From: an uncultured Maribacter sp.
GTDB taxonomy: Bacteria; Bacteroidota; Bacteroidia; Flavobacteriales; Flavobacteriaceae
DNA: 64,000 bases
Direction: 5' to 3'
NCBI RefSeq assembly: GCF_947496775.1
Contig: NZ_CANMDU010000008.1
Coordinates: 62,001 to 126,000, forward strand
Shown: in pieces, positions 1 to 64,000 of the stretch
How the letters are laid out: each line of letters opens with the position of its first letter
Numbering within the stretch: the stretch's first letter is position 1
Notes under the pieces: generated by a model
Told to the model about the DNA's origin: nothing
The model's database searches: none
What the model saw: only the letters and a program-made list of their open reading frames with translations
Made by a program: the position numbers and the translations under genes

Positions 1-471
1 TACTATTTAGCACAAAAAGCTCAAGAGTATGGCTATCACCCCGGGATTATTCTGGAGGGTAGACGCATGAATGATGGTATGGGACAATATGTGGCATCAG
101 AAATAGTTAAACTAATGGTGCAAAAAGACATCAAAGTAAAAGGAAGTAATATATTAATTCTTGGTATTACTTTCAAAGAGAACTGCCCCGATGTTAGGAA
201 TACCCAATCTGTCCATGTTATAAGCAATCTGAAAAGTTACCATACGAACATAACTATCTACGACCCATGGGCATCTCCTGAAGAAGTAAAAAAAGAATAC
301 GATTTAACTACAAATAATATATTACCAAAAAGAAACAAATATGATGCTATTATCCTAACAGTTGCACATAACGAATTTATCTCATTAGACCTAAAATCTA
401 TGCTTACCAACAATGGTATTATTTATGATGTAAAAGGAATATTACCCATAAAAGTGGATGGTAGACTTTAA
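1..471 (+). CDS. Nucleotide-sugar 6-dehydrogenase, C-terminal part (TviB/WbpO type)
   Basis: This is the 3' end of a UDP-hexose(N-acetyl) dehydrogenase; the reading frame is open from the first base and ends in TAA, leaving about 156 residues. The visible part covers the end of the central dimerisation helix (the GYHP...GRR...NDGMG signature) and the whole C-terminal NAD-binding-like domain, with the family FKENxPDxRNT motif. The family oxidises UDP-GlcNAc or UDP-GalNAc to the uronic acid, giving an acidic sugar for capsule or O-antigen. It lies on the plus strand, convergent with the glycosyltransferase that follows, so it belongs to a separate unit that begins upstream of the window. The exact substrate cannot be told from this fragment. 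Confidence 0.9.
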   Translation, partial: YYLAQKAQEYGYHPGIILEGRRMNDGMGQYVASEIVKLMVQKDIKVKGSNILILGITFKENCPDVRNTQSVHVISNLKSYHTNITIYDPWASPEEVKKEYDLTTNNILPKRNKYDAIILTVAHNEFISLDLKSMLTNNGIIYDVKGILPIKVDGRL

Positions 472-629
472 TATTAACTTATAAATGTTTTCGCAAATTT
501 AACAGAACTGTTTGTTAAAACCTCTTACATTATTTAACTCAAAAAACGTCAGAATATCAATCACCTATCTAAATACCATCATCCCAATTCATAGATTAGT
601 AATATTTTGAGCAAAAACTAAAATTTTAA

Positions 630-1826
630 TCATAAACAATGAGTTTTTATAGTCTCATAAGCATTATTGGGCTGTAAATTATCTTTCATATAATTATAGC
701 CGTTTTCCCCTAAATTTTTACGTAATTCAGGATTATTATAAAGTTGCATTAATTTATCTTTTAATAAAGCAGTCTTTCCAGCTTCCGCCCATAATCCAGA
801 GTTAGTTTCTTCTAAAATTATTCCAAAATCTGTTTGTAAATCAACAGAGGCCAATACCGGTATTTTATTACCAAAATAAGACAATACTTTAGAAGGGAAG
901 TTAGGGATAGTAAAATCTTCACTCAAGGAAATTAAACCAACATCGGCTAATCGTAACAAATCATTATAATCATTTTTTGGGATTTTATTTTCAAGAATTA
1001 CATTCTTTAATTTTAACTCTTTAACAAGATTACTAATTCTTTGTTTTTCTGTTCCGGAACCAATAATAAAAAAAACTATATCCTTAAATTCTTTACAGCT
1101 ATTTGCTAACTCTATAATATTTTCCATTTTTTGTGGCCTTCCTATATTGCCACCAAAAATGACTATAAACTTGTCTTTTACTCCATAATTTAACAACAAT
1201 TCATCTGAAGCTGTTATTCCATTATAATTAGGGAGGTACTCCCAATTAGGCAATAAATGTAATTTACTAATGTTCAATTTTGGATTATGACGCTCTATAT
1301 AACTAACATTAGCTGGAGACATACAACCAATACTATCAGAAACATTATAAAGCTCTAATTCTTTTTTTCTAAAAATAGAATATAAAAGCCCTCCTTTTTT
1401 CATCATTTTAAGATCCACAGCGTTCTGAGGAAAAATATCTCTTAAGATTAAGTATAATTTAGCACCAGATTTTTTCTTTATCCATATTGCGGTTTTAGTT
1501 AAGGTAATAGGTGGTGTAGCCAACAAGACCAAATCAAAATCAAATTTTATTTTATTTCTTTTTAGAGCTTTTTTATATTGGTAAGATAATAAAATGTTTG
1601 CTATCCCCTTTTTTACAATTCCGACATTAAAAAGAGGCAAGGTTGCAACACGAATGACCTTAACGCCACCTTCTAATCGTAAACCTATATCCTTTTTATT
1701 ATTTGCAGGAGCAATTACAAGTACATCATGACCATTTTTATGAAACTCCTGAATTAAATCGGTATACAGCCCCGTAAATTTGGATACATCCGGAAAACCT
1801 AAAGCAAGGAAAATTATTTTTTTCAT
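630..1826 (-). CDS. GT4 glycosyltransferase, WbuB-like
   Basis: A 398-residue glycosyltransferase of the GT-B fold, family GT4. The N-terminal acceptor domain starts MKKIIFLALGFPD. The donor domain has a GGNIGRPQKMENI stretch at about 225-237 and a PSKVLSYFGNKIPVLA stretch at about 311-326, both typical of WbuB proteins. WbuB is the transferase that regularly sits beside fnlA-fnlB-fnlC and moves L-FucNAc onto the growing lipid-linked repeat. Here it is the last gene of the same minus-strand run, 20 bases after fnlC, so use of UDP-L-FucNAc is a reasonable inference. The acceptor is unknown. It probably acts at the cytoplasmic face of the inner membrane. Confidence 0.87.
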   Translation of the reverse strand: MKKIIFLALGFPDVSKFTGLYTDLIQEFHKNGHDVLVIAPANNKKDIGLRLEGGVKVIRVATLPLFNVGIVKKGIANILLSYQYKKALKRNKIKFDFDLVLLATPPITLTKTAIWIKKKSGAKLYLILRDIFPQNAVDLKMMKKGGLLYSIFRKKELELYNVSDSIGCMSPANVSYIERHNPKLNISKLHLLPNWEYLPNYNGITASDELLLNYGVKDKFIVIFGGNIGRPQKMENIIELANSCKEFKDIVFFIIGSGTEKQRISNLVKELKLKNVILENKIPKNDYNDLLRLADVGLISLSEDFTIPNFPSKVLSYFGNKIPVLASVDLQTDFGIILEETNSGLWAEAGKTALLKDKLMQLYNNPELRKNLGENGYNYMKDNLQPNNAYETIKTHCL

Positions 1827-1846
1827 ACTATTATTTTATCGTACAA

Positions 1847-2980
1847 TTATTTTGACCAAACTACTCTGTTTATATAATCTACATAAGAGACAATAATACG
1901 AACTACTTTTTCACTCACATTGGGCATGGAATAATCTCCCACTGGTCTAAAGTTACGTTCAGGATTTGTTTTTTGAGCTTCTAAAGCTACCAGTCCTTGC
2001 AATATACGTTCAGGATTCATACCTACCATCATTACCGAAGCTTCCTCCATAGCTTCTGGTCTTTCATGAGCATCCCTAATATTTAAGGCTCTAAAATTTA
2101 AGATAGAAGATTCTTCAGATATTGTTCCACTATCCGACAGAACAGCAAACGAATTCAATTGTAAGGCATTATAATCAGAAAAACCCAGAGGTTTTAGAAA
2201 TTGTATATTTTTATGAACATCTAGTTTTTTTGCATCCAACATATTTCGCGTTCTTGGATGTGTAGACACTATGATTGGGTAGTCGTATTTTTTAGCTATT
2301 AAATTTAAAGAGGTAATAAGTCCTTCAAAATTCTTAGGATTACTTATATTTTCTTCTCGATGAGAGCTAACCACAAAATATTTCTCTTGTTCCAGTTTTA
2401 ATTTTTCTAAAACATTCGAGGCTTCTATTTTAGATTTATATTTCATTAAAACCTCGAACATAGGACTACCAGTTTTAATAATTCTATCTGACGGCAAGCC
2501 TTCTCTTAATAGATACTCTCTTGCAATGTCACTATATGTAAGGTTAACATCAGAAACATGATCAACAATTTTCCTGTTAGTTTCTTCAGGTACCCGTTGA
2601 TCAAAACAACGATTACCAGCCTCCATATGGAAAACAGGAATTTTTCTTTTTTTAGCAGGAATAGCACATAGACAAGAATTTGTATCTCCCAAAACCAAAA
2701 AAGCATCGGGTTGAATCTCTTCTAATAACGGATCTATTTTAATTAAAATATTCCCTACAGTCTCTGTTGCATTCTTTCCTGCTGCATTTAAAAAATGATC
2801 CGGTTTTCTTATCCCTAAATCTTCAAAGAAAATTTCATTAAGTTCATAATCATAATTTTGTCCGGTATGAACTAGTATATGTTCTATTGCTTCGTTAGCA
2901 TCTAAGGCATTTAAAACACAAGCAAGACGAATTATTTCTGGTCTTGTTCCAACAACGGTAAAAACTTTTAATTTTTTCAA
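1847..2980 (-). CDS. fnlC: UDP-N-acetylglucosamine 2-epimerase family, FnlC/CapG (UDP-L-FucNAc synthesis)
   Basis: A 377-residue protein of the WecB-type non-hydrolysing 2-epimerase family. It has GTRPEIIR near residue 11, HTGQNYDYE, the HMEAGNR segment, EETNRKIVDH, a SHREEN motif and the C-terminal LSDSGTISEE loop that binds the UDP part. In the L-FucNAc pathway FnlC/CapG inverts C2 of UDP-2-acetamido-2,6-dideoxy-L-talose to give UDP-L-FucNAc. The position directly after fnlB (24 bases) and fnlA supports this role over general UDP-ManNAc synthesis, which the motifs alone would not exclude. Length is normal for the family. Cytoplasmic. Confidence 0.92.
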   Translation of the reverse strand: MKKLKVFTVVGTRPEIIRLACVLNALDANEAIEHILVHTGQNYDYELNEIFFEDLGIRKPDHFLNAAGKNATETVGNILIKIDPLLEEIQPDAFLVLGDTNSCLCAIPAKKRKIPVFHMEAGNRCFDQRVPEETNRKIVDHVSDVNLTYSDIAREYLLREGLPSDRIIKTGSPMFEVLMKYKSKIEASNVLEKLKLEQEKYFVVSSHREENISNPKNFEGLITSLNLIAKKYDYPIIVSTHPRTRNMLDAKKLDVHKNIQFLKPLGFSDYNALQLNSFAVLSDSGTISEESSILNFRALNIRDAHERPEAMEEASVMMVGMNPERILQGLVALEAQKTNPERNFRPVGDYSMPNVSEKVVRIIVSYVDYINRVVWSK

Positions 2981-3004
2981 AATATTATCTGTATCTAATT
3001 ATTT

Positions 3005-4138
3005 TTAAACATTTTCAAAATATGTATCCGCATCTTCTTGATTATACGGCTCATTTATCCAAAACAATGTAATTAATTCTTCTTCTCCTATATTTTTAAT
3101 ATTATGTGTGTACCAAATAGGCATATCTACATAGGCAGGCTCTTTACCGTCTAAATAATAATCTATTACTTCATCTGTACCAATTTTACGTAATTGTATA
3201 AGTGCTTTACCACTTATAACAGCAAAACGTTCTGCTTTTCTAGTATGAAAATGATTTCCTCTAGTAATCCCTGGTACAGTTGTGGAAAAAGAAAATTGAC
3301 CACTAGTCTGCGTTCTTGCTATTTCAACAAAACTTCCTCTGGGATCCGTATGCTTAGTAAATTTCACAGGATAATGCGTCTCAGGAACATAACACCTAAA
3401 GGTATTAAATAGCGCTTTTTCGAAAGCAGCTTCTAAACTTGGGAAAATTCCGTTTTCCATATAGTCCGATTTATATCTTTTTAAAAGATTTAATATTTCG
3501 GATACTTTTTTGTAATGATTAGGCTTTATATTTAGCTCAGAACTTGTCCTACTAAGACTTATAGTATTTTCTGTATTTTTAATTACAGCTATAAACAGTG
3601 CTACTAATTCATTAATATAAATTAAACCAACTTCCGAATCATTTATAATAGTAGGTTCTTCTCCACGTGCAATTTTATGGCAAAATGTTGCCACAACCGA
3701 ATTGTAGTTGGGTCTACCAAAAGGACCAAAAACATTAGGTATCGTCAAAGATGTAAATTTAGAGTTGTTTTTATCCGCCCAAGCGATAAATTTTTCTTTC
3801 CCTTCTTTTTTTGATTTTCCATATAGGTTATCATTTATTTCTTGCGAAGAAGAAGAAAATATAATGTGCGGAGTTACATTTGTAGCCTCACAAGCCGCAA
3901 TCAATTTATCTACTAATGCTATATTAGTTGCATAAATAACATTAGCATCCTCATGGCGATTCATGGCTGCTAAATGAACAATAACATCGCACGAGCTTAC
4001 AAAATTTTCAAGATTTTTGGTGTTTTCAAAAAATGATCGATTAAACGGTATTAATTCAATAGTATCATCTAAAGATAAGGTTGTATATAGATGGTTTCCA
4101 ACAAAGCCTGCTTGACCAGTTATACCTACTTTTTTCAT
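3005..4138 (-). CDS. fnlB: Bifunctional SDR/cupin reductase-epimerase FnlB/CapF
   Basis: A 377-residue two-domain protein. The N-terminal SDR domain has the GxxGFVGxH nucleotide-binding loop at about 8-16 and a Y106-x3-K110 catalytic pair. The C-terminal cupin, from about residue 255, carries the metal-site pattern H296, H298, E303 and H345 seen in CapF. In this family the cupin epimerises C3 of the 4-keto sugar and the SDR domain reduces C4 with NADPH, giving UDP-2-acetamido-2,6-dideoxy-L-talose. The gene starts at the base next to the stop of the small cupin gene upstream, which suggests coupled translation. Both domains look complete. Confidence 0.93.
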   Translation of the reverse strand: MKKVGITGQAGFVGNHLYTTLSLDDTIELIPFNRSFFENTKNLENFVSSCDVIVHLAAMNRHEDANVIYATNIALVDKLIAACEATNVTPHIIFSSSSQEINDNLYGKSKKEGKEKFIAWADKNNSKFTSLTIPNVFGPFGRPNYNSVVATFCHKIARGEEPTIINDSEVGLIYINELVALFIAVIKNTENTISLSRTSSELNIKPNHYKKVSEILNLLKRYKSDYMENGIFPSLEAAFEKALFNTFRCYVPETHYPVKFTKHTDPRGSFVEIARTQTSGQFSFSTTVPGITRGNHFHTRKAERFAVISGKALIQLRKIGTDEVIDYYLDGKEPAYVDMPIWYTHNIKNIGEEELITLFWINEPYNQEDADTYFENV

Positions 4139-4576
4139 TTATATTTTTTTATGCCAATTGGCGTTGTATTCTGTTTCCGGAAACCTATAATCGTCTCCCA
4201 TGGATTCTGACAAAGTGACGTCAGAAAAAACAAGTAATTTAGAATTTTCATCTATTGCCTTAAAACCAGATGCATAACCACCAGGAGTTTTCAATATTTG
4301 AGGGTTAGCACTACTCAATACAAAACGCTCTATTAATAAGTCAGGTCTCAAATTTCCTTCTTTATCTAACGCTATTAAATGAATAACAAATGACCCTGCG
4401 CTGCAATAAAACCACTTAGTTTCTAACAAATGCCCTTGCCAAGCTCTTATGCTTGTTGTATTACTAGGGTTAATTTCATAAAATCGTTTTATTGGTTCCA
4501 TAGAAAATTCATTAAAAAAAACGAGTTTCCCTCTTTCATCATTATGGGCATCGCCCTGAATATTTGTAATTTTCAT
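4139..4576 (-). CDS. Small cupin protein (WxcM/RmlC-like sugar epimerase or isomerase)
   Basis: A 145-residue single-domain cupin with similarity by eye to RmlC/WxcM/FdtA proteins: an NDERGKL start, a beta strand with IRAWQGH, and a later KTPGGYASGF turn. Such proteins are usually nucleotide-sugar 3,5-epimerases or 3,4-ketoisomerases. It is wedged between fnlA (2-base gap) and fnlB (no gap), although fnlB already has a cupin domain and the classical three-enzyme route to UDP-L-FucNAc needs no fourth enzyme. It may speed an epimerisation step, divert the 4-keto intermediate to another sugar, or be structural. I cannot tell which. Confidence 0.8.
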   Translation of the reverse strand: MKITNIQGDAHNDERGKLVFFNEFSMEPIKRFYEINPSNTTSIRAWQGHLLETKWFYCSAGSFVIHLIALDKEGNLRPDLLIERFVLSSANPQILKTPGGYASGFKAIDENSKLLVFSDVTLSESMGDDYRFPETEYNANWHKKI

Positions 4577-4578
4577 AA

Positions 4579-5583
4579 CTACAAATTCTCCTTAATAAAA
4601 TCTAGATTTAATAAGGTTTGCTTAAGCTCATCATTGGTTAGCTGTTCAGTATTATGGGAATGATAATCTTCAATAACGCTTACATCTTCTTTTCCTTCTG
4701 AGAAAAATTTACTATAATTTAAGTCTCTATTGTCTGCAGGAATTCTGTAAAATTCTCCCATATCCTCTGCTTTTTGCATTTCTTCGCGAGTACAAAGTGT
4801 TTCATATAACTTTTCACCATGCCTGGTTCCTATAACTTTTATTTCATTGTCCGCCTTATAAATATCTTTTATTGATTCTGCCAGATCTCCTATGGTACTT
4901 GCCGGAGCCTTATTAACAAATAAATCTCCTTGATTACCATGTGTAAAAGCAAATATCACCAAGTCCACAGCATCTTCTAAAGACATCAAAAAACGAGTCA
5001 TATTTGGATCTGTAATTGTCAACGGTGCTTTTTCTTTTATTTGTTTTACAAATAATGGTATTACAGAACCTCTAGAAGCCATAACGTTACCATATCTGGT
5101 TAGACAAACAATAGTATTATCCTCTGGAATATTACGGGAAGCTGCAACAGCAACTTTCTCCATTAGCGCTTTACTTATTCCCATTGCATTAATAGGGTAA
5201 GCAGCCTTATCTGTACTTAAACAAATAACACGTTTTACATTATTTTCAACAGCCGCATCGATTGTGTTCTGAGTACCAAAAACATTTGTTTTAGTGGCTT
5301 CTAAAGGAAAAAACTCGCAAGAAGGCACCTGTTTTAAAGCCGCTGCATGGAATACATAATCTACGCCTTTCATTGCTTTAGCAATACTTTTATAATCTCT
5401 TACGTCTCCTATGTAAAATTTTATTTTTTCATTCCTTAGTGTATTACGCATATCATCTTGCTTTTTCTCATCCCTAGAAAAAATGCGAATCTCTTTAATA
5501 TTAGTTTCTAAAAAACGGTTTAATACAGCATTCCCAAAGGACCCTGTACCGCCTGTAATAAGTAATGTTTTATCTTTAAACAT
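4579..5583 (-). CDS. fnlA: UDP-GlcNAc 4,6-dehydratase/5-epimerase FnlA/CapE
   Basis: A 334-residue extended SDR that starts the UDP-L-FucNAc route: it dehydrates UDP-GlcNAc at C4/C6 and inverts C5. The Rossmann loop TGGTGSFG is at about 10-17. The TDK motif at 124-126 and the M134-x3-K138 pair, where Met replaces the usual catalytic Tyr, are marks of the FlaA1/CapE group. The tail has the ETLCTREEM segment seen in CapE/WbjB proteins. It is the first gene of the cupin-fnlB-fnlC-wbuB run and follows a GT4 gene after 55 bases. Confidence 0.94.
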   Translation of the reverse strand: MFKDKTLLITGGTGSFGNAVLNRFLETNIKEIRIFSRDEKKQDDMRNTLRNEKIKFYIGDVRDYKSIAKAMKGVDYVFHAAALKQVPSCEFFPLEATKTNVFGTQNTIDAAVENNVKRVICLSTDKAAYPINAMGISKALMEKVAVAASRNIPEDNTIVCLTRYGNVMASRGSVIPLFVKQIKEKAPLTITDPNMTRFLMSLEDAVDLVIFAFTHGNQGDLFVNKAPASTIGDLAESIKDIYKADNEIKVIGTRHGEKLYETLCTREEMQKAEDMGEFYRIPADNRDLNYSKFFSEGKEDVSVIEDYHSHNTEQLTNDELKQTLLNLDFIKENL

Positions 5584-5638
5584 AATATATGCCTTGTTAA
5601 TTTTTTTATTTTCTTTTAATAACTATTTTTTTTAAGAA

Positions 5639-6781
5639 TTATTTCCTTGATTTATCTAAATCATGTTCTAAAACTTTACTTATTAAATTTGATTGATAAT
5701 ATGGGTTATATTTCTCATCTATTATTTTATAACAGTTTTCTCTTATATTATTTCTATTTTTGGGCTTATTAGGATTAAACCATGTACTAATCTTGCCACC
5801 TAAATCCTCAATTGAATTCATCTTAAAAAAATCTCCGTTTTCACCAGGAAGGATTGCCTCGGCCTCTGGCATTTGGTAAGCAAAATTATCATGGGTAATT
5901 ACAGGGGTTCCGTAACTAAAACAATGGATTACAGTTAAACCTACATTACCTGGCGAAACACACAAATCTGCTTCGTACACTAAATCCGACAAGACTGACT
6001 CATTGTAACAGGAGCCATAAAACCATGTCTGCGATTTTATTGTTTTCGAGAGAATCTTTAATTTTTCCATTTCATCACCATCACCAATCAACACAATATT
6101 AAATCTAAGAGTATCACTTTCAATCAATTTCAAAGCTTCAAATAGCTGATGCAATTTTTTTTGAGCCGTTAGGCGACCGATAAACAGTAGAACAGGAAAA
6201 TCGTTATTAAAATAATTTTTAAACACTCCTTTTTCTATTTTTTTTGATCTTTGCTCTTTATGAAAATCGTAATCCAAGGAATTGTAAATTATTTTTAATT
6301 TATTTGATTCAATCCCTTTTGCTTCCAAAATTTTCTTTGAGTGATTACCATATAATAGAATACCATTGGGAATGGAAAAAAAAAGTTTTTTGATAAACAT
6401 TTCTATTTTGCCCTCCTTACCGTACGCACCATGAGACCAAAAATATACATTCTTGCCATTCATCCTTGCCAATATACTTGTAATCCATGTAGATATTCCT
6501 CTAGGGTTTCCACTAAATATCAAAGCATCATATTTTTCGAATGCTGTTTTCACTACATTTTTCTGCCAATAAAACTGCTTCTTAAAAAACATATTCTTCA
6601 CTTCATTCCAATTGAATTTCTCATTTAAGGTGTCAACTGGAATATACTCAATATTACTGTGCGTATTTTTAGCTTCCAAATAGAAAACAAAATCCATATT
6701 TTCTAGACTATTCATTTTTTCCCATATGTAAAGCCTATATAATGGAGAAATCATAGGAATCATTGCAACTTTATAATTCAT
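5639..6781 (-). CDS. GT4 family glycosyltransferase
   Basis: A 380-residue GT-B glycosyltransferase. The C-terminal donor domain has FIGRLTAQKKLHQL (about 205-218) and the SPGNVGLTVIHCFSYGTPVI region that corresponds to the family E-x7-E donor site, although the first acidic residue is replaced. This lowers certainty about a strictly retaining GT4 mechanism. It sits between a hexapeptide acetyltransferase and fnlA in one minus-strand run, so it should add one sugar of the repeat unit on the cytoplasmic side. Donor and acceptor are unknown. Confidence 0.85.
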   Translation of the reverse strand: MNYKVAMIPMISPLYRLYIWEKMNSLENMDFVFYLEAKNTHSNIEYIPVDTLNEKFNWNEVKNMFFKKQFYWQKNVVKTAFEKYDALIFSGNPRGISTWITSILARMNGKNVYFWSHGAYGKEGKIEMFIKKLFFSIPNGILLYGNHSKKILEAKGIESNKLKIIYNSLDYDFHKEQRSKKIEKGVFKNYFNNDFPVLLFIGRLTAQKKLHQLFEALKLIESDTLRFNIVLIGDGDEMEKLKILSKTIKSQTWFYGSCYNESVLSDLVYEADLCVSPGNVGLTVIHCFSYGTPVITHDNFAYQMPEAEAILPGENGDFFKMNSIEDLGGKISTWFNPNKPKNRNNIRENCYKIIDEKYNPYYQSNLISKVLEHDLDKSRK

Positions 6782-6830
6782 AACAATAAACTGATTTAAT
6801 TTAAAACAGGAGACAACAATTTACTCTAGT

Positions 6831-7478
6831 TTATTCGCGGAAATACTTATTTAATGTATTGATATCAATTTTTGACTCCCTAAAGAAACCAATATGTTCA
6901 TCAATTTCATTTTCCGTAAAATTCCACCATTTTATTTCCAACAATCGCTTAATTGTTTCTTGGTCAAATCTGTATTTTATTATCTTGGCGGGAACACCTC
7001 CCACTATGGCATAAGGAGGTACATTTTTTGTAACTAAGGACCTGGAACCTACCACTGCCCCATCTCCTATAGTTACCCCTCCCATAATAAGACTCTTGCT
7101 TCCAATCCACACATCATTACCTACCTTAATAGGGCGATTCTGTTCATACTTAATGGGTTTTACCCATTTATTAAACAATGAGTTTCGATTATAGAATAAT
7201 TGACTGGTAGAGCCATGCGTTATCGGGTGTCTTCCTGCTCCGAATTGCACGTTGTCAGCAAATGAACTAAAATTACCAACTGTAGTATACAATAAAGAAC
7301 AGCCTTTACTAACCCTTGTATATTTTCCAATATTGGATTTAAGTAATCTTACGAAAGGCCCCAATTTGCTAACATTGGTAAAAGTTGAATCTTTATCCCA
7401 ATAGGACAGGAACGAAATGTCTTTGTAGAACAATTTTTTATAAGAAAAAATTGAAGCTATATAATATAGGTATCTCAT
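6831..7478 (-). CDS. Hexapeptide-repeat acetyltransferase (CatB/XAT-like)
   Basis: A 215-residue left-handed beta-helix acyltransferase. The isoleucine-rich hexapeptide turns are clear in the C-terminal half (VWIGSKSLIMGGVTIGDGAV...), followed by PPYAIVGGVPAKIIKYRF, the usual end of the coil. A GAGRHPITHG segment supplies the likely catalytic His. Such enzymes move acetyl from acetyl-CoA to a sugar hydroxyl or amine. It is in the polysaccharide run between two GT4 genes, so O-acetylation of a repeat-unit sugar is the natural guess. The sugar is unknown. Confidence 0.85.
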   Translation of the reverse strand: MRYLYYIASIFSYKKLFYKDISFLSYWDKDSTFTNVSKLGPFVRLLKSNIGKYTRVSKGCSLLYTTVGNFSSFADNVQFGAGRHPITHGSTSQLFYNRNSLFNKWVKPIKYEQNRPIKVGNDVWIGSKSLIMGGVTIGDGAVVGSRSLVTKNVPPYAIVGGVPAKIIKYRFDQETIKRLLEIKWWNFTENEIDEHIGFFRESKIDINTLNKYFRE

Positions 7479-7592
7479 TTTTTAGTTTAATATAATATTT
7501 GATAGAAAAAAGCAATAATCTCATTAGCCAATATATCATTCGTAAAAACCAACAATAGCATCAAAATGATATCTTTTTACAGATTATTAGTA

Positions 7593-8687
7593 TTAATTTA
7601 AAACATTTTTCCACTGCTCCAAAATATTGGAAAGTTTAAATTCTTGAATAAAGTTTTGATTATTTCTAGAAAAATTAACTCTAGTTTTTCTAGAATCTAT
7701 TAAAAAGGAAATTTTATTAGCCATCTCCTCAGTATCAAATGGTTTTATCAAAAAACCATTTATACTATTATGGATTATTTCACTAGGCCCTGTAGGCACA
7801 TCAAAACTCACAAGAGGTAGTTCATTCGCCATTCCTTCAAGTAAACTCATAGGAAATCCCTCAAATGACGAAGTCATTACTAATATCGAATGTTGTTGAT
7901 AAACATCATAAATATTCGAAGTGTGGCCTTCGAAAATAACTCGATCTGTAAGTTTCATTTCAATAATTCTTTGCTTTAACACCTCCTCCAATTCTCCTGA
8001 ACCAAAAATATGCCAAGTATAATCTTTGTGATTCACTAAAACAATAGAAGCTACTTCTAATAATAATGATTCGAAATTTTTAGAATCGGTAATTCTTCCT
8101 ACACTTAGTATTTTTTTTGAATCCGCGCTATAAGATAACTTTCTAGATGTAAGTTTATTGTCAATAGGATTGTAAATTTGGACAACTTTTTTTGCTAGAG
8201 TATTATTCTCATAGTCCTTTTTGCCAGATTTTGTTAGCGTAATTACCGTATCAGAAAAAAATGAAGTAAATTTTTCATTAAACATTTTAAAAAAATGCTT
8301 TTCACCTTTAAAACTTGAATGAGACCAATAAACCAATTTACTTTTTTTGAATAAGGAACTAATAACCCCTAAAGGACCTACGAGGTGACCGCAGCTAACT
8401 AGTATGGAGATGTCATTTTGGCGTAGAAGGCTTCGTAGTCTAAAACTCGCCTTTATTATTCCTTTCTTCATTGAAAGCCTATCGCTCAACAAATCATGAT
8501 ATATTATTTCATTTGACCATTCATAACCGTCTCTATTACTTGGATGAAAACTGAAAATATGTATTTCGTAAAGTTCAGTATTGACTAGAGATTGAGTTAC
8601 AATTGAAGTAACTCTAGAAATACCCCCTCTTTCAGCAAGTCTCCCCATTAAAAACCCAATATTTTTTTTCTTTACAACGGAACTCAT
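7593..8687 (-). CDS. GT4 family glycosyltransferase
   Basis: A 364-residue GT-B glycosyltransferase with an N-terminal MGRLAERGGISRV glycine loop, a mid-protein LSVGRITDSKNFESLL strand-turn and a donor-site TSSFEGFPMSLLEGMANELPLV segment in which both acidic residues of the E-x7-E motif are present. This is a typical retaining GT4. It ends 115 bases before the acetyltransferase gene and starts 4 bases from the stop of wzx, so it is tightly coupled to the export gene. It likely adds one sugar to the lipid-linked repeat. Confidence 0.88.
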   Translation of the reverse strand: MSSVVKKKNIGFLMGRLAERGGISRVTSIVTQSLVNTELYEIHIFSFHPSNRDGYEWSNEIIYHDLLSDRLSMKKGIIKASFRLRSLLRQNDISILVSCGHLVGPLGVISSLFKKSKLVYWSHSSFKGEKHFFKMFNEKFTSFFSDTVITLTKSGKKDYENNTLAKKVVQIYNPIDNKLTSRKLSYSADSKKILSVGRITDSKNFESLLLEVASIVLVNHKDYTWHIFGSGELEEVLKQRIIEMKLTDRVIFEGHTSNIYDVYQQHSILVMTSSFEGFPMSLLEGMANELPLVSFDVPTGPSEIIHNSINGFLIKPFDTEEMANKISFLIDSRKTRVNFSRNNQNFIQEFKLSNILEQWKNVLN

Positions 8688-8691
8688 AAAA

Positions 8692-10128
8692 TTACTTTTT
8701 AACTATTGATATTACCTTCGATTTAATCTCTATATACTCCTTTAATTGTAGTCTTTCATTAATCAATAAAAAGGTAACTAGGCCTACAAAAATTTGTAAT
8801 ACTAGCATTAATAACAAAGAAAAATCAAATTTTGAGATTATAAACATCACAACAAACATAACAACTGGAGTTATAAGGAAGGGGATTATGTCCTTAATTT
8901 GTTCCAATAATGAATATGAAATCAATTTCTTGGCATAATAGCTATTGATAAAATATTCTATTATTGAAAATAGTATTAAACCATACAGCATAGCTTCTAT
9001 ACTGATAAAAACTGTGCTAAGCAATAATGGTATTAAAATAATCTTCTTAATTACTTCTAACCTAAGCATTAAATCAGAGTAGCCAAGGGATGTCAATAGA
9101 TTGATATTTAAAATCTGTAAAGGATATAAAGCTCCAGGAATACACAAAAGCTGTAAATAGTATATGGACGGATACCACTTATCTCCAACTGTTAGTAAAA
9201 TAATAGGTTTGGCCATTGCAGCAATCATAAGAATTATAGTGAAATTTAAAAGTACACTATATCTAAGAAATCTACGAAACACAGATTTTAACCCTAAAAG
9301 ATCTTTTTGAAAAGTAGCTAATATCGGATAACTAATCCTTGATATGGCTTGAGTAATATTCACTGAAAAAGGCCTTTGAAATTGATCAGCTCTAGTATAA
9401 TACCCAAGATCCGCGGGAGAAAAATACTTCCCAATTAAGAAATAGTATATGTTTTTATATATGGTATTTATCAATTTTGATATTAATATTTTGTACCCAA
9501 AACTAAACAAATCTTTAAAACTACTTTTGGAAAATACAAATGAAGGCCTCCAACTATTGAGAACCCAAAGTAATATACACACTATTAAAGGTCTCAAAAT
9601 AGACAAAGCCACCATACTCCATACACCAAAGTTATTATAAGCCATATAAATCGCAACTATAGCGCTTAAAATTGATGAAATGATTTTTACTATAGATAAA
9701 ATCTTAAAATTTAATTGAATTATTATAATTGAATTTTGTATAATAGTAAAAGCATTTATAATAATTATTATTCCTGAATATTTTAGTATTTCTTCTAAAA
9801 TATCTTCATGAAAGAAATCAGCAATTTTATTTGAGAATGCGTAGATTATGATGTAAATACCAATACTCACAATAAGATTCGTGTAGAAAACAGTATTATA
9901 ATCCTTGCTGTTTACATTTGACTTCCTTATTAAAGCATCACTAAACCCTCCTTCCACCAAAGAACTAGCTATAGCAACAAAAACTGTAATAATACCTATA
10001 ATTCCAAAATCTTCAGGAGTAAGCAATCTTGCTAAGATAACCCCAACCAGAAAAATTACTCCTTGACCAAAAACACCTTCAAAAGCAGTCCATCCAAAAC
10101 CACTTATTGCCTTATTTCTCAATGACAT
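8692..10128 (-). CDS. wzx: Wzx-type polysaccharide flippase (WzxC group)
   Basis: A 478-residue integral membrane protein of the MOP/polysaccharide-transport family. The start (SLRNKAISGFGWT...) followed by ILARLLTPEDFGIIG is the common WzxC-like beginning, and the rest is a series of about twelve to fourteen hydrophobic segments. It should flip undecaprenyl-linked repeat units to the periplasm. Its start overlaps the end of the polymerase gene by 17 bases, a typical wzy-wzx arrangement, and it is followed by a glycosyltransferase after 4 bases. Confidence 0.92.
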   Translation of the reverse strand: MSLRNKAISGFGWTAFEGVFGQGVIFLVGVILARLLTPEDFGIIGIITVFVAIASSLVEGGFSDALIRKSNVNSKDYNTVFYTNLIVSIGIYIIIYAFSNKIADFFHEDILEEILKYSGIIIIINAFTIIQNSIIIIQLNFKILSIVKIISSILSAIVAIYMAYNNFGVWSMVALSILRPLIVCILLWVLNSWRPSFVFSKSSFKDLFSFGYKILISKLINTIYKNIYYFLIGKYFSPADLGYYTRADQFQRPFSVNITQAISRISYPILATFQKDLLGLKSVFRRFLRYSVLLNFTIILMIAAMAKPIILLTVGDKWYPSIYYLQLLCIPGALYPLQILNINLLTSLGYSDLMLRLEVIKKIILIPLLLSTVFISIEAMLYGLILFSIIEYFINSYYAKKLISYSLLEQIKDIIPFLITPVVMFVVMFIISKFDFSLLLMLVLQIFVGLVTFLLINERLQLKEYIEIKSKVISIVKK

Positions 10129-11320
10129 TTTCGGAAAATTTGTTTTTTACAATTAAAGACTCGTTTTCCAATAATGCAACAAACATAAAAAAATATAACA
10201 TTGCGTAGGGAAACTTATAGAAAACGTAAAAATTATTATATAGAATAAAAGTGAAGAAAAATAATAAAAGAAGTTTCAACATTGAATCCTTTGATTTTTT
10301 CAAGAGAACAATACTTCTAAAAAATGGCGTGAATAATAATAATATAAGTAATATGCCCCCTATAATACCATGCTCTGAAAGAACTTCTGCATAGGAATTA
10401 TGAGTAAACTGTCGTAGTGGAGTATATAGAGGAAACTGCCCTAGTCCAACTCCAGTCAAAGGGTACTCCGAAAAAACCTCCATACCTTCTTTTGCCAGTA
10501 CACTTCTACTATCTTCAGCAGAATTAGATACTCTATTTGCAATATTAGAATTTGAGTATGTATCAATTAGCTTAAGTATAAAAACTATACTTAGCCCAAA
10601 AATTAATATAAATCGAAAAATTTGTTTAAAAGACTGCCCACCCTTTTGCCTGTCTATTAAAAACCAAAAAGTTACGTTTATCAATAAAACAAATAACAAT
10701 CCAGACCTAGATTGAGTAACAAATGCAAGAACTAAAAACAAAATAGGCAAAATCATGCATAAAATAAACACCACTTTCGATTTATTTTTGACATAGATAC
10801 AGAGAATTGAGATATTTGCAAAATAACTTAAATAAGAGTAATAATTCGCATTAAACAAGAATCGATTCCTTCTTCCTTTTAAGCTAGCAAAGCCTTCTAA
10901 AAGATAATTTCCATTTATATATGCAATATAAATAAGTAACAAAATTGAAACAACAAAACCAATATGAATATAATTTTCAAGCCCTTTAGTTCTAACTAAT
11001 ATATAAGCCGAAATACTTGCCATTAAAGTATAAATCATTTTCCTAAATTCATCAGAAAACCGGGTATAATCCTCCAAAAAATAGACTCCGATAAGTGCAT
11101 ATAAAACAAGAACCACAAAGTACATTAAAATTGTACTACCAGCACTACCTCTACTTTGGTGAAAAACATTTTGTAAACTTAAAATAGTTAATACTGGAAG
11201 CAAAAGTAATGTGGCGAATTGTTGATAAATTTCACCTAAATATTTCCCAAGCACTACATTAAAAATTATGAAAACAAATAGTATAACCCCTTCTAAATCC
11301 AGGAAAGCTTTTTTTTTCAA
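10112..11320 (-). CDS. wzy: O-antigen/exopolysaccharide polymerase (Wzy, O-antigen ligase-like)
   Basis: A 402-residue polytopic membrane protein of the Wzy_C (O-antigen ligase-like) family. The diagnostic region is the large periplasmic loop near residues 280-325: a YPLTGVGLGQF turn followed by QFTHNSYAEVLSEHG, with the His-Asn and the Glu/His that this family conserves. Earlier, a TQSRSG motif marks the other conserved arginine loop. It polymerises flipped repeat units or ligates them to a carrier. It begins the long minus-strand run; upstream lies a candidate -7 box. Overlap with wzx shows co-transcription. Polymerase rather than ligase is inferred from context. Confidence 0.86.
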   Translation of the reverse strand: MKKKAFLDLEGVILFVFIIFNVVLGKYLGEIYQQFATLLLLPVLTILSLQNVFHQSRGSAGSTILMYFVVLVLYALIGVYFLEDYTRFSDEFRKMIYTLMASISAYILVRTKGLENYIHIGFVVSILLLIYIAYINGNYLLEGFASLKGRRNRFLFNANYYSYLSYFANISILCIYVKNKSKVVFILCMILPILFLVLAFVTQSRSGLLFVLLINVTFWFLIDRQKGGQSFKQIFRFILIFGLSIVFILKLIDTYSNSNIANRVSNSAEDSRSVLAKEGMEVFSEYPLTGVGLGQFPLYTPLRQFTHNSYAEVLSEHGIIGGILLILLLFTPFFRSIVLLKKSKDSMLKLLLLFFFTFILYNNFYVFYKFPYAMLYFFMFVALLENESLIVKNKFSENVIEK

Positions 11321-11343
11321 GAAATCAACGTTTTAATTTTACG

Positions 11344-11351
11344 CAAATATA
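11344..11351 (-). promoter_or_regulatory. Candidate -7 promoter box for the wzy-wzx-fnl run
   Basis: Read on the minus strand this is TATATTTG, a match to the Bacteroidota -7 consensus TAnnTTTG, 23 bases before the wzy start. I do not see a TTG at the proper -33 distance, so the call is tentative. It would drive the block down to the WbuB-like gene. Confidence 0.35.
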
Positions 11352-11533
11352 GCTATAATAATTTCGATTGAACATTTAATGGTTCAAATTGGACAGAAAA
11401 CCGATTAACGGAAAATATCCAAAATTGGAATCTTTTTTAATAATTTTAGGAGTTGTAATGGAGATGAAAATCTTAACTAGTTAAAAAATGTTTAATTTTC
11501 ATTAACTATAATAACCACTTTGTATTTTACAAA

Positions 11534-12067
11534 TTACACTAATGACTCAGAAGATCTTTTACGAATTAACTTAGCTGGATTACCCCCATAGATACCATAA
11601 TCTTCCAAATCTTTCGTCACAATACTTCCAGCTGCAATAATAACCCCATTCCCTATTTTTTTTCCGGGTAATATAATGACCCTTCCCCCAATCCATACAT
11701 CATTCCCTATAAATGTTTGTTTACTTGGAGAGTGCCCTTGTTTATTCATAGGGATAGACAAATCTGAAAACTGATGGTTTGAAGCATATATTATACACTC
11801 TGGCCCCATCATTACATCATCCCCAATAATCGTATTCGGTGGAATTGAAGCATTTATTCCTATTCCAGAATTATTACCTATTATGATATTTGCGCCATAG
11901 CCAAATTTAGCTCCTTTTTCAATATTTATATTTTTTCCATAGGATTTAAATATATGTGAACATAATACACCACGAATCTTTTTGCAATACTTCCCAATAA
12001 ACGGTGTAGCTGACTTAGGCAAGTAATAACCAAAAAACCGATATAGTGCAAAAAAAACTATTTTCAT
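11534..12067 (-). CDS. Hexapeptide-repeat acetyltransferase (maltose/serine O-acetyltransferase-like)
   Basis: A 177-residue left-handed beta-helix transferase. Hexapeptide turns run from about residue 50 ([20 protein letters not shown]) to the end. The middle has an [11 protein letters not shown] segment with the catalytic His, and the end has [10 protein letters not shown]. The family acetylates sugar hydroxyls with acetyl-CoA. It is separated from wzy by 213 bases and has a long empty stretch upstream, so it may have its own promoter. A role in O-acetylation of the polysaccharide is inferred from position. Confidence 0.85.
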
Positions 12068-13211
12068 AATCTTATCTTAAATCAATATTTATTTGACAAA
12101 TATGATCAAAAAATAAAATATACTATAAAAAAACTATTATAATTAACTAAATTAATACTATTGAATTAGGAACATACGAAGTGTTTTTCGTTTTCGTTTT
12201 TATAAAAACATTAATAAATTAAATAAAAGATTTAAAAGAACAAATTAATCAATTTTAAAGAAACCCTTGAGCTACAACTTCTTTACGCAAGATATAAGTT
12301 AACAGAATATTTTTCAAAATCTCCCTATCTAAGAATTCCAGAGAATGATTACCATTATAACTCCCCTATGACAAGCGGATTGTGATTACACTTCTTCAAA
12401 ATTCCTGAAGAAATAGAAGCTCAGAGCATCTTAGTATCTTTTCTCTTTTATACAAACCTCCGCATACATAGCATATTATTCGATTAGACAGTATAATACT
12501 CATTTCACTTTGCCTAATTAACTTGTTATTACCTCTATATATTCCTTTCAAGACTTGTAACACTTTGTAGGTCGACTCATATAAAATTTCTAATATTGAC
12601 AACTATTTAAACTAACTATCTGCACTCACAAGGATAAAGTCGTTTTGTCTATATCATTTAGATTTCTAAATCAATATCTAGATTAGCACATATTTACATC
12701 AAACTATGATTCTCTTCTTAAAGGAAACTCATTTCCTTTAGTTTCCAGATATCAATACCGCCCTATTCGCAATTCCATCTTTAAAGAACCGCATTAACCC
12801 ACTTTCTCTCAATAGATAAGATATCCGCTACTTATATTCTCCAATCATACTTACAAAGCATAAACATTATCTATTTAGGTTTACTTTTCTTCATAGTCTA
12901 AAAAAGAATTATTCTTAAACTACCTACAAAACGAAAAAGTTCTCATGAAGAAATATAGAATAAATAAAACTTCATTATCACCATACTATCTTGTGAAGGA
13001 AACGTTATTAGTTAGCTATATAAGACACAGTCCATTTTCTTTAAAAAAACAACTGTTACTACATTTTAACCCTTGTCACTTTTATCAGATTACACCTTTT
13101 TATGAAAATTAGCTTCCAAAAATCTTTGGATAATCAATTTGACAAGCTTTCATTACCCAAACAAAATATAATACTAGTTATTTGTTAAAAAAATAGTCAT
13201 TTAAAACAAAA
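12068..13211. other. Gene-free stretch inside the polysaccharide locus
   Basis: About 1.14 kb without a convincing gene. All frames are broken at short intervals; one 68-residue minus-strand reading at 12396-12602 has no recognisable motif. The base composition resembles the rest of the locus. It looks like decayed coding sequence (a lost gene or insertion), but I cannot identify a parent family. Confidence 0.5.
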
Positions 13212-15218
13212 TTAATACTCATAAGCTCCTATATCATATGACGATCTTATATTACCTAAAATGTCTTTTGCAGCTTCTGAATGTATTCCACTTACATCCA
13301 TTCCAGCACCTATTAAAGGGCTTCCCGATTGCAAAGTATAATCAGCATTAAATAAAGGATTTAATGCCTTAGTATTTATTAAGGTTCTTTCAGCATCATC
13401 TGTAGGAGTAGAAAATCCATTGTTATAGAAATTACAATTTGTAAAGTTTAATTGCACTAAAGCATCTGTTGCCCCTCCACTTGTACTAAAAGTATCGTAA
13501 TTAGTAACATTACTAAATGTACTATTATAAATATTTAAAGTTCCTGTTGTATTTGTATTTACTAATGCAACAGATTTATCAGCTGTCATATTAACTACAT
13601 AGTTAGTTCCCCCCGGATCTTTTTGAGAAAAACTTAATCTATGAAAACTAAAAACAGCATTGCCAGTTCCAGCTGGCACATTTGTTATCTTAAAGTTAAT
13701 AAAGTAGTTATCATTTCCTGAAAATGCAGGGTTATTCCCTGGAGATCGCGAATCAGCTTCTCCAACAAATTGTATACCTTCTGTACCATCAATAGTCCAA
13801 TTATAAAATACATTATTATCACTTTCACCTGACACCTGTATATTACCTTGATTAGCTTTACCGTTTCCAATTACATTTATATTTCTAAGTATATTATTAT
13901 CCGAAAATGTAGAAACCTGCGTCCGTGTATTTACATGGGTACCATTTTCAATAACACTACCAGAAGAATATAATTGAAGCATTACAGCTCTTGATAAGTG
14001 CATTTTTGAAGTATCTAAATCTTCCCTATATGCGTAATAATTACGTAATGTAGAATTAACAAAGCCTGCCAAATCAAATAAATAATCACTTGCGTTTCCT
14101 GTCTTAGTACTATAAGCTTCACATCCGTCTATCAAAACATTGTTAACATTACTAGTAAAGTAAGCGGCCGCTCCTGCATTAAAAACCGAGCAGTTGTAAA
14201 CAAAAGAATCACTAACATTTAACAAATATATTCCCTGACCGGTTAAATTACTCGTTGAATATGGTAAATCATAACCAGCACCATTTGGATCCCAGTCTCC
14301 ATTTTCATTAGATATAAAATTCTTTATAGTAAGACCAATACAATTATTATTTGATATAATACCATATCTATAATATTGTGATTTAATATTCTCAATGTGA
14401 ATATAATTGTGACTTATACGTATAGCCCAGTCTGTAGAATCTGGATTTAAATCTGAGCCCCTATCGTTATTAAATAAAGGCATATCAACACCGTCCAATA
14501 CCGTATTATCTGCATCAAACATAGCCTTTGTGTATGTTGGTCTGTTAACGCTAATAATATCACCAGGGGTATTTTTATAACCAATAAATTTAATAGGACT
14601 TGCAGCTGTACCATTCCGAACTGTTGTAAGTATAGGACTATCATAATTACCGGCTTTCACATATACGATATCACCCGCAACAGCATTAGCAAACGCATGA
14701 GCGATACTCCAAGATTCAGCCTCACTTTTACCCGTATTAGTACCCTTTCCAGAAGTAGTAACATAATATACATTTTCTCCAGAAGTTGGGGTAGCTGTAT
14801 TAACGGTAACTGTAGCCTGCTGGGTTGTAGCATTCCCGTTATCAGTCACTTGTGTAGTATATGTAAAAGTATCCGGTGCAGCTGTAGTTGTAGTCTCCGG
14901 AGCATCAGCGGGAATATAGGTTAAGGTTTTGTTACTATTTATAACAACAATTCCATTTATGGGGTTAGATGTTTTTACAATTTCAACCTCTTGCCCATTT
15001 TCTATATTATCATTTGCTAAAACATCTAAGACAGTACTTGAATTTGGCACAGAAAAATAACTATCATTTACAGCAATAAGCCCCAATTCTTTACTATCTG
15101 TTGAATCTGCTAGCACATAATCCGTTAATAAATCGGAATCTTTAGAGCATGAAGACACTAAAATAAAAAGAAAGAATAACGGCGACATGGATATAAAATT
15201 AATTCGGGAGTATTTCAT
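13212..15218 (-). CDS. Secreted lipoprotein with Ig-like and right-handed beta-helix domains
   Basis: A 668-residue lipoprotein. A hydrophobic signal ends in the lipobox VSSC with Cys24, so it is probably anchored in the outer membrane. Residues about 48-140 form an Ig/cadherin-like domain (AVNDSYF...VLANDN, FTYTTQVTDNG). From about 150 a right-handed beta-helix begins with YYVTTSGKGTNTG and AGDIVYVKAGNY, and contains many Asn-rich rungs. The C-terminus ends in DIGAYEY, a common closure of such helices. Parallel beta-helices of this sort bind or cleave polysaccharides (PL6-like lyases, C5-epimerases). I see no certain catalytic set. Its place in the locus suggests it handles the polysaccharide at the surface, but this is inference. 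Confidence 0.82.
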   Translation of the reverse strand: MKYSRINFISMSPLFFLFILVSSCSKDSDLLTDYVLADSTDSKELGLIAVNDSYFSVPNSSTVLDVLANDNIENGQEVEIVKTSNPINGIVVINSNKTLTYIPADAPETTTTAAPDTFTYTTQVTDNGNATTQQATVTVNTATPTSGENVYYVTTSGKGTNTGKSEAESWSIAHAFANAVAGDIVYVKAGNYDSPILTTVRNGTAASPIKFIGYKNTPGDIISVNRPTYTKAMFDADNTVLDGVDMPLFNNDRGSDLNPDSTDWAIRISHNYIHIENIKSQYYRYGIISNNNCIGLTIKNFISNENGDWDPNGAGYDLPYSTSNLTGQGIYLLNVSDSFVYNCSVFNAGAAAYFTSNVNNVLIDGCEAYSTKTGNASDYLFDLAGFVNSTLRNYYAYREDLDTSKMHLSRAVMLQLYSSGSVIENGTHVNTRTQVSTFSDNNILRNINVIGNGKANQGNIQVSGESDNNVFYNWTIDGTEGIQFVGEADSRSPGNNPAFSGNDNYFINFKITNVPAGTGNAVFSFHRLSFSQKDPGGTNYVVNMTADKSVALVNTNTTGTLNIYNSTFSNVTNYDTFSTSGGATDALVQLNFTNCNFYNNGFSTPTDDAERTLINTKALNPLFNADYTLQSGSPLIGAGMDVSGIHSEAAKDILGNIRSSYDIGAYEY

Positions 15219-15306
15219 AATTTGTAGGTCTGTCTTAAAAGCATTACTGATTTGGGTTGTAAAAATATTTAAATTTTAAAGATCATCGATATAAACTTCA
15301 ATATTT

Positions 15307-15424
15307 TCGATGAAATGCACTTTTTTCTTAATTTTCATTAAACAAGTACTTAGCTTGTACGGGCAGAAAGCAATCTTTGGACGTTAAGAAGTTCATTTAT
15401 TCGATGAAATGCAACTTTTTTTTT
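15307..15424. repeat. Direct repeat of a TCGATGAAATGCA element
   Basis: The 13-base word TCGATGAAATGCA occurs at 15307-15319 and 15401-15413. Each copy is followed by a T run and a CT(T)AAT tail. The copies are 94 bases apart and lie 90-200 bases upstream of the lipoprotein start. They could be paired regulator sites or the ends of a small lost element. Confidence 0.55.
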
Positions 15425-15691
15425 CTAATTACCCTAAAAAACATCCCAATTTTATAAAATAGTAAGAGCTTTATTTTTATTCAAAAATATAACCTATTAT
15501 AATTGAAACTTAACTTATATTTTTAGGCTGACTATTAACCTATAGCTATTTTCCTTACACACTATAATACTTATCCTTCTATAGTATAGAACAAAAGTAA
15601 TGACACGATTTAAAATCTATAACTAAAAGGTTAAACACAATCAAATACCAGAAATACCATTTCTTGCGAACAAAATTTGAATTTGATTTTT

Positions 15692-15725
15692 GGTATAATA
15701 TATATACATGTATATGTATTATACC
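15692..15725. repeat. 34-base near-perfect palindrome
   Basis: A near-perfect palindrome that begins GGTATAATA and ends TATTATACC, centred on TATACATGTATA. Only one base pair is mismatched. It is 90 bases upstream of the promoter box of the PglD-like gene. It could be an operator for a dimeric regulator or a cruciform. Its low complexity (AT alternation) calls for caution. Confidence 0.55.
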
Positions 15726-15814
15726 CTCCCCTCATTTAGAGATATTTTTTTATTCCGAACGAAAAAAAGCAATCATAATAAAATATACTAAGCCAATAAA
15801 AAATAAAATATGAC

Positions 15815-15822
15815 TACTTTTG
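15815..15822 (+). promoter_or_regulatory. -7 promoter box of the PglD-like gene
   Basis: TACTTTTG matches the TAnnTTTG consensus exactly and is followed by GCC, about 60 bases before the start codon. No clear TTG is seen at -33. Confidence 0.5.
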
Positions 15823-15881
15823 CCGCGACTAACTAAAAAATTGAACAAAAACTTTTTTTTCAACTACACTAAAAGATTTCA

Positions 15882-16556
15882 ATGAAAAATGCAGCAATAC
15901 TTGGTAGCGGTTCTTATGGCGAAGTATTTTTAACTTATTTAATAGAGCAGGGCTATAATATAATCGGTTTTTTTGATATCGATAAAAAGAAAAAAGGCGA
16001 AATCATCCATGGTGTACCTGTTCTTGGTAATTTTAACGATTTATTAAAAAATAACTATGAAAAAAAAATACATCAAGTTTTTTGCCCAATTGGAAATAAC
16101 AAAACAAGAACAAGATACTTACGAGAATTGCAAAACAAAGGCTTTGAAATTCCAAATTTTATTCATAGCTCCGTTATAATAAACAAAGATGTGAAAATTG
16201 GTAATGGATCGTACATACTTCCAGGAGTAATAGTAATGCCACATACCAAAGTTGACGATTTTGTTATTATTAGCATGGGAGTTAAAATTGCTCATCATAC
16301 TGTTCTTCAAGAAGGTACTTTTGTTGCTACTGGAGCCAACATAGGTGCAAATGTTATTTTAAAGAAAAGAGCCTTTTCTGGTATAGGTGCAATTATAACT
16401 ACTGGGGTGAAAATTATTGGCAAGGATTCTATTATTGGCTCTGGCGCCGTAATTATTAAAGATATTCCCGATTATGCAGTTGTTGTCGGGAATCCAGGGA
16501 AAATAATAAAGTATACCCAAAATAAAGCAATGGCTGACAACCTTGTTATGACATAA
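15882..16556 (+). CDS. PglD/NeuD-like sugar O/N-acetyltransferase
   Basis: A 224-residue acetyltransferase with two parts. The N-terminal Rossmann-like domain (AAILGSGSYGEV, about residues 4-15) binds the nucleotide sugar; the C-terminal left-handed beta-helix shows hexapeptide turns from about 115 and ends VVVGNPGKIIKY. HHTVLQ near 148 carries the probable catalytic His. PglD enzymes N-acetylate UDP-4-amino-sugars for bacillosamine; NeuD enzymes O-acetylate sialic acids. Phosphoglycosyl transferases of the PglC size are encoded at 25.5 and 29.1 kb, which fits a PglD role, but no PglE-type aminotransferase is in the window. It is a single-gene unit. Confidence 0.85.
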   Translation: MKNAAILGSGSYGEVFLTYLIEQGYNIIGFFDIDKKKKGEIIHGVPVLGNFNDLLKNNYEKKIHQVFCPIGNNKTRTRYLRELQNKGFEIPNFIHSSVIINKDVKIGNGSYILPGVIVMPHTKVDDFVIISMGVKIAHHTVLQEGTFVATGANIGANVILKKRAFSGIGAIITTGVKIIGKDSIIGSGAVIIKDIPDYAVVVGNPGKIIKYTQNKAMADNLVMT

Positions 16557-16571
16557 AATAAAATGAACCAC

Positions 16572-16595
16572 TATGGACTTGAAGTCCATATTTTT
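16572..16595 (+). terminator. Hairpin with T tail after the PglD-like gene (terminator or IS200-type end hairpin)
   Basis: An 8-base stem (TATGGACT / AGTCCATA) with a 3-base loop is followed by TTTTT, 15 bases after the stop codon. It reads as an intrinsic terminator. It also resembles the short GACTT...AGTC hairpins near the ends of IS200/IS605 elements, and an IS200 tnpA relic ends 30 bases further on, so it may be the element's end co-opted as terminator. Confidence 0.55.
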
Positions 16596-16623
16596 CGGGC
16601 TGGTAATTAAAGTAACCCAAAGG

Positions 16624-17051
16624 TCATAGTTCTAATATGAAATTTATGCTTTTCCCATCGTCTGATTTTCTATGATGTTCCACATGTTGATGTACCATTT
16701 CATCAGTTATATTTGCCCTTGTACTCGAGCAACCATAACCTATTCTCCAAAAATGACGACCCTATATTTAAACTTCAACACAGCGCATTTTTTCTGAAGT
16801 TTACCAGAACTTCTTCCCTTTAACTTCTTAACCAAATAACTCAAACTCATAGAAGAACCATATTCTATATACATATAAACATAATCTTTGAAGACAACTC
16901 CCTTCAATACCTCAACAGCTTCAGCGTCACATACTTGTATTAATATTGCGTGACAACTAATCCAAATATCTCCTTTCTAAACAGAATAACGATATTTTGT
17001 ACTCAAAACTAAGTGAGCTATCAATCTCGAAACACTATGTTCATTAGCCCT
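16624..17051 (-). pseudogene. tnpA: Decayed IS200/IS605 transposase (tnpA)
   Basis: Translated on the minus strand this gives HSVSRLIAHLVLSTKYRYSV, then an in-frame TAG at 16979-16977, then ILIQVCDAEAVEVLKGVV, LVKKLKGRSSGKLQ and, after a frameshift near 16760, GRHFWRIGYG, NITDEMVHQHVEHH and SDDGK. That is the complete order of an IS200 TnpA. The HUH metal motif (normally HVH) is YVY, and the Tyr expected in the C-terminal helix is not there, so the protein would be inactive even without the stop and frameshift. No ATG is in frame at the front. The element is a fossil in a gap of the polysaccharide locus. Confidence 0.88.
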
Positions 17052-17245
17052 TTATCCCTCTGTAAACCAAAGCTAAGTCTTTTTAGAAGTTAAGACCTAA
17101 GGCACTATAGTCCAAGTTTTAACTACTTTTTTAAAACTAACAAAACTCTATTTACCCCAATAAATCAAAACTTTTAATACATTAAACCAAATTTTCAATC
17201 CAAAATAATGTTCGTAGTTCACACCATCAAATTTAGATGCTACTT

Positions 17246-18019
17246 TTACCTGGCTAAATAACCTCCATCTACAGGAATAACAGTACCGGTAACATAATCA
17301 CTAGCAGCAGAAGCCAAAAAAACAGTCAACCCCTTTAAATCCTCCCCATTTCCCCATCTTTTCATCGGAACTCTATTAAACACCTCATCTGTTCTCTTTT
17401 TGTCGTTTATTAAGGCTGTATTTAACTGTGTATCCATATACCCTGGAGCGATAGCATTTACGCAAATTCCTTTTGCAGCCCAATCATTTGATAAAGCTTT
17501 GGTCAATTGCGCAACACCTCCTTTTGAGGCAGCATAGGCAGGAATAGTAATACCTCCTAAAAAACTCATGATGGATGCAATGTTTATAATTTTACCTCCA
17601 CCATTTTCTAACATAGTATTACCCGCATATTTACAATAGTAAAAAATAGCATCTAAATTTATTGCTATAACCTTACTCCACTCATCTTCCGGAAAATTTT
17701 CACTAGAATATCTTCTTTGAATACCAGCAGAGTTTATTAAAATATCTATTGTGCCACCAAGTATTTCTAATGCGTTTTTATAAGATTCTTTAATCTCTGT
17801 AATTTTACTGACATCCGCCTTTATAGGACTCACATTGAGACCATCATTTCTTAAATCTTTACAAATACCAAACACTCTTTCATCAAAATCAATTACAACC
17901 GTTTGGGCTCCCGCTTGAGATATTGCCTCAACCATTGCTTTCCCAAGATCTCCTGCTCCACCAACAACTATTGCTTTTTTCCCCTCTAGACCAAAAGAGT
18001 CTAAAATATTATTTATCAT
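17246..18019 (-). CDS. SDR oxidoreductase (KduD/gluconate 5-dehydrogenase-like)
   Basis: A 257-residue classical SDR. The coenzyme loop GGAGDLG is at about 20-26, NSAG at 96-99, and the catalytic residues S149, Y162 and K166 are in place. The end has the usual VTGTVIPVDGGYLAR. It resembles 2-deoxy-D-gluconate 3-dehydrogenases and gluconate 5-dehydrogenases, but SDR names are loose. It follows the ATP-grasp gene by 18 bases in one unit, so it probably oxidises or reduces a sugar or sugar acid that the ATP-grasp enzyme uses. Substrate unknown. The start MINNILDSFGLEGKKA is normal. Confidence 0.85.
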   Translation of the reverse strand: MINNILDSFGLEGKKAIVVGGAGDLGKAMVEAISQAGAQTVVIDFDERVFGICKDLRNDGLNVSPIKADVSKITEIKESYKNALEILGGTIDILINSAGIQRRYSSENFPEDEWSKVIAINLDAIFYYCKYAGNTMLENGGGKIINIASIMSFLGGITIPAYAASKGGVAQLTKALSNDWAAKGICVNAIAPGYMDTQLNTALINDKKRTDEVFNRVPMKRWGNGEDLKGLTVFLASAASDYVTGTVIPVDGGYLAR

Positions 18020-18037
18020 ATATTTTATTTATATCAA

Positions 18038-19336
18038 TTAATTTTTCAAATTAAAACTATATTCTTTCGTATTCCATGGTTTTAACCATTCTAAAACCAT
18101 ATCATTTCCATTAGAATCCGTAACTTTTAGTAAATTTTGTATGTCTTCAATCGTCTGATTAACCTCAAGAATTGAATCCCCAGCTGTATAAATTCTATAC
18201 AAGACCTGTCTTTCGGTACCAATAAACTCTTCCTTTACAATATCACCCTCATGAAATCGTTCTACGACAAAATGAACATTCTCATGTCCTTTCATTTCAT
18301 CTAACCCTTCAATTGAATCAATTTTTCCTCCTTTTAAGAGAACCCAAACTGAACAAGCTGCTTTACCTTGAAACATAAAATCGTTTTTTTGGGAAAAATC
18401 GTCTTCCCCAAAAACACCTGTTAAAGCATAATTAATAAGCATTTTTCGATGATCAAAATCATTAACATGAGCCAGATGAATATGCGGAGCTTCGCCTTGC
18501 AATCTAAATCCAGGGTCATAAATATAGAACTCTTCGTTTTCAACAAAAAACTGAATACAGAGCACTCCGGCTTTTATATTTAAGCCTTCAAACATTGTAC
18601 ACAATTTAGGATGAACCTCTTTCTCGAACTTTTCTGTAAACTTAGACGGATATACCGTACCTAAAGCAATAGGACTTGAATCACCTTGCAGTCTTGTAAG
18701 CTGCCTATCAAAAGTAGCCGAAAGATAAGGAATACCGTTTCTAAAGGTATAATATACGGCCATGTCATCACAGTTAGTATCCATATATTTTTCTACTAAA
18801 ACCACTCCTTTCTTCGAATATTTTAAGGCGGTTTCCACCGTAGCAATATATTCTTCATTATTTCTACAAATCTTCACTCCAACCCCACCTCCACTATCTA
18901 CTGGTTTTACTATTAAGGGGTAACTAATGTTTTGCGGTTTTACAATTTCAGAATCCTTGGTTAAGTAAATTCCTGGAATATCCTGAATATCATACTTTTC
19001 GCAATACCGCTTAAATCCATCCTTACTACAAAAAGCTTCTACCGCCTTTTCTGTAGCGTAACAAGGAAAATTCAACCTCTCACAAATCTCTCTATATGGC
19101 TTTACCAAAATATCAGCAACTCCAACTAAAACTCCATCTACTTTTTTTTCCTTGGCAACACTTACTATTTTATCAATATCAAAACCATCTATGTCGTAAG
19201 TTTCTGAAGCATTTTTTTTTGCAGGAGCATTGGGGTTAGGGTCGATAACAATGGTATAAATACCCATAGACTCGGCAATATCAACCAAAACCCCTGTCTC
19301 AGGATTTCCACCAAGTATTATTAGTTTTTTTTGCAT
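18038..19336 (-). CDS. ATP-grasp ligase (carbamoyl-phosphate-synthase-like)
   Basis: A 432-residue ATP-grasp protein. The N-terminal pre-ATP-grasp domain starts with KKLIILGGNPETG. The ATP-binding core has YPLIVKPVDSGGGVGV (about 139-154), the adenine-strand VVLVEKYM and the late FYIYDPGFRLQGE segment in the region of the metal ligands. Such enzymes join a carboxylate, activated as acyl phosphate, to an amine or thiol. It begins a two-gene unit with the SDR downstream and is divergent from the CDP-sugar operon. An amide decoration on a sugar acid is one possibility; I do not recognise a characterised close relative. Confidence 0.83.
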   Translation of the reverse strand: MQKKLIILGGNPETGVLVDIAESMGIYTIVIDPNPNAPAKKNASETYDIDGFDIDKIVSVAKEKKVDGVLVGVADILVKPYREICERLNFPCYATEKAVEAFCSKDGFKRYCEKYDIQDIPGIYLTKDSEIVKPQNISYPLIVKPVDSGGGVGVKICRNNEEYIATVETALKYSKKGVVLVEKYMDTNCDDMAVYYTFRNGIPYLSATFDRQLTRLQGDSSPIALGTVYPSKFTEKFEKEVHPKLCTMFEGLNIKAGVLCIQFFVENEEFYIYDPGFRLQGEAPHIHLAHVNDFDHRKMLINYALTGVFGEDDFSQKNDFMFQGKAACSVWVLLKGGKIDSIEGLDEMKGHENVHFVVERFHEGDIVKEEFIGTERQVLYRIYTAGDSILEVNQTIEDIQNLLKVTDSNGNDMVLEWLKPWNTKEYSFNLKN

Positions 19337-19429
19337 ATACTATAAATGAATAGGATTATTTAAATAAAAAAAGCTTAGTTCAAAGTTGTTGTCTAAAAAG
19401 TCTTCCGTTAACCAAATTATACTTTTCGG

Positions 19430-19437
19430 CAAAGATA
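19430..19437 (-). promoter_or_regulatory. Candidate -7 box for the ATP-grasp/SDR unit
   Basis: Minus-strand TATCTTTG matches TAnnTTTG, about 93 bases before the ATP-grasp start. No good -33 TTG at the right spacing, so tentative. Confidence 0.35.
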
Positions 19438-19491
19438 CTTATTTTTCAAAAAAAAGAGATGAACAGATGAACTTTTATAAAAAAAAGGAAT

Positions 19492-19499
19492 TAGATTTG
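19492..19499 (+). promoter_or_regulatory. Candidate -7 box for the rfbF operon
   Basis: TAGATTTG matches the consensus, 92 bases before rfbF. A second match, TAAGTTTG, lies at 19531-19538. Neither has a clear -33 element, so I cannot choose between them. Confidence 0.35.
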
Positions 19500-19590
19500 T
19501 ATTAACATCATGCAATAATATGAATTATTATAAGTTTGATATTGTTCAAAGATTATGCTTTGAATTAACGTTTAATATTATTTATAAAAA

Positions 19591-20358
19591 ATGAAAGTTT
19601 TATTGTTAGCCGGTGGGCTTGGAACACGGATTTCTGAAGAAACACACCTGAAGCCGAAGCCTATGGTTGAAATTGGAGGAAAGCCAATTTTATGGCACAT
19701 TATGAAAATGTATTCTCATTACGGTTTTAATGAATTTGTTGTTCTATTAGGCTACAAAGGGTATGTAGTAAAAGAATTTTTCGCCAATTACTTTATGCAT
19801 AATTCTGATGTTACTGTGGATTTGGCAGAAAATAAAATAACAATTCATGATAATAAATCAGAGCCCTGGAAGATTACTCTTCTGGATACCGGTATGCATA
19901 GCATGACTGGTGGGCGAATACTTAGAGCCAAAAAGTATATTGGAGATGAGCCCTTTATGCTTACCTATGGCGATGGAGTATCTGATGTAAATATTAAAGC
20001 CTTAGAAGAATATCATAGAAGTCATTCTGGCTGTATTACCATGACCTCTGTGCAACCTGATGGGAGATTTGGTTCCCTTAAAATGGAAGGAGATCGTATT
20101 AGTCAGTTTTTAGAAAAACCCAAAGGTGATGGAGGCTGGATTAATGGTGGTTTCTTTGTTTGCGACCCTAAAGTTTTGGATTATTTAGATGATGATTCCA
20201 CCATTTTTGAAAGAAAACCCTTAGAAAGGATGGCAGAGGATAAAGAACTCTACTCCTTTAAACACACAGGTTTTTGGAAACCGATGGACACTCTTAGAGA
20301 CAAAAACCAACTAGAAGAAATGTTATCCAACAATACAGCAAAATGGAAAACATGGTAG
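19591..20358 (+). CDS. rfbF: Glucose-1-phosphate cytidylyltransferase
   Basis: A 255-residue nucleotidyltransferase of the RfbF family. The N-terminal LLAGGLGTRISEETHLKPKP signature binds CTP and contains the catalytic Arg and Lys. LTYGDGVSDVN (about 131-141) holds the metal-binding Asp, and the C-terminal HTGFWKPMDTLRDK motif is specific to this family. It makes CDP-glucose from glucose-1-phosphate and CTP. It is first in an operon with CDP-glucose 4,6-dehydratase, whose start overlaps its end by 16 bases. Confidence 0.95.
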   Translation: MKVLLLAGGLGTRISEETHLKPKPMVEIGGKPILWHIMKMYSHYGFNEFVVLLGYKGYVVKEFFANYFMHNSDVTVDLAENKITIHDNKSEPWKITLLDTGMHSMTGGRILRAKKYIGDEPFMLTYGDGVSDVNIKALEEYHRSHSGCITMTSVQPDGRFGSLKMEGDRISQFLEKPKGDGGWINGGFFVCDPKVLDYLDDDSTIFERKPLERMAEDKELYSFKHTGFWKPMDTLRDKNQLEEMLSNNTAKWKTW

Positions 20359-21407
20359 CATATGATGATTTTTTTAAAGGAAAAAGAGTTTTTTTAACCG
20401 GACATACTGGTTTTAAAGGTTCATGGATGACCCTATTACTTCAAGCTCTTGGAGCTGAAATAACGGGTTACGCGCTTTCCCCAGATCAAGAACAAAACCT
20501 GTTCGATTCTGCTGGCTTAGAAAAAAGGATATACTCTCATATTGGGGATATTCAGGATTTTTCCGCTTTACAAGATGCCATGAAAAAAGCGGATCCTGAA
20601 ATAGTAATCCATATGGCTGCTCAACCTCTGGTTCTGGAATCTTATAAAAACCCTTTATATACCTATGGGACCAATGTAATGGGAACTGCAAATTTACTTG
20701 AGGTAGTTCGTCAATTGCCCAATGTAGATATTTGTCTAAACATTACCACGGATAAAGTTTACAAAAATAACGAATGGCTTTGGGGCTATCGCGAAACAGA
20801 TACTTTAGGAGGGCACGACCCCTATTCCAACAGTAAGGCTTGTTCCGAATTAGTAACACAATCCTATCGCGATTCTTTTTTTACTGATTCCAGTACGATA
20901 ATAGCTACAGCAAGAGCAGGAAATGTTATTGGAGGAGGTGATTGGGCGGCTAATAGATTAGTACCTGATTTTATTAGGTCTATCCAATCTGGTGAACAGG
21001 TGGTAATAAGAAGCCCAAAAGCTGTGAGGCCTTGGCAACATGTTCTAGATTGCATAGGTGGGTACTTACATCTTATATCAAAATTATCTACTCACAAAAA
21101 AACAGAAACGAGTTTTAATTTCGGTCCAGAAGATGACAATATTAGAACGGTGGAATCTCTTATTAATAAAGTTTGTAAAGCATGGGGGGAATCAGCTTCG
21201 TATAAAATTGAAGGCAATGATACTTTTCATGAAGCAGGTTTATTGCGTTTAGATATTTCTAGAGCTCGACAAGAATTAGGATGGAAGCCTAAGTGGGGCA
21301 TGGAAAAAACTGTAACACAAATTGTAGATTGGTATAAAGCTTTTTCCGAAGGGCAAGACGCCTTAGAACTTTGTCAAAAGCAAATAGAGGAATTCCTTCA
21401 ACATTAA
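20343..21407 (+). CDS. rfbG: CDP-glucose 4,6-dehydratase
   Basis: A 354-residue extended SDR. The NAD loop TGHTGFKGSW (from about 19) is characteristic of RfbG, TTDKVY at 135-140 gives the catalytic Thr-Asp-Lys, and Y161-x3-K165 completes the site. It converts CDP-glucose to CDP-4-keto-6-deoxyglucose. The ATG at 20343 lies inside rfbF; another at 20352 would give a protein three residues shorter and still overlap the rfbF stop. Either way translation is coupled. The next gene follows after 6 bases. No rfbH (3-dehydrase) is present, so the route does not obviously lead to a 3,6-dideoxy sugar. Confidence 0.94.
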   Translation: MENMVAYDDFFKGKRVFLTGHTGFKGSWMTLLLQALGAEITGYALSPDQEQNLFDSAGLEKRIYSHIGDIQDFSALQDAMKKADPEIVIHMAAQPLVLESYKNPLYTYGTNVMGTANLLEVVRQLPNVDICLNITTDKVYKNNEWLWGYRETDTLGGHDPYSNSKACSELVTQSYRDSFFTDSSTIIATARAGNVIGGGDWAANRLVPDFIRSIQSGEQVVIRSPKAVRPWQHVLDCIGGYLHLISKLSTHKKTETSFNFGPEDDNIRTVESLINKVCKAWGESASYKIEGNDTFHEAGLLRLDISRARQELGWKPKWGMEKTVTQIVDWYKAFSEGQDALELCQKQIEEFLQH

Positions 21408-21413
21408 TTTAAT

Positions 21414-22301
21414 ATGGAGAAACAATCTCTTTTTATTACTGGAGCCGATGGTTTTTTAGGTCACCACCTAGTCCAACAATTAGGCAAAACCTATCATATC
21501 ATTGGCTTAGTTAGATCCCCTCAAAACCTTAAACGCCTAAGAACTGGGCAGATAACACTATGCAGTACCGATGAATCTCTAAACGAAGTTTTTGACAAAT
21601 ACCGACCTGTCGGAATTGTTCACACAGCAACTAAATACGGGAGAACCGAGGAGTCTGTTCCCAGTATGCTTGATGTAAATGTTGATTTACCAGTACACCT
21701 ACTAGAACTATCGCAAAAATACAACTCCAAAGCATTCATTAATATTGGAAGTTTCATCACCCAAGGCAAAGGATATAACTATTTGCAAGATTACGCACTA
21801 TCTAAAAAGCAATGTTCCGAATGGCTTCGACTTATAGCAAATAAAGTTAACACCTGTAAAGTAATCGACTTTACCTTATACCACCCATATGGACCTGGCG
21901 ATTCAGATTCTAAGTTCGTTACCAATATGGTAAAGACTATAAAAAAAAGAACACCTTTTATCGACTTGACCCCTGGTGAGCAAAAAAGAGATTTTATCTA
22001 TATAAAAGATGTAGTGTCTGCCATTGAATTGACTTTAAATAGATTTGATGATTTACAAACCGCTTATACTCAAACAGATTTAGGCACTGGTTCATCCCAT
22101 ACGCTACGTTATTTTCTAGAGACTCTTAAGGAGGTATCCGGAAATACCGAGACTGAACTTCGATTTGGAAAATTGCCCTATCGGGAAAATGAAATTATGG
22201 AAGCAAAAGCCATACCTAACTTGCTTACCTCCTGGGGGTGGAAACCAAATTACACACTTAATCAAGGTCTTTTGCGGACCCTGAATCAAACATCAATCTA
22301 A
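21414..22301 (+). CDS. NAD-dependent sugar epimerase/reductase of the CDP-sugar operon
   Basis: A 295-residue extended SDR with TGADGFLG at about 9-16, Ser113 and Y127-x3-K131, the full catalytic set. A YHPYGPGD segment follows the sugar-binding loop. As the third gene of an rfbF-rfbG operon it should act on CDP-4-keto-6-deoxyglucose, most simply as a 4-reductase giving a CDP-6-deoxyhexose. Relatives close dideoxysugar pathways too, but those need rfbH, which is absent. The exact stereochemistry of the product cannot be read from sequence. Confidence 0.83.
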   Translation: MEKQSLFITGADGFLGHHLVQQLGKTYHIIGLVRSPQNLKRLRTGQITLCSTDESLNEVFDKYRPVGIVHTATKYGRTEESVPSMLDVNVDLPVHLLELSQKYNSKAFINIGSFITQGKGYNYLQDYALSKKQCSEWLRLIANKVNTCKVIDFTLYHPYGPGDSDSKFVTNMVKTIKKRTPFIDLTPGEQKRDFIYIKDVVSAIELTLNRFDDLQTAYTQTDLGTGSSHTLRYFLETLKEVSGNTETELRFGKLPYRENEIMEAKAIPNLLTSWGWKPNYTLNQGLLRTLNQTSI

Positions 22302-22389
22302 TAGTTTATTCTACTGCTTTTGTTGCGCTAGTGAAAAAATTTGTGCAGTTCTTAAAACTTTGTATAATACCGAAGTAATATTACAACTA

Positions 22390-23610
22390 CTATGTTAAGT
22401 TGCTATCAAAGCCTAATTGTTGTAAGAGATTATAGACTTCTTTTTCATCCGTATTAATTTGCACAATTTTATCAGGGTCAGTCCCCATAAGTGCCAATTC
22501 TGCTTTTATTGATTTAAAAATAGATGGATTCGTTGTAGCAATTATTAAAAAATCATACTCAGTATTGATAATAGAGCTAGGTGGCTTAACAAAATTGTCC
22601 CCCATATTCAGTTCATGGAAATCAATATCTATCCATTTAACAATTTGAAAAAAATTGCTTTTACTATTAGATGACAAAAGATGACGCCCAAACGAACCCG
22701 AACTATAAACAATAACTTTGGAATTTTTTGTTGCTTTTAAAAAAGGGTTGAAAGTAATATTTCCCGAAACATCATGAATTAAACCTCCAGATCTTACCAA
22801 GATTAAGGAGTAAAGATAATATAGTATCTGTGTATTTAAATTATCCTTATCAAGGAAAGGGCTTAATTTAATTTCTAAAAACTTTTTCAAAACTCCCAAT
22901 CTAGCATATTCTAAACTTAAATTTTTAATCGTTTTTAGGATAGAATCATTTCGTTGCCGATAGTAATAAAGCGGTATTTTACTTATTGTTAGTTTTTTTG
23001 AAATAGTTAAATAAGTATAAGTAATGGCTGCGTCTTCACCCATAACAATCTCATCAGGAACATCAAATAATACTTTATTGAGCAATTCTCTATTGAATAG
23101 TTTACTCCACACATAAGTAGATAATTCGTGTTCACAAAAGACACCATTATACATAGCTTTCGGCAGTATTGAATTTTTAATTTCATGTTCTTCAAAAACA
23201 CCTGTATATGAAGGCTTTACTGTTTCAATTTTTCCGTCGAATTCTCTGAAATGACCAGACACAACAAGATCGGAATCATTAACTTCGGCAAGTTTAAATA
23301 AAATATCGAGATAAAACTTATCAACCCAATCATCCCCATCAATATAAGCAACATACTTACCTTTAGCCTGTTTAAGTCCTGCTTTTCTACCACTCAAAAG
23401 TCCTCCGTGAGTTTTGTGAATTACCTTAATCCGGTTATCTTTAACTGCATATTCATCGCAAATTTGAGGACAATTGTCAGGGCTTTCATTATCGACCAAA
23501 ATCAGCTCAAAGTCTGTAAAAGATTGATCTAAAATACTATCAATACATTTAGAAAGATAGGGTTCTATCTTATATATAGGTACAATAACACTAATACTAA
23601 CATCATTCAT
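22390..23610 (-). CDS. GT2 glycosyltransferase with C-terminal Rossmann-like domain
   Basis: A 406-residue protein in two parts. Residues 1-240 are a GT-A glycosyltransferase of family GT2 with SVIVPIYKIEPYL at the front and the D91-G-D-D metal site. From about 295 a second domain begins with KVIVYSSGSFGRHLL, a glycine-rich nucleotide-binding turn like the N-terminal part of PglD proteins, and continues with alternating strands and helices to the end. The join is in frame with no sign of a frameshift. It is last in the SDR/SMP-30/GT2 unit, 8 bases after the lactonase gene. It probably transfers one sugar of the repeat; the extra domain's role is unknown. Confidence 0.86.
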   Translation of the reverse strand: MNDVSISVIVPIYKIEPYLSKCIDSILDQSFTDFELILVDNESPDNCPQICDEYAVKDNRIKVIHKTHGGLLSGRKAGLKQAKGKYVAYIDGDDWVDKFYLDILFKLAEVNDSDLVVSGHFREFDGKIETVKPSYTGVFEEHEIKNSILPKAMYNGVFCEHELSTYVWSKLFNRELLNKVLFDVPDEIVMGEDAAITYTYLTISKKLTISKIPLYYYRQRNDSILKTIKNLSLEYARLGVLKKFLEIKLSPFLDKDNLNTQILYYLYSLILVRSGGLIHDVSGNITFNPFLKATKNSKVIVYSSGSFGRHLLSSNSKSNFFQIVKWIDIDFHELNMGDNFVKPPSSIINTEYDFLIIATTNPSIFKSIKAELALMGTDPDKIVQINTDEKEVYNLLQQLGFDSNLT

Positions 23611-23618
23611 AATAACAG

Positions 23619-24434
23619 TTAATTTAATTCAACATAAAAAAGCCCCCCCCCATTCATATCATCTTTGGAAGACTTTGCAGTCGTTACATATAGGTTTAAT
23701 TGATTGTCAATACAACACGATGTAACATTTAAACATGGTAATTTTCGCTCATCTATTTTTTTGCCACTTATAGGGTTCCAACGAGATACACAGCCCCCCC
23801 CCCATTCTGCAATCCATAACATTCCCTCCTTATCCATGCACATACCATCTGGACTTCCTTCTCCATTAAACTTTATCACGTAAGACTCAAATAACACTGC
23901 CCCTGTTTTCATATCGTAAGCATATTTAGCCACTTTTTTCGTAGGAGTATCTATAAAATAAAGGCTACAACCGTCTTGCGAAAATGCCAAACCGTTAGAG
24001 ATTGTCGTATCCTTGATTATAACCTTGGATTTTCCTTCTGAATAAGAATAGACCTTTCCTATATTATCCTTGACTTCGGGAAACCCCATTGTTCCAATTA
24101 AAAACCTTCCTTCTGGGTCTTTGATTCCATCGTTATACCTAACGGAATTTGCTATATCTATTTGAAAAGAAAATTGCTTTTGCAATGTATTAAAATCCAC
24201 TTCAAAAAAACCGTTTTTAGAGGCGACCATAACTCTTTTCTTATCCAATAAGAAAATACAACTCACAGGAGAATCTAATTTTACGCTCAAAATCTCCCTA
24301 TTATATGGATTGTAACAAAAAACCAAGCAATCCAATATAGATACAAAATAAAGTAGATTTTCCTTATGATCAAAAACAGGCCCTTCTAAAAGCTCCGAAT
24401 TGAGGTGAAAAATAAGTGATGGATTTGAATTCAT
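23619..24434 (-). CDS. SMP-30/gluconolactonase family protein with two poly-G tracts
   Basis: A 271-residue six-bladed beta-propeller of the SMP-30 (regucalcin/gluconolactonase) family. The metal ligands are visible as E17 (LLEGP), N147 (SNGLAF) and D196 (SPDGMC), and N101-D102 is in the substrate region. Family members hydrolyse sugar lactones to sugar acids. It lacks a signal peptide, so it is cytoplasmic. The gene lies 12 bases after an SDR, a pairing that suits oxidation of an aldose to a lactone and then opening of the ring. Two glycine runs (212-214, 262-264) are each coded by uninterrupted G tracts of 10 and 9 bases, exceptional in this AT-rich DNA; slippage would truncate the protein. 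Confidence 0.87.
   Translation of the reverse strand: MNSNPSLIFHLNSELLEGPVFDHKENLLYFVSILDCLVFCYNPYNREILSVKLDSPVSCIFLLDKKRVMVASKNGFFEVDFNTLQKQFSFQIDIANSVRYNDGIKDPEGRFLIGTMGFPEVKDNIGKVYSYSEGKSKVIIKDTTISNGLAFSQDGCSLYFIDTPTKKVAKYAYDMKTGAVLFESYVIKFNGEGSPDGMCMDKEGMLWIAEWGGGCVSRWNPISGKKIDERKLPCLNVTSCCIDNQLNLYVTTAKSSKDDMNGGGLFYVELN
23643..23651 (-). repeat. Homopolymer tract of 9 G (coding strand)
   Basis: Nine C in a row on the plus strand, nine G in the coding sense, encode Gly262-264 near the end of the SMP-30-like protein. A slip here changes only the last few residues. Confidence 0.9.
23794..23803 (-). repeat. Homopolymer tract of 10 G (coding strand)
   Basis: Ten C in a row on the plus strand, ten G in the coding sense, encode the Gly212-214 turn of the propeller. 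A slip of one base would remove the last fifth of the protein. Confidence 0.9.
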
Positions 24435-24446
24435 GTTAGCATATTA

Positions 24447-25193
24447 TTAAATATAATGTCCTCCAGTAATTCTTAGTACCGAGCCAGTTGTCATAGCCGA
24501 TTCATCAGAAATAAAATACATTATTGCGGGTATTGGGTCATACCTATTCAACAAACGTCCCATAGGAATAACATTACTTGCTTTATTTTTCAATTCTTCT
24601 TCACCAACACCCTCTCCTGCTCTTAATTCAAGTTCTCCTTCAGTATCCGTCCACCCCATAACTACATAATTTGACCGAATTCCATCTTTAGCATAATGAT
24701 GTGCAATATGATTTGACAGAGTATAAAGTGCACTTTTAGTAAGGGCATATGGAGCCCTATCAATATCTCCATAATCCATATGAGGAGACCCAAAGAAAAT
24801 AATTGACCCTAATTTAAATTTAATCATTGATTTTAACACATGTTTTACTAAAAAAAATGCCGCCTTTAAATTAATATTAAAAACACTATCATAAACATCC
24901 TCTTCAGTTTCAATGATAGATGAAACAGGTGTTATTCCCGCATATAAAGCCAATGCATCTATTTTTCCGAATTTTTTTATTGTCTGTATGCAAAAATCTT
25001 CAATTCCCTCTATACTATTTAAATCAATCGTATGAAAATAAAGCTTATCGGCAGATTGTAATGATTGGATTATTTTATTACCTTCATCAAAGTTTCTTCC
25101 GCAAAAAGACACGTTATACCCCTTATCTAAGCAGGATTTTAGTATCTCGTTACCAACGCCCTTGGTCCCTCCTAAAATCATTACTGTCTTCAT
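24447..25193 (-). CDS. SDR oxidoreductase paired with the lactonase
   Basis: A 248-residue classical SDR with GGTKGVG at 8-14, S136, Y149 and K153 all present, and a TTGSVLRITGGHYI end. It is first in the minus-strand unit with the SMP-30-like lactonase and the GT2, behind a well-formed promoter. In such a pair the SDR may oxidise an aldose or nucleotide-sugar at C1 to a lactone; alternatively it reduces a keto sugar. No specific family name is justified. A second SDR of similar type lies at 17.2 kb. Confidence 0.85.
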   Translation of the reverse strand: MKTVMILGGTKGVGNEILKSCLDKGYNVSFCGRNFDEGNKIIQSLQSADKLYFHTIDLNSIEGIEDFCIQTIKKFGKIDALALYAGITPVSSIIETEEDVYDSVFNINLKAAFFLVKHVLKSMIKFKLGSIIFFGSPHMDYGDIDRAPYALTKSALYTLSNHIAHHYAKDGIRSNYVVMGWTDTEGELELRAGEGVGEEELKNKASNVIPMGRLLNRYDPIPAIMYFISDESAMTTGSVLRITGGHYI

Positions 25194-25523
25194 TATATTT
25201 AATTTTCTGGTTTAATTTGTACTACTGACCAAATCTAATTATTTATTACTAGTCTCAAATTTTTTTTCTACATAATTGAAATAATATCGTTTAAAGCAAT
25301 AATAAGGTCTATAATACCTGTGGTTTAAAACAATAGAACTTGCCACTTTTTTTTATGTTCGTTGTTCTAAACTTAATACCAAGATTGGATTGTTATATTA
25401 AAAATCATACCCTTGTATAACAACATTTTATTAGTTAAGTACAATGTAAAAACCAACAAACTTAATCTTTAGGATTTTTTAGGCTGTAGTATACAGAGTT
25501 TTTGTGATTAATTAAATTCTTTA
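25194..25523. other. Intergenic stretch with the promoter of the SDR/lactonase/GT2 unit
   Basis: 330 bases between two minus-strand units. It carries the promoter listed next. I see no gene or strong hairpin in the remainder. Confidence 0.5.
25230..25259 (-). promoter_or_regulatory. Complete Bacteroidota promoter for the SDR/lactonase/GT2 unit
   Basis: On the minus strand a TTTG at 25259-25256 is followed after 18 bases by TAGATTTG at 25237-25230. This is a full match to the -33 TTG, spacer, -7 TAnnTTTG pattern. The start codon of the SDR is about 37 bases downstream of the box. Confidence 0.65.
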
Positions 25524-26129
25524 TTAAGTGTTACCATCCCAAGCACCAAACGGAGCCCGTTCAATGGAAGATATAGCCTCTTGATTAAATATTTTTTGAA
25601 TAGTTTTCAACAAGATTTTTAAATCATTATTGAAGCTTAAATGATCAACATACCAGATGTCATGACTAAATTTTTCCTTCCATGATAACGCACTGCGACC
25701 GTTCACTTGCGCCCATCCTGTGATACCTGGCTTAACCAAATGCCTTCTTGCTTGTTCTTTATTATATAATGGAAGATATTCAATTAATAGGGGCCTAGGG
25801 CCTATGAGTGACATATCTCCTTTTAAAACATTGACCAATTGCAACAGCTCATCTAAGGAAGTTTTTCTAACAAATGCTCCAACTCTTGTAATACGCTGTT
25901 CTTGATTGATTAATTCACTTTCATTATTTTTTGGATCCTTCATGGTCTTGAACTTTATGATAGTGAATATTTTTGTATTCTTCCCGGGTCTTTTTTGGAA
26001 GAAGAACGGTTTTCCATTATTAACAAACATCAATAGAATGATTAATATAACAATAGCCGGTGATAATAAAATCAATGCCACAAGTGATATTGAAAAATCT
26101 AAAATTCTTTTAAAAAGCTTTTTATACAT
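25524..26129 (-). CDS. Small phosphoglycosyl transferase (PglC/WcaJ-type), initiating sugar transferase
   Basis: A 201-residue monotopic phosphoglycosyl transferase. An N-terminal hydrophobic re-entrant helix (about 9-36) is followed by QKRPGK, FKTMKD, the catalytic D93-E94 pair in SLDELLQL and the LKGDMSLIGPRPL signature. It moves a sugar phosphate from a UDP-sugar to undecaprenyl phosphate, the first membrane step of repeat-unit assembly. PglC-type size suggests a UDP-diacetylated amino sugar or HexNAc as donor. A second enzyme of this class is at 29.1 kb. Confidence 0.92.
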   Translation of the reverse strand: MYKKLFKRILDFSISLVALILLSPAIVILIILLMFVNNGKPFFFQKRPGKNTKIFTIIKFKTMKDPKNNESELINQEQRITRVGAFVRKTSLDELLQLVNVLKGDMSLIGPRPLLIEYLPLYNKEQARRHLVKPGITGWAQVNGRSALSWKEKFSHDIWYVDHLSFNNDLKILLKTIQKIFNQEAISSIERAPFGAWDGNT

Positions 26130-26323
26130 AATAAATTAATAATTTTGGTAATAATCTCTTTATATAAATTTCGTTTTTTTTGGTTTTAATATCTTAAAAA
26201 TTGATTTCAGAAAAACCTACAACCTAGTTAACTAGCATTGAAGCTTGTATGGAAACAAAATTTACTATACTTATTAGCCTAATAATCTCGTAGACCTATC
26301 TGAAAAAAAACAATCTAAAAGAA

Positions 26324-26806
26324 TTATTGAATTTTTTTATACTTATCAGGAACCGGAAATTCTGGTGTAACTCCGTGCCAAAACATGTTGACAATCCACC
26401 ATCTGTCTTGGTAGTAGGCCAATTGGATACTTTTTACATCTTGCTTGTAAGGCTTATTGTTCGCCATATCTTCCTTACTATGGAAAGCTTCGCAATGACT
26501 AAATGCATGACCAATATTTGCATAAGATTCTACCACCCTACCTATTTCTCTTTCGTAAAAAGCTGTTTCTCGAGTATTGTCAAACCAATACCCAATACGC
26601 TCAACGTAATCATTTGGGTGTATCCATTGAAGTCTAAAGTTGCGATTTATATCCTTCTCGTAGCCAATTTTGTAGGCTTGAGGATGAAATAAAAACTTAA
26701 AGAAATCCCAGTCTCTTTTTTCACCAGGTTCACCTCCTAAGCAAGCATAAAATGCTGTTATTAAATCGTCTATGGTTTGCACACTTTTCAAATATTCTTC
26801 TTTCAT
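26324..26806 (-). CDS. NTF2/SnoaL-like small protein
   Basis: A 160-residue soluble protein with the outline of an NTF2-like cone: an N-terminal helix (SVQTIDDLITAFYACL), a curved middle with ERIGYWFDNTRETAFYERE, and strands SIQLAYYQDRWWIVNMFWHG at the end. Members are small enzymes or binding proteins with diverse roles. It lies upstream of the phosphoglycosyl transferase on the same strand but 194 bases away. No link to polysaccharide synthesis can be shown. Function unknown. Confidence 0.72.
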   Translation of the reverse strand: MKEEYLKSVQTIDDLITAFYACLGGEPGEKRDWDFFKFLFHPQAYKIGYEKDINRNFRLQWIHPNDYVERIGYWFDNTRETAFYEREIGRVVESYANIGHAFSHCEAFHSKEDMANNKPYKQDVKSIQLAYYQDRWWIVNMFWHGVTPEFPVPDKYKKIQ

Positions 26807-26878
26807 TTAAGTCTTAATTTCGGTTATTGTTTTATTTAAATTAATCAAATACGCCAACTCATATGAATTGGAATAGCT

Positions 26879-26979
26879 AAAAGGGAATAAAGTTAGGGTT
26901 ATTATTTTAAAAACTCTTATTTCGCAAGTTCATATTCGACAAATAACCCCTTTATCTGGTGCGCGACAAATTCCCTTTT
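26879..26979. repeat. Nested inverted repeats (101 bases)
   Basis: Outer arms AAAAGGGAAT (26879-26888) and ATTCCCTTTT (26970-26979) pair perfectly. Inner arms GGGTTATT (26896-26903) and AATAACCC (26942-26949) also pair perfectly. The whole would fold as one long interrupted stem. It may be a structured RNA, a mobile-element end or a terminator-like fold. Confidence 0.55.
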
Positions 26980-27221
26980 TCATATACAAAATTAATAGAT
27001 TTTCAAAGAGGAACCAGAAGGTTCTCACAAAACTGTTCCTTATCATTGAGTCTTGGTTTTCGCATTTTAAATAGAAAACTTAATTTTTCATCTAGAATAT
27101 GCAAAACCTTCATTGTTTTTTAGTAATTTGATTCCTAAACGCACATGTAAATTGAAGTTAAAATATTTCAATTTACTGATTTTAAACAAATTACACGCAA
27201 CCTCTAAAAGCACTACGGATT

Positions 27222-27245
27222 AAACAAATATTTGTTTTACTTTTG
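27222..27245 (+). promoter_or_regulatory. Palindromic operator candidate joined to a -7 promoter box
   Basis: A perfect 16-base palindrome AAACAAATATTTGTTT (27222-27237) directly abuts TACTTTTG (27238-27245), a match to TAnnTTTG. A protein bound to the palindrome would cover the promoter of the epimerase gene 54 bases downstream. Confidence 0.45.
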
Positions 27246-27299
27246 CTATTATTAATATTTAACTCACCTCAGGGAATAGGTGCTAATTGTTAAAAACAA

Positions 27300-28142
27300 A
27301 TGAGAATACTTATTACTGGAGGAAATTCTAGCGTTTCAAGGTATGTAAAGCCATTGCTTTCTAAAGATTACGAAATAATTACAATTGGTCGTAGAGACTG
27401 TGATATTAATTTAGACCCAAATAGACCTTTAGCTGATCAGCTACCTAACCATGTAGACATTGTAATTCATACAGCTGCTGCATTTGGCGGTAAGACAGAA
27501 GAGGAGATATATGAAACTGAAAAATTTAATGTATTGAATACAATGAACTTGTGTTTTCAGTTGAAAAAAATGAATGTAAAACACTTTATTCACATTTCGA
27601 GTATATTTATTCATTTGCAAGAACTATCACCAAACTACGGTATATACTCTATTTCTAAAAGACATTCGGAAGAAATTGTAAAATTTTGTTTGAAAAGGGA
27701 CGAAATTCCATACACCATTTTAAGGCCTTCTCAGTTATATGGTAATGACCCTTCTTTCATAAATCATCATCCATTTCTTTATCAAATGATAGAAATGGCA
27801 TCTAAAGGTCAGAAAATTTCTTTATATGGAAAGCATGGTGCAAGTGCAAGCTATCTTCATATTAAGGATTTTGTAGAAGTGCTTTACAGGGTAGTCAAAA
27901 ATGGTGTACTAGGAGAATACGATTGTACCACAATAACTCCAAATACTTATTTGGAGATTGCTCATATCGTCTTTGAATTAACGAATAATAATGTTGCCAT
28001 TGAACTTATAAAAAACAAAGAAGCCATAGGAAATGTATTTACATACGATGAGACCATTTATAAAAAGGTTAACTATTATCCCAAAGTGTCGATAAAAGGT
28101 GGTTTATCTGAAATAATAAATGCTACAGGAGTCAGATATTAG
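27300..28142 (+). CDS. NAD-dependent epimerase/dehydratase-like SDR
   Basis: A 280-residue extended SDR. Y116-x3-K120 and the Ser-rich HISS strand (about 98-101) give a plausible catalytic site, and LRPSQLYGND is the usual sugar-side loop. The N-terminal loop is TGGNSSVSRY, which lacks the third glycine of the canonical GxxGxxG, so cofactor binding could be altered. It is a single-gene unit between two gaps. It probably reduces or epimerises a nucleotide sugar of the polysaccharide; the substrate is unknown. Confidence 0.82.
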   Translation: MRILITGGNSSVSRYVKPLLSKDYEIITIGRRDCDINLDPNRPLADQLPNHVDIVIHTAAAFGGKTEEEIYETEKFNVLNTMNLCFQLKKMNVKHFIHISSIFIHLQELSPNYGIYSISKRHSEEIVKFCLKRDEIPYTILRPSQLYGNDPSFINHHPFLYQMIEMASKGQKISLYGKHGASASYLHIKDFVEVLYRVVKNGVLGEYDCTTITPNTYLEIAHIVFELTNNNVAIELIKNKEAIGNVFTYDETIYKKVNYYPKVSIKGGLSEIINATGVRY

Positions 28143-28237
28143 AAGTCAATAAATTGTTCATCATTGAAAAACCAACTACATAAGTGTTGGTAATGTTATA
28201 ATTACCTATGTCTATATATAATCATAGGTAGGTATAA

Positions 28238-28410
28238 AAAGGTGACTATCATTTTTTTAGAGTTCTAAAAAGATTGATTCGTGATTTGCTTGAATCCGAT
28301 ATCCGTTCCTTTTACCAATGGAAGGGGTATGATGTTGAGGAATTAAACGTTCAGGAATACCATGTGCACTTGATTATTTCGATATCTCCAAAGGTTAACC
28401 AAATGGAATT
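28238..28410 (+). pseudogene. Fragment of a second IS200/IS605-like tnpA
   Basis: The plus strand reads DYHFFRVLKRLIRDLLES, then SFYQWKGYDVEELNVQEYHV and HLIISISPKV. The order is that of the N-terminal half of an IS200/IS605 TnpA (RFRVL, helix RDLIRE, then the HUH motif HVH followed by LLVSIPPK). Here the HVH is retained, but the tail of the protein is missing. It differs in wording from the relic at 16.6 kb, so a second element type is likely. Confidence 0.55.
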
Positions 28411-28882
28411 CCTCCTTATTTGGTTCAGCAGGATTTACTTGAATTTCACCATTAGCAACTAAATATGATAGGAGTATTGCTCTAATTGTATTGCGATACA
28501 ACTTATAGAAAGTGGATATTACCATTCCCAAATCGTCCAAAAGAGAACATATTATTCAATGCTAGCATGTTTGATTTTAAACTATCCAAAGCAGATATAG
28601 GCCTTTTCGACAACATGAACCGCAACCATCGTTTTGGATCAGACCCGAACAACCTTGAATGGTCTTTTATTCTGTAAGAAAAATTTTGAATTCCACCAGC
28701 TTCTTGGTAGAAAACACAGTGTACCTGTCCAAATTTTAACTCGTAGAAGGGTGCCCGCAGGTTTTGAATATAATGGAATTCCTCGATTCTTTTGAAAAAC
28801 TAACTTTGGGATTTATCATCTCTTGAAAATTCAATATCCAAATTTCTCCCTCTTGTTCTTACAGCTATTTTCAAAAGTTTTG

Positions 28883-28916
28883 AATTTAGAAAGACAATAT
28901 TATGTCTTTCTAAATT
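28883..28916. terminator. Strong perfect hairpin
   Basis: AATTTAGAAAGACA (28883-28896) and TGTCTTTCTAAATT (28903-28916) form a perfect 14-base stem with the 6-base loop ATATTA. A TT tail follows on the plus strand. It may be a bidirectional terminator of a lost gene or the end of a mobile element. Confidence 0.55.
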
Positions 28917-29127
28917 TTCAAATTGGAATATGTTGTAAAACTATAATTCGTCAATTACCCATTCATTAATTTCAGACAAATTTCAAAAATTGGGGGAATG
29001 ATTAAATAGTTGTGTTATAACCTATGAATTGGCTTATTCATCGTCTAAATTGGCAACGACCAAATTATTTGTTTTTATTTGTTATCAATAAACAACGTGA
29101 TAATTTATCATTAAACCCTTTACTGTC

Positions 29128-29775
29128 ATGACCAACAATTTATACTCTGCTTACTTCAAACGGGCTTTTGACCTTACTGCCTCTGTTCTTGGTTTTTTAG
29201 TATTGTCTCCAATATTCATCCTCTTGATGATAATTCTCTTGATTGACTATAAGGGCTCTCCTTTTTTTTTACAAGAGCGTCCAGGCAAGGGGGAGAAAAT
29301 TTTTAAGATTATAAAATTTAAGACGATGAATAACAAAAAGGATGCAAGTGGCAATTTGCTATCCAATAGAATTCGCACAACAAAGCTGGGCAAGTATATT
29401 CGACGCTATTCTCTGGATGAAATTCCGCAATTACTTAATGTCATTAAAGGGGACATGAGCTTAATAGGCCCAAGGCCTCTTGTTGTAATCTACCTCCCAT
29501 ATTACAATGACAAGGAACGTAAAAGACACTCTGTGAGACCAGGTATAACAGGGCTTGCACAAGTAAAGGGTCGTAACAATCTAGTATGGGAAGACCGCTT
29601 TGACTTTGATGTCCATTATGTAGAAAACCTGGGTTTTTCGTTAGATATAAAAATACTGTACTGGACCTTACTGAAAATATTGTCAAAATCTGATGTTGCG
29701 ATTGACCAAGATGAATTTCTAGACTGGTTCAATATTTACAGAAAAAAACAATTGGAAGCTGACAAAGTATCTTAA
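29128..29775 (+). CDS. Second small phosphoglycosyl transferase (initiating sugar transferase)
   Basis: A 215-residue PglC-type phosphoglycosyl transferase. An N-terminal hydrophobic helix (about 14-40) precedes QERPGK, FKTMNN, the D97-E98 catalytic pair in SLDEIPQL and IKGDMSLIGPRPL. The PGITGLAQVKGRN segment is also conserved. It has the same role as the enzyme at 25.5 kb but is clearly diverged from it (roughly half the positions alike by eye), so a different sugar or a different polymer is likely. It stands alone on the plus strand. Confidence 0.92.
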   Translation: MTNNLYSAYFKRAFDLTASVLGFLVLSPIFILLMIILLIDYKGSPFFLQERPGKGEKIFKIIKFKTMNNKKDASGNLLSNRIRTTKLGKYIRRYSLDEIPQLLNVIKGDMSLIGPRPLVVIYLPYYNDKERKRHSVRPGITGLAQVKGRNNLVWEDRFDFDVHYVENLGFSLDIKILYWTLLKILSKSDVAIDQDEFLDWFNIYRKKQLEADKVS

Positions 29776-30558
29776 AAATCCAAAAATGCACCGCAAATAT
29801 TCCCAAATTTAATTTAAAAAAAAGCTTAATGATTTCTTGTCTTTGAATTAGCTTTTACAATCTATTTGAATAACTCGCCATTCAAGGTGAAAATGGGCCA
29901 ATATTTGATCCTTAAAAATTTAAATCCATGAATGCCAATCTTGAAGCACTACTATTTTGTAGTTTTTACATACAAATTTCTGAGTTTAAAAAAACCACGA
30001 ACTCTTGTATATTCTCAGGAGATATATAGGCACCCAAGTTCAACGTAACTGAAGTTTTTTCTGAACCTCTTAATCGATTTCCGTTCATTTTTCGAATTTA
30101 TTACCCTTTAGCATTAACCATTTCCAAAATCAATGATTTTATGTTCTACATAATACCTAAACATTTTAACAAAAGCACTGTTACTGGTAACCTAAACATA
30201 GCTCAAAATAATAAAATTGATACCTTGAGAATATCTAAATATCTTAATTGTGCTTATATTTATAAACATTTTGGGGGCAGAATGACCAAACAAAAAACTT
30301 TAAAAACAGAGAGGATAAATTACCCCCAAAATATAACTTTTACGTTGATGAAAATACTAAAAAAAAGGTTTTATGACACCAAACCCAGTAGGATGGAAAA
30401 CCATGTGTTTAATTGATGATGGGGCAGAAAAGTTTTATTCCTAGTTCTTGATTTAAATGTAATCATAAACCAAATAATTTCACTATAACCTACAAAGAAA
30501 TAAATGTAATACAACACTATATTTTTATTTTAATCGTTTTACCAAAAAAACCTTATAA
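29776..30558. other. Gene-poor stretch before the FemAB-like genes
   Basis: 783 bases. Possible 91-residue plus-strand and 40-residue minus-strand readings have no recognisable motif, so I do not call them genes. A bulged hairpin near the left end is listed separately. Confidence 0.5.
29820..29856 (+). terminator. Candidate terminator after the second phosphoglycosyl transferase
   Basis: AAAAGCT(T)AAT and ATTAGCTTTT form a 10-base stem with one bulged T, 44 bases after the stop. The T tail is weak, so confidence is low. Confidence 0.35.
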
Positions 30559-31602
30559 TTGTTCATTAAAATTATTCAACATAAAGAAGAGTGGGATACG
30601 TTAGTAAGTTCATGTGAAAATTTCGATTTTTATCATACTTATGATTATCACAAATTATCCAAAAAAAGGGATGAAACACCCATGCTTTTTTCCTATACAG
30701 AGGAAGATAAAATAATATGCATTCCGCTACTTATACGTAAAATAGCAAAAACACCATATTTAGATGCTACATCCGTTTACGGATATCCTGGCCCTATATC
30801 ACGAAATATTAATGCTAATTTTGATAATTCCAATTTCAAAACAGCATTTAACAAAATACTTTCTGATAATAAAATAATAACAATTTTCTCAAGACTTAAC
30901 CCATATATTCCTTTTCAAGAAAATATTTTAGATACTATTGGAGGAGTAGATACGTCAGGTAAAATTGTGAATATTGATATTAAGCAGAATTTAGAATCTC
31001 AAAGAGCGGGATACAACAAAAGATATAAAACTTATATAAACAAATCATTAAGATTATGTTATGTAAAAAAAGCCGAAAGCAAAAGTGATATTTTAGAATT
31101 TATTGAAATTTATCACCAAAATATGAGAAGGGTCAATGCTAAGAATAGCTATTTTTTTACTGAGGACTATTTTTTTAATTTAGTAAATTCTAATTCATTT
31201 AAAACGGAGATTTTAATAGCTATATGTAATAACACCAATAAAATAATTGCTGGAGCAATGTTTATTAAACAAAAAGGCATCGTACAATATCATTTATCTG
31301 GCACAAAAACTGAATATTTACATTTCAACGCTATTAAATTACTCATAGACGAAATGAGAATCAAATCCACTAAAGAGGGGTATAAATACTTTAATCTTGG
31401 AGGAGGCCTAAACAATAAAGATGATTCGTTGCTACATTTTAAATCTGGTTTTTCAAAAAACTTCAGAAACTTTAAACTGTGGAAATACGTTATAAATCCT
31501 GAAATATATAAAGAATTGATATTGCAAAAAGAAACAAAATCATGTAGAACTAATTACATGGAGTGCACACATTATTTCCCTTGTTATAGGTGCGACTTAT
31601 AA
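30559..31602 (+). CDS. FemAB/GNAT-like acyltransferase
   Basis: A 347-residue protein with the double-GNAT outline of FemA/FemB/FemX proteins: DFYHTYDYH near residue 22, a middle KRYKTYINKSLR basic stretch, and the C-terminal domain with IIAGAMFIKQ, VQYHLSGT and the YKYFNLGGG turn ahead of LLHFKSGFSK. Such enzymes transfer an amino acid or acyl group to an amine or hydroxyl on a sugar or peptidoglycan precursor. Start is TTG at 30559; no ATG lies close by. It overlaps the next gene's extended reading slightly, so the three acyltransferase-like genes are one unit. Confidence 0.84.
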   Translation: MFIKIIQHKEEWDTLVSSCENFDFYHTYDYHKLSKKRDETPMLFSYTEEDKIICIPLLIRKIAKTPYLDATSVYGYPGPISRNINANFDNSNFKTAFNKILSDNKIITIFSRLNPYIPFQENILDTIGGVDTSGKIVNIDIKQNLESQRAGYNKRYKTYINKSLRLCYVKKAESKSDILEFIEIYHQNMRRVNAKNSYFFTEDYFFNLVNSNSFKTEILIAICNNTNKIIAGAMFIKQKGIVQYHLSGTKTEYLHFNAIKLLIDEMRIKSTKEGYKYFNLGGGLNNKDDSLLHFKSGFSKNFRNFKLWKYVINPEIYKELILQKETKSCRTNYMECTHYFPCYRCDL

Positions 31603-31613
31603 AAAAAGAGAGA

Positions 31614-32870
31614 ATGACAAACAACCCTTTTTTGTCTGATATTTTTAAAAAGACTTGGCTCAATCATTTTAATAAAGAAAATAAAGAGTTTCACTTTTCT
31701 AATTTTAAAAAATTGCGCTTTGTAAAATTTAAGAACTTACCGTTATATATTAATGTTGGAAAAACGCACACTAAAGGAATTAGTTACGCTGTTGATACAT
31801 CGGACACTACTGAAATAGATGGAAAAGTATTTTTAATGTATGACATTCCTACTTTTTTTAATCTAAAGGAAATCTCTAAGAACAGATTAAAAACACATAA
31901 AATAAAGCAATACCCTGGTTTCCTAATAAATTTAGAACTTTTTCAGGATTTAAACGAATATATGGCAATTACTTTCAAAAAAAGTAGCCGATACAAATTA
32001 AAAAAATATGCAAAAAAACTAGAAACATGTTTTGATATAGACTATAAAATGTTTCGTGGTGAGATATCTAAAGAAGAATATGATTATATATTTAGCAGCT
32101 TCAATACATTACTAAAAAAAAGGTTTGACGCCAAAAAGATAACCAACAACAATTTAGAAAAAAAAGAATGGGGTTTCTATTACGAAGTGGCTTATCCTAT
32201 GATTCTAGAAAAAAAAGCAGGGCTCTTTGTAATTTATAATGAAAAACAACCCATTGGAGTAACTTTATGTTACTTCTCCGATGAGATTATTTTTGATGCC
32301 ATTACAGTTTTTGATATTGATTACTCCAAATTTCATTTAGGCTCAGTTACAATAATGAAGTTAATAGAATGGAGCATATCTCATAAATTTAAGATTTTCG
32401 ATTTCTCCAAAGGTTACTTTGACTATAAAAAGAGATGGGCTTCCAATAAATATGATTTTGAATATCACCTTTTATATGATTCTAAATCATATACCGCCAC
32501 GTTTATTGCTTTTATAATTAAAAACGTATTTGAGTTTAAACAATTTTTGAGAGATAAAAAGGTGAATGATACGCTGCATAAATTTTCTTATAAATTAAAA
32601 AATTACCACAAAACAAATAAGAAGAAGACGAAGAAGGGTTATAAGTCGATCTCTTTGTCTCAACCATATAAAGAAGAAAAATTAGAACTGATTCATTTAA
32701 ATGAAAAAGAAAATAATTTTTTAAAACCATTCTTACATGAGTTTCTTTATCTAAATACGGAATCAATTAATTCTACAAAAGTTTATTACCTTAAAGACAA
32801 ACGAAACACGTACATATTCGAAGGTCTCTGCAGAAGTGCCGAAATTGTAATAAACTTAGATTATCTTTAA
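31614..32870 (+). CDS. GNAT-fold acetyltransferase-like protein (BioF2/CelD-like), longer paralogue
   Basis: A 418-residue protein counted from the ATG at 31614; an ATG at 31590 lies inside the previous gene, and the later start aligns with its neighbour (NNPFLSDIFKKTWLNHF against RHPYSSQIFRTKWIKHF). A GNAT-like core is visible from about residue 190: LFVIYNEKQPIGVTL, then FHLGSVTIMKLIEWS and FDFSKGYFDYKKRW. A lysine-rich linker near 330-345 and a C-terminal extension of about 80 residues are absent from the paralogue. Likely an acyl transferase in polysaccharide or envelope modification; donor unknown. Confidence 0.78.
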   Translation: MTNNPFLSDIFKKTWLNHFNKENKEFHFSNFKKLRFVKFKNLPLYINVGKTHTKGISYAVDTSDTTEIDGKVFLMYDIPTFFNLKEISKNRLKTHKIKQYPGFLINLELFQDLNEYMAITFKKSSRYKLKKYAKKLETCFDIDYKMFRGEISKEEYDYIFSSFNTLLKKRFDAKKITNNNLEKKEWGFYYEVAYPMILEKKAGLFVIYNEKQPIGVTLCYFSDEIIFDAITVFDIDYSKFHLGSVTIMKLIEWSISHKFKIFDFSKGYFDYKKRWASNKYDFEYHLLYDSKSYTATFIAFIIKNVFEFKQFLRDKKVNDTLHKFSYKLKNYHKTNKKKTKKGYKSISLSQPYKEEKLELIHLNEKENNFLKPFLHEFLYLNTESINSTKVYYLKDKRNTYIFEGLCRSAEIVINLDYL

Positions 32871-32897
32871 AATACTTACACCTTGTTGATAATTACT

Positions 32898-33890
32898 ATG
32901 GATAGACACCCGTACTCTTCCCAAATTTTTAGAACTAAATGGATTAAACATTTTACATCACCTCCGAATGTGATTGATTTTGAATCTATTAGCGGCCAAA
33001 GCTTTCTAAAAACAAAACGGAGAAGCATATATTACAATACGGGTAGTAATTTTACTCTGCAACATTATTATTGCATAAATAACCCAGTACATTCTAAGGA
33101 ATTAAACAAAAAAACAATCATAATATATGATGTTCCAAACTATTTTGTAATAAATAATAGGTTTGAAAATCCTAAAATAAAAATAGTTAAAGTAAAAGAA
33201 TATATAGGATACCTTATAGATACTAACGGAGTAACCTCCCTAGAATCATATATCAAAAGTCGTTTTAGTTCTAAAAAAAGAACTCAAATAAAAGGGTATA
33301 TAAAAAAAATAGAAGCCACTTTTAATATTCAATATAAAATGTTTTTTGGAGAAATAACAAAAATTGAATACGACTCCATAATGAAATATTTTTATGATTT
33401 ATCAATTATTAGTTTTAATAAAAAGAAAATTAAAAATACAAAGCTTATTCCTAAAAATTTTGCTTTTACTAGGGAAGTTCTTTTTGATTTAATACAATTA
33501 CAACAAGCATCAATTTTCGTCATATATAACGACAAAATCCCTATTGGTATATCTTTAAATTACAATTCCGATACTATTCTTTTTGGTGACTCTACAGTAT
33601 ATGATTCTTCATATTCAAAATTTAATGTGGGCACTATCATGCTAATAAAACAATTAGAATGGTGTTTTTCTAAAGGAATCAAGAAATTTGATTTTTCTAA
33701 AGGGTATTTCCCTTATAAAAAAACCTGGTGTAATACGCCGTATCATTTCGAACATCATATTATTTTTGATTCAAGCTCATTTCTAACAAAAATAACTGCT
33801 TATAGACACATATACTACTTAAAATTAAAACAATTCCTTAGGGAACATCCTCTAAGGAATTATTTAAAAAGTTTAATTAAGAAAAATTAA
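32898..33890 (+). CDS. GNAT-fold acetyltransferase-like protein, shorter paralogue
   Basis: A 330-residue protein from the ATG at 32898 (a TTG at 32883 adds five residues). It is a tandem paralogue of the gene before it: both share YKMFxGEIxKxEYD, IFVIYNDKIPIGISL and the FDFSKGYFPYKKTW core. It lacks the C-terminal extension of the longer copy. The last 60 bases hold a terminator hairpin that serves the convergent ompA, and its stop overlaps the stop of ompA by 4 bases. Function as for the neighbour: probably acyl transfer, unproven. Confidence 0.78.
   Translation: MDRHPYSSQIFRTKWIKHFTSPPNVIDFESISGQSFLKTKRRSIYYNTGSNFTLQHYYCINNPVHSKELNKKTIIIYDVPNYFVINNRFENPKIKIVKVKEYIGYLIDTNGVTSLESYIKSRFSSKKRTQIKGYIKKIEATFNIQYKMFFGEITKIEYDSIMKYFYDLSIISFNKKKIKNTKLIPKNFAFTREVLFDLIQLQQASIFVIYNDKIPIGISLNYNSDTILFGDSTVYDSSYSKFNVGTIMLIKQLEWCFSKGIKKFDFSKGYFPYKKTWCNTPYHFEHHIIFDSSSFLTKITAYRHIYYLKLKQFLREHPLRNYLKSLIKKN
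33832..33861 (-). terminator. Terminator hairpin of ompA, inside the GNAT gene
   Basis: AATTCCTTAG and CTAAGGAATT form a perfect 10-base stem with a 10-base loop. On the minus strand it follows the OmpA stop by 25 bases and is trailed by GTTTTAATTTT, a good intrinsic terminator. On the plus strand it is coding sequence of the shorter GNAT gene. Confidence 0.65.
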
Positions 33891-35065
33891 AACTCTACAA
33901 CAATAAACTCAGACCTTCTATTAATTTTGTGCTTACTTTCAGGACAATAAACAGCATCGGAACACTCATTTAATAACTTCTCTTCTCCATAGGCCTGTAA
34001 TTCTAGTCTTTCTTCCGATATACCCTGTTTTACAAGATAATTCTTGGTGTTTTTAACTCGCCTTTCCGAGAGCCATTTATTATATGTAGAAGTTCCTCTA
34101 GAATCTGTATGCGATGTTACTTTTAATTTTAAGTCCGGAGTTTCTTTTAAAATTATCGCTAAATCATTTAAAACATCCTTAGAATTAGGAGTTATATAAG
34201 AAGAATTTAAATTAAAATAAACATACCCTAAATTAGATATTTTATCTTCTATTCTCTTTTTACGCAGTTCTTCTGCCTTTATCTTCTCTTGTTCAATAGC
34301 AGCCAACCTTGCTTTTTCTTTTTCTTGAGCCAAACGTTCTGCTAGTAGTGCTTCTTCTTTTATTCTATTAGCATTCGCAATAGAATCATTTACACGTTGC
34401 TTTTCTTTCTCTTGTTCCTGTATCAGAGCTAACTTTTCCCCTCCTTTTTTAGACAAACCTTTCTCTATACCAAATTGATAAACAACCCCTACAGAATGTT
34501 GTAAATGATTGGTGGCATCATTATTACCCATAGCCCATTTACCAGAGGAATTAATATCTAAACCTACTCTATCTGAAAACCATGTTCTAAAACCTACTAC
34601 AGCATTATAAGTACCTCTTCCTACATTATTAGCGTCCGTATATCCCAAACCTCCTCCGAGGTATGGATCAAACCAAGCAGTTTGCCCTATCAGTTTATTC
34701 AAATCATATGTTAATCGAGTGTCAAACCCTATATAATCACTTTCATCTATTACTACAGCCTGGTCAATTATTTTACCTTCTTTATATTTGTTATACGTAG
34801 CAATTGCCTCTATACCAATTCCACTCTTAAAATAACGCCCTATACTTAATCTATTGGGAAACGCCAAACCATTCCATTCATCCTTAAATTTAAATAGTCC
34901 ATCAGCAACATCTCCTGAATCATCAACAAAATTATAACCTAATCCAAACATCCAGGAACTTTTGACAATACTATCTTTTGCTGTAAGTTGTAAATTTTCT
35001 TGACCAAACATGGTAACACTCAAAAAGAGTGCAGTAATTAGTGTGTAGTGTTTTGCGTTTTTCAT
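33887..35065 (-). CDS. OmpA-family outer-membrane protein
   Basis: A 392-residue protein from the ATG at 35065, chosen because it opens a good signal peptide (KNAKHYTLITALFLSVTMFGQ); the frame is open 24 codons further but those residues do not look like a signal. Residues about 25-200 form a beta-barrel-like domain (GLGYNFVDDSG, YLGGGLGY). A long Glu/Lys/Ala helix follows, then the C-terminal OmpA peptidoglycan-binding domain with YFNLNSS, TSHTDSRGT and LSERRVKNTKNYL. It should link outer membrane and peptidoglycan. It is convergent with the GNAT unit. Confidence 0.9.
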   Translation of the reverse strand: MKNAKHYTLITALFLSVTMFGQENLQLTAKDSIVKSSWMFGLGYNFVDDSGDVADGLFKFKDEWNGLAFPNRLSIGRYFKSGIGIEAIATYNKYKEGKIIDQAVVIDESDYIGFDTRLTYDLNKLIGQTAWFDPYLGGGLGYTDANNVGRGTYNAVVGFRTWFSDRVGLDINSSGKWAMGNNDATNHLQHSVGVVYQFGIEKGLSKKGGEKLALIQEQEKEKQRVNDSIANANRIKEEALLAERLAQEKEKARLAAIEQEKIKAEELRKKRIEDKISNLGYVYFNLNSSYITPNSKDVLNDLAIILKETPDLKLKVTSHTDSRGTSTYNKWLSERRVKNTKNYLVKQGISEERLELQAYGEEKLLNECSDAVYCPESKHKINRRSEFIVVEF

Positions 35066-35189
35066 AACTAATAATTTGGGGCTTATATGACGTAAAATTA
35101 TGAAAAAGAGACTATTATAAAGAAAATACCCTATCAACTGTATGTATTCTCGATGGATAGATTAACTGTTATAATTATCGATAAAAAAT

Positions 35190-35633
35190 CTACTTTTTGA
35201 AGACAATTTCTTTTTTAGAAAGAGGAAATTTATACACTTTAAAAGGGCTTACCAAAGCATTAGAATCACTTTTCGTAGTCTGTTTTACAATTTGTAACTC
35301 TATTGCTTTCTCCGTTTCTTTTAACACCACTAGACCTGTACTTTTGCTTTGGACATGTTCGCCTTCACAAACAATAATCAAAACTTCTTCGGAAAAATTA
35401 GTCTTAGGTACTGGAATACCAGGTTTTCTTGTTCTATTAATTTTAGAAAAAAAACTATCTAAAGTTTTTTGATCTCTAATTATTATATTTTCTGCAGTAT
35501 TTAATCCACTGTAATTATCCTCTATTAAAAGAGTTAAATCATTATTTTTATTTGGCGGCTCTTTTTTCAGCATTTCCTTTTGACCTTTACAAGCAAAACA
35601 AAAAAACAGTAATAGTAATAAGGTATTCTTCAT
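35190..35633 (-). CDS. PrcB-like lipoprotein
   Basis: A 147-residue lipoprotein. A short hydrophobic segment (NTLLLLLFFCFAC) ends with a lipobox-like FAC at about 13-15. The rest resembles the PrcB C-terminal domain: a helix with RDQKTLDSFFSKIN, a strand VLIIVCEGEH, then alternating strands and PFKVYKFPLSKKEIVF. PrcB domains occur in small periplasmic proteins of uncertain role. It follows bshA by 6 bases, so it is probably co-transcribed with it. Confidence 0.75.
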   Translation of the reverse strand: MKNTLLLLLFFCFACKGQKEMLKKEPPNKNNDLTLLIEDNYSGLNTAENIIIRDQKTLDSFFSKINRTRKPGIPVPKTNFSEEVLIIVCEGEHVQSKSTGLVVLKETEKAIELQIVKQTTKSDSNALVSPFKVYKFPLSKKEIVFKK

Positions 35634-35639
35634 AGTATC

Positions 35640-36779
35640 TTATTTATTATCACACCTGCCATCATAAGCTCTTTGATAAATAGCTTCATATAAAGGAAGT
35701 ATATTTATAATATCAAATTCTTCTGCTACTTCTACAGCATTATTTTTAAACAATTCCAAAGTATTGTCATTACTCAATAAAGAAACAGCATTCTCTGCCA
35801 TTTCCTCTACATTACCTACATCACTTAAATATCCTGTAACACCATGCCTATTGACTTCAGGAATACCTCCAGCGTTACTTGATATAACGGGAACTTTATT
35901 AATCATAGCCTCTAAAGCTGCTAAACCAAAACTTTCTGTCTCTGAAGGAAGCAAAAATAAATCTGAAAAACAAAGAATTTTGTCAATCTCATTACTATTT
36001 CCTAAGAATATAACCCTATCTGTAATACCATACTCCTCACATAACATCTCTGCATTTTCTTTTTCAGGTCCTTCTCCTACCATTATTAACTTAGAGGGCA
36101 CTTCTTTCTGAATTTTATTAAATACATGAATTACATCTGGTATGCGTTTTACTTTTCTAAAATTACTAATATGGGTAACTATTTTCTCTCCTTCTTCTGC
36201 CATTGCCGTTCGTTGGCAGTCCGTAAAAGATGGTTTGTATTTTCTCTTATCAATAAAATTAGGGACAACCTCAATTTCTCCTTTTATATTAAAAAGCTCC
36301 AGTGTTTTCTGTTTTAAATTTTCTGAAACCGAGGTGACTACATCTGATTGATTTATACTAAAGGTAACAGCAGGTTTATAAAAAGGGTGTTTTCCGACCA
36401 AAGTTATATCTGTCCCATGGAGGGTTGTTATCATAGGTAAACACAATCCTTCTTCTTCCAACATTTTTTTTGCCATATACCCTGCATACGCATGCGGAAT
36501 GGCATAATGTACATGCAGTAGTTCTATTCCAAAAAGCTTCACCGTATCTACTAATTTACTAGATAATGCTAACTCATATGGTTGATAATGAAATAAAGGG
36601 TATTCAGGAACGTGCACTTCATGAAAATGTATATTGTTTTCTAACAATTCTAAACGTACAGGTTGCTTATAGGTTACAAAATGAACCTCATGTCCTCTAT
36701 TTGCCAATGCAATACCTAATTCTGTAGCGACTACACCACTACCTCCAAATGTTGGATAACAAACAATTGCTATTTTCAT
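35640..36779 (-). CDS. bshA: N-acetyl-alpha-D-glucosaminyl L-malate synthase BshA
   Basis: A 379-residue GT4 enzyme. The N-terminal loop PTFGGSGVVATELG (about 9-22) and HVHYAIPHAYAG are characteristic of BshA, and the C-terminal domain has SNFRKVKRI and the SETESFGLAALEAM donor-site motif with both Glu residues. It joins GlcNAc to L-malate, the first step of bacillithiol synthesis in Bacteroidota and Firmicutes. Cytoplasmic. No bshB or bshC is in the window. A lipoprotein gene follows closely. Confidence 0.93.
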   Translation of the reverse strand: MKIAIVCYPTFGGSGVVATELGIALANRGHEVHFVTYKQPVRLELLENNIHFHEVHVPEYPLFHYQPYELALSSKLVDTVKLFGIELLHVHYAIPHAYAGYMAKKMLEEEGLCLPMITTLHGTDITLVGKHPFYKPAVTFSINQSDVVTSVSENLKQKTLELFNIKGEIEVVPNFIDKRKYKPSFTDCQRTAMAEEGEKIVTHISNFRKVKRIPDVIHVFNKIQKEVPSKLIMVGEGPEKENAEMLCEEYGITDRVIFLGNSNEIDKILCFSDLFLLPSETESFGLAALEAMINKVPVISSNAGGIPEVNRHGVTGYLSDVGNVEEMAENAVSLLSNDNTLELFKNNAVEVAEEFDIINILPLYEAIYQRAYDGRCDNK

Positions 36780-36962
36780 GTATTATTTTCGTTTCAAAAA
36801 AATCAATCTAAAAATTATTCTATATGTCCTAAAAAACAATAAAAACTTACTCGGTAACTGAAATTTAAATCTATTAAGGCTTATCACAAAACACAAGTTA
36901 ATTTCCAATTTATGTTTCCTAGCTTACCATAGAGAGTTAGTCATAAAAAGTAAATTTAGAGA

Positions 36963-39878
36963 TTAATTTAAAATAGACTCATAAATAGCCTTCTGAATTC
37001 TTGTTCTTAACCCAGATTTAACTAAAAGTGTATTGGATGCCGTTGGATATGTTCTATTAGATAGAAAAACATAAACTATTTCTTCTTCTGGATCTGCCCA
37101 AGTATATGTTCCTGTAAAGCCGCTATGCCCAAAACTTTTTCTTGACACGCAACCACATGTTGGACCACTTTTCTCCAATTGTGGTTTATCAAAACCAACA
37201 CCTCTCCTTACGTTTTTATCGCAAAAATAACAGGTGTTAAATTTTTTTACAGTTCTAGAATCTAAAAATCTATCTCCTCCATAATAACCATTCTGTAAAT
37301 ACATCTGCATTATTTTAGCAACATCATTAGCATTACTAAAAAGTCCTGCGTGCCCTCCTACTCCACCTTGCATCGCTGCACCCATATCGTGCACATAACC
37401 TTGCACGGTTTGATAACGGTAATAAGAATCCTCTTCTGAAGGAACAATACTCTTTTTAGGGTGCTTTTCTAAAGGATTATATCCTGTTTGGAAGGCTCCT
37501 ATAGGTTTATAAATAAAATCGGCTGCAAGAACGTCTAACCTTTTTTTATAGGTGTCTTCAATATATTTTTTCATAACGTAATACCCAACATCACTATATC
37601 TATATCTATTAGATTTCAAATCTTGACGTCCAATTCTATTATAAATAGAGTCTTTATATGCATTTGCTAAATACAAATTATCCGCAACTTTTATAGAGAA
37701 TCCGGGTAATTTTTTTTCTCTATAAAATTCTTTAGATGGCTTTCTTTTTTTATCTAAAGTACTAGCATAAAAAGCTATCCAAGCGGGTAATCTCCCGTAG
37801 TGCGACAAAGTTTTCAATACTGTTACATTCTTTATCTCGGTATTTGCATAAGCAGGGATTAACTCTTGAAAAGTATCATTCAAAGCTATTTTACCTTCTT
37901 CTTCCATTTTCATAATCATGGGAAGTGTAGCCAAAATTTTTGTTACAGATGCTAAATCATATATATGATTTGGTGTAATTTTCACTTCAGACTTATAGGT
38001 TGGTTTCCCGTATCCTTTGTTAAAAATTATTTTTCCTTTTCGCGCTACCAATACTTGAGCTCCTGGGAACATTAGAGAATCTAGGCCATTTTGAACTAAT
38101 TTATCTATCTCCGCAAGTTTCGATGAACTTAAACCCACTCTCTCCGGAAAATCGCTATATCCTAATCTTAGTAATGATTTTAATGGTACTCCAGTATTTA
38201 CAGGGAATGCGTCATTGGCAGATACCGGCAATATCCCTTTTGCTCCTATAGCTCCAAATATTACTTGCGCTGTCTTTTCTTGAGCTATTTTACTATTTTG
38301 ATACCCTACAACAACACCATCAATATTATCGAAAGAGCTAATATTTAGAAGGGCATATGGTTTAGTGAATAAACTTAAAATTAAATTGGAACCTCTATCT
38401 TTTGCTATTTCTTGAAGAATATTTTTTTCTTTATTAGAAAGAGAATAAGCTTTCCATGGACTAGTATTACTTCTATGATGACCTACAATGATTAAATTAT
38501 AGGCTTTTAAATTGCTTTTTAGAGTAGCAATATCTTTTCCACTTACCTCTGTAACCTTTGCGTACTTATTTAATTCTTCTAAAAACGGTTTATGGTCGGC
38601 GTCTCCGAACTTAACATAAGCTATTTTCTTATTTTCCAGTTTTTTAACACCCATAAGATAAAACTTATTCTTTACAACCGTAATAGCTTTTTCTATTGCT
38701 TCTTCATAAATTAAATCGTCTTCTAAACTATTTAGGTCTTCATATAAATTTTTAATCGCAATAGGTTTATATTTATGTAATCCTACTTTATACTTTGACA
38801 ATAAAATTTTCTTCACAGAATATGCCAATCTGTTTTCCGATATTTTTCCTTTATTATAAGCTTTTATAAGTTTTTCTTTCGCTTTTTCTACTTCTGTAGG
38901 CATCAAAAGAATATCATTGCCTGCCATAAAAGCTGCCAATTCCACCTCTCCATTTTTTCCCGTTGTAGATACCCCTTTCATATTTAAAGCATCTGTAAAA
39001 ACTAATCCTTTAAATTTTAATTCTTCTTTTAGAACCCCAGTAACAATTTGTTCTGATAAAGAAGATGGCATATTTTTCTTTATTTCTAAGCTTGGCACAT
39101 TTAAATGCGCTACCATAACACTACTTAAGCCTGCTTGTATTAATTGTTTATAAGGATATAGTTCTACACTATCCAATCTAGATTTAGTAAAATTAATGGT
39201 TGGCAAGGCTATATGCGAATCTATAAATGTATCACCGTGACCAGGAAAATGCTTTCCACTAGAAAGAACACCAGCACTTTCCATTCCTTGCATAAATGCA
39301 ATTCCTTTTGCCGCTACATTATACTTATCCTCTCCAAAAGAACGGTTTCCAATAATTGGGTTTTTAGGGTTGGTATTTATATCAATATCCGGAGCAAAGT
39401 TAATATGCACTCCTATTCGTTTTGCATGCTTGCCTATTTGTCTACCTACTTTTTCTACAATGCCATTGTCTTTAATTGCTCCAAGTGTCATATTCCATGG
39501 AAATGCATAAGTAGAATCTAAACGCATTGCCAAACCCCATTCCGCATCCATACCTACTAATAAAGGCAATTTTGCACTAGATTGAAATTTGTTGGTAAGC
39601 TTAGCCTGCTGAACGGGACCTCCTTTAGAGAATATGATTCCTCCTATGTTCTGATCTTTAATAAGCGAAATAGTCTTATTTATACTAGCTTTATCTTGAT
39701 TCGAAGATATGCTAACCATAAAAAGTTGTCCCAACTTTTCTTCTAAAGTCATTTTTTCATAGGTAATATTCACCCATTTCTGTTGCGCTATACTATCTTT
39801 TGTAACTAAAGGATTAGATTGCCCATTAACAAAAAGAAAACTAAAAAATGTAAGACTAAAAACTAGATAAAAACGCAT
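36963..39878 (-). CDS. Fusion of glycoside hydrolase family 3 and serine beta-lactamase-type domain
   Basis: A 971-residue exported protein counted from the ATG at 39878, which opens a clean signal peptide (RFYLVFSLTFFSFLFVNGQS); the upstream ATG at 39896 gives a poorer one. The first half is a NagZ-type GH3 beta-N-acetylglucosaminidase with KHFPGHG at 209-215, D220/H222 and nucleophile D296 (FTDALNM). The second half is a class C beta-lactamase/esterase-like domain with S644-x2-K647, Y761-S-D763 and HSGFTG at 918-923. Such fusions are common in Bacteroidota and point to muropeptide processing in the periplasm. Both active sites look complete. Substrates unproven. Confidence 0.9.
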   Translation of the reverse strand: MRFYLVFSLTFFSFLFVNGQSNPLVTKDSIAQQKWVNITYEKMTLEEKLGQLFMVSISSNQDKASINKTISLIKDQNIGGIIFSKGGPVQQAKLTNKFQSSAKLPLLVGMDAEWGLAMRLDSTYAFPWNMTLGAIKDNGIVEKVGRQIGKHAKRIGVHINFAPDIDINTNPKNPIIGNRSFGEDKYNVAAKGIAFMQGMESAGVLSSGKHFPGHGDTFIDSHIALPTINFTKSRLDSVELYPYKQLIQAGLSSVMVAHLNVPSLEIKKNMPSSLSEQIVTGVLKEELKFKGLVFTDALNMKGVSTTGKNGEVELAAFMAGNDILLMPTEVEKAKEKLIKAYNKGKISENRLAYSVKKILLSKYKVGLHKYKPIAIKNLYEDLNSLEDDLIYEEAIEKAITVVKNKFYLMGVKKLENKKIAYVKFGDADHKPFLEELNKYAKVTEVSGKDIATLKSNLKAYNLIIVGHHRSNTSPWKAYSLSNKEKNILQEIAKDRGSNLILSLFTKPYALLNISSFDNIDGVVVGYQNSKIAQEKTAQVIFGAIGAKGILPVSANDAFPVNTGVPLKSLLRLGYSDFPERVGLSSSKLAEIDKLVQNGLDSLMFPGAQVLVARKGKIIFNKGYGKPTYKSEVKITPNHIYDLASVTKILATLPMIMKMEEEGKIALNDTFQELIPAYANTEIKNVTVLKTLSHYGRLPAWIAFYASTLDKKRKPSKEFYREKKLPGFSIKVADNLYLANAYKDSIYNRIGRQDLKSNRYRYSDVGYYVMKKYIEDTYKKRLDVLAADFIYKPIGAFQTGYNPLEKHPKKSIVPSEEDSYYRYQTVQGYVHDMGAAMQGGVGGHAGLFSNANDVAKIMQMYLQNGYYGGDRFLDSRTVKKFNTCYFCDKNVRRGVGFDKPQLEKSGPTCGCVSRKSFGHSGFTGTYTWADPEEEIVYVFLSNRTYPTASNTLLVKSGLRTRIQKAIYESILN

Positions 39879-39986
39879 ATAAAAAATCTGTATCAAAATA
39901 ACTTAAAACGTACTACAATATTGCATCATAACGATTTTATCACTGTAGAACTTATACACTAAGTTCAAGGATTATACCAAAAAAAA

Positions 39987-40469
39987 TTACATAAAACGAC
40001 TATGCCAACTTTCTGAAGCTGGCACTTCCCAATGCTCTAAATATTCTCCTTTGTTAGCTACCAAATTATTAAATACTACAGTATTCAATGAAACCGCTTT
40101 ATCCTTTGCCATTTTACGAAATTCTGTTAGCGCTTTATAAGCCACATATTCTCCTTGTTTGTAGGATACGTTCATTTTATCTAACAGGAGTACTTCATAT
40201 TTCTTTTCTAAATTCATTATAAAGTGAACAGAAGCATCTATTGAACAACCAGAAGCTGCATTAATAGACTGATCTAATGCTAATATTATAAAACGGTTAT
40301 AGCGTATTTCATAACCTGCTCTTAAATCGGCTCCATGTGCGGTCCAGTCTTCAATAAATGCGTTTAATTCTTCTTTTATTTTTTCTAATTCTTGCTCCGA
40401 AAAAGACCTACTACACTGATATACCCATACTCTAGAAGTATCTGGCAATTCTTTAAAATCTACTAACAT
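39987..40469 (-). CDS. Conserved hypothetical protein (often mislabelled ABC transporter ATPase)
   Basis: A 160-residue soluble protein starting MLVDFKELPDTSRVWVYQ. It has no Walker motifs, so the ATPase label sometimes seen for relatives would be wrong. The middle has DQSINAASGCSIDASVHFI, a Cys-Ser centre that is strongly conserved-looking, and the end has EHWEVPASESWHSRF. It follows the CCG-domain Fe-S gene by 33 bases and is the last gene of that minus-strand run. Function unknown. Confidence 0.75.
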   Translation of the reverse strand: MLVDFKELPDTSRVWVYQCSRSFSEQELEKIKEELNAFIEDWTAHGADLRAGYEIRYNRFIILALDQSINAASGCSIDASVHFIMNLEKKYEVLLLDKMNVSYKQGEYVAYKALTEFRKMAKDKAVSLNTVVFNNLVANKGEYLEHWEVPASESWHSRFM

Positions 40470-40502
40470 TTTCTTTTCTATTTTCTTTAGTATTCCAAAC
40501 GG

Positions 40503-41294
40503 CTATAAATTCTCGGATTCCGCAATGAGTTCGGCTATATCTTTAACTTTAATGGATTCTTCTTTTTCCTTACTTTTAATTCCATCTGTCATCATTGTAT
40601 TACAGTAAGGACATCCTGTTGCTATAATATTAGGACTCGTTTTTAGTGCATCTTCTGTTCTTAAAACATTTATATCTTTATCTCCTTTTTCCGGTTCTTT
40701 AAACATTTGGGCTCCACCTGCCCCACAACATAATGCCGTACTCTTACTTCTTTTCATTTCTACCACATCTGCCTTAATGGTATTCAACAGTGCTCTAGGG
40801 GCGTCATATTCATTATTGGCTCTCCCCAAATAACATGGATCATGAAAAGTTATTCGTTTACCATTAAAAGCATTTCCTTCAATAGTTAGGCGTCCATTTT
40901 TTATTAATTCTTGTATGAATTGCGTATGGTGTATTACCTCATAGGTACCGCCTAAACCTGGATACTCATTTTTTAAACAATTATAAGAATGTGGATCGCA
41001 GGTAACTATTTTTTTTATTTCATACCCATTTAGTAATTCTATGTTCATTACTGCTTGCATTTGAAATAGAAATTCGTTTCCCGCACGTTTAGCAACATCT
41101 CCAGTACAACTTTCTTCGGTTCCTAAAACAGCAAAATCTACATTAGCTTTGTTTAATATTTTAACAAAGGCTTTGGTTATTTTTTTTGCTCTATCATCAA
41201 AACTACCAGCGGAACCCACCCAAAACAATATTTCGGGTTGCTTACCTTCTGCCATAAATTGCTCCATTGTAGGAACCTTTAATTGATCGCTCAT
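40503..41294 (-). CDS. Fe-S oxidoreductase with two CCG domains (heterodisulfide-reductase-like)
   Basis: A 263-residue protein. Two cysteine-rich CCG-type modules are seen: the first around CDPHSYNC and the second with HDPCYLGR, ALCCGAGGAQMF and GCPYC near the end. This pattern is found in HdrB, GlpC and LutA/GlcF proteins and binds an Fe-S cluster or redox cofactor. It is the probable partner of the membrane Fe-S protein upstream on the same strand, from which it is separated by a GC-rich repeat. Electron donor and acceptor are not known. Confidence 0.88.
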   Translation of the reverse strand: MSDQLKVPTMEQFMAEGKQPEILFWVGSAGSFDDRAKKITKAFVKILNKANVDFAVLGTEESCTGDVAKRAGNEFLFQMQAVMNIELLNGYEIKKIVTCDPHSYNCLKNEYPGLGGTYEVIHHTQFIQELIKNGRLTIEGNAFNGKRITFHDPCYLGRANNEYDAPRALLNTIKADVVEMKRSKSTALCCGAGGAQMFKEPEKGDKDINVLRTEDALKTSPNIIATGCPYCNTMMTDGIKSKEKEESIKVKDIAELIAESENL

Positions 41295-41308
41295 AACTTT
41301 TAATGTTT

Positions 41309-41386
41309 TGCGTTAGGGATTGAGGCATTTGTTGGAGCTCCTTGCAAAGAGCGACTGCCGAAAGCCCGACCCGAATGGGAAACGCA
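41309..41386. repeat. GC-rich REP-like palindromic element
   Basis: A 78-base element that starts TGCGTTAGGGATTG and ends GGGAAACGCA, so its ends are inverted copies. Inside are the palindrome GGAGCTCC, GCTC...GAGC and a GCCCGACCC segment. It is much richer in GC than the flanks. It sits between the two Fe-S genes of one operon. Extragenic elements of this look recur in flavobacterial genomes as far as I recall; unverified here. Confidence 0.55.
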
Positions 41387-41395
41387 CTTATTATT

Positions 41396-42718
41396 TTATT
41401 CTTTTACCCAATTTAATCTATCCATTTGATTGTACGGCCATGGGGCTCCATTGTTTTCTATGTTAGACATCATGTTATTTAATTCTGTTGGGGCTGCACT
41501 CTGCTCCATTACTAAATAACGACGCATGTCAATAATAATAGATAAAGGGTCTATACTTATAGGGCATTCTTCCACACAGGCGTTACAGCTTGTACACGCC
41601 CAAAGTTCCTCAGAACTAATGTAATCTCCTAAAAGTTGTTTACCGTCGTCTTTAAAAACACCATTATTTGCATCTATATTTTTTCCTACTTCTTCTAAAC
41701 GATCTCTAGTATCCATCATTATTTTACGCGGAGATAGTTTTTTACCTGTTAAATTTGCTGGACAAGAGGAGGTACACCTTCCGCACTCTGTGCAAGAATA
41801 TGCATTTAGTAACTGTACCCAATTTAAATCTTGAACATCGGAAGCTCCAAATTTTTCTGGAATTGGCGCATCTTCAGCTGGAGCCGCAAATGGGTCCGCA
41901 TTTGGATCCATCATAAGTTTAACTTCTTTAGTTACGGCATCTAAATTCGTAAACTGTCCTTTTGGTTTTACACTACCATAATACGTATTTGGAAAGGCTA
42001 ATAAAATATGTAAGTGTTTAGAGTAATATAAATAATTTAGAAAAAACAAAATACCGGCGATATGCAACCACCATGTAGCTCTTTCTATAATTATTAAAGA
42101 AGAAACAGACATGTCTCCAAAAATTGATGTTATAAATTGACTTATAGGAAAAGCTCCTGCTTTGGTATAATGCGGAGTATCTAATAATTGTAATTGATAA
42201 TCTGCTGCATTCATGACTAAAAAAAGAGTCATTAAAAGTAATTCAATATACAATATTAGGTTACCATCATTCTTTGGCCAGCCTTCCATTTCCGGTTTTA
42301 CAAACCTTTTAATCTTTATGACATTTCTACGAATCCAGAAAATAACTACAGAAACTATTACAAGTAATGCTAAAATCTCAAACGAGCCAATTAATACATT
42401 ATAAAAAGAGCCTAAAAAAGAAAGAACTCTATGGGTACCAAAAAGACCATCAATAATAATCTCAAAAACCTCAATATTAATAATAATAAAACCTGCATAA
42501 ACTATAATATGCAAAAAGCCAGCTACAGGCCTTACTACCATTTTGGTTTGTCCTAAGGCTATTTTAGCCATATTCTTCCATCGTAAGGACTTATTATCAT
42601 CTACTTTAACATCCTTTCCTAGTTTTATATTTCTAGAAAGACGCTTAATATTTTTTACAAAAAAGCCAACACCAACAATTAAGAGTATTGCAAATAAAAT
42701 GTTTGAAATGTAGTCCAT
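41396..42718 (-). CDS. Membrane-bound 4Fe-4S redox protein
   Basis: A 440-residue protein. The first 240 residues have about five hydrophobic helices resembling the gamma subunit of nitrate reductase (possible haem histidines in HIIVYAG and WWLHIAG). Then come two 4Fe-4S sites: C309, C312, C315, C319 and C375, C378, C381, C385. It is like a fusion of HdrE/NarI and HdrC/GlpC parts. With the CCG protein downstream it could pass electrons between the quinone pool and an unknown donor. An MCE gene precedes it by 5 bases. Confidence 0.88.
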   Translation of the reverse strand: MDYISNILFAILLIVGVGFFVKNIKRLSRNIKLGKDVKVDDNKSLRWKNMAKIALGQTKMVVRPVAGFLHIIVYAGFIIINIEVFEIIIDGLFGTHRVLSFLGSFYNVLIGSFEILALLVIVSVVIFWIRRNVIKIKRFVKPEMEGWPKNDGNLILYIELLLMTLFLVMNAADYQLQLLDTPHYTKAGAFPISQFITSIFGDMSVSSLIIIERATWWLHIAGILFFLNYLYYSKHLHILLAFPNTYYGSVKPKGQFTNLDAVTKEVKLMMDPNADPFAAPAEDAPIPEKFGASDVQDLNWVQLLNAYSCTECGRCTSSCPANLTGKKLSPRKIMMDTRDRLEEVGKNIDANNGVFKDDGKQLLGDYISSEELWACTSCNACVEECPISIDPLSIIIDMRRYLVMEQSAAPTELNNMMSNIENNGAPWPYNQMDRLNWVKE

Positions 42719-42723
42719 ATAAA

Positions 42724-43686
42724 CTATTCAATTTTTTCCGCGGGATCATCCTCTGGAACTGCGTATTCTTTTTGTTTCTTACCAAAAACAGAAACATTTA
42801 CATAACGCTTAGGGTTTAATCTAAAGTCTTGCAATAACAAATCGAGTTCTTTGGAAGCATTATTTAAATTATTATATAACTCTTCATCTTCCATTAACTT
42901 TCCTATTGTACCATCCCCTCTTTCTATCTTAGCCATTAGCTTATCTAAATTCCCTACAGTAGATTCTAAACTTGCCAATGTTCTTCCTAATCCTGCATTG
43001 TTAATAGAATCGGTAATACTACTTAGGTTAGATGTTATAGACTGAAAGTTTGTCAAAGAACTATCTAACTTACTTTCATTATTTTTCAAAATATTATTTA
43101 ACACCGATGCACTACCATTAAGGCTCTCCATTAATTCACTTAATCCGGTAATTGCTTTTTGTAAATCTCTCTTGGTTTTAGTATCTAAAACCTCATTTAC
43201 ATTTAATAAAACAGAATCTGCATCGGTAACAGCAGATTCGAACTTCTTAAATAATGGTGTCAATTTTTCTTGTGCTAATTCTGTTAACCCCGGCCTGGTT
43301 TCCGTTACCAAAGTATCTCCACTCTGTGCGTTACGAGATCCATCAAAAACTGGAATTATCTGAAGCCCTTTACCTCCAATTATTCCAGTATCATATAGTT
43401 CTGCTCTACTATTTTTCGAAAACACAAAATCTTGATTCACCGTAAAAGTAACTAGTAAATTACCCAAATCATCTTTAAAATGTATATCATTAACAGAGCC
43501 AACATTAAAACCATTAATAGAAACTGGTGTTCCTGGTTGCAATCCTCCAACATGAGGATATATGGCATATAGTTTATTACTATTATCAAAAAGCGGCGTA
43601 GACTTTAAATAACTAAAACCCATTATAAACAACAGAATACCTCCTATTACGATAATTCCTGTCTTAATTTCCTTAGATAATTTCAA
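42724..43686 (-). CDS. MCE/MlaD-family lipid-transport protein
   Basis: A 320-residue protein with a single N-terminal membrane helix (about 8-26), then an MCE domain (YAIYPHVGGLQPGTPVSING, through GIIGGKGLQIIP), then a helical C-terminal part rich in Asn, Ser and Leu. MlaD-like proteins form rings that carry phospholipids between membranes. No permease or ATPase partner is visible nearby. It lies between the amidase gene (50 bases) and the Fe-S membrane protein, all in one direction. Confidence 0.88.
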   Translation of the reverse strand: MKLSKEIKTGIIVIGGILLFIMGFSYLKSTPLFDNSNKLYAIYPHVGGLQPGTPVSINGFNVGSVNDIHFKDDLGNLLVTFTVNQDFVFSKNSRAELYDTGIIGGKGLQIIPVFDGSRNAQSGDTLVTETRPGLTELAQEKLTPLFKKFESAVTDADSVLLNVNEVLDTKTKRDLQKAITGLSELMESLNGSASVLNNILKNNESKLDSSLTNFQSITSNLSSITDSINNAGLGRTLASLESTVGNLDKLMAKIERGDGTIGKLMEDEELYNNLNNASKELDLLLQDFRLNPKRYVNVSVFGKKQKEYAVPEDDPAEKIE

Positions 43687-43736
43687 ATGATTAGATTTTG
43701 AGTTACTAAATTATAAATATTTTTTAATGTCTACTA

Positions 43737-45155
43737 TTATTGAGACACGTATTTAAGAGCTTCTTCTAAAGAAATACGCACCCCATCTTTGTAAGCTACT
43801 ATGAACGAACTGGTATACCCTTTTAAATCTGCGTTGTTTTTCAACAATTTTACTTGCAAATAAGATTCTGTATTACCATACATATATCTATACAAGTTTT
43901 TTATAGGTTCTTTGGATAATTTATTTAAACCGTTAAAATTATCTGCCTCTAAAGCTATATTCTTGGCACTTGCTAAAATTTGCACTTTAAAAACGATATT
44001 AACTTTTTTTGAAACAGTTGACACCTCTTTTTTAATACCAACTTCTTCTTTTTTTGCTTCTTTCGGTTCGTGTCCTTCATTAATTTCAGAAGTTTTAGTC
44101 CTAACACCATCAGAAGACCTAATCACTTCTTTTACTGGTAATGATTTAGCTTCTTCTTTTAAAGCTTTGCCTCCCTCTTTATTCACTACCATCTCCTTCT
44201 TTACTCCGGGAGTCGAAATAACTTCTTCTTTTTTCGATTCTGCCTTTTTGGTGACAGTCTTTTTGATCACAACCGCTTCTATAACCTCCTCCGTTTTCTT
44301 CTTATCTTCATTTTTCTCTGCAGGAGTATTCAAGGAAACATCATTAGAAATAACTGCGCTATTTTGAGAAACGTTAGAAGAAACTCCTTCTTTGTATTTT
44401 AATATTGCATCCGCGATAGCCCTTCCCATTTTAGCCTGCCCCTCTTTAGAGTTTAAAAATGCTCCTTCTTCTTTATTAGTCAAAAAACCCGTTTCTACTA
44501 AAACACTTGGCATAAAAGTTTGATGGAGCACAATAAAACCAGCTTGTTTTACTTTACGATTGTTCCTCTTCAACTTTCCTGAAAACTGATCTTGAATCAT
44601 TTTAGCAAGTGCTATACTTTGATCTAAGAATTCCTCTTGCATTATAGTTAGCCCAATTACCGATTCGGGAGAATTTATATCATAATTAGCATAAGTTGTT
44701 TCATAATTATCTTCCAAGTAGATTACGGAATTTTCCTTTTTTGCAATTTCAAAATTTTGCTTATTAGCATGCAAACCTAACACGAAAGTTCCTGCTCCAT
44801 GTGCATCTGAAGTATGAGAATCGCAATGTACAGATACAAAAAGGTCGGCATTTGCTTTATTTGCTATTTCTCCGCGAACAAATAAGTCTATAAAAGTATC
44901 ATCCTTTCTAGTATAAATAACTTTAACGTTTTTATGCTGTTCCAAAATAGAACCAACTTTAAGAACAATATTTAGTGCTATATTTTTTTCCAAATAACCA
45001 TTTCCTAAGTTCCCCGGATCATGGCCTCCATGACCAGCATCCAAAACAATTACGAATGGATCATCTTCCTGCAAACCCCCATTAAACAAAGCAAAAGAAG
45101 ACAATGAGTCCGCAAAAAAAACAATCGAAAAAACAAAAAACAACTTAATTTTCAT
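43737..45155 (-). CDS. N-acetylmuramoyl-L-alanine amidase with SPOR-like tail
   Basis: A 472-residue exported amidase. After a signal peptide the Amidase_3 domain shows the zinc ligands H42 (GHGG), E56 and H110, and VLVETGFLTN with the catalytic Glu. A Lys/Glu/Val-rich low-complexity linker of about 120 residues follows (270-390). The last 80 residues (FKVQILASAKNI...) look like a short SPOR-like domain. It cleaves the bond between MurNAc and stem peptide, for cell separation. Start at 45155 gives a good signal sequence. Confidence 0.9.
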   Translation of the reverse strand: MKIKLFFVFSIVFFADSLSSFALFNGGLQEDDPFVIVLDAGHGGHDPGNLGNGYLEKNIALNIVLKVGSILEQHKNVKVIYTRKDDTFIDLFVRGEIANKANADLFVSVHCDSHTSDAHGAGTFVLGLHANKQNFEIAKKENSVIYLEDNYETTYANYDINSPESVIGLTIMQEEFLDQSIALAKMIQDQFSGKLKRNNRKVKQAGFIVLHQTFMPSVLVETGFLTNKEEGAFLNSKEGQAKMGRAIADAILKYKEGVSSNVSQNSAVISNDVSLNTPAEKNEDKKKTEEVIEAVVIKKTVTKKAESKKEEVISTPGVKKEMVVNKEGGKALKEEAKSLPVKEVIRSSDGVRTKTSEINEGHEPKEAKKEEVGIKKEVSTVSKKVNIVFKVQILASAKNIALEADNFNGLNKLSKEPIKNLYRYMYGNTESYLQVKLLKNNADLKGYTSSFIVAYKDGVRISLEEALKYVSQ

Positions 45156-45231
45156 ACTAGTATTCTGATTTGAGGTTCTTGATAAGGTTAAAATTATTGT
45201 AATACCCTACAAGAGGAACAAAAAATATATG

Positions 45232-45239
45232 TAGTTTTG
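45232..45239 (+). promoter_or_regulatory. Candidate -7 box for lptD
   Basis: TAGTTTTG matches TAnnTTTG, about 48 bases before the TTG start of lptD. The -33 element is not clear. Confidence 0.4.
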
Positions 45240-45287
45240 AACTCTAAAAGCTGAGCCAAACCTTTTACAAAAATAGGACATATAGCC

Positions 45288-47999
45288 TTGCAATCAAATA
45301 AACATTTTTTACTTTTCTTTTTGCTATTAATCACTAGCATAGATTTCTTGTATGCACAAGAAGACCAAATAGTTACGCTCCCAATAAAAGCAGTAACAGA
45401 TTCAATAACCGCACCGTTATTTCCACCTCCTATATTAAAAGACAGTACAATAAGGGACTCTACAATTACAGATAGTTTAAATAAAAAGCCCGCTCTTTTA
45501 TTAGATAAAATAACCTATAAGGCGAAAGATTATGTGAAATTGAGTCAAAAAGACCAAAAAATATATTTATACAATGAAGCCGAAATTCATTATCAGGACA
45601 CCGAATTGAAAGCTGGTGTCATAATAATGGATTACATAAAAAATGAAGTCTACGCCGGAAGATTAAAAGATTCTTTAGGAAATTATTCTCAAACACCTTT
45701 TTTTAAACAAGGAACCAACGAGGTTATCCCTGATTCCATTCGATTTAACTTTGACACCCAAAAGGCGTTAATCTGGAATTCTAGAACAGAACAACAAGCG
45801 GCTGCTGGTTCTTTAGGCAGTGATGCCATGAAGGTGTATGCAGATATTACTAAAAAGGAAAATGATTCTGTATATTTTTTAAGTGAAGGAAAACTTACTA
45901 CTTCTGCAGATACCATTAACCCCGATTATTATATAAGAGTTAGAAAAGCGAAATTTGTTCCTAAGAAAAAGGTAATTGCCGGTTATAGCAACCTATACAT
46001 TGCAGATGTACCCACACCTGTAGCTCTCCCTTTTGCTTATTTTCCATTAACCGTTGGTAGATCTGCTGGGGTTATGATGCCTACTTTCGGTAGCGACCCA
46101 GACACTGGTTATTTTCTACAAGATTTAGGATACTACATACCTATTGGAGAAATTGCCGACCTTACTATAAATGGAAGTTATTATACCAATGGTAGCTATG
46201 GCATACGAACACAATCGGTCTACGCAAAAAGGTACAAATACAGAGGAAATGTAAATTTCAGATACGAAAACCAAATAAATAGTCAAAGAGGATTCAGCGA
46301 TTATAGTAATAGCACTAGTTATAATATCCAAATTTCCCATTCTCAGGACACAAAAGCAAGTCCAAATTCCAGATTTTCGGCTTCTGTAAACCTAGGTAGT
46401 AGTAATTATTACCGAAACTCATTACAACAACAAAATTTACCCAACACTCAAAACAATACTCTATCATCTTCTATTTCATACTCCAAAACCTTTCCTGCGT
46501 ATCCTTCCGTAAATATGAGTTTATCTGCTACACATAGCCAAAACACTAATACGGATGCCGTTAACCTAACATTACCAACCTTACAAGCTAGTATGGAACG
46601 TATTTTTCCTTTTGCAAAAAGAGATGGTATAAAAAAAGGTATAATTCAAAATATAAATTTTCAATATGATTTAAATGCGAGAAATAGTGTAGTGACGGAT
46701 AGCGAAAATTTTTCTCTGGCAGATTCTAAAATCGGAGCAAGACACAAAATTCCAATTAGCACTAATTTTAAAGTAGCTAAATTTTTTAGTGTCAGCCTTG
46801 GTGGTAGCTATGAAGATGTATGGACATTGGATACGTTTGACAAAAGGTTTGACTCCACTACGGAAAAAGTGGTAATAGATACGATTCCTGGCTTTGATAG
46901 ATTTAACAAATATAATTTTAGTGCAAGTGTAGGAACTACAGTATATGGCACTTTTAACTTTGGAGAAGACAAAAAAATACAAGCCATTCGACATGTTATG
47001 CGACCATCATTAAGCTACGGCTACGCGCCTTCTTTTGAGCAATTTTATGACGAATTTAATACTGGAAAAACCGACGTAGATGGCAATCCAATTATAGATC
47101 AATTTACTCGTTTCGAAGGAACTTTATTTGGAAAACCCAGTTTAGGAAAATCTAACAATTTAAGTTTTTCTTTAGCGAACACATTAGAAGCTAAAGTTAC
47201 GGACAAGGACTCTATAGCCACCGAAGCTAAAAAAATACCTATCCTCAGCAATTTTAACATCTCCACGGGATACAATTTTGAATCCGACTCCTTAAAAATA
47301 AGCCCCTTAAGCGTCAACGGAGGAACTAACATACTTGACAACAAAATGTCTATTAACTTTTCGGCAGGTTTAGACCCATATGCCATTGACAATAACAATA
47401 GAAGAATAAACACGTTTAACATTGATAATGGAGGTAGCTTATTTCGCTTAACAAGAGCTAATGTAAATGTTTCTTATTCTATTGACAGCAAGGCATTTGA
47501 AAAGAATGATACTGATGAAGAAGAAGAGGAACCAGACCCGTTTGACTACGTAGCTTCAAGTGGCGGGCGAACAGATGATCTTTTTGGACAAGGAGACGAT
47601 TTCAATAGCCCAAGAAACAGGGAAGACGACGAAAACAAGGGTGAAGATGTAGATAATCCTATTTTTGGCACCAAAATACCTTGGAACTTCCGGTTCGCGT
47701 ACTCCGCTAGTTATGCTAATACCGCCAGACAAAACGAATTTAGTAGTCACTCATTAATGTTTTCCGGCGATATTGAACTCTCCCCTAGATGGAAAATTGG
47801 AGGCTCTTCCGGGTACGATTTTAAAAACCAAGGCTTTACTCTTACCCAATTACGCTTTGAGAGAGATTTAAAAAGTTTTACCATGCGTTTTAACTGGACT
47901 CCCTTTGGGCAATACAAAAGATGGTATTTCTTTATTGGTATTAAAAGCTCTATCCTAAAAGACCTTAAGTGGGAAAACAGAAGCCAAAGAGTTAGGTAA
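45288..47999 (+). CDS. lptD: LPS-assembly outer-membrane protein LptD
   Basis: A 903-residue outer-membrane protein. It starts with TTG at 45288, followed by a good signal peptide (SNKHFLLFFLLLITSIDFLYAQ); no ATG is at a better position. An OstA-like N-terminal domain follows (YKAKDYVKLSQKDQKIYLYN...), and from about residue 250 a very long beta barrel rich in aromatic and Ser/Asn strands. The LPFAYFPLTVGRSAG segment is typical of Bacteroidota LptD. A Glu/Asp-rich loop lies near 740-800. It inserts LPS into the outer leaflet. RidA follows after 26 bases. Confidence 0.9.
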   Translation: MQSNKHFLLFFLLLITSIDFLYAQEDQIVTLPIKAVTDSITAPLFPPPILKDSTIRDSTITDSLNKKPALLLDKITYKAKDYVKLSQKDQKIYLYNEAEIHYQDTELKAGVIIMDYIKNEVYAGRLKDSLGNYSQTPFFKQGTNEVIPDSIRFNFDTQKALIWNSRTEQQAAAGSLGSDAMKVYADITKKENDSVYFLSEGKLTTSADTINPDYYIRVRKAKFVPKKKVIAGYSNLYIADVPTPVALPFAYFPLTVGRSAGVMMPTFGSDPDTGYFLQDLGYYIPIGEIADLTINGSYYTNGSYGIRTQSVYAKRYKYRGNVNFRYENQINSQRGFSDYSNSTSYNIQISHSQDTKASPNSRFSASVNLGSSNYYRNSLQQQNLPNTQNNTLSSSISYSKTFPAYPSVNMSLSATHSQNTNTDAVNLTLPTLQASMERIFPFAKRDGIKKGIIQNINFQYDLNARNSVVTDSENFSLADSKIGARHKIPISTNFKVAKFFSVSLGGSYEDVWTLDTFDKRFDSTTEKVVIDTIPGFDRFNKYNFSASVGTTVYGTFNFGEDKKIQAIRHVMRPSLSYGYAPSFEQFYDEFNTGKTDVDGNPIIDQFTRFEGTLFGKPSLGKSNNLSFSLANTLEAKVTDKDSIATEAKKIPILSNFNISTGYNFESDSLKISPLSVNGGTNILDNKMSINFSAGLDPYAIDNNNRRINTFNIDNGGSLFRLTRANVNVSYSIDSKAFEKNDTDEEEEEPDPFDYVASSGGRTDDLFGQGDDFNSPRNREDDENKGEDVDNPIFGTKIPWNFRFAYSASYANTARQNEFSSHSLMFSGDIELSPRWKIGGSSGYDFKNQGFTLTQLRFERDLKSFTMRFNWTPFGQYKRWYFFIGIKSSILKDLKWENRSQRVR

Positions 48000-48025
48000 T
48001 ATTTAACTTAAAGATTAAAAACCAA

Positions 48026-48406
48026 ATGAAAAAAATAATTAATACAGCAAAAGCTCCTGCTCCTATAGGGCCATACAATCAAGCCGTTCTAAGCGGAAAT
48101 ACACTTTACATTTCTGGTCAAATTCCAATCGATTCTTCTACCGGAAAATTAATAGAGGGAGACATAAAGAAAGAAACCAAGCAATCCATGGAGAACCTGA
48201 AAGCAATTCTCGAAGAGGCAGGCATGACTTTTGAAAATGTTGTAAAGTCTTCTATTTTTTTAAATGATATGAATCAATTTTCCCAAGTTAATGAAGTCTA
48301 CGGCACTTATTTCAACCCAGAAACAGCTCCTGCAAGAGAAACAGTTGAAGTTGCCAATTTACCTAAATTTGTTAATGTAGAAATTTCAATGATAGCAATA
48401 AAGTAA
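48026..48406 (+). CDS. ridA: RidA family enamine/imine deaminase
   Basis: A 126-residue RidA protein with the complete family pattern: APAPIGPYNQAV at the front, LYISGQIPID in the middle and a C-terminal PARETVEVANLPKFVNVEI segment with the conserved Arg and Glu. It hydrolyses reactive enamines and imines from PLP enzymes. Cytoplasmic trimer by family. It is close behind lptD and ends 6 bases from the convergent kinase gene. Confidence 0.93.
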   Translation: MKKIINTAKAPAPIGPYNQAVLSGNTLYISGQIPIDSSTGKLIEGDIKKETKQSMENLKAILEEAGMTFENVVKSSIFLNDMNQFSQVNEVYGTYFNPETAPARETVEVANLPKFVNVEISMIAIK

Positions 48407-48412
48407 TATTAC

Positions 48413-49264
48413 TTACATTGTATTTTTATGATGCTCCACAAGACCATCTATAGGTCGCTGACGAATAACACCTACAACTAAATCATTACGCTCCAAAACA
48501 GCCGTTAATTCTTCTCTTAAGTAATAAGCAATACTACCTACAAAATTAATAGGAACTTTGGTAGCCAATTCAAATTGCATAACGTAGTTATTTATAAACT
48601 GCTGAAATCCTTTATCAATAACTCCTTTACAATACGGGTGGTCTTTATTTTCTATTAAAAAACGAGCAAAAGTAGCTAAATAGGTATTAGGGTTTGGCTG
48701 CTTATATAAATTTTCTTTGATAACATCAGCATCTAAATCGTACTCATTATTAAACTTAATAGCCAAATCAGATGGTATCTTATGAAAATAATAATCTCTA
48801 ATTAATTTACGTCCAAAGAAATTTCCACTACCATCATCCATAGGTATATACCCTAAAGAAGTTACTTTCTGGAATAATTGGTGTCCGTCATAATAGCTAC
48901 AATTAGAACCTGTTCCCAAAATACATACAATACCCTGCTGACCAAGTTCTGTTGTGGCATAAATAGCAGCATACGTATCTTCTTTAACTACCGCTTTTGC
49001 TTTTGGGAAATAATCTTTAAAAATCTCTTTTAAAAATTTTTTCATACGATCCGTTCCACAGCCAGCGCCGTAAAAAAACAAATGCGTAACATTATCTTTG
49101 TTTTTAGAAAGTTCAAAATTATTTGCTAATCGGTCTTCAATAACTTCACGAGTTAGAACCTCTGGACTTAATCCTAAAGTCTGGGTAAAAAAAAGTTTCT
49201 CTCCTTTTTCTCCTAAGGCAATCCAATCTGATTTAGTAGCTCCGCTATCAACAATTAATATCAT
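48413..49264 (-). CDS. BadF/BadG-type ATPase, probable N-acetylglucosamine kinase
   Basis: A 283-residue sugar-kinase-fold protein from the ATG at 49264; the frame can be extended three codons to a TTG. The phosphate loop DSGATKSDW is at the front, and GTGSNCSYYDG (about 119-129) and DDGSGNFFGRK follow. The family includes GlcNAc kinase and amino-sugar kinases used in cell-wall recycling. Near gapA and the murein enzymes this fits sugar salvage. It has its own spacing from gapA, with a terminator between. Confidence 0.85.
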   Translation of the reverse strand: MILIVDSGATKSDWIALGEKGEKLFFTQTLGLSPEVLTREVIEDRLANNFELSKNKDNVTHLFFYGAGCGTDRMKKFLKEIFKDYFPKAKAVVKEDTYAAIYATTELGQQGIVCILGTGSNCSYYDGHQLFQKVTSLGYIPMDDGSGNFFGRKLIRDYYFHKIPSDLAIKFNNEYDLDADVIKENLYKQPNPNTYLATFARFLIENKDHPYCKGVIDKGFQQFINNYVMQFELATKVPINFVGSIAYYLREELTAVLERNDLVVGVIRQRPIDGLVEHHKNTM

Positions 49265-49284
49265 AATCTTCAAATTTTAAAAAC

Positions 49285-49321
49285 AATCCTGAAAACAAAG
49301 AGTTTCTTTACTTTCAGGATT
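49285..49321 (-). terminator. Intrinsic terminator between gapA and the kinase gene
   Basis: On the minus strand AATCCTGAAA pairs with TTTCAGGATT in a 10-base stem. The 17-base loop holds a second small stem (AAAGA...TCTTT). GTTTTTAAAA follows. It ends pfkA-gapA transcription before the kinase gene. Confidence 0.65.
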
Positions 49322-49341
49322 TAATTATACTATATATAAAC

Positions 49342-50358
<1,017 letters not shown>

Positions 50359-50367
50359 TTAATTAAT

Positions 50368-51354
50368 TTATATTGTCATTATATCTGAAACTCTTATAAG
50401 CTCTTTATCTATTTCTGTATGCCCCTTTATGGCCATTTCTAATGGAGTAAGCGTAAGTTTATTATCTTTTATACCAACCATTAAATTTGTTTTACCTTCG
50501 GATAATGCCTCTACCGCTCTTACTCCCATTCTACTGGCCAAAACCCTATCATAACACGAAGGGGAACCGCCGCGTTGCATATGCCCTAGAACAGATACAC
50601 GCACATCATATACCGGTAAATGCTTCTCTACATATTCTTTAAGTTCAAAAACATTTTTTCCTGTTTTATCTCCTTCCGCAACAATAACGATACTAGAAGA
50701 TTTCCCTGATTCTTTACTTCTTTTTAAAGACTCTACTAAACGGTCTAATCCTAAATTTTCTTCCGGAATAAGAATTTCCTCTGCTCCTGCACCTACACCA
50801 GCATTTAATGCAATATGCCCTACATCTCTTCCCATTACTTCAACAAAGAATAAACGGTTATGAGAACTAGCAGTATCTCTAATCTTATCTATAGCATCTA
50901 CAACTGTATTTAGAGCCGTATCAAAACCTAAAGTAAATGTAGTTCCGAAAATATCATTATCAATTGTTCCGGGTATTCCTATTACTGGGAAATTATATTC
51001 TTGATTAAAAATCATCCCCCCAGTAAAACTGCCATCACCACCAATTACAACAAAGGCATCTATACCCTCCGCTTTTAATTGTTCGTAGGCCATGCTCCTA
51101 CCCTCTTTGGTCCTAAACTCCATGCATCTGGCACTTTTTAGAATAGTACCTCCTTTATTTATTATGTTATTAACACTACGTGCATCCATAGGTTTAAAAT
51201 CACCTTCAATCATGCCTTGATATCCACGATAAATACCTACACAATCTATATTGTGATAAGCACAGGTACGAACTACGGAACGTATTGCAGCATTCATTCC
51301 TGGAGAATCTCCTCCGGATGTTAGAACGCCTATTTTTTCAATTTTTGTAGTCAT
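50368..51354 (-). CDS. pfkA: 6-phosphofructokinase
   Basis: A 328-residue ATP-dependent PfkA from the ATG at 51354; the upstream TTG would add ten poor residues. Motifs: GVLTSGGDSPGMNAAIRS at the front, GGDGSFTGG, GIPGTIDNDIFGT with the catalytic Asp, and VLGHMQRGGSPS. It commits fructose-6-phosphate to glycolysis. A possible -7 box (TAAGTTTG) lies 28 bases before the start. First gene of the pfkA-gapA operon. Confidence 0.96.
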   Translation of the reverse strand: MTTKIEKIGVLTSGGDSPGMNAAIRSVVRTCAYHNIDCVGIYRGYQGMIEGDFKPMDARSVNNIINKGGTILKSARCMEFRTKEGRSMAYEQLKAEGIDAFVVIGGDGSFTGGMIFNQEYNFPVIGIPGTIDNDIFGTTFTLGFDTALNTVVDAIDKIRDTASSHNRLFFVEVMGRDVGHIALNAGVGAGAEEILIPEENLGLDRLVESLKRSKESGKSSSIVIVAEGDKTGKNVFELKEYVEKHLPVYDVRVSVLGHMQRGGSPSCYDRVLASRMGVRAVEALSEGKTNLMVGIKDNKLTLTPLEMAIKGHTEIDKELIRVSDIMTI

Positions 51355-51381
51355 TGTCAAGTTGTATGCCAACGAAATTAG

Positions 51382-51389
51382 CAAACTTA
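51382..51389 (-). promoter_or_regulatory. Candidate -7 box for pfkA-gapA
   Basis: Minus-strand TAAGTTTG matches TAnnTTTG, 28 bases before the pfkA ATG. It supports the choice of the ATG at 51354. The -33 part is not evident. Confidence 0.45.
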
Positions 51390-51502
51390 ATTCAATAAAT
51401 TGAGGCTTCTAAGCTTTAATTTTCAACACTATACAACTTCAAACGTTTTCGTATTGAAAATAATTTCCGTTCCTATAAAATAATAGGTTTTGAACACTAA
51501 AA

Positions 51503-54500
51503 TTAGTTGGTTATTGGACTCATTTGATCCTTAGAATAGAACCTAAGAAGACTATCTTTTCCCATTACAGAATCTGGAATTGGTTTCTTTTTATTCCTTT
51601 TTTGTTTCACTTTATCCTTTCCTAGAATTTTCCGAAAAAGTTCCTTAAAATTATTAAAATCGACCTCATAAGAAAGTCCTGCTCCTTGCGTATACCCTTG
51701 ATTATCCGCTAAGAACTCTTGAATTTCATTTTGCCTATTAAAAAACTTGGCGCTGAGGGTACCTTCTTCATTTAACAGCAATTGTATTTCTGCATCACCC
51801 GCAACCACAGTTTCACTAGAACCACCTACCGGAACACCAAAATTGCCATTAAACAAAACCCTATCACTAATTTTTGTAGATACTGTTACTCCAATTCTAT
51901 CATCCGTTTCTATATCTGCACTCCTATCTATTATCCCTTGTTCATAAGACAATCCTAAATTAAATTTATCATTATCTCCCCCTAACATTTGATTTAAAAT
52001 TCCAGAAGCCGATTGCAATAAATTTCCTGTTACAGCTTGTTGATTAATTCCCGATTGCTCATTAACGAAAGAACCTTGAGCCAGTAAAAACAAAGCATTT
52101 TTCTCTTCTATAGTGGGATCTTGTAACCTATACTCTAATTCTGACTGAATTATAGAATTTGTCCCTGGAAATTCTATTTCAAAATCTATATTAGGGCTTT
52201 GTAATTCTTCGGTTAACTTAATAACCACATCTGTTGGTATTCTTCTAGTAGAAGAGCCGGCATTATCTAACAAAGGAGCTGGGTTAGCAGTTAAAGAATA
52301 AACTGCTTGCATATTTAACTCTGCCGCCAATGGATCTCTCTCCCAAACAATAGTACCTCCAGGCTTTACTGTAAATGTTTTATCTATAACACCTCCAAAT
52401 TTATGATGATATTGCCCAGTAACAACAACAAAATCTCCATACATCTCGAACTTACCACGGGTATTAATCTGCATTAATATAGTCCCTACTCCGGTTCCTT
52501 TTAAGGAACTTTTAGTTTTCTGATCTGTAACTATTTCTACTTCAGCATCCGGAGTAACATCTAAATCAAACTTTAACTCTAATCCTTGATAATCCTTAAG
52601 AACTCTTCCTTCGTCAATATTCTTAACCCTATTTTTTTCTACAAATGTTATAAAAGAATAATCCCCTACACTAGCAACATCACTCAATGGTATTTTTAAA
52701 GAAGTACCCTCTGCTGTTGTTCCAAGAACATCTATATTTAGAGCTGTAGTTGGCCCATAAATTCTTCCTGTTCCGTTTAAAAACCCCGTTCCATAAAACA
52801 ATTGCTCCTCATCAAACTCTGTGTTTAAAATCAGAAAACGGTCATCGTTAGTATCCACATCTAAATTTAACACCCAACTATCAAAATACTTATGCGAAAT
52901 TGTACCATCAATATTTGCATGCGTTTTTTTATCTACATCGGTTAGGTAGATATTCTCAAAATTAAACGTTTGCTCATATAATCGAACCTTAGAATCAGGG
53001 GCAAAATCATAATCTACATTTAAATAAGGGATACTTATTCCGGAATTATCCAAAGACAACAATCCATTTATTTCAGGATTATTAACCGGTCCTGTTAATC
53101 TTGCACTACCACTTAAATTACCCCGTATGTTCCCAATAACATTCTGCCCTAGCGGACTAAAAGGGTGCAATTTAAAATCACTAAAATTAACTAGTAAATT
53201 AGCTTGTGGAGTTCCTCCGGTATTTAACACATTACCAACAACTCCCAATTTCTCTATACCATTTTCTGTTATTTGAGAGTTAACCACAAAATCTGTTAAA
53301 TCTCTATTCCCAATTATCCCGAGCGTTAAATCTCCCAAAGGAATTTTATTGATACCAAAGTTCGCTATTTGAAGATTAGAAGAAGGCAAATAAATGTTAT
53401 CTTTTTGCAATATATTTAAAATTCCATTTACCTCGCCTTGTAACTTAAGGCTATCAATAGCTGGGGTAATTTTATCTAAAGAAACCAGATTAAATTGTAA
53501 TTCTAAATCTTTATACGTAGAATCTGCCAACTGCCCCTTTAAACGAATTTGCTCTTGCTTACTATTATTCATTACAATTTCTTTAATTGTAATGCTATCT
53601 AAAGTCCTATTAAGAATTACTTTATTGTTTGCATCATCTGCCTTATTAAGAATCCATTTATTTCCTTTAAAACTAATATCTGATGTTTTTAAACCAATTA
53701 CGGATTTATTGTTTTTATTAAAAGTATGATAAAAGTTTAAATTATAACTATCGTCATAAGCACTGCCCCCTTTAAACTCTGCTCTAAAAAACAAAGTGTC
53801 TTTAAGAGTTGTATTTATTAAATTAAAATCCTTTACGTCATAATAAGGTGTAGATAAATCTCCAACAGAAACGAAAGTATTAAATAACGGATTTTTGTTG
53901 TCAATTTTTAAATCTATATTATCCGCCTCATTACCATAAGCAGCTATGCTAGGCGATTTAAAGTTTAACTTTAAATCGCCATCATCTGCATTGATATTTC
54001 CTTTTATAAAGGTATTGGGGTCAAATTTTACTTCCGGAAAAAACACATCTACAATCTTATTATATATTTTAAAATTGAAAGATAATTTTTGCCCCTTAGA
54101 TATTTTAAAAGGCCTATAATTGGTATAAATACTTCCCAAAGAATTTTGTACTACCCTCCCTAATTCTTTTACCTTAAAGTTACCTTTTAAATACCCTGTT
54201 ATAATATCTGGAGAATTTATTGCTATGGTTCGTATGCTATCATTTTCAAATGAGGATGATATCTTGAAATCTTCAAAATAATAAGTAAAATTTTTATTCT
54301 GGAAATTAGTTTTAGTGAATTTTATATCACCAACTATTTTATCTAATGAATTACCTGTAATATCCATATTAATATTACCCTTAAATATAGATATACTATC
54401 ATTAATAAAGTGTAGTTTTTTAAGATTGGCATACCCTACAGATGCCCTAAAATTAAAATTATTACGTCCTTCTTCAAAATCAGCTAATCCTTTAAAATTA

Positions 54501-55945
54501 AATTTTAAATTCTCATCATTACTTACCAAAGAACCATCAAATAATTGCTCTTTTAAAACTCCAGATACTTTTAAATCTTTATAAATGTAATTATTAAACT
54601 CTATGGAATACACGTCTCCTATTACCTCTGTATTTAAATGCTCTCGCACAAAGCCTTTTCCTTCAATATTAAAATCTAAAGTTGTTTTTCCTAAAGATTT
54701 CTTCTCTGCAAAACTCCCTAAATCAAAATCTATTAAAGACACGAATCCGGTATATGTTGCATTATCAATATTGTTAATATTTGATAAAACCACATCTGCA
54801 TAACTACTACCAATATCTGTATTTAAATTTATTTTTGCTTCAATTGCGGATTTCGTTACAACTGTATTTCCTCTAACCGTAAATTGTCCTAGTTTCTGAA
54901 AAGAGGATGGCAATGATTTACCAAGAATCCTTGGCATTAATGCACGCATCTCATAGTAACTAGAGGTTACATTCTTCATTTTAGCGGACATCTTAAAAGG
55001 TTCTTTTCTAGAAAAGAGATTCTTAAAATTAAAATCCCCTCGAATTCCTGTATTATTTGTATTAAGGAATAATTTTTCGGTATTTAAATCGTTTAAAACG
55101 CCATTTATATTAGATGAAAAAGAAACTGTTTTCCCGCTTCCAAATTCATTATATAAATTATTAATTTCATCTAAAGAAACTATAGACTCTGTAAAAACAG
55201 CTTCTACATTTACTTTGTTTAAAAAATCTTTAAAATCTTTTCTTTCGTAATTAAAAATTAATTCGCCTAATAAATTTGATTCCTCCGTTTTTAGAAGCAG
55301 AGAATCAAATCGCATTTGCTTTTTGGTATATAAAAAATTGGTTTTAAGATCCGATACATTAATTCCTCTTTGACTATTAAAAGACATCTTATTAATGGCT
55401 GTAGAAACCTCTGGTCCCAAAATTTTAAAACCCGAAGAGCCTATATTGAGATTCTGAAAATCCAATATTTTCTCTTTTTCAAAATTTTCATCAATTAATC
55501 TAAAAATACTATTCTCTATATTAACATCGGAAGAAGACAAAAAGAATGGTGGCGAGTTCGGATCTCTTGGTTTTTTATTATCTAACTTTTGGATAAAAAC
55601 ATCTAAATTAGTTTCCTTATTTCCTTTATACGTTTTTAATTTAAAATTTAGTTGTTCAATAGAAATCGCACCAAATTCTAATTTACCATCAAGGAGATTT
55701 TTTACACTTAAAATAGAAGTGTTCAAATCATTCACATAAAACAATGTGTCCTTTTTATAATCCTCTACGAAAACACCATTTAAATGTACTTTCCCTGATA
55801 TTAAAGATATTTTTAAACGATCTACATTAATACTTGTGCCATATTTAGTATTGATCTCATTTGTAGCATATTCAGCAAATCTTGTTTGTACAATAGGTAA
55901 AGATAAAATTATAGTGCCCAAAACAACTATTAGCAATATCGCCAA
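51503..55945 (-). CDS. tamB: Translocation and assembly module protein TamB
   Basis: A protein of at least 1480 residues. A single N-terminal membrane helix (AILLIVVLGTIILSLPIV) anchors it in the inner membrane; the remainder is a very long repetitive beta structure (AsmA-like) ending in a TamB C-terminal domain with GxVxxxRDPL-like GGTIVWERDPLAAELN and DFEIEFPGTNSII. TamB spans the periplasm and aids lipid or protein transport to the outer membrane. The first codon given here is TTG. The frame runs another 14 codons upstream and encodes KKLRKILIRT, a charged stretch normal before such a helix, but without ATG or GTG. The start is therefore uncertain by up to 14 codons. Confidence 0.9.
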   Translation of the reverse strand: MAILLIVVLGTIILSLPIVQTRFAEYATNEINTKYGTSINVDRLKISLISGKVHLNGVFVEDYKKDTLFYVNDLNTSILSVKNLLDGKLEFGAISIEQLNFKLKTYKGNKETNLDVFIQKLDNKKPRDPNSPPFFLSSSDVNIENSIFRLIDENFEKEKILDFQNLNIGSSGFKILGPEVSTAINKMSFNSQRGINVSDLKTNFLYTKKQMRFDSLLLKTEESNLLGELIFNYERKDFKDFLNKVNVEAVFTESIVSLDEINNLYNEFGSGKTVSFSSNINGVLNDLNTEKLFLNTNNTGIRGDFNFKNLFSRKEPFKMSAKMKNVTSSYYEMRALMPRILGKSLPSSFQKLGQFTVRGNTVVTKSAIEAKINLNTDIGSSYADVVLSNINNIDNATYTGFVSLIDFDLGSFAEKKSLGKTTLDFNIEGKGFVREHLNTEVIGDVYSIEFNNYIYKDLKVSGVLKEQLFDGSLVSNDENLKFNFKGLADFEEGRNNFNFRASVGYANLKKLHFINDSISIFKGNINMDITGNSLDKIVGDIKFTKTNFQNKNFTYYFEDFKISSSFENDSIRTIAINSPDIITGYLKGNFKVKELGRVVQNSLGSIYTNYRPFKISKGQKLSFNFKIYNKIVDVFFPEVKFDPNTFIKGNINADDGDLKLNFKSPSIAAYGNEADNIDLKIDNKNPLFNTFVSVGDLSTPYYDVKDFNLINTTLKDTLFFRAEFKGGSAYDDSYNLNFYHTFNKNNKSVIGLKTSDISFKGNKWILNKADDANNKVILNRTLDSITIKEIVMNNSKQEQIRLKGQLADSTYKDLELQFNLVSLDKITPAIDSLKLQGEVNGILNILQKDNIYLPSSNLQIANFGINKIPLGDLTLGIIGNRDLTDFVVNSQITENGIEKLGVVGNVLNTGGTPQANLLVNFSDFKLHPFSPLGQNVIGNIRGNLSGSARLTGPVNNPEINGLLSLDNSGISIPYLNVDYDFAPDSKVRLYEQTFNFENIYLTDVDKKTHANIDGTISHKYFDSWVLNLDVDTNDDRFLILNTEFDEEQLFYGTGFLNGTGRIYGPTTALNIDVLGTTAEGTSLKIPLSDVASVGDYSFITFVEKNRVKNIDEGRVLKDYQGLELKFDLDVTPDAEVEIVTDQKTKSSLKGTGVGTILMQINTRGKFEMYGDFVVVTGQYHHKFGGVIDKTFTVKPGGTIVWERDPLAAELNMQAVYSLTANPAPLLDNAGSSTRRIPTDVVIKLTEELQSPNIDFEIEFPGTNSIIQSELEYRLQDPTIEEKNALFLLAQGSFVNEQSGINQQAVTGNLLQSASGILNQMLGGDNDKFNLGLSYEQGIIDRSADIETDDRIGVTVSTKISDRVLFNGNFGVPVGGSSETVVAGDAEIQLLLNEEGTLSAKFFNRQNEIQEFLADNQGYTQGAGLSYEVDFNNFKELFRKILGKDKVKQKRNKKKPIPDSVMGKDSLLRFYSKDQMSPITN

Positions 55946-55976
55946 AATTGTTCTTATCAGTATTTTTCTTAATTTT

Positions 55977-56003
55977 TTGATAGAGCTTTATGTTTTACCT
56001 TTG
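55977..56003 (+). promoter_or_regulatory. Promoter of tsaD, overlapping the 5' end of tamB
   Basis: TTG at 55977-55979, a 16-base spacer and TACCTTTG at 55996-56003 fit the -33/-7 pattern well. Transcription should begin near 56010. The ATG at 55990 would then be upstream of the RNA start, so the GTG at 56029 is the likely start of tsaD. Confidence 0.6.
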
Positions 56004-56028
56004 TCTTTCAATTTTTATTCCAAACCAA

Positions 56029-57051
56029 GTGGAAAATAAAACTATTTACATTTTAGCTATAGAATCTTCTTGTGATGATACTTCGGCTGCTGTTTTATGC
56101 AATGACAAAGTACTAAGTAATATAGTTGCAACCCAACAAATCCATAAAGAATATGGTGGTGTTGTTCCTGAATTAGCTTCCCGAGCGCACCAACAAAATA
56201 TTGTTCCCGTTGTTCACCAAGCCTTAGCTAAAGCAAATATCGATAAAAAAGAATTATCTGCCATAGCTTTTACAAGAGGTCCTGGATTAATGGGATCTTT
56301 ATTAGTTGGTACCTCATTTGCCAAATCTCTTTCTCTTGGGCTACAAATACCTCTTATTGAAGTAAACCATATGCAAGCGCATTTATTAGCTCATTTTATA
56401 AAGGATGATTTATCTACAAAACCAACTTTTCCATTTATTGGGTTAACTATTAGTGGCGGTCACACGCAAATAGTACTCATTAAAAATTATTTTAAAATGG
56501 AAATTCTTGGGCAGACACTTGACGACGCTGTTGGAGAAGCTTTTGATAAAAGTGCTAAAATTTTAGGATTACCTTATCCTGGAGGACCTTTGATAGATAA
56601 ATATGCTAAGGATGGCAATCCAAAAAAGTTTAGTTTTCCAATTCCTAAAGTTGGAGAATTAGACTTTAGTTTTAGCGGACTTAAAACAAGTATTTTATAT
56701 TTTATTCAAAGAGAAGTACAAAAAGATGCAGATTTTGTTTCCAAAAACTTAAGTGATATTTGCGCCTCTATTCAATATACCATTGTAAAAATTTTAATGC
56801 TAAAACTAAATAATGCTGTTAAAAAGACAGGTATAAAACAAATAGCAATTGGCGGTGGTGTTTCTGCTAACTCAGGTATTAGAAAAGCTCTTAAAAATAG
56901 AGAGCATAGTCATAATTGGGAAACATATATTCCAAAATTTGAATATTGCACGGATAATGCTGCAATGATCGGAATTGTAGGATATTTAAAATACAAAGAA
57001 GAATTATTTTCTAAGCAAAACATTACAGCAAAAGCAAGGTATCATATTTAG
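56029..57051 (+). CDS. tsaD: tRNA N6-adenosine threonylcarbamoyltransferase TsaD
   Basis: A 340-residue protein from the GTG at 56029, which gives the usual start ENKTIYILAIESSCDDT; the ATG at 55990 would add 13 residues with no family likeness and lies before the promoter box. Metal-site and active-site motifs are present: SCDDTSAA, HMQAHLLAHF (about 110-119), GGHTQI and the late DNAAMIG. With TsaB, TsaC and TsaE it makes t6A at position 37 of ANN-reading tRNAs. Cytoplasmic and essential in most bacteria. Confidence 0.96.
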   Translation: MENKTIYILAIESSCDDTSAAVLCNDKVLSNIVATQQIHKEYGGVVPELASRAHQQNIVPVVHQALAKANIDKKELSAIAFTRGPGLMGSLLVGTSFAKSLSLGLQIPLIEVNHMQAHLLAHFIKDDLSTKPTFPFIGLTISGGHTQIVLIKNYFKMEILGQTLDDAVGEAFDKSAKILGLPYPGGPLIDKYAKDGNPKKFSFPIPKVGELDFSFSGLKTSILYFIQREVQKDADFVSKNLSDICASIQYTIVKILMLKLNNAVKKTGIKQIAIGGGVSANSGIRKALKNREHSHNWETYIPKFEYCTDNAAMIGIVGYLKYKEELFSKQNITAKARYHI

Positions 57052-57111
57052 CATTACTTTAATTCTATTATTCTTTTTTTCTATCTTAAAGAAATTATTT
57101 AAAATAAAACA

Positions 57112-57459
57112 ATGTCCTATCCAGAAGAATTAGAATCTAGAATAGATTGGGCTATTACCATTTTTCCGAAAAACATTAAAGACAACTTTTCCAAAAAAAG
57201 AATGTTTGGTGGCTTAGCCTACCTCTTTAAAGGTAAAATGACTATAGGAGTTATTAAAAATGATTTAATGGTTAGAATCTTACCTAAGGATATAGATATA
57301 CATTTAAAAAAAGATTTTGTACGACCAATGGATTTTACAAAAAGACCTATGAAAGAATTTGTTTATGTAGCTCAAGATGGGTGTAAAACAGAAGAACAAT
57401 TACAAAATTGGCTGGAACTAGGACTTGAGCATGCCCAAAGTAAACTCAAAAGTTTATAA
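57112..57459 (+). CDS. TfoX N-terminal-domain protein
   Basis: A 115-residue protein corresponding to the TfoX/Sxy N-terminal domain alone, with KKRMFGGLAYLFKGKM (about 27-42) and VRILPKDID, and a Trp-Leu tail. Sxy/TfoX proteins regulate competence in gammaproteobacteria, but single-domain members in Bacteroidota have no shown role. It lies between tsaD and rsmE in one direction (60 and 18 bases). Confidence 0.85.
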   Translation: MSYPEELESRIDWAITIFPKNIKDNFSKKRMFGGLAYLFKGKMTIGVIKNDLMVRILPKDIDIHLKKDFVRPMDFTKRPMKEFVYVAQDGCKTEEQLQNWLELGLEHAQSKLKSL

Positions 57460-57477
57460 TTTTACAAAAAATACAGA

Positions 57478-58182
57478 ATGCAACTTTTTTACAATCCAAA
57501 CCTAAGCGAAAAAACGTCTGAATTTACCTTTAGCGAAGAGGAAAGCAAACATATTGTACGAGTTCTTCGCAAAAAAGAACTAGACACATTATCCATTACA
57601 AATGGTAAAGGTTTATTATTCACGGCAGAAATTACTCTAGCCAATGCAAAACGTTGTAAAGCCAAAGTAATTGCTCTGGAGAAAAAGCATAAGAAAAAAA
57701 ATTGGTTACATATTGCTGTTGCTCCCACCAAAAATAACGATCGTTACGAATGGTTTTTAGAAAAAGCTACAGAAATTGGTGTAGATGAAATTACCCCTAT
57801 TATTTGTGACCACTCTGAAAGGAAAATCATTAAACAAGAACGACTAGAAAAGGTTATACAATCTGCAATGAAACAATCTTTGCAGTGTTATTTACCAAAA
57901 TTTAACTCCGTTATAAGCTATAAAGATTTCATAAAAAAAGAACATCAAGGGCTATTATTCATAGCACATTGCGAAAAAGCAGAAAAAGTAGAACTTAAAA
58001 GAAGAGCTGCAGCAGATAAAGATATTACTATATTAATTGGCCCTGAAGGAGACTTTAGTGCTACAGAAATTAAAAAGGCTTATAATAGCAATTTTCTTCC
58101 TGTTTCCTTGGGAGAAAATAGGTTAAGAACAGAAACTGCAGCACTTGTTGCATGCACTACAGTTGCTATGATTAATCAATAA
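57478..58182 (+). CDS. rsmE: 16S rRNA (uracil1498-N3)-methyltransferase RsmE
   Basis: A 234-residue SPOUT-fold methyltransferase. The N-terminal PUA-like domain has EEESKHIVRVLRKK, the middle has EWFLEKATEIGVDEITP and the C-terminal knot has LIGPEGDFSATEI and LGENRLRTETAALVA. It methylates U1498 of 16S rRNA with SAM. Its stop is 1 base from the stop of the convergent DUF1223 gene, so there is no room for a terminator between the two. Confidence 0.95.
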   Translation: MQLFYNPNLSEKTSEFTFSEEESKHIVRVLRKKELDTLSITNGKGLLFTAEITLANAKRCKAKVIALEKKHKKKNWLHIAVAPTKNNDRYEWFLEKATEIGVDEITPIICDHSERKIIKQERLEKVIQSAMKQSLQCYLPKFNSVISYKDFIKKEHQGLLFIAHCEKAEKVELKRRAAADKDITILIGPEGDFSATEIKKAYNSNFLPVSLGENRLRTETAALVACTTVAMINQ

Positions 58183-58183
58183 A

Positions 58184-58963
58184 TCACCTTGCAAGAGCCT
58201 GTTGTACAGCTCCTGTAATATCAAAAACTTTATTTTCTACAAGAAGTATTAAACTTAAAGAATCTTTTATACTTACTTCTTTAGGTATAACTATTTCTTG
58301 AATTCCGGTATTTTTATGTAAATCTAAAGTTTCCTCAGCTACTACAATATTAGAATTCTTTAAAGTTCTGCTCTTATTCTCCCCTCTTGTAACCAAAGTT
58401 ACTTTTTCATCTAAAACAAGAACACTTCTTATAGCTTTCTCTTTTATGCCTCCAGAAATAGTATAGTTAAACTTTAACTTGTTGTCATTTACAACAAGCT
58501 CGTTTATTTCAATTTTATTTGATGACCTTTTCTTTTTGCACTCTTCTATAGTATTAAACATCTTATATTTAGAAGATCCAACAAAATGAGTTTTGCCATT
58601 AACCACAACTTCTGGCGTATAATTTCCTCTATACTTAAACTTAGAATTATACATACTTTGCTTTTCTTTATAAGCTTTCTTACTAAAAGGATCTTTCCAA
58701 CCTAAATAGTTCCAATAATCTACATGGTAAGACATTACGTAAAAATTCTTCTGGTTAGAATTTTTAATTTCATCTAACAAAACATCCGCAGCAGGACAAC
58801 TAGAGCAACCTTGCGATGTAAATAATTCTAAAACAACAATAGGCTCGTAATCTGTTTCAACATAAATATTTTTAGTTTCATAGCAAGACTCTTGTGTAAC
58901 AAAGGCCATAAAACCAAGACTTATTACAATAATTAATAGAACTATAATTTTTTTAAGCATCAT
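58184..58963 (-). CDS. DUF1223 thioredoxin-fold secreted protein
   Basis: A 259-residue exported protein. A hydrophobic signal (KKIIVLLIIVISLGFMAFV) leads to a thioredoxin-like fold with VLELFTSQGCSSCPAADVLL, a redox C-S-S-C, and later SYHVDYWNYLGWKDPF and YTPEVVVNG, the hallmarks of DUF1223. The role is not known; a thiol-redox function in the periplasm is plausible. Two Met codons open the frame (58963 or 58960). Its start is 11 bases from the next plus-strand frame, so the promoters overlap. Confidence 0.87.
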   Translation of the reverse strand: MMLKKIIVLLIIVISLGFMAFVTQESCYETKNIYVETDYEPIVVLELFTSQGCSSCPAADVLLDEIKNSNQKNFYVMSYHVDYWNYLGWKDPFSKKAYKEKQSMYNSKFKYRGNYTPEVVVNGKTHFVGSSKYKMFNTIEECKKKRSSNKIEINELVVNDNKLKFNYTISGGIKEKAIRSVLVLDEKVTLVTRGENKSRTLKNSNIVVAEETLDLHKNTGIQEIVIPKEVSIKDSLSLILLVENKVFDITGAVQQALAR

Positions 58964-58969
58964 AATTAT

Positions 58970-58977
58970 TACATTTG
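58970..58977 (+). promoter_or_regulatory. -7 box of the DUF4159 gene
   Basis: TACATTTG matches TAnnTTTG. RNA would start near 58984, before the ATG at 59002 but after the TTG at 58975, which supports the later start. Confidence 0.5.
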
Positions 58978-59001
58978 ATTTATATAATTGTACGAGTCTC
59001 C

Positions 59002-59652
59002 ATGAAACAACTTACAGCCGAGCTATTAATTTTAACTTTTCTTATGACTATTATTTGCTCTGGTCAAGAAATAGCAGTACTAAAATATAATGGTGGTGGC
59101 GATTGGTATGCAAACCCTACTGCATTGCCTAATTTAATAACATTTTGCAACGCCAACATAAATACTACAATCAAAGCAAAACCAAAAACTGTGGAGGTTG
59201 GCAGTGCTGCTATTTTTCAATACCCTTTTATACACATGACTGGACACGGGAATGTCGTTTTTTCAGCTGATGAAGCCGAAAATTTAAGAAATTATGTATT
59301 ATCCGGTGGCTTTTTACATATTGATGATAATTATGGCATGGAACCTTATTTACGAAAAGAATTATCTAAAGTTTTTCCTGATAAGCAACTAGAAGAAATT
59401 GGTAACGAGCACGAAATTTTTAGGGATAAATATGCATTCCCTGACGGCTTACCAAAAATCCATGAGCATGATAATAAAAGACCGCAAGCTCTAGGCCTTT
59501 TCCACGAAGGAAAACTTGTTCTTTTGTTTACATATGAATCTGACTTAGGGGATGGCTGGGAAGATTCATCAGTACATAATGACCCGCTAGTAGTAAGAGA
59601 AAAAGCACTTAAAATGGGAGCAAATATTGTAAATTACGCATTTAAACATTAG
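59002..59652 (+). CDS. DUF4159 domain protein
   Basis: A 216-residue exported protein from the ATG at 59002, which opens a signal peptide (KQLTAELLILTFLMTIICSGQ). The DUF4159 core has VLKYNGGGDWYANPTALPNL, the FIHMTGHGNVVFS strand, LSGGFLHIDDNYG and a C-terminal SDLGDGWEDSSVH segment. DUF4159 proteins in Bacteroidota are periplasmic and of unknown role, often with a class-I-glutamine-amidotransferase-like fold. The AI-2E transporter gene follows after 4 bases. Confidence 0.88.
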   Translation: MKQLTAELLILTFLMTIICSGQEIAVLKYNGGGDWYANPTALPNLITFCNANINTTIKAKPKTVEVGSAAIFQYPFIHMTGHGNVVFSADEAENLRNYVLSGGFLHIDDNYGMEPYLRKELSKVFPDKQLEEIGNEHEIFRDKYAFPDGLPKIHEHDNKRPQALGLFHEGKLVLLFTYESDLGDGWEDSSVHNDPLVVREKALKMGANIVNYAFKH

Positions 59653-59656
59653 TAAA

Positions 59657-60757
59657 ATGACTTCTAAGACAATCTCTAATGGAATTTTAAGAGCGGTTGG
59701 TATTTTCACCGCTATACTATTAGTGTTATATTTTTTATATAAAATTCAATCTGTTTTAGCTTATTTAGCTATTGCTGCTGTCATTGCCCTAATAGGCAGA
59801 CCTATTGTTTTATTCTTAAGGCGAAAACTAAAATTCCCGAACACTATTGCAGTTATTACATCTATGCTTGTTATGGTTGGAATATTAGCAGGAATAATAG
59901 CCTTGTTTGTTCCCTTAATATCAGAACAAGGAAAAAATCTTTCCCTGTTAAATATTGAAGACTTACAAAATAATTTAAATATTTTATATAAAGAGATAAC
60001 TACCTATTTAGGATTATCTACGGTCGCAGTAAATGAAGTTTTGCAGGAAGCGCATATTGAAAAAAACATTTTAAGCGGTCTTAATATTGGATTTATCCCT
60101 AATTTTCTTAACTCATTTTTAAATATCCTTAGCTCTGCAAGTATAGGGTTATTCTCTGTTCTTTTTATTTCTTTTTTCTTTTTAAAGGATAGTAAGTTAT
60201 TTCAAAATGGCCTCCTAATGTTTGTACCGAACTCAAAGGAAAAAGGCACCGTAAATTCCATTGATAAAATCAATAATTTATTATCCAGATACTTTCTAGG
60301 TTTACTTTTACAAATATTTATTTTATTCGTAATCTACACTATTGTATTACTAATAGTTGGTATAGAAAATGCTATAGTCATTGCTTTTCTATGTGCATTA
60401 TTTAATGTTATTCCGTATGTAGGCCCTATCATTGGAGGGGTACTTATGGTAATACTTACTATGACCAGTAATTTAGGCGCAGATTTTAGCACCGTAATTT
60501 TACCTAAGGCGGGCTACGTGTTAATTGGCTTGGCAATAGGGCAACTGGTGGATAATTTCTTTTCACAACCCTTCATTTTTTCTAACAGTGTAAAATCGCA
60601 CCCTCTAGAAATATTCTTAGTTATTATTATAGCCGGACTACTTTTTGGAGTAGTAGGAATGATTGTTGCTGTACCGGGATATACAGCTATAAAAGTTATT
60701 TTAAAGGAATTTTTATCCGAAAACAAGCTTGTAAAATCTTTAACACAAAATTTATAG
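59657..60757 (+). CDS. AI-2E family transporter
   Basis: A 366-residue membrane protein with about seven or eight helices. Helices at both ends flank a central soluble part (about 95-150, ISEQGKNLSLLNIEDLQNN...). The LCALFNVIPYVGPIIGG segment (about 245-261) and FSNSVKSHPLEIFLVI are typical of the AI-2E (UPF0118) exporter family. Family members export autoinducer-2 or small molecules or act as Na+/H+ antiporters; the substrate here is open. Confidence 0.9.
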   Translation: MTSKTISNGILRAVGIFTAILLVLYFLYKIQSVLAYLAIAAVIALIGRPIVLFLRRKLKFPNTIAVITSMLVMVGILAGIIALFVPLISEQGKNLSLLNIEDLQNNLNILYKEITTYLGLSTVAVNEVLQEAHIEKNILSGLNIGFIPNFLNSFLNILSSASIGLFSVLFISFFFLKDSKLFQNGLLMFVPNSKEKGTVNSIDKINNLLSRYFLGLLLQIFILFVIYTIVLLIVGIENAIVIAFLCALFNVIPYVGPIIGGVLMVILTMTSNLGADFSTVILPKAGYVLIGLAIGQLVDNFFSQPFIFSNSVKSHPLEIFLVIIIAGLLFGVVGMIVAVPGYTAIKVILKEFLSENKLVKSLTQNL

Positions 60758-60764
60758 ATCAACT

Positions 60765-61958
60765 TTGAATAAAGACCTATTACATACTGGTGTTCAAGAA
60801 TTTATAAAGAAAAATATAAACACAGAAATCACCTCTATACTATTAAAAAAATCAACATTCCCCAATGTTTCTCCAAAAGAGTTAGCTGAGCAAATTGAAG
60901 CCAAGAAAAAGTGTAAAACTAAACTCCCCAAATGGTACGAAACATCTAAAATATATTACCCCAACAAACTAAACATAGAGCAAACCTCATCTGAAAAAAC
61001 TGCAGAATACAAAACTTCAATCCTAACCGGTACATCTGTAATAGATATTACCGGCGGGTTCGGTATAGACTGCTATTATTTTAGTAGTAAAATGAAGACA
61101 GTTTTTCATTGCGAAATCAACAAACAACTATCTAGTATTGCATCTTATAATTTAAATATTCTTAATGCAAAAAACATTAAAACAATACCTTTAGATGGTA
61201 TTGAATATTTAAAAAATAAGGCCTCTAATTTCGATTGGATTTATATAGACCCTTCTCGAAGAAACGATAGTAAAGGAAAAGTTTTTATGCTATCCGATTG
61301 TCTTCCTGATGTTCCTCTCCATCTAGATTTCTTTTTCAGAAAATCCAAAAACATATTAATTAAAACTTCTCCGCTATTAGATTTTTCCATAGGAATATCT
61401 GAATTAAAAAATGTCAAAGAAATTCACGTTGTAGCTTTAGAAAATGAAGTAAAAGAACTCCTATGGGTTTTAGAAAAAAATTATTCGGGAAATATTTCTG
61501 TAATAGCAGTAAATATTTCAAAAAAGAAGCAAGATTTATTTAGCTATATTTTAGAAGAAGAAAAGGAAAATAAAGCTAAATTTTCATTACCCTTGAAATA
61601 TCTTTACGAGCCCAATGCTTCAATATTAAAATCCGGTGCTTTTAAAACTTTAAGTAAACAACTTGATCTTTCTAAGCTTCATACAAATACACACTTATAT
61701 ACACATACAACACTCCTAAATTTCCCGGGAAGAATATTTAATATTGACAGTATTATTCCTTATAATAAACGGGCAATAAAAAAACTGGGCATAAAAAAAG
61801 CAAACATAACCATTAGAAACTTCCCTGAAAATGTTGCTGACATTCGTAAAAAACATAAAATAAAAGAAGGGGGTTCTATTTACCTATTCTTTATTAGGAA
61901 CCTAGAGGACGCATTAACTGTATTACTATGTTCTAAGGTCGCAAGTCTTAAAAATTAG
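60765..61958 (+). CDS. THUMP-like class I SAM-dependent methyltransferase
   Basis: A 397-residue protein with TTG as its probable start (60765). A helical N-terminal part (about 1-85) precedes the methyltransferase core: SVIDITGGFGIDCYYFS (SAM loop) and WIYIDPSRRNDSKGKV, with the DPSRR motif usual in this THUMP-like group. The C-terminal 100 residues form the THUMP-like domain (IKKLGIKKANITIRNFP). Probably an RNA methyltransferase; the target base is not known. Follows the AI-2E gene by 7 bases. Confidence 0.85.
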   Translation: MNKDLLHTGVQEFIKKNINTEITSILLKKSTFPNVSPKELAEQIEAKKKCKTKLPKWYETSKIYYPNKLNIEQTSSEKTAEYKTSILTGTSVIDITGGFGIDCYYFSSKMKTVFHCEINKQLSSIASYNLNILNAKNIKTIPLDGIEYLKNKASNFDWIYIDPSRRNDSKGKVFMLSDCLPDVPLHLDFFFRKSKNILIKTSPLLDFSIGISELKNVKEIHVVALENEVKELLWVLEKNYSGNISVIAVNISKKKQDLFSYILEEEKENKAKFSLPLKYLYEPNASILKSGAFKTLSKQLDLSKLHTNTHLYTHTTLLNFPGRIFNIDSIIPYNKRAIKKLGIKKANITIRNFPENVADIRKKHKIKEGGSIYLFFIRNLEDALTVLLCSKVASLKN

Positions 61959-61985
61959 ACACAACTCTGAAACGTAGTAATACAC

Positions 61986-64000
61986 TTACCTATATAGAGT
62001 AAAATGCCCTATATATTGGTTCTTGCTTTTATTATTTTCATTAACCTCATACCAATAATCCCCTGTTGGTACTGGTGAACCTTCATAATTACCATCCCAA
62101 TAACTAACATTGTCAAGTATTGCTACAACTCTACCATAGCGGTCATAAATCTTAACTTCTATATCTGGGAAATACTCTCTATTTTTTGGATACCACATAT
62201 CATTATTTCCATCACCATCTGGAGTAAAGAAATTTGGTATATCTAACATTCCAGTAAATTCAAAGGGAACAGATACTATTGCCGCGCACCCGTTTTGATC
62301 CACAACTCTTACTGTTACCAATTCACTTTCATTGGTAGTATAAACTCCGTTTGTACCAAAAGATTCCCCTTGGAAGAAAAATTCATACCCTCCATAGCCA
62401 CCTTCAGCAGTTGCCGTTAATTCATTAGGCGCTGTTTTAATTGCACTTAGTATTAGAGGATCATATGCTTCCATTGTAAAATCTACAATATTTGTACAAC
62501 CGTTTTGATGGTATATATAAACCGTATGGTCTCCTTCAGCCAAATCCCCCCAAACATTCTCCGTCCCTGCTAAAGCAGTTACTGGATCTGTAGGATCTAA
62601 TGGATCTAAGGCGAAAAGCAAATCGGACATTAAACCTTGTTCTTGCATTTCTATAGTAACCGTACTATTAGGAAAAATTCCTTCACAACCATATTCAATA
62701 ATTGGCTCTGCAGTTAAATCTACGCCTATATTGATAGTTACAACTTCCGTTACGGCACACAAATTAACATCTTGAATATACAATGCGTAAGATGCCCCTC
62801 CTTCTAAATTCTGAATTGATGTACCGTCATATGGTGCAAAGACACCGGTTCCTGTTTCATCCACAGGACTTATTTTCTCTAATTTATATTCATAATATGG
62901 AGTCGGATGTACTAATACATCGTTAAATAGGGTTCCTCCTACAATATTAAAAATTAAAGTACCATCATTTGCTCCAATACACAACTCTGGGGTTGTAACT
63001 AGATTTGTTACCTCAAGGACATTAGGCTCCGTAACCGTTATGAAGTCTTTTTCAAAACAACCATTGTCATCCTTAATGAGAATCTCATAATCACCAGCCG
63101 CAAGTTCATCGAAAATATATGCATTCGGAGTTAATGGATCACTAAAAAACTCATCGAAATGTGGACCTATAGCAAATTGTAGCAACCCTTCCCCTCCTGA
63201 TTGCACTTCAACAGTAATAGAACCATCTTCTTCTCCATTACAAGTTACAGGAGTTTCATTTGCCGTAAATAAAATAGGCACAGGTCTTATAATTTCAAAA
63301 GGTCCTTTAATGTCACTACAAGTAGCCCCACTAGTTACAGCAATATAATAATCACTACCTTCAGGAAGCCCTTCAAAAGTACCATCTGGTTGCGGCCCTC
63401 TAAAAACTGTGGCAGATGCTGCGGGAGAAAAAGCGTCAACTGGATCACCTACATACAATATAAACTGGTTATTCCCGACTCCACCATTCACAAAAGATTC
63501 TATTCTTCCATCTAATTCCGATGCACAAGAAATATCATCTATTTGATTCGGTAATATAGTAATACCAGTTGCATCGGTCATGGTAATACCATTAGATCTT
63601 ACAGGTAAACAAGTGTTTAATATATTTTTCTTTCTAACATCAAATTGGTAAGAAATACCTGCATCTCCTAAAATAAGAACAGAAGTCCCTACCATATCGG
63701 TATAAGTCCCTACTGCTACCCCATTTTCTATTTGTAAATATTCATATACAAAGGAAGGTTCTGGGTTTTCTATAGACAAACGCACTTCACCTTGACCTCC
63801 ACAACCAGGCACTTGTGTTTGCACAAGTATCGGCTCAACTGGTGGCGGTGGATCTACGTAATAAGGAGTAGTAACAAATACACATCCAAAACTAGATGAG
63901 ACCTCAATTGCATACCAACCTGCACTAATAAATCCGCCAGTAGCGCCTATAAAAGTAGGTGAATTTTGAAGTCCACTTGCAGAAGCTATATCTGTATTGT
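61986..64000 (-). CDS. Large secreted protein with T9SS type-B sorting domain, 3' part
   Basis: At least 671 residues of a large exported protein; the frame has no stop up to the window end, so its beginning is outside. It consists of repeated Ig/SprB-like modules of about 80-100 residues (patterns such as CNGEEDGSITVEVQSGGEG, GDYEILIKDDNGCFE). The last 75 residues are the gliding-motility-associated (type-B) sorting domain with IPNFFTPDGDGNNDMW, KIYDRYGRVV and SPVPTGDYWYEV. It should be exported by the type IX secretion system and displayed on the surface or released. A GTG at 63824 is inside the gene and is not the real start. Confidence 0.92.
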   Translation of the reverse strand, partial: NTDIASASGLQNSPTFIGATGGFISAGWYAIEVSSSFGCVFVTTPYYVDPPPPVEPILVQTQVPGCGGQGEVRLSIENPEPSFVYEYLQIENGVAVGTYTDMVGTSVLILGDAGISYQFDVRKKNILNTCLPVRSNGITMTDATGITILPNQIDDISCASELDGRIESFVNGGVGNNQFILYVGDPVDAFSPAASATVFRGPQPDGTFEGLPEGSDYYIAVTSGATCSDIKGPFEIIRPVPILFTANETPVTCNGEEDGSITVEVQSGGEGLLQFAIGPHFDEFFSDPLTPNAYIFDELAAGDYEILIKDDNGCFEKDFITVTEPNVLEVTNLVTTPELCIGANDGTLIFNIVGGTLFNDVLVHPTPYYEYKLEKISPVDETGTGVFAPYDGTSIQNLEGGASYALYIQDVNLCAVTEVVTINIGVDLTAEPIIEYGCEGIFPNSTVTIEMQEQGLMSDLLFALDPLDPTDPVTALAGTENVWGDLAEGDHTVYIYHQNGCTNIVDFTMEAYDPLILSAIKTAPNELTATAEGGYGGYEFFFQGESFGTNGVYTTNESELVTVRVVDQNGCAAIVSVPFEFTGMLDIPNFFTPDGDGNNDMWYPKNREYFPDIEVKIYDRYGRVVAILDNVSYWDGNYEGSPVPTGDYWYEVNENNKSKNQYIGHFTLYR

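Follow-up and report, generated by a model that had tools for sequence, protein, structure and literature searches.

Two poly-G tracts in an SMP-30-like gene

The window analyzed here is the whole 64-kb stretch of DNA from position 62001 to position 126000 of contig C8, and it belongs to a draft genome of 3.96 Mb (3,962 kb) in 69 contigs that is 99.8% complete. Base composition of the window is 31.9% G+C. When all 64 kb were scanned for runs of seven or more G or C, only two were found, C9 and C10 on the plus strand. Both lie in one minus-strand gene, where they read as G9 and G10 in the coding sense, exactly as the original prediction had described them. This gene encodes a protein resembling SMP-30, gluconolactonase and LRE (SGL) and stands between genes for a short-chain dehydrogenase (SDR) and a GT2-family glycosyltransferase:

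22390–23610, minus strand: GT2-family glycosyltransferase (PF00535, E = 2e-32), starting 8 bp past the SGL stop
23619–24434, minus strand: SMP-30/gluconolactonase/LRE-like (SGL) beta-propeller protein, 271 aa (Pfam PF08450, E = 8e-59)
23643–23651, minus strand: G9 tract in the coding sense, codons 262–264 (GGG GGG GGG), 97% into the SGL gene
23794–23803, minus strand: G10 tract in the coding sense, codons 211–214 (TGG GGG GGG GGC), 78% into the SGL gene
24447–25193, minus strand: SDR (PF00106, E = 2e-36), first gene of the cassette, separated from the SGL start by 12 bp

Within the 271-aa reading frame, the G10 tract appears as GAA TGG GGG GGG GGC TGT, which encodes E-W-G-G-G-C (residues 210–215), and the G9 tract as ATG AAT GGG GGG GGG CTT, which encodes M-N-G-G-G-L with glycines at 262–264. 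Judged from its sequence, the protein is a member of the SMP-30/gluconolactonase/LRE family (PF08450), the profile match spanning residues 17–254; lactonase activity is predicted only. A structure model is all-beta and propeller-like, with 24 strands and a mean pLDDT of 90.9. Five of these strands sit beyond the G10 tract, and the final one (264–268) begins at the G9 tract. Residues E17, N101, N147 and D196, the metal-site residues expected for this family, all lie upstream of both tracts. The SGL protein aligns with regucalcin (4gnb/3g4e), in which these four residues are matched, and five orthologues show no variation at them. In family and metal-site residues, SGL agrees with regucalcin/SMP-30 and the gluconolactonases (PDB 4gnb, 3g4e, 3dr2); unlike those proteins, SGL is encoded between an SDR and a GT2 gene in a polysaccharide cluster.

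That cluster spans ∼44 kb (C8:51.5–95.9 kb) and begins upstream of the window:

C8:51504–55530, before the window: CpsB/CapC, Wzc-like and Wza-like genes, the start of the cluster
633–32867: surface-polysaccharide cluster, the portion inside the window, assigned from the domain content of its genes

Inside the window, the cluster includes glycosyltransferases, a Wzx-like flippase, a Wzy-type ligase/polymerase, CDP-glucose enzymes and two initiating sugar transferases; the cluster as a whole also has epimerase and aminotransferase genes. The surface-sugar setting that had been proposed for the SGL gene is supported by the domain content of its neighbors. The order SDR-SGL-GT2 recurs at four related loci (Hyunsoonleella flava, Algibacter, Maribacter and a Flavobacteriales metagenome bin), and these named relatives make a flavobacterium the probable source of the DNA. 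The cassette is absent from all seven other genomes of the genus that we examined.

Some further features of the cluster were recorded. A short degenerate NAD-dependent epimerase gene (C8:58902–59438, 179 aa) is apparently a pseudogene. Two other sugar genes, at C8:61383 and C8:64626, were considered as truncated and rejected as such, as both are open upstream and probably have non-ATG starts. No obvious invertible promoter was seen near wzc. Between convergent cpsB/capC-like and wzc-like genes lies a perfect 26-bp palindrome with adjacent arms (L082:12255–12306), probably a bidirectional terminator.

A third coding tract in a wzc-like gene

A search of the entire genome (3.96 Mb) returned 24 runs of exactly seven G, two of eight, one of nine, two of ten and one of twelve; the lengths form no smooth tail. 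Tracts of at least nine G hence number four, two in the SGL gene, one in a wzc-like gene and one outside any coding region:

C8:52324–54699, minus strand: Wzc-like gene, 791 aa, with Wzz, GNVR and autokinase domains
C8:54462–54471 (locus L065): in-frame G10 tract of the wzc-like gene, codons 77–79, found by the genome-wide search
C12:463–474 (locus L011): G12 tract, non-coding, near a contig end and upstream of a threonyl-tRNA synthetase-like gene (named by eye)

The wzc-like product matches PF02706, PF13807 and PF13614, and TIGR01007 above its cut-off; on this domain content, the 791-aa protein is assigned to the Wzc-type polysaccharide co-polymerases/tyrosine autokinases. Its tract lies ∼31 kb from the SGL gene and 7.5 kb before base 1 of the window. 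All three coding tracts of at least nine G in the genome are therefore inside a single polysaccharide cluster of 44 kb. The original prediction had named the occurrence of such tracts elsewhere, in unrelated genes, as a refuting condition; the genome-wide search showed no other coding tract of at least nine G. The two runs of eight G are in a gltP-like symporter gene and, on the antisense strand, in a dnaX-like gene, both named by eye.

The G runs show a strand bias: 19 of the runs of exactly seven are on the minus strand of their contigs versus 5 on the plus strand, and each of the six longer tracts is likewise on the minus strand. This bias probably reflects replication-strand GC skew.

Computed products of slippage

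We computed the proteins that would result if each coding tract were one or two G longer or shorter. For the G10 tract of SGL, slips of ±1 or ±2 cut the protein to 221–228 of 271 aa, which agrees with the earlier expectation of truncation. For the G9 tract, the same slips give products of 267–270 aa in which only the last residues are altered. The idea that the SGL tracts form a switch therefore holds in part: a slip in G10 does truncate the protein, but a slip in G9 changes no more than the C-terminal end, and both tracts come late in the gene. Their positions are those of C-terminal variation rather than ON/OFF switching. Fusion of SGL to GT2 through slippage was considered and rejected, as slips of ±1 and ±2 in G9 soon lead into a stop, a few codons on.

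In wzc, any slip of ±1 or ±2 leaves only 81–84 of 791 aa, which makes this the site where a slip is cleanly OFF. The tract falls within the first 10% of the coding sequence, as is seen in translational phase variation.

Orthologues and codon use

To place the SGL tracts, we compared 17 orthologues of 59–89% identity, comprising the four loci named above and 13 from genomes of the family. The Gly-Gly-Gly motifs are mostly kept, and they are written in mixed codons (GGA GGA GGG, GGA GGC GGA and others). None of the 17 SGL genes has a long G run, the longest being 4 or 5. Because the orthologues retain the glycines with mixed codons and no run beyond 5, the SGL tracts can be traced to synonymous codon choice, and the view that codon choice rather than protein need makes them is upheld. 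A similar picture was seen for wzc: the Wzc relatives inspected, including several of the same genus at 82–85% identity, show at the tract site either glycines in mixed codons or different residues, and none has a G run above 5 there. As far as these sequences allow, the SGL tracts are peculiar to one genome among those compared.

GGG makes up 17% of glycine codons inside the cluster and 12% outside, the latter figure and the other codon statistics outside the cluster resting on a 387 kb sample. About 600 glycine triples, when scaled to the genome, lead to an expectation of ∼1 all-GGG triple. As two are observed, the number of GGG-GGG-GGG triples is unremarkable, and only their location is odd. 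A random site in the genome falls in the 44 kb cluster with a probability of ∼0.01. The wzc tract is the fairer test of location, since it came from a genome-wide search and not from inspection.

Synonymous-codon shuffling of the cluster gave a mean of 0.06 tracts of at least nine G, compared to three observed, and in none of 1000 shuffles were three reached; this over-representation is partly post hoc. When the 387 kb sample was shuffled, the mean was 0.35 and none of 100 shuffles reached three. For the SGL gene itself, two runs of nine or more arose in 0.25% of trials, a post hoc figure, since this gene was picked for having tracts. Relative to codon use, then, the tracts are over-represented in the cluster, in part on post hoc grounds.

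A possible set of contingency tracts

We propose, tentatively and at slightly less than an even chance, that the three tracts are slip-prone mononucleotide repeats that serve one surface-polysaccharide locus as contingency tracts, few in number. Of these, G10 near the start of the wzc-like gene for the export/chain-length kinase would act as the main switch. If it grew or shrank by one or two G, translation would end at residues 81–84 of 791, and polysaccharide export would stop. The SGL tracts would be secondary to wzc: a slip in G10 would take away the end of the propeller, perhaps with less translation of the neighboring GT2 gene, and a slip in G9 would vary the C-terminus only. What the sequences show directly are the tract lengths, reading frames, computed slip products, gene families, co-location and the absence of tracts from orthologues; we infer from the proposal that slippage would occur at a useful rate, be reversible, change the coat and be under selection. 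Phase variation of the SGL locus, as the original prediction had it, survives in the sense that this is a credible poly-G contingency locus, although the better switch is wzc, which lies outside the window. A more specific version, in which ON/OFF switching of wzc is combined with C-terminal variation of the SMP-30-like protein and the two SGL tracts, 150 bp apart, template one another, seems to us unlikely.

The case for wzc as a plausible switch comes from Akkermansia muciniphila, in which slippage at a Wzc-like tract has been reported together with loss of mucin binding. Amuc_1413, a Wzc-like gene, has 9G at codon 55, which became 10G in 4 of 9 sequenced mutants (PMC13055324). The change was found in 87–91% of reads, shortened the protein from 735 to 98 aa and was accompanied by reduced mucin binding; Akkermansia genomes with 8G or 10G at this site also exist (PMC13055324). 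Both genes have a poly-G tract of 9–10 early in a gene for a Wzz/Wzc-type export kinase, and in both a slip of a single base leaves little of the protein (98 of 735 aa in Amuc_1413, 81–84 of 791 aa here). For Amuc_1413, evolved clones and read fractions revealed the shift, which was tied to mucin binding, whereas here we have one genome, in frame. The present organism also belongs to another phylum and, unlike Akkermansia, bears two more tracts within its cluster, in an SMP-30-like gene.

Poly-G systems in other bacteria offer additional parallels. In Campylobacter, poly-G/C tracts of at least 8 switch expression, and lengths of 9 and 10 are the commonest, accounting for 79% of tracts (PMC6321876). 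Like the phase-variable genes catalogued there with PhasomeIt (PMC6321876), the genes described here have poly-G in the coding sense, tract lengths of 9–10 and surface-polysaccharide functions. Campylobacter strains, though, have 5–81 such genes with known length variation, compared to three tracts here, read from one genome. Helicobacter canadensis has a poly-G tract near the 3′ end of a gene, for which the authors describe the effect as C-terminal variation and report variable read lengths (PMC2823697). A slip in the SGL G9 tract would likewise change the C-terminus only, but that tract is known from one assembled sequence.

In the open-access literature that we searched, no case of phase variation or coat switching by poly-G tracts in Flavobacteriaceae was found. 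Should the wzc tract prove to switch, this flavobacterial group, better known for invertible promoters, would gain control of its entire coat by slipped-strand mutation. The tract would also represent an independent repeat of the Akkermansia case, making Wzc a recurrent target of poly-G contingency.

Alternative explanations

Several observations count against contingency tracts. All three coding tracts have the length that keeps the frame open, which speaks against selection. We know of no requirement for an SGL protein in polysaccharide synthesis. The tracts occur in no orthologue inspected, whether among the 17 SGL genes or the wzc relatives, and related genomes have G9 in housekeeping genes. 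These last points are what one would expect if three conserved Gly-Gly-Gly sites had simply reached all-G codons by neutral drift, giving tracts that mutate somewhat faster and have no selected role, an explanation that we rate somewhat short of an even chance. GGG is a fairly common glycine codon both outside and inside the cluster, about one all-GGG triple is expected by chance, and relatives have G9 at glycine triples in katG-, GppA- and SusC-like genes (named by eye from translations), showing that tract length alone is no sign of phase variation. What drift leaves unexplained is the presence of all three coding tracts in one polysaccharide cluster, which none of the 1000 shuffles reproduced, and the excess of runs of 9–10 over runs of 8, although the count is small and its SGL part post hoc. 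Absence of the tract from orthologues is itself compatible with switching, because non-variable homologues in Campylobacter may be without the tract even at >90% similarity (PMC6321876). Taken together, selected phase variation and neutral drift appear about equally likely.

Two other origins carry much less weight. One SGL tract may be a copy of the other, made when microhomology drove a switch of template, and a slip of one base would then have restored the frame. The two sites, 150 bp apart, have the common sequence GAATGGGGGGGGG(G)CT and differ only in how long the G run is, whereas the corresponding orthologue sites differ from each other (GAATGGGGAGGAGGGTGT and GTATGGAGGCGGACTT in L046). 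The match outside the G run, however, comes down to one or two altered bases, and a separate origin would be needed for the tract in wzc; we regard such non-allelic copying as highly improbable. Sequencing or assembly error, with G-rich miscalls turning GGA and GGC codons into GGG, is also very unlikely. The assembly is a draft in 69 contigs, and long tracts in other genomes look artefactual: in one relative, G13 breaks an SRP54/Ffh-like gene (named by eye), normally essential, across frames (locus L183), and G026 has a run of >50 G. But each of the three coding tracts leaves its frame open and encodes exactly as many glycines as the family has there, and there are only four tracts of at least nine G in a genome that is 99.8% complete.

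Long G tracts in related genomes

Tracts of at least 11 G occur in 34 of 397 genomes of the family; some split genes between frames, and others are non-coding. We had considered these long tracts as proof of a family-wide set of variable genes and rejected this, as the survey of the 397 genomes is ambiguous: some of the tracts are likely to be assembly errors. In one relative (G034), G13 at about position 1500 splits an MBOAT/AlgI-like O-acyltransferase gene (named by eye) between two frames (L053/L174), possibly representing the OFF state of a phase-variable acetylase or else an assembly error. Two relatives of one genus (G404 and G245) have unusually many tracts of at least 11 G or C for the family, which may mark a genuine group of variable genes or be a feature of the assemblies. 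In another relative (G013), G11 splits a beta-galactosidase-like glycoside hydrolase gene (named by eye) between frames just before a VNRHEFSP motif (L141).
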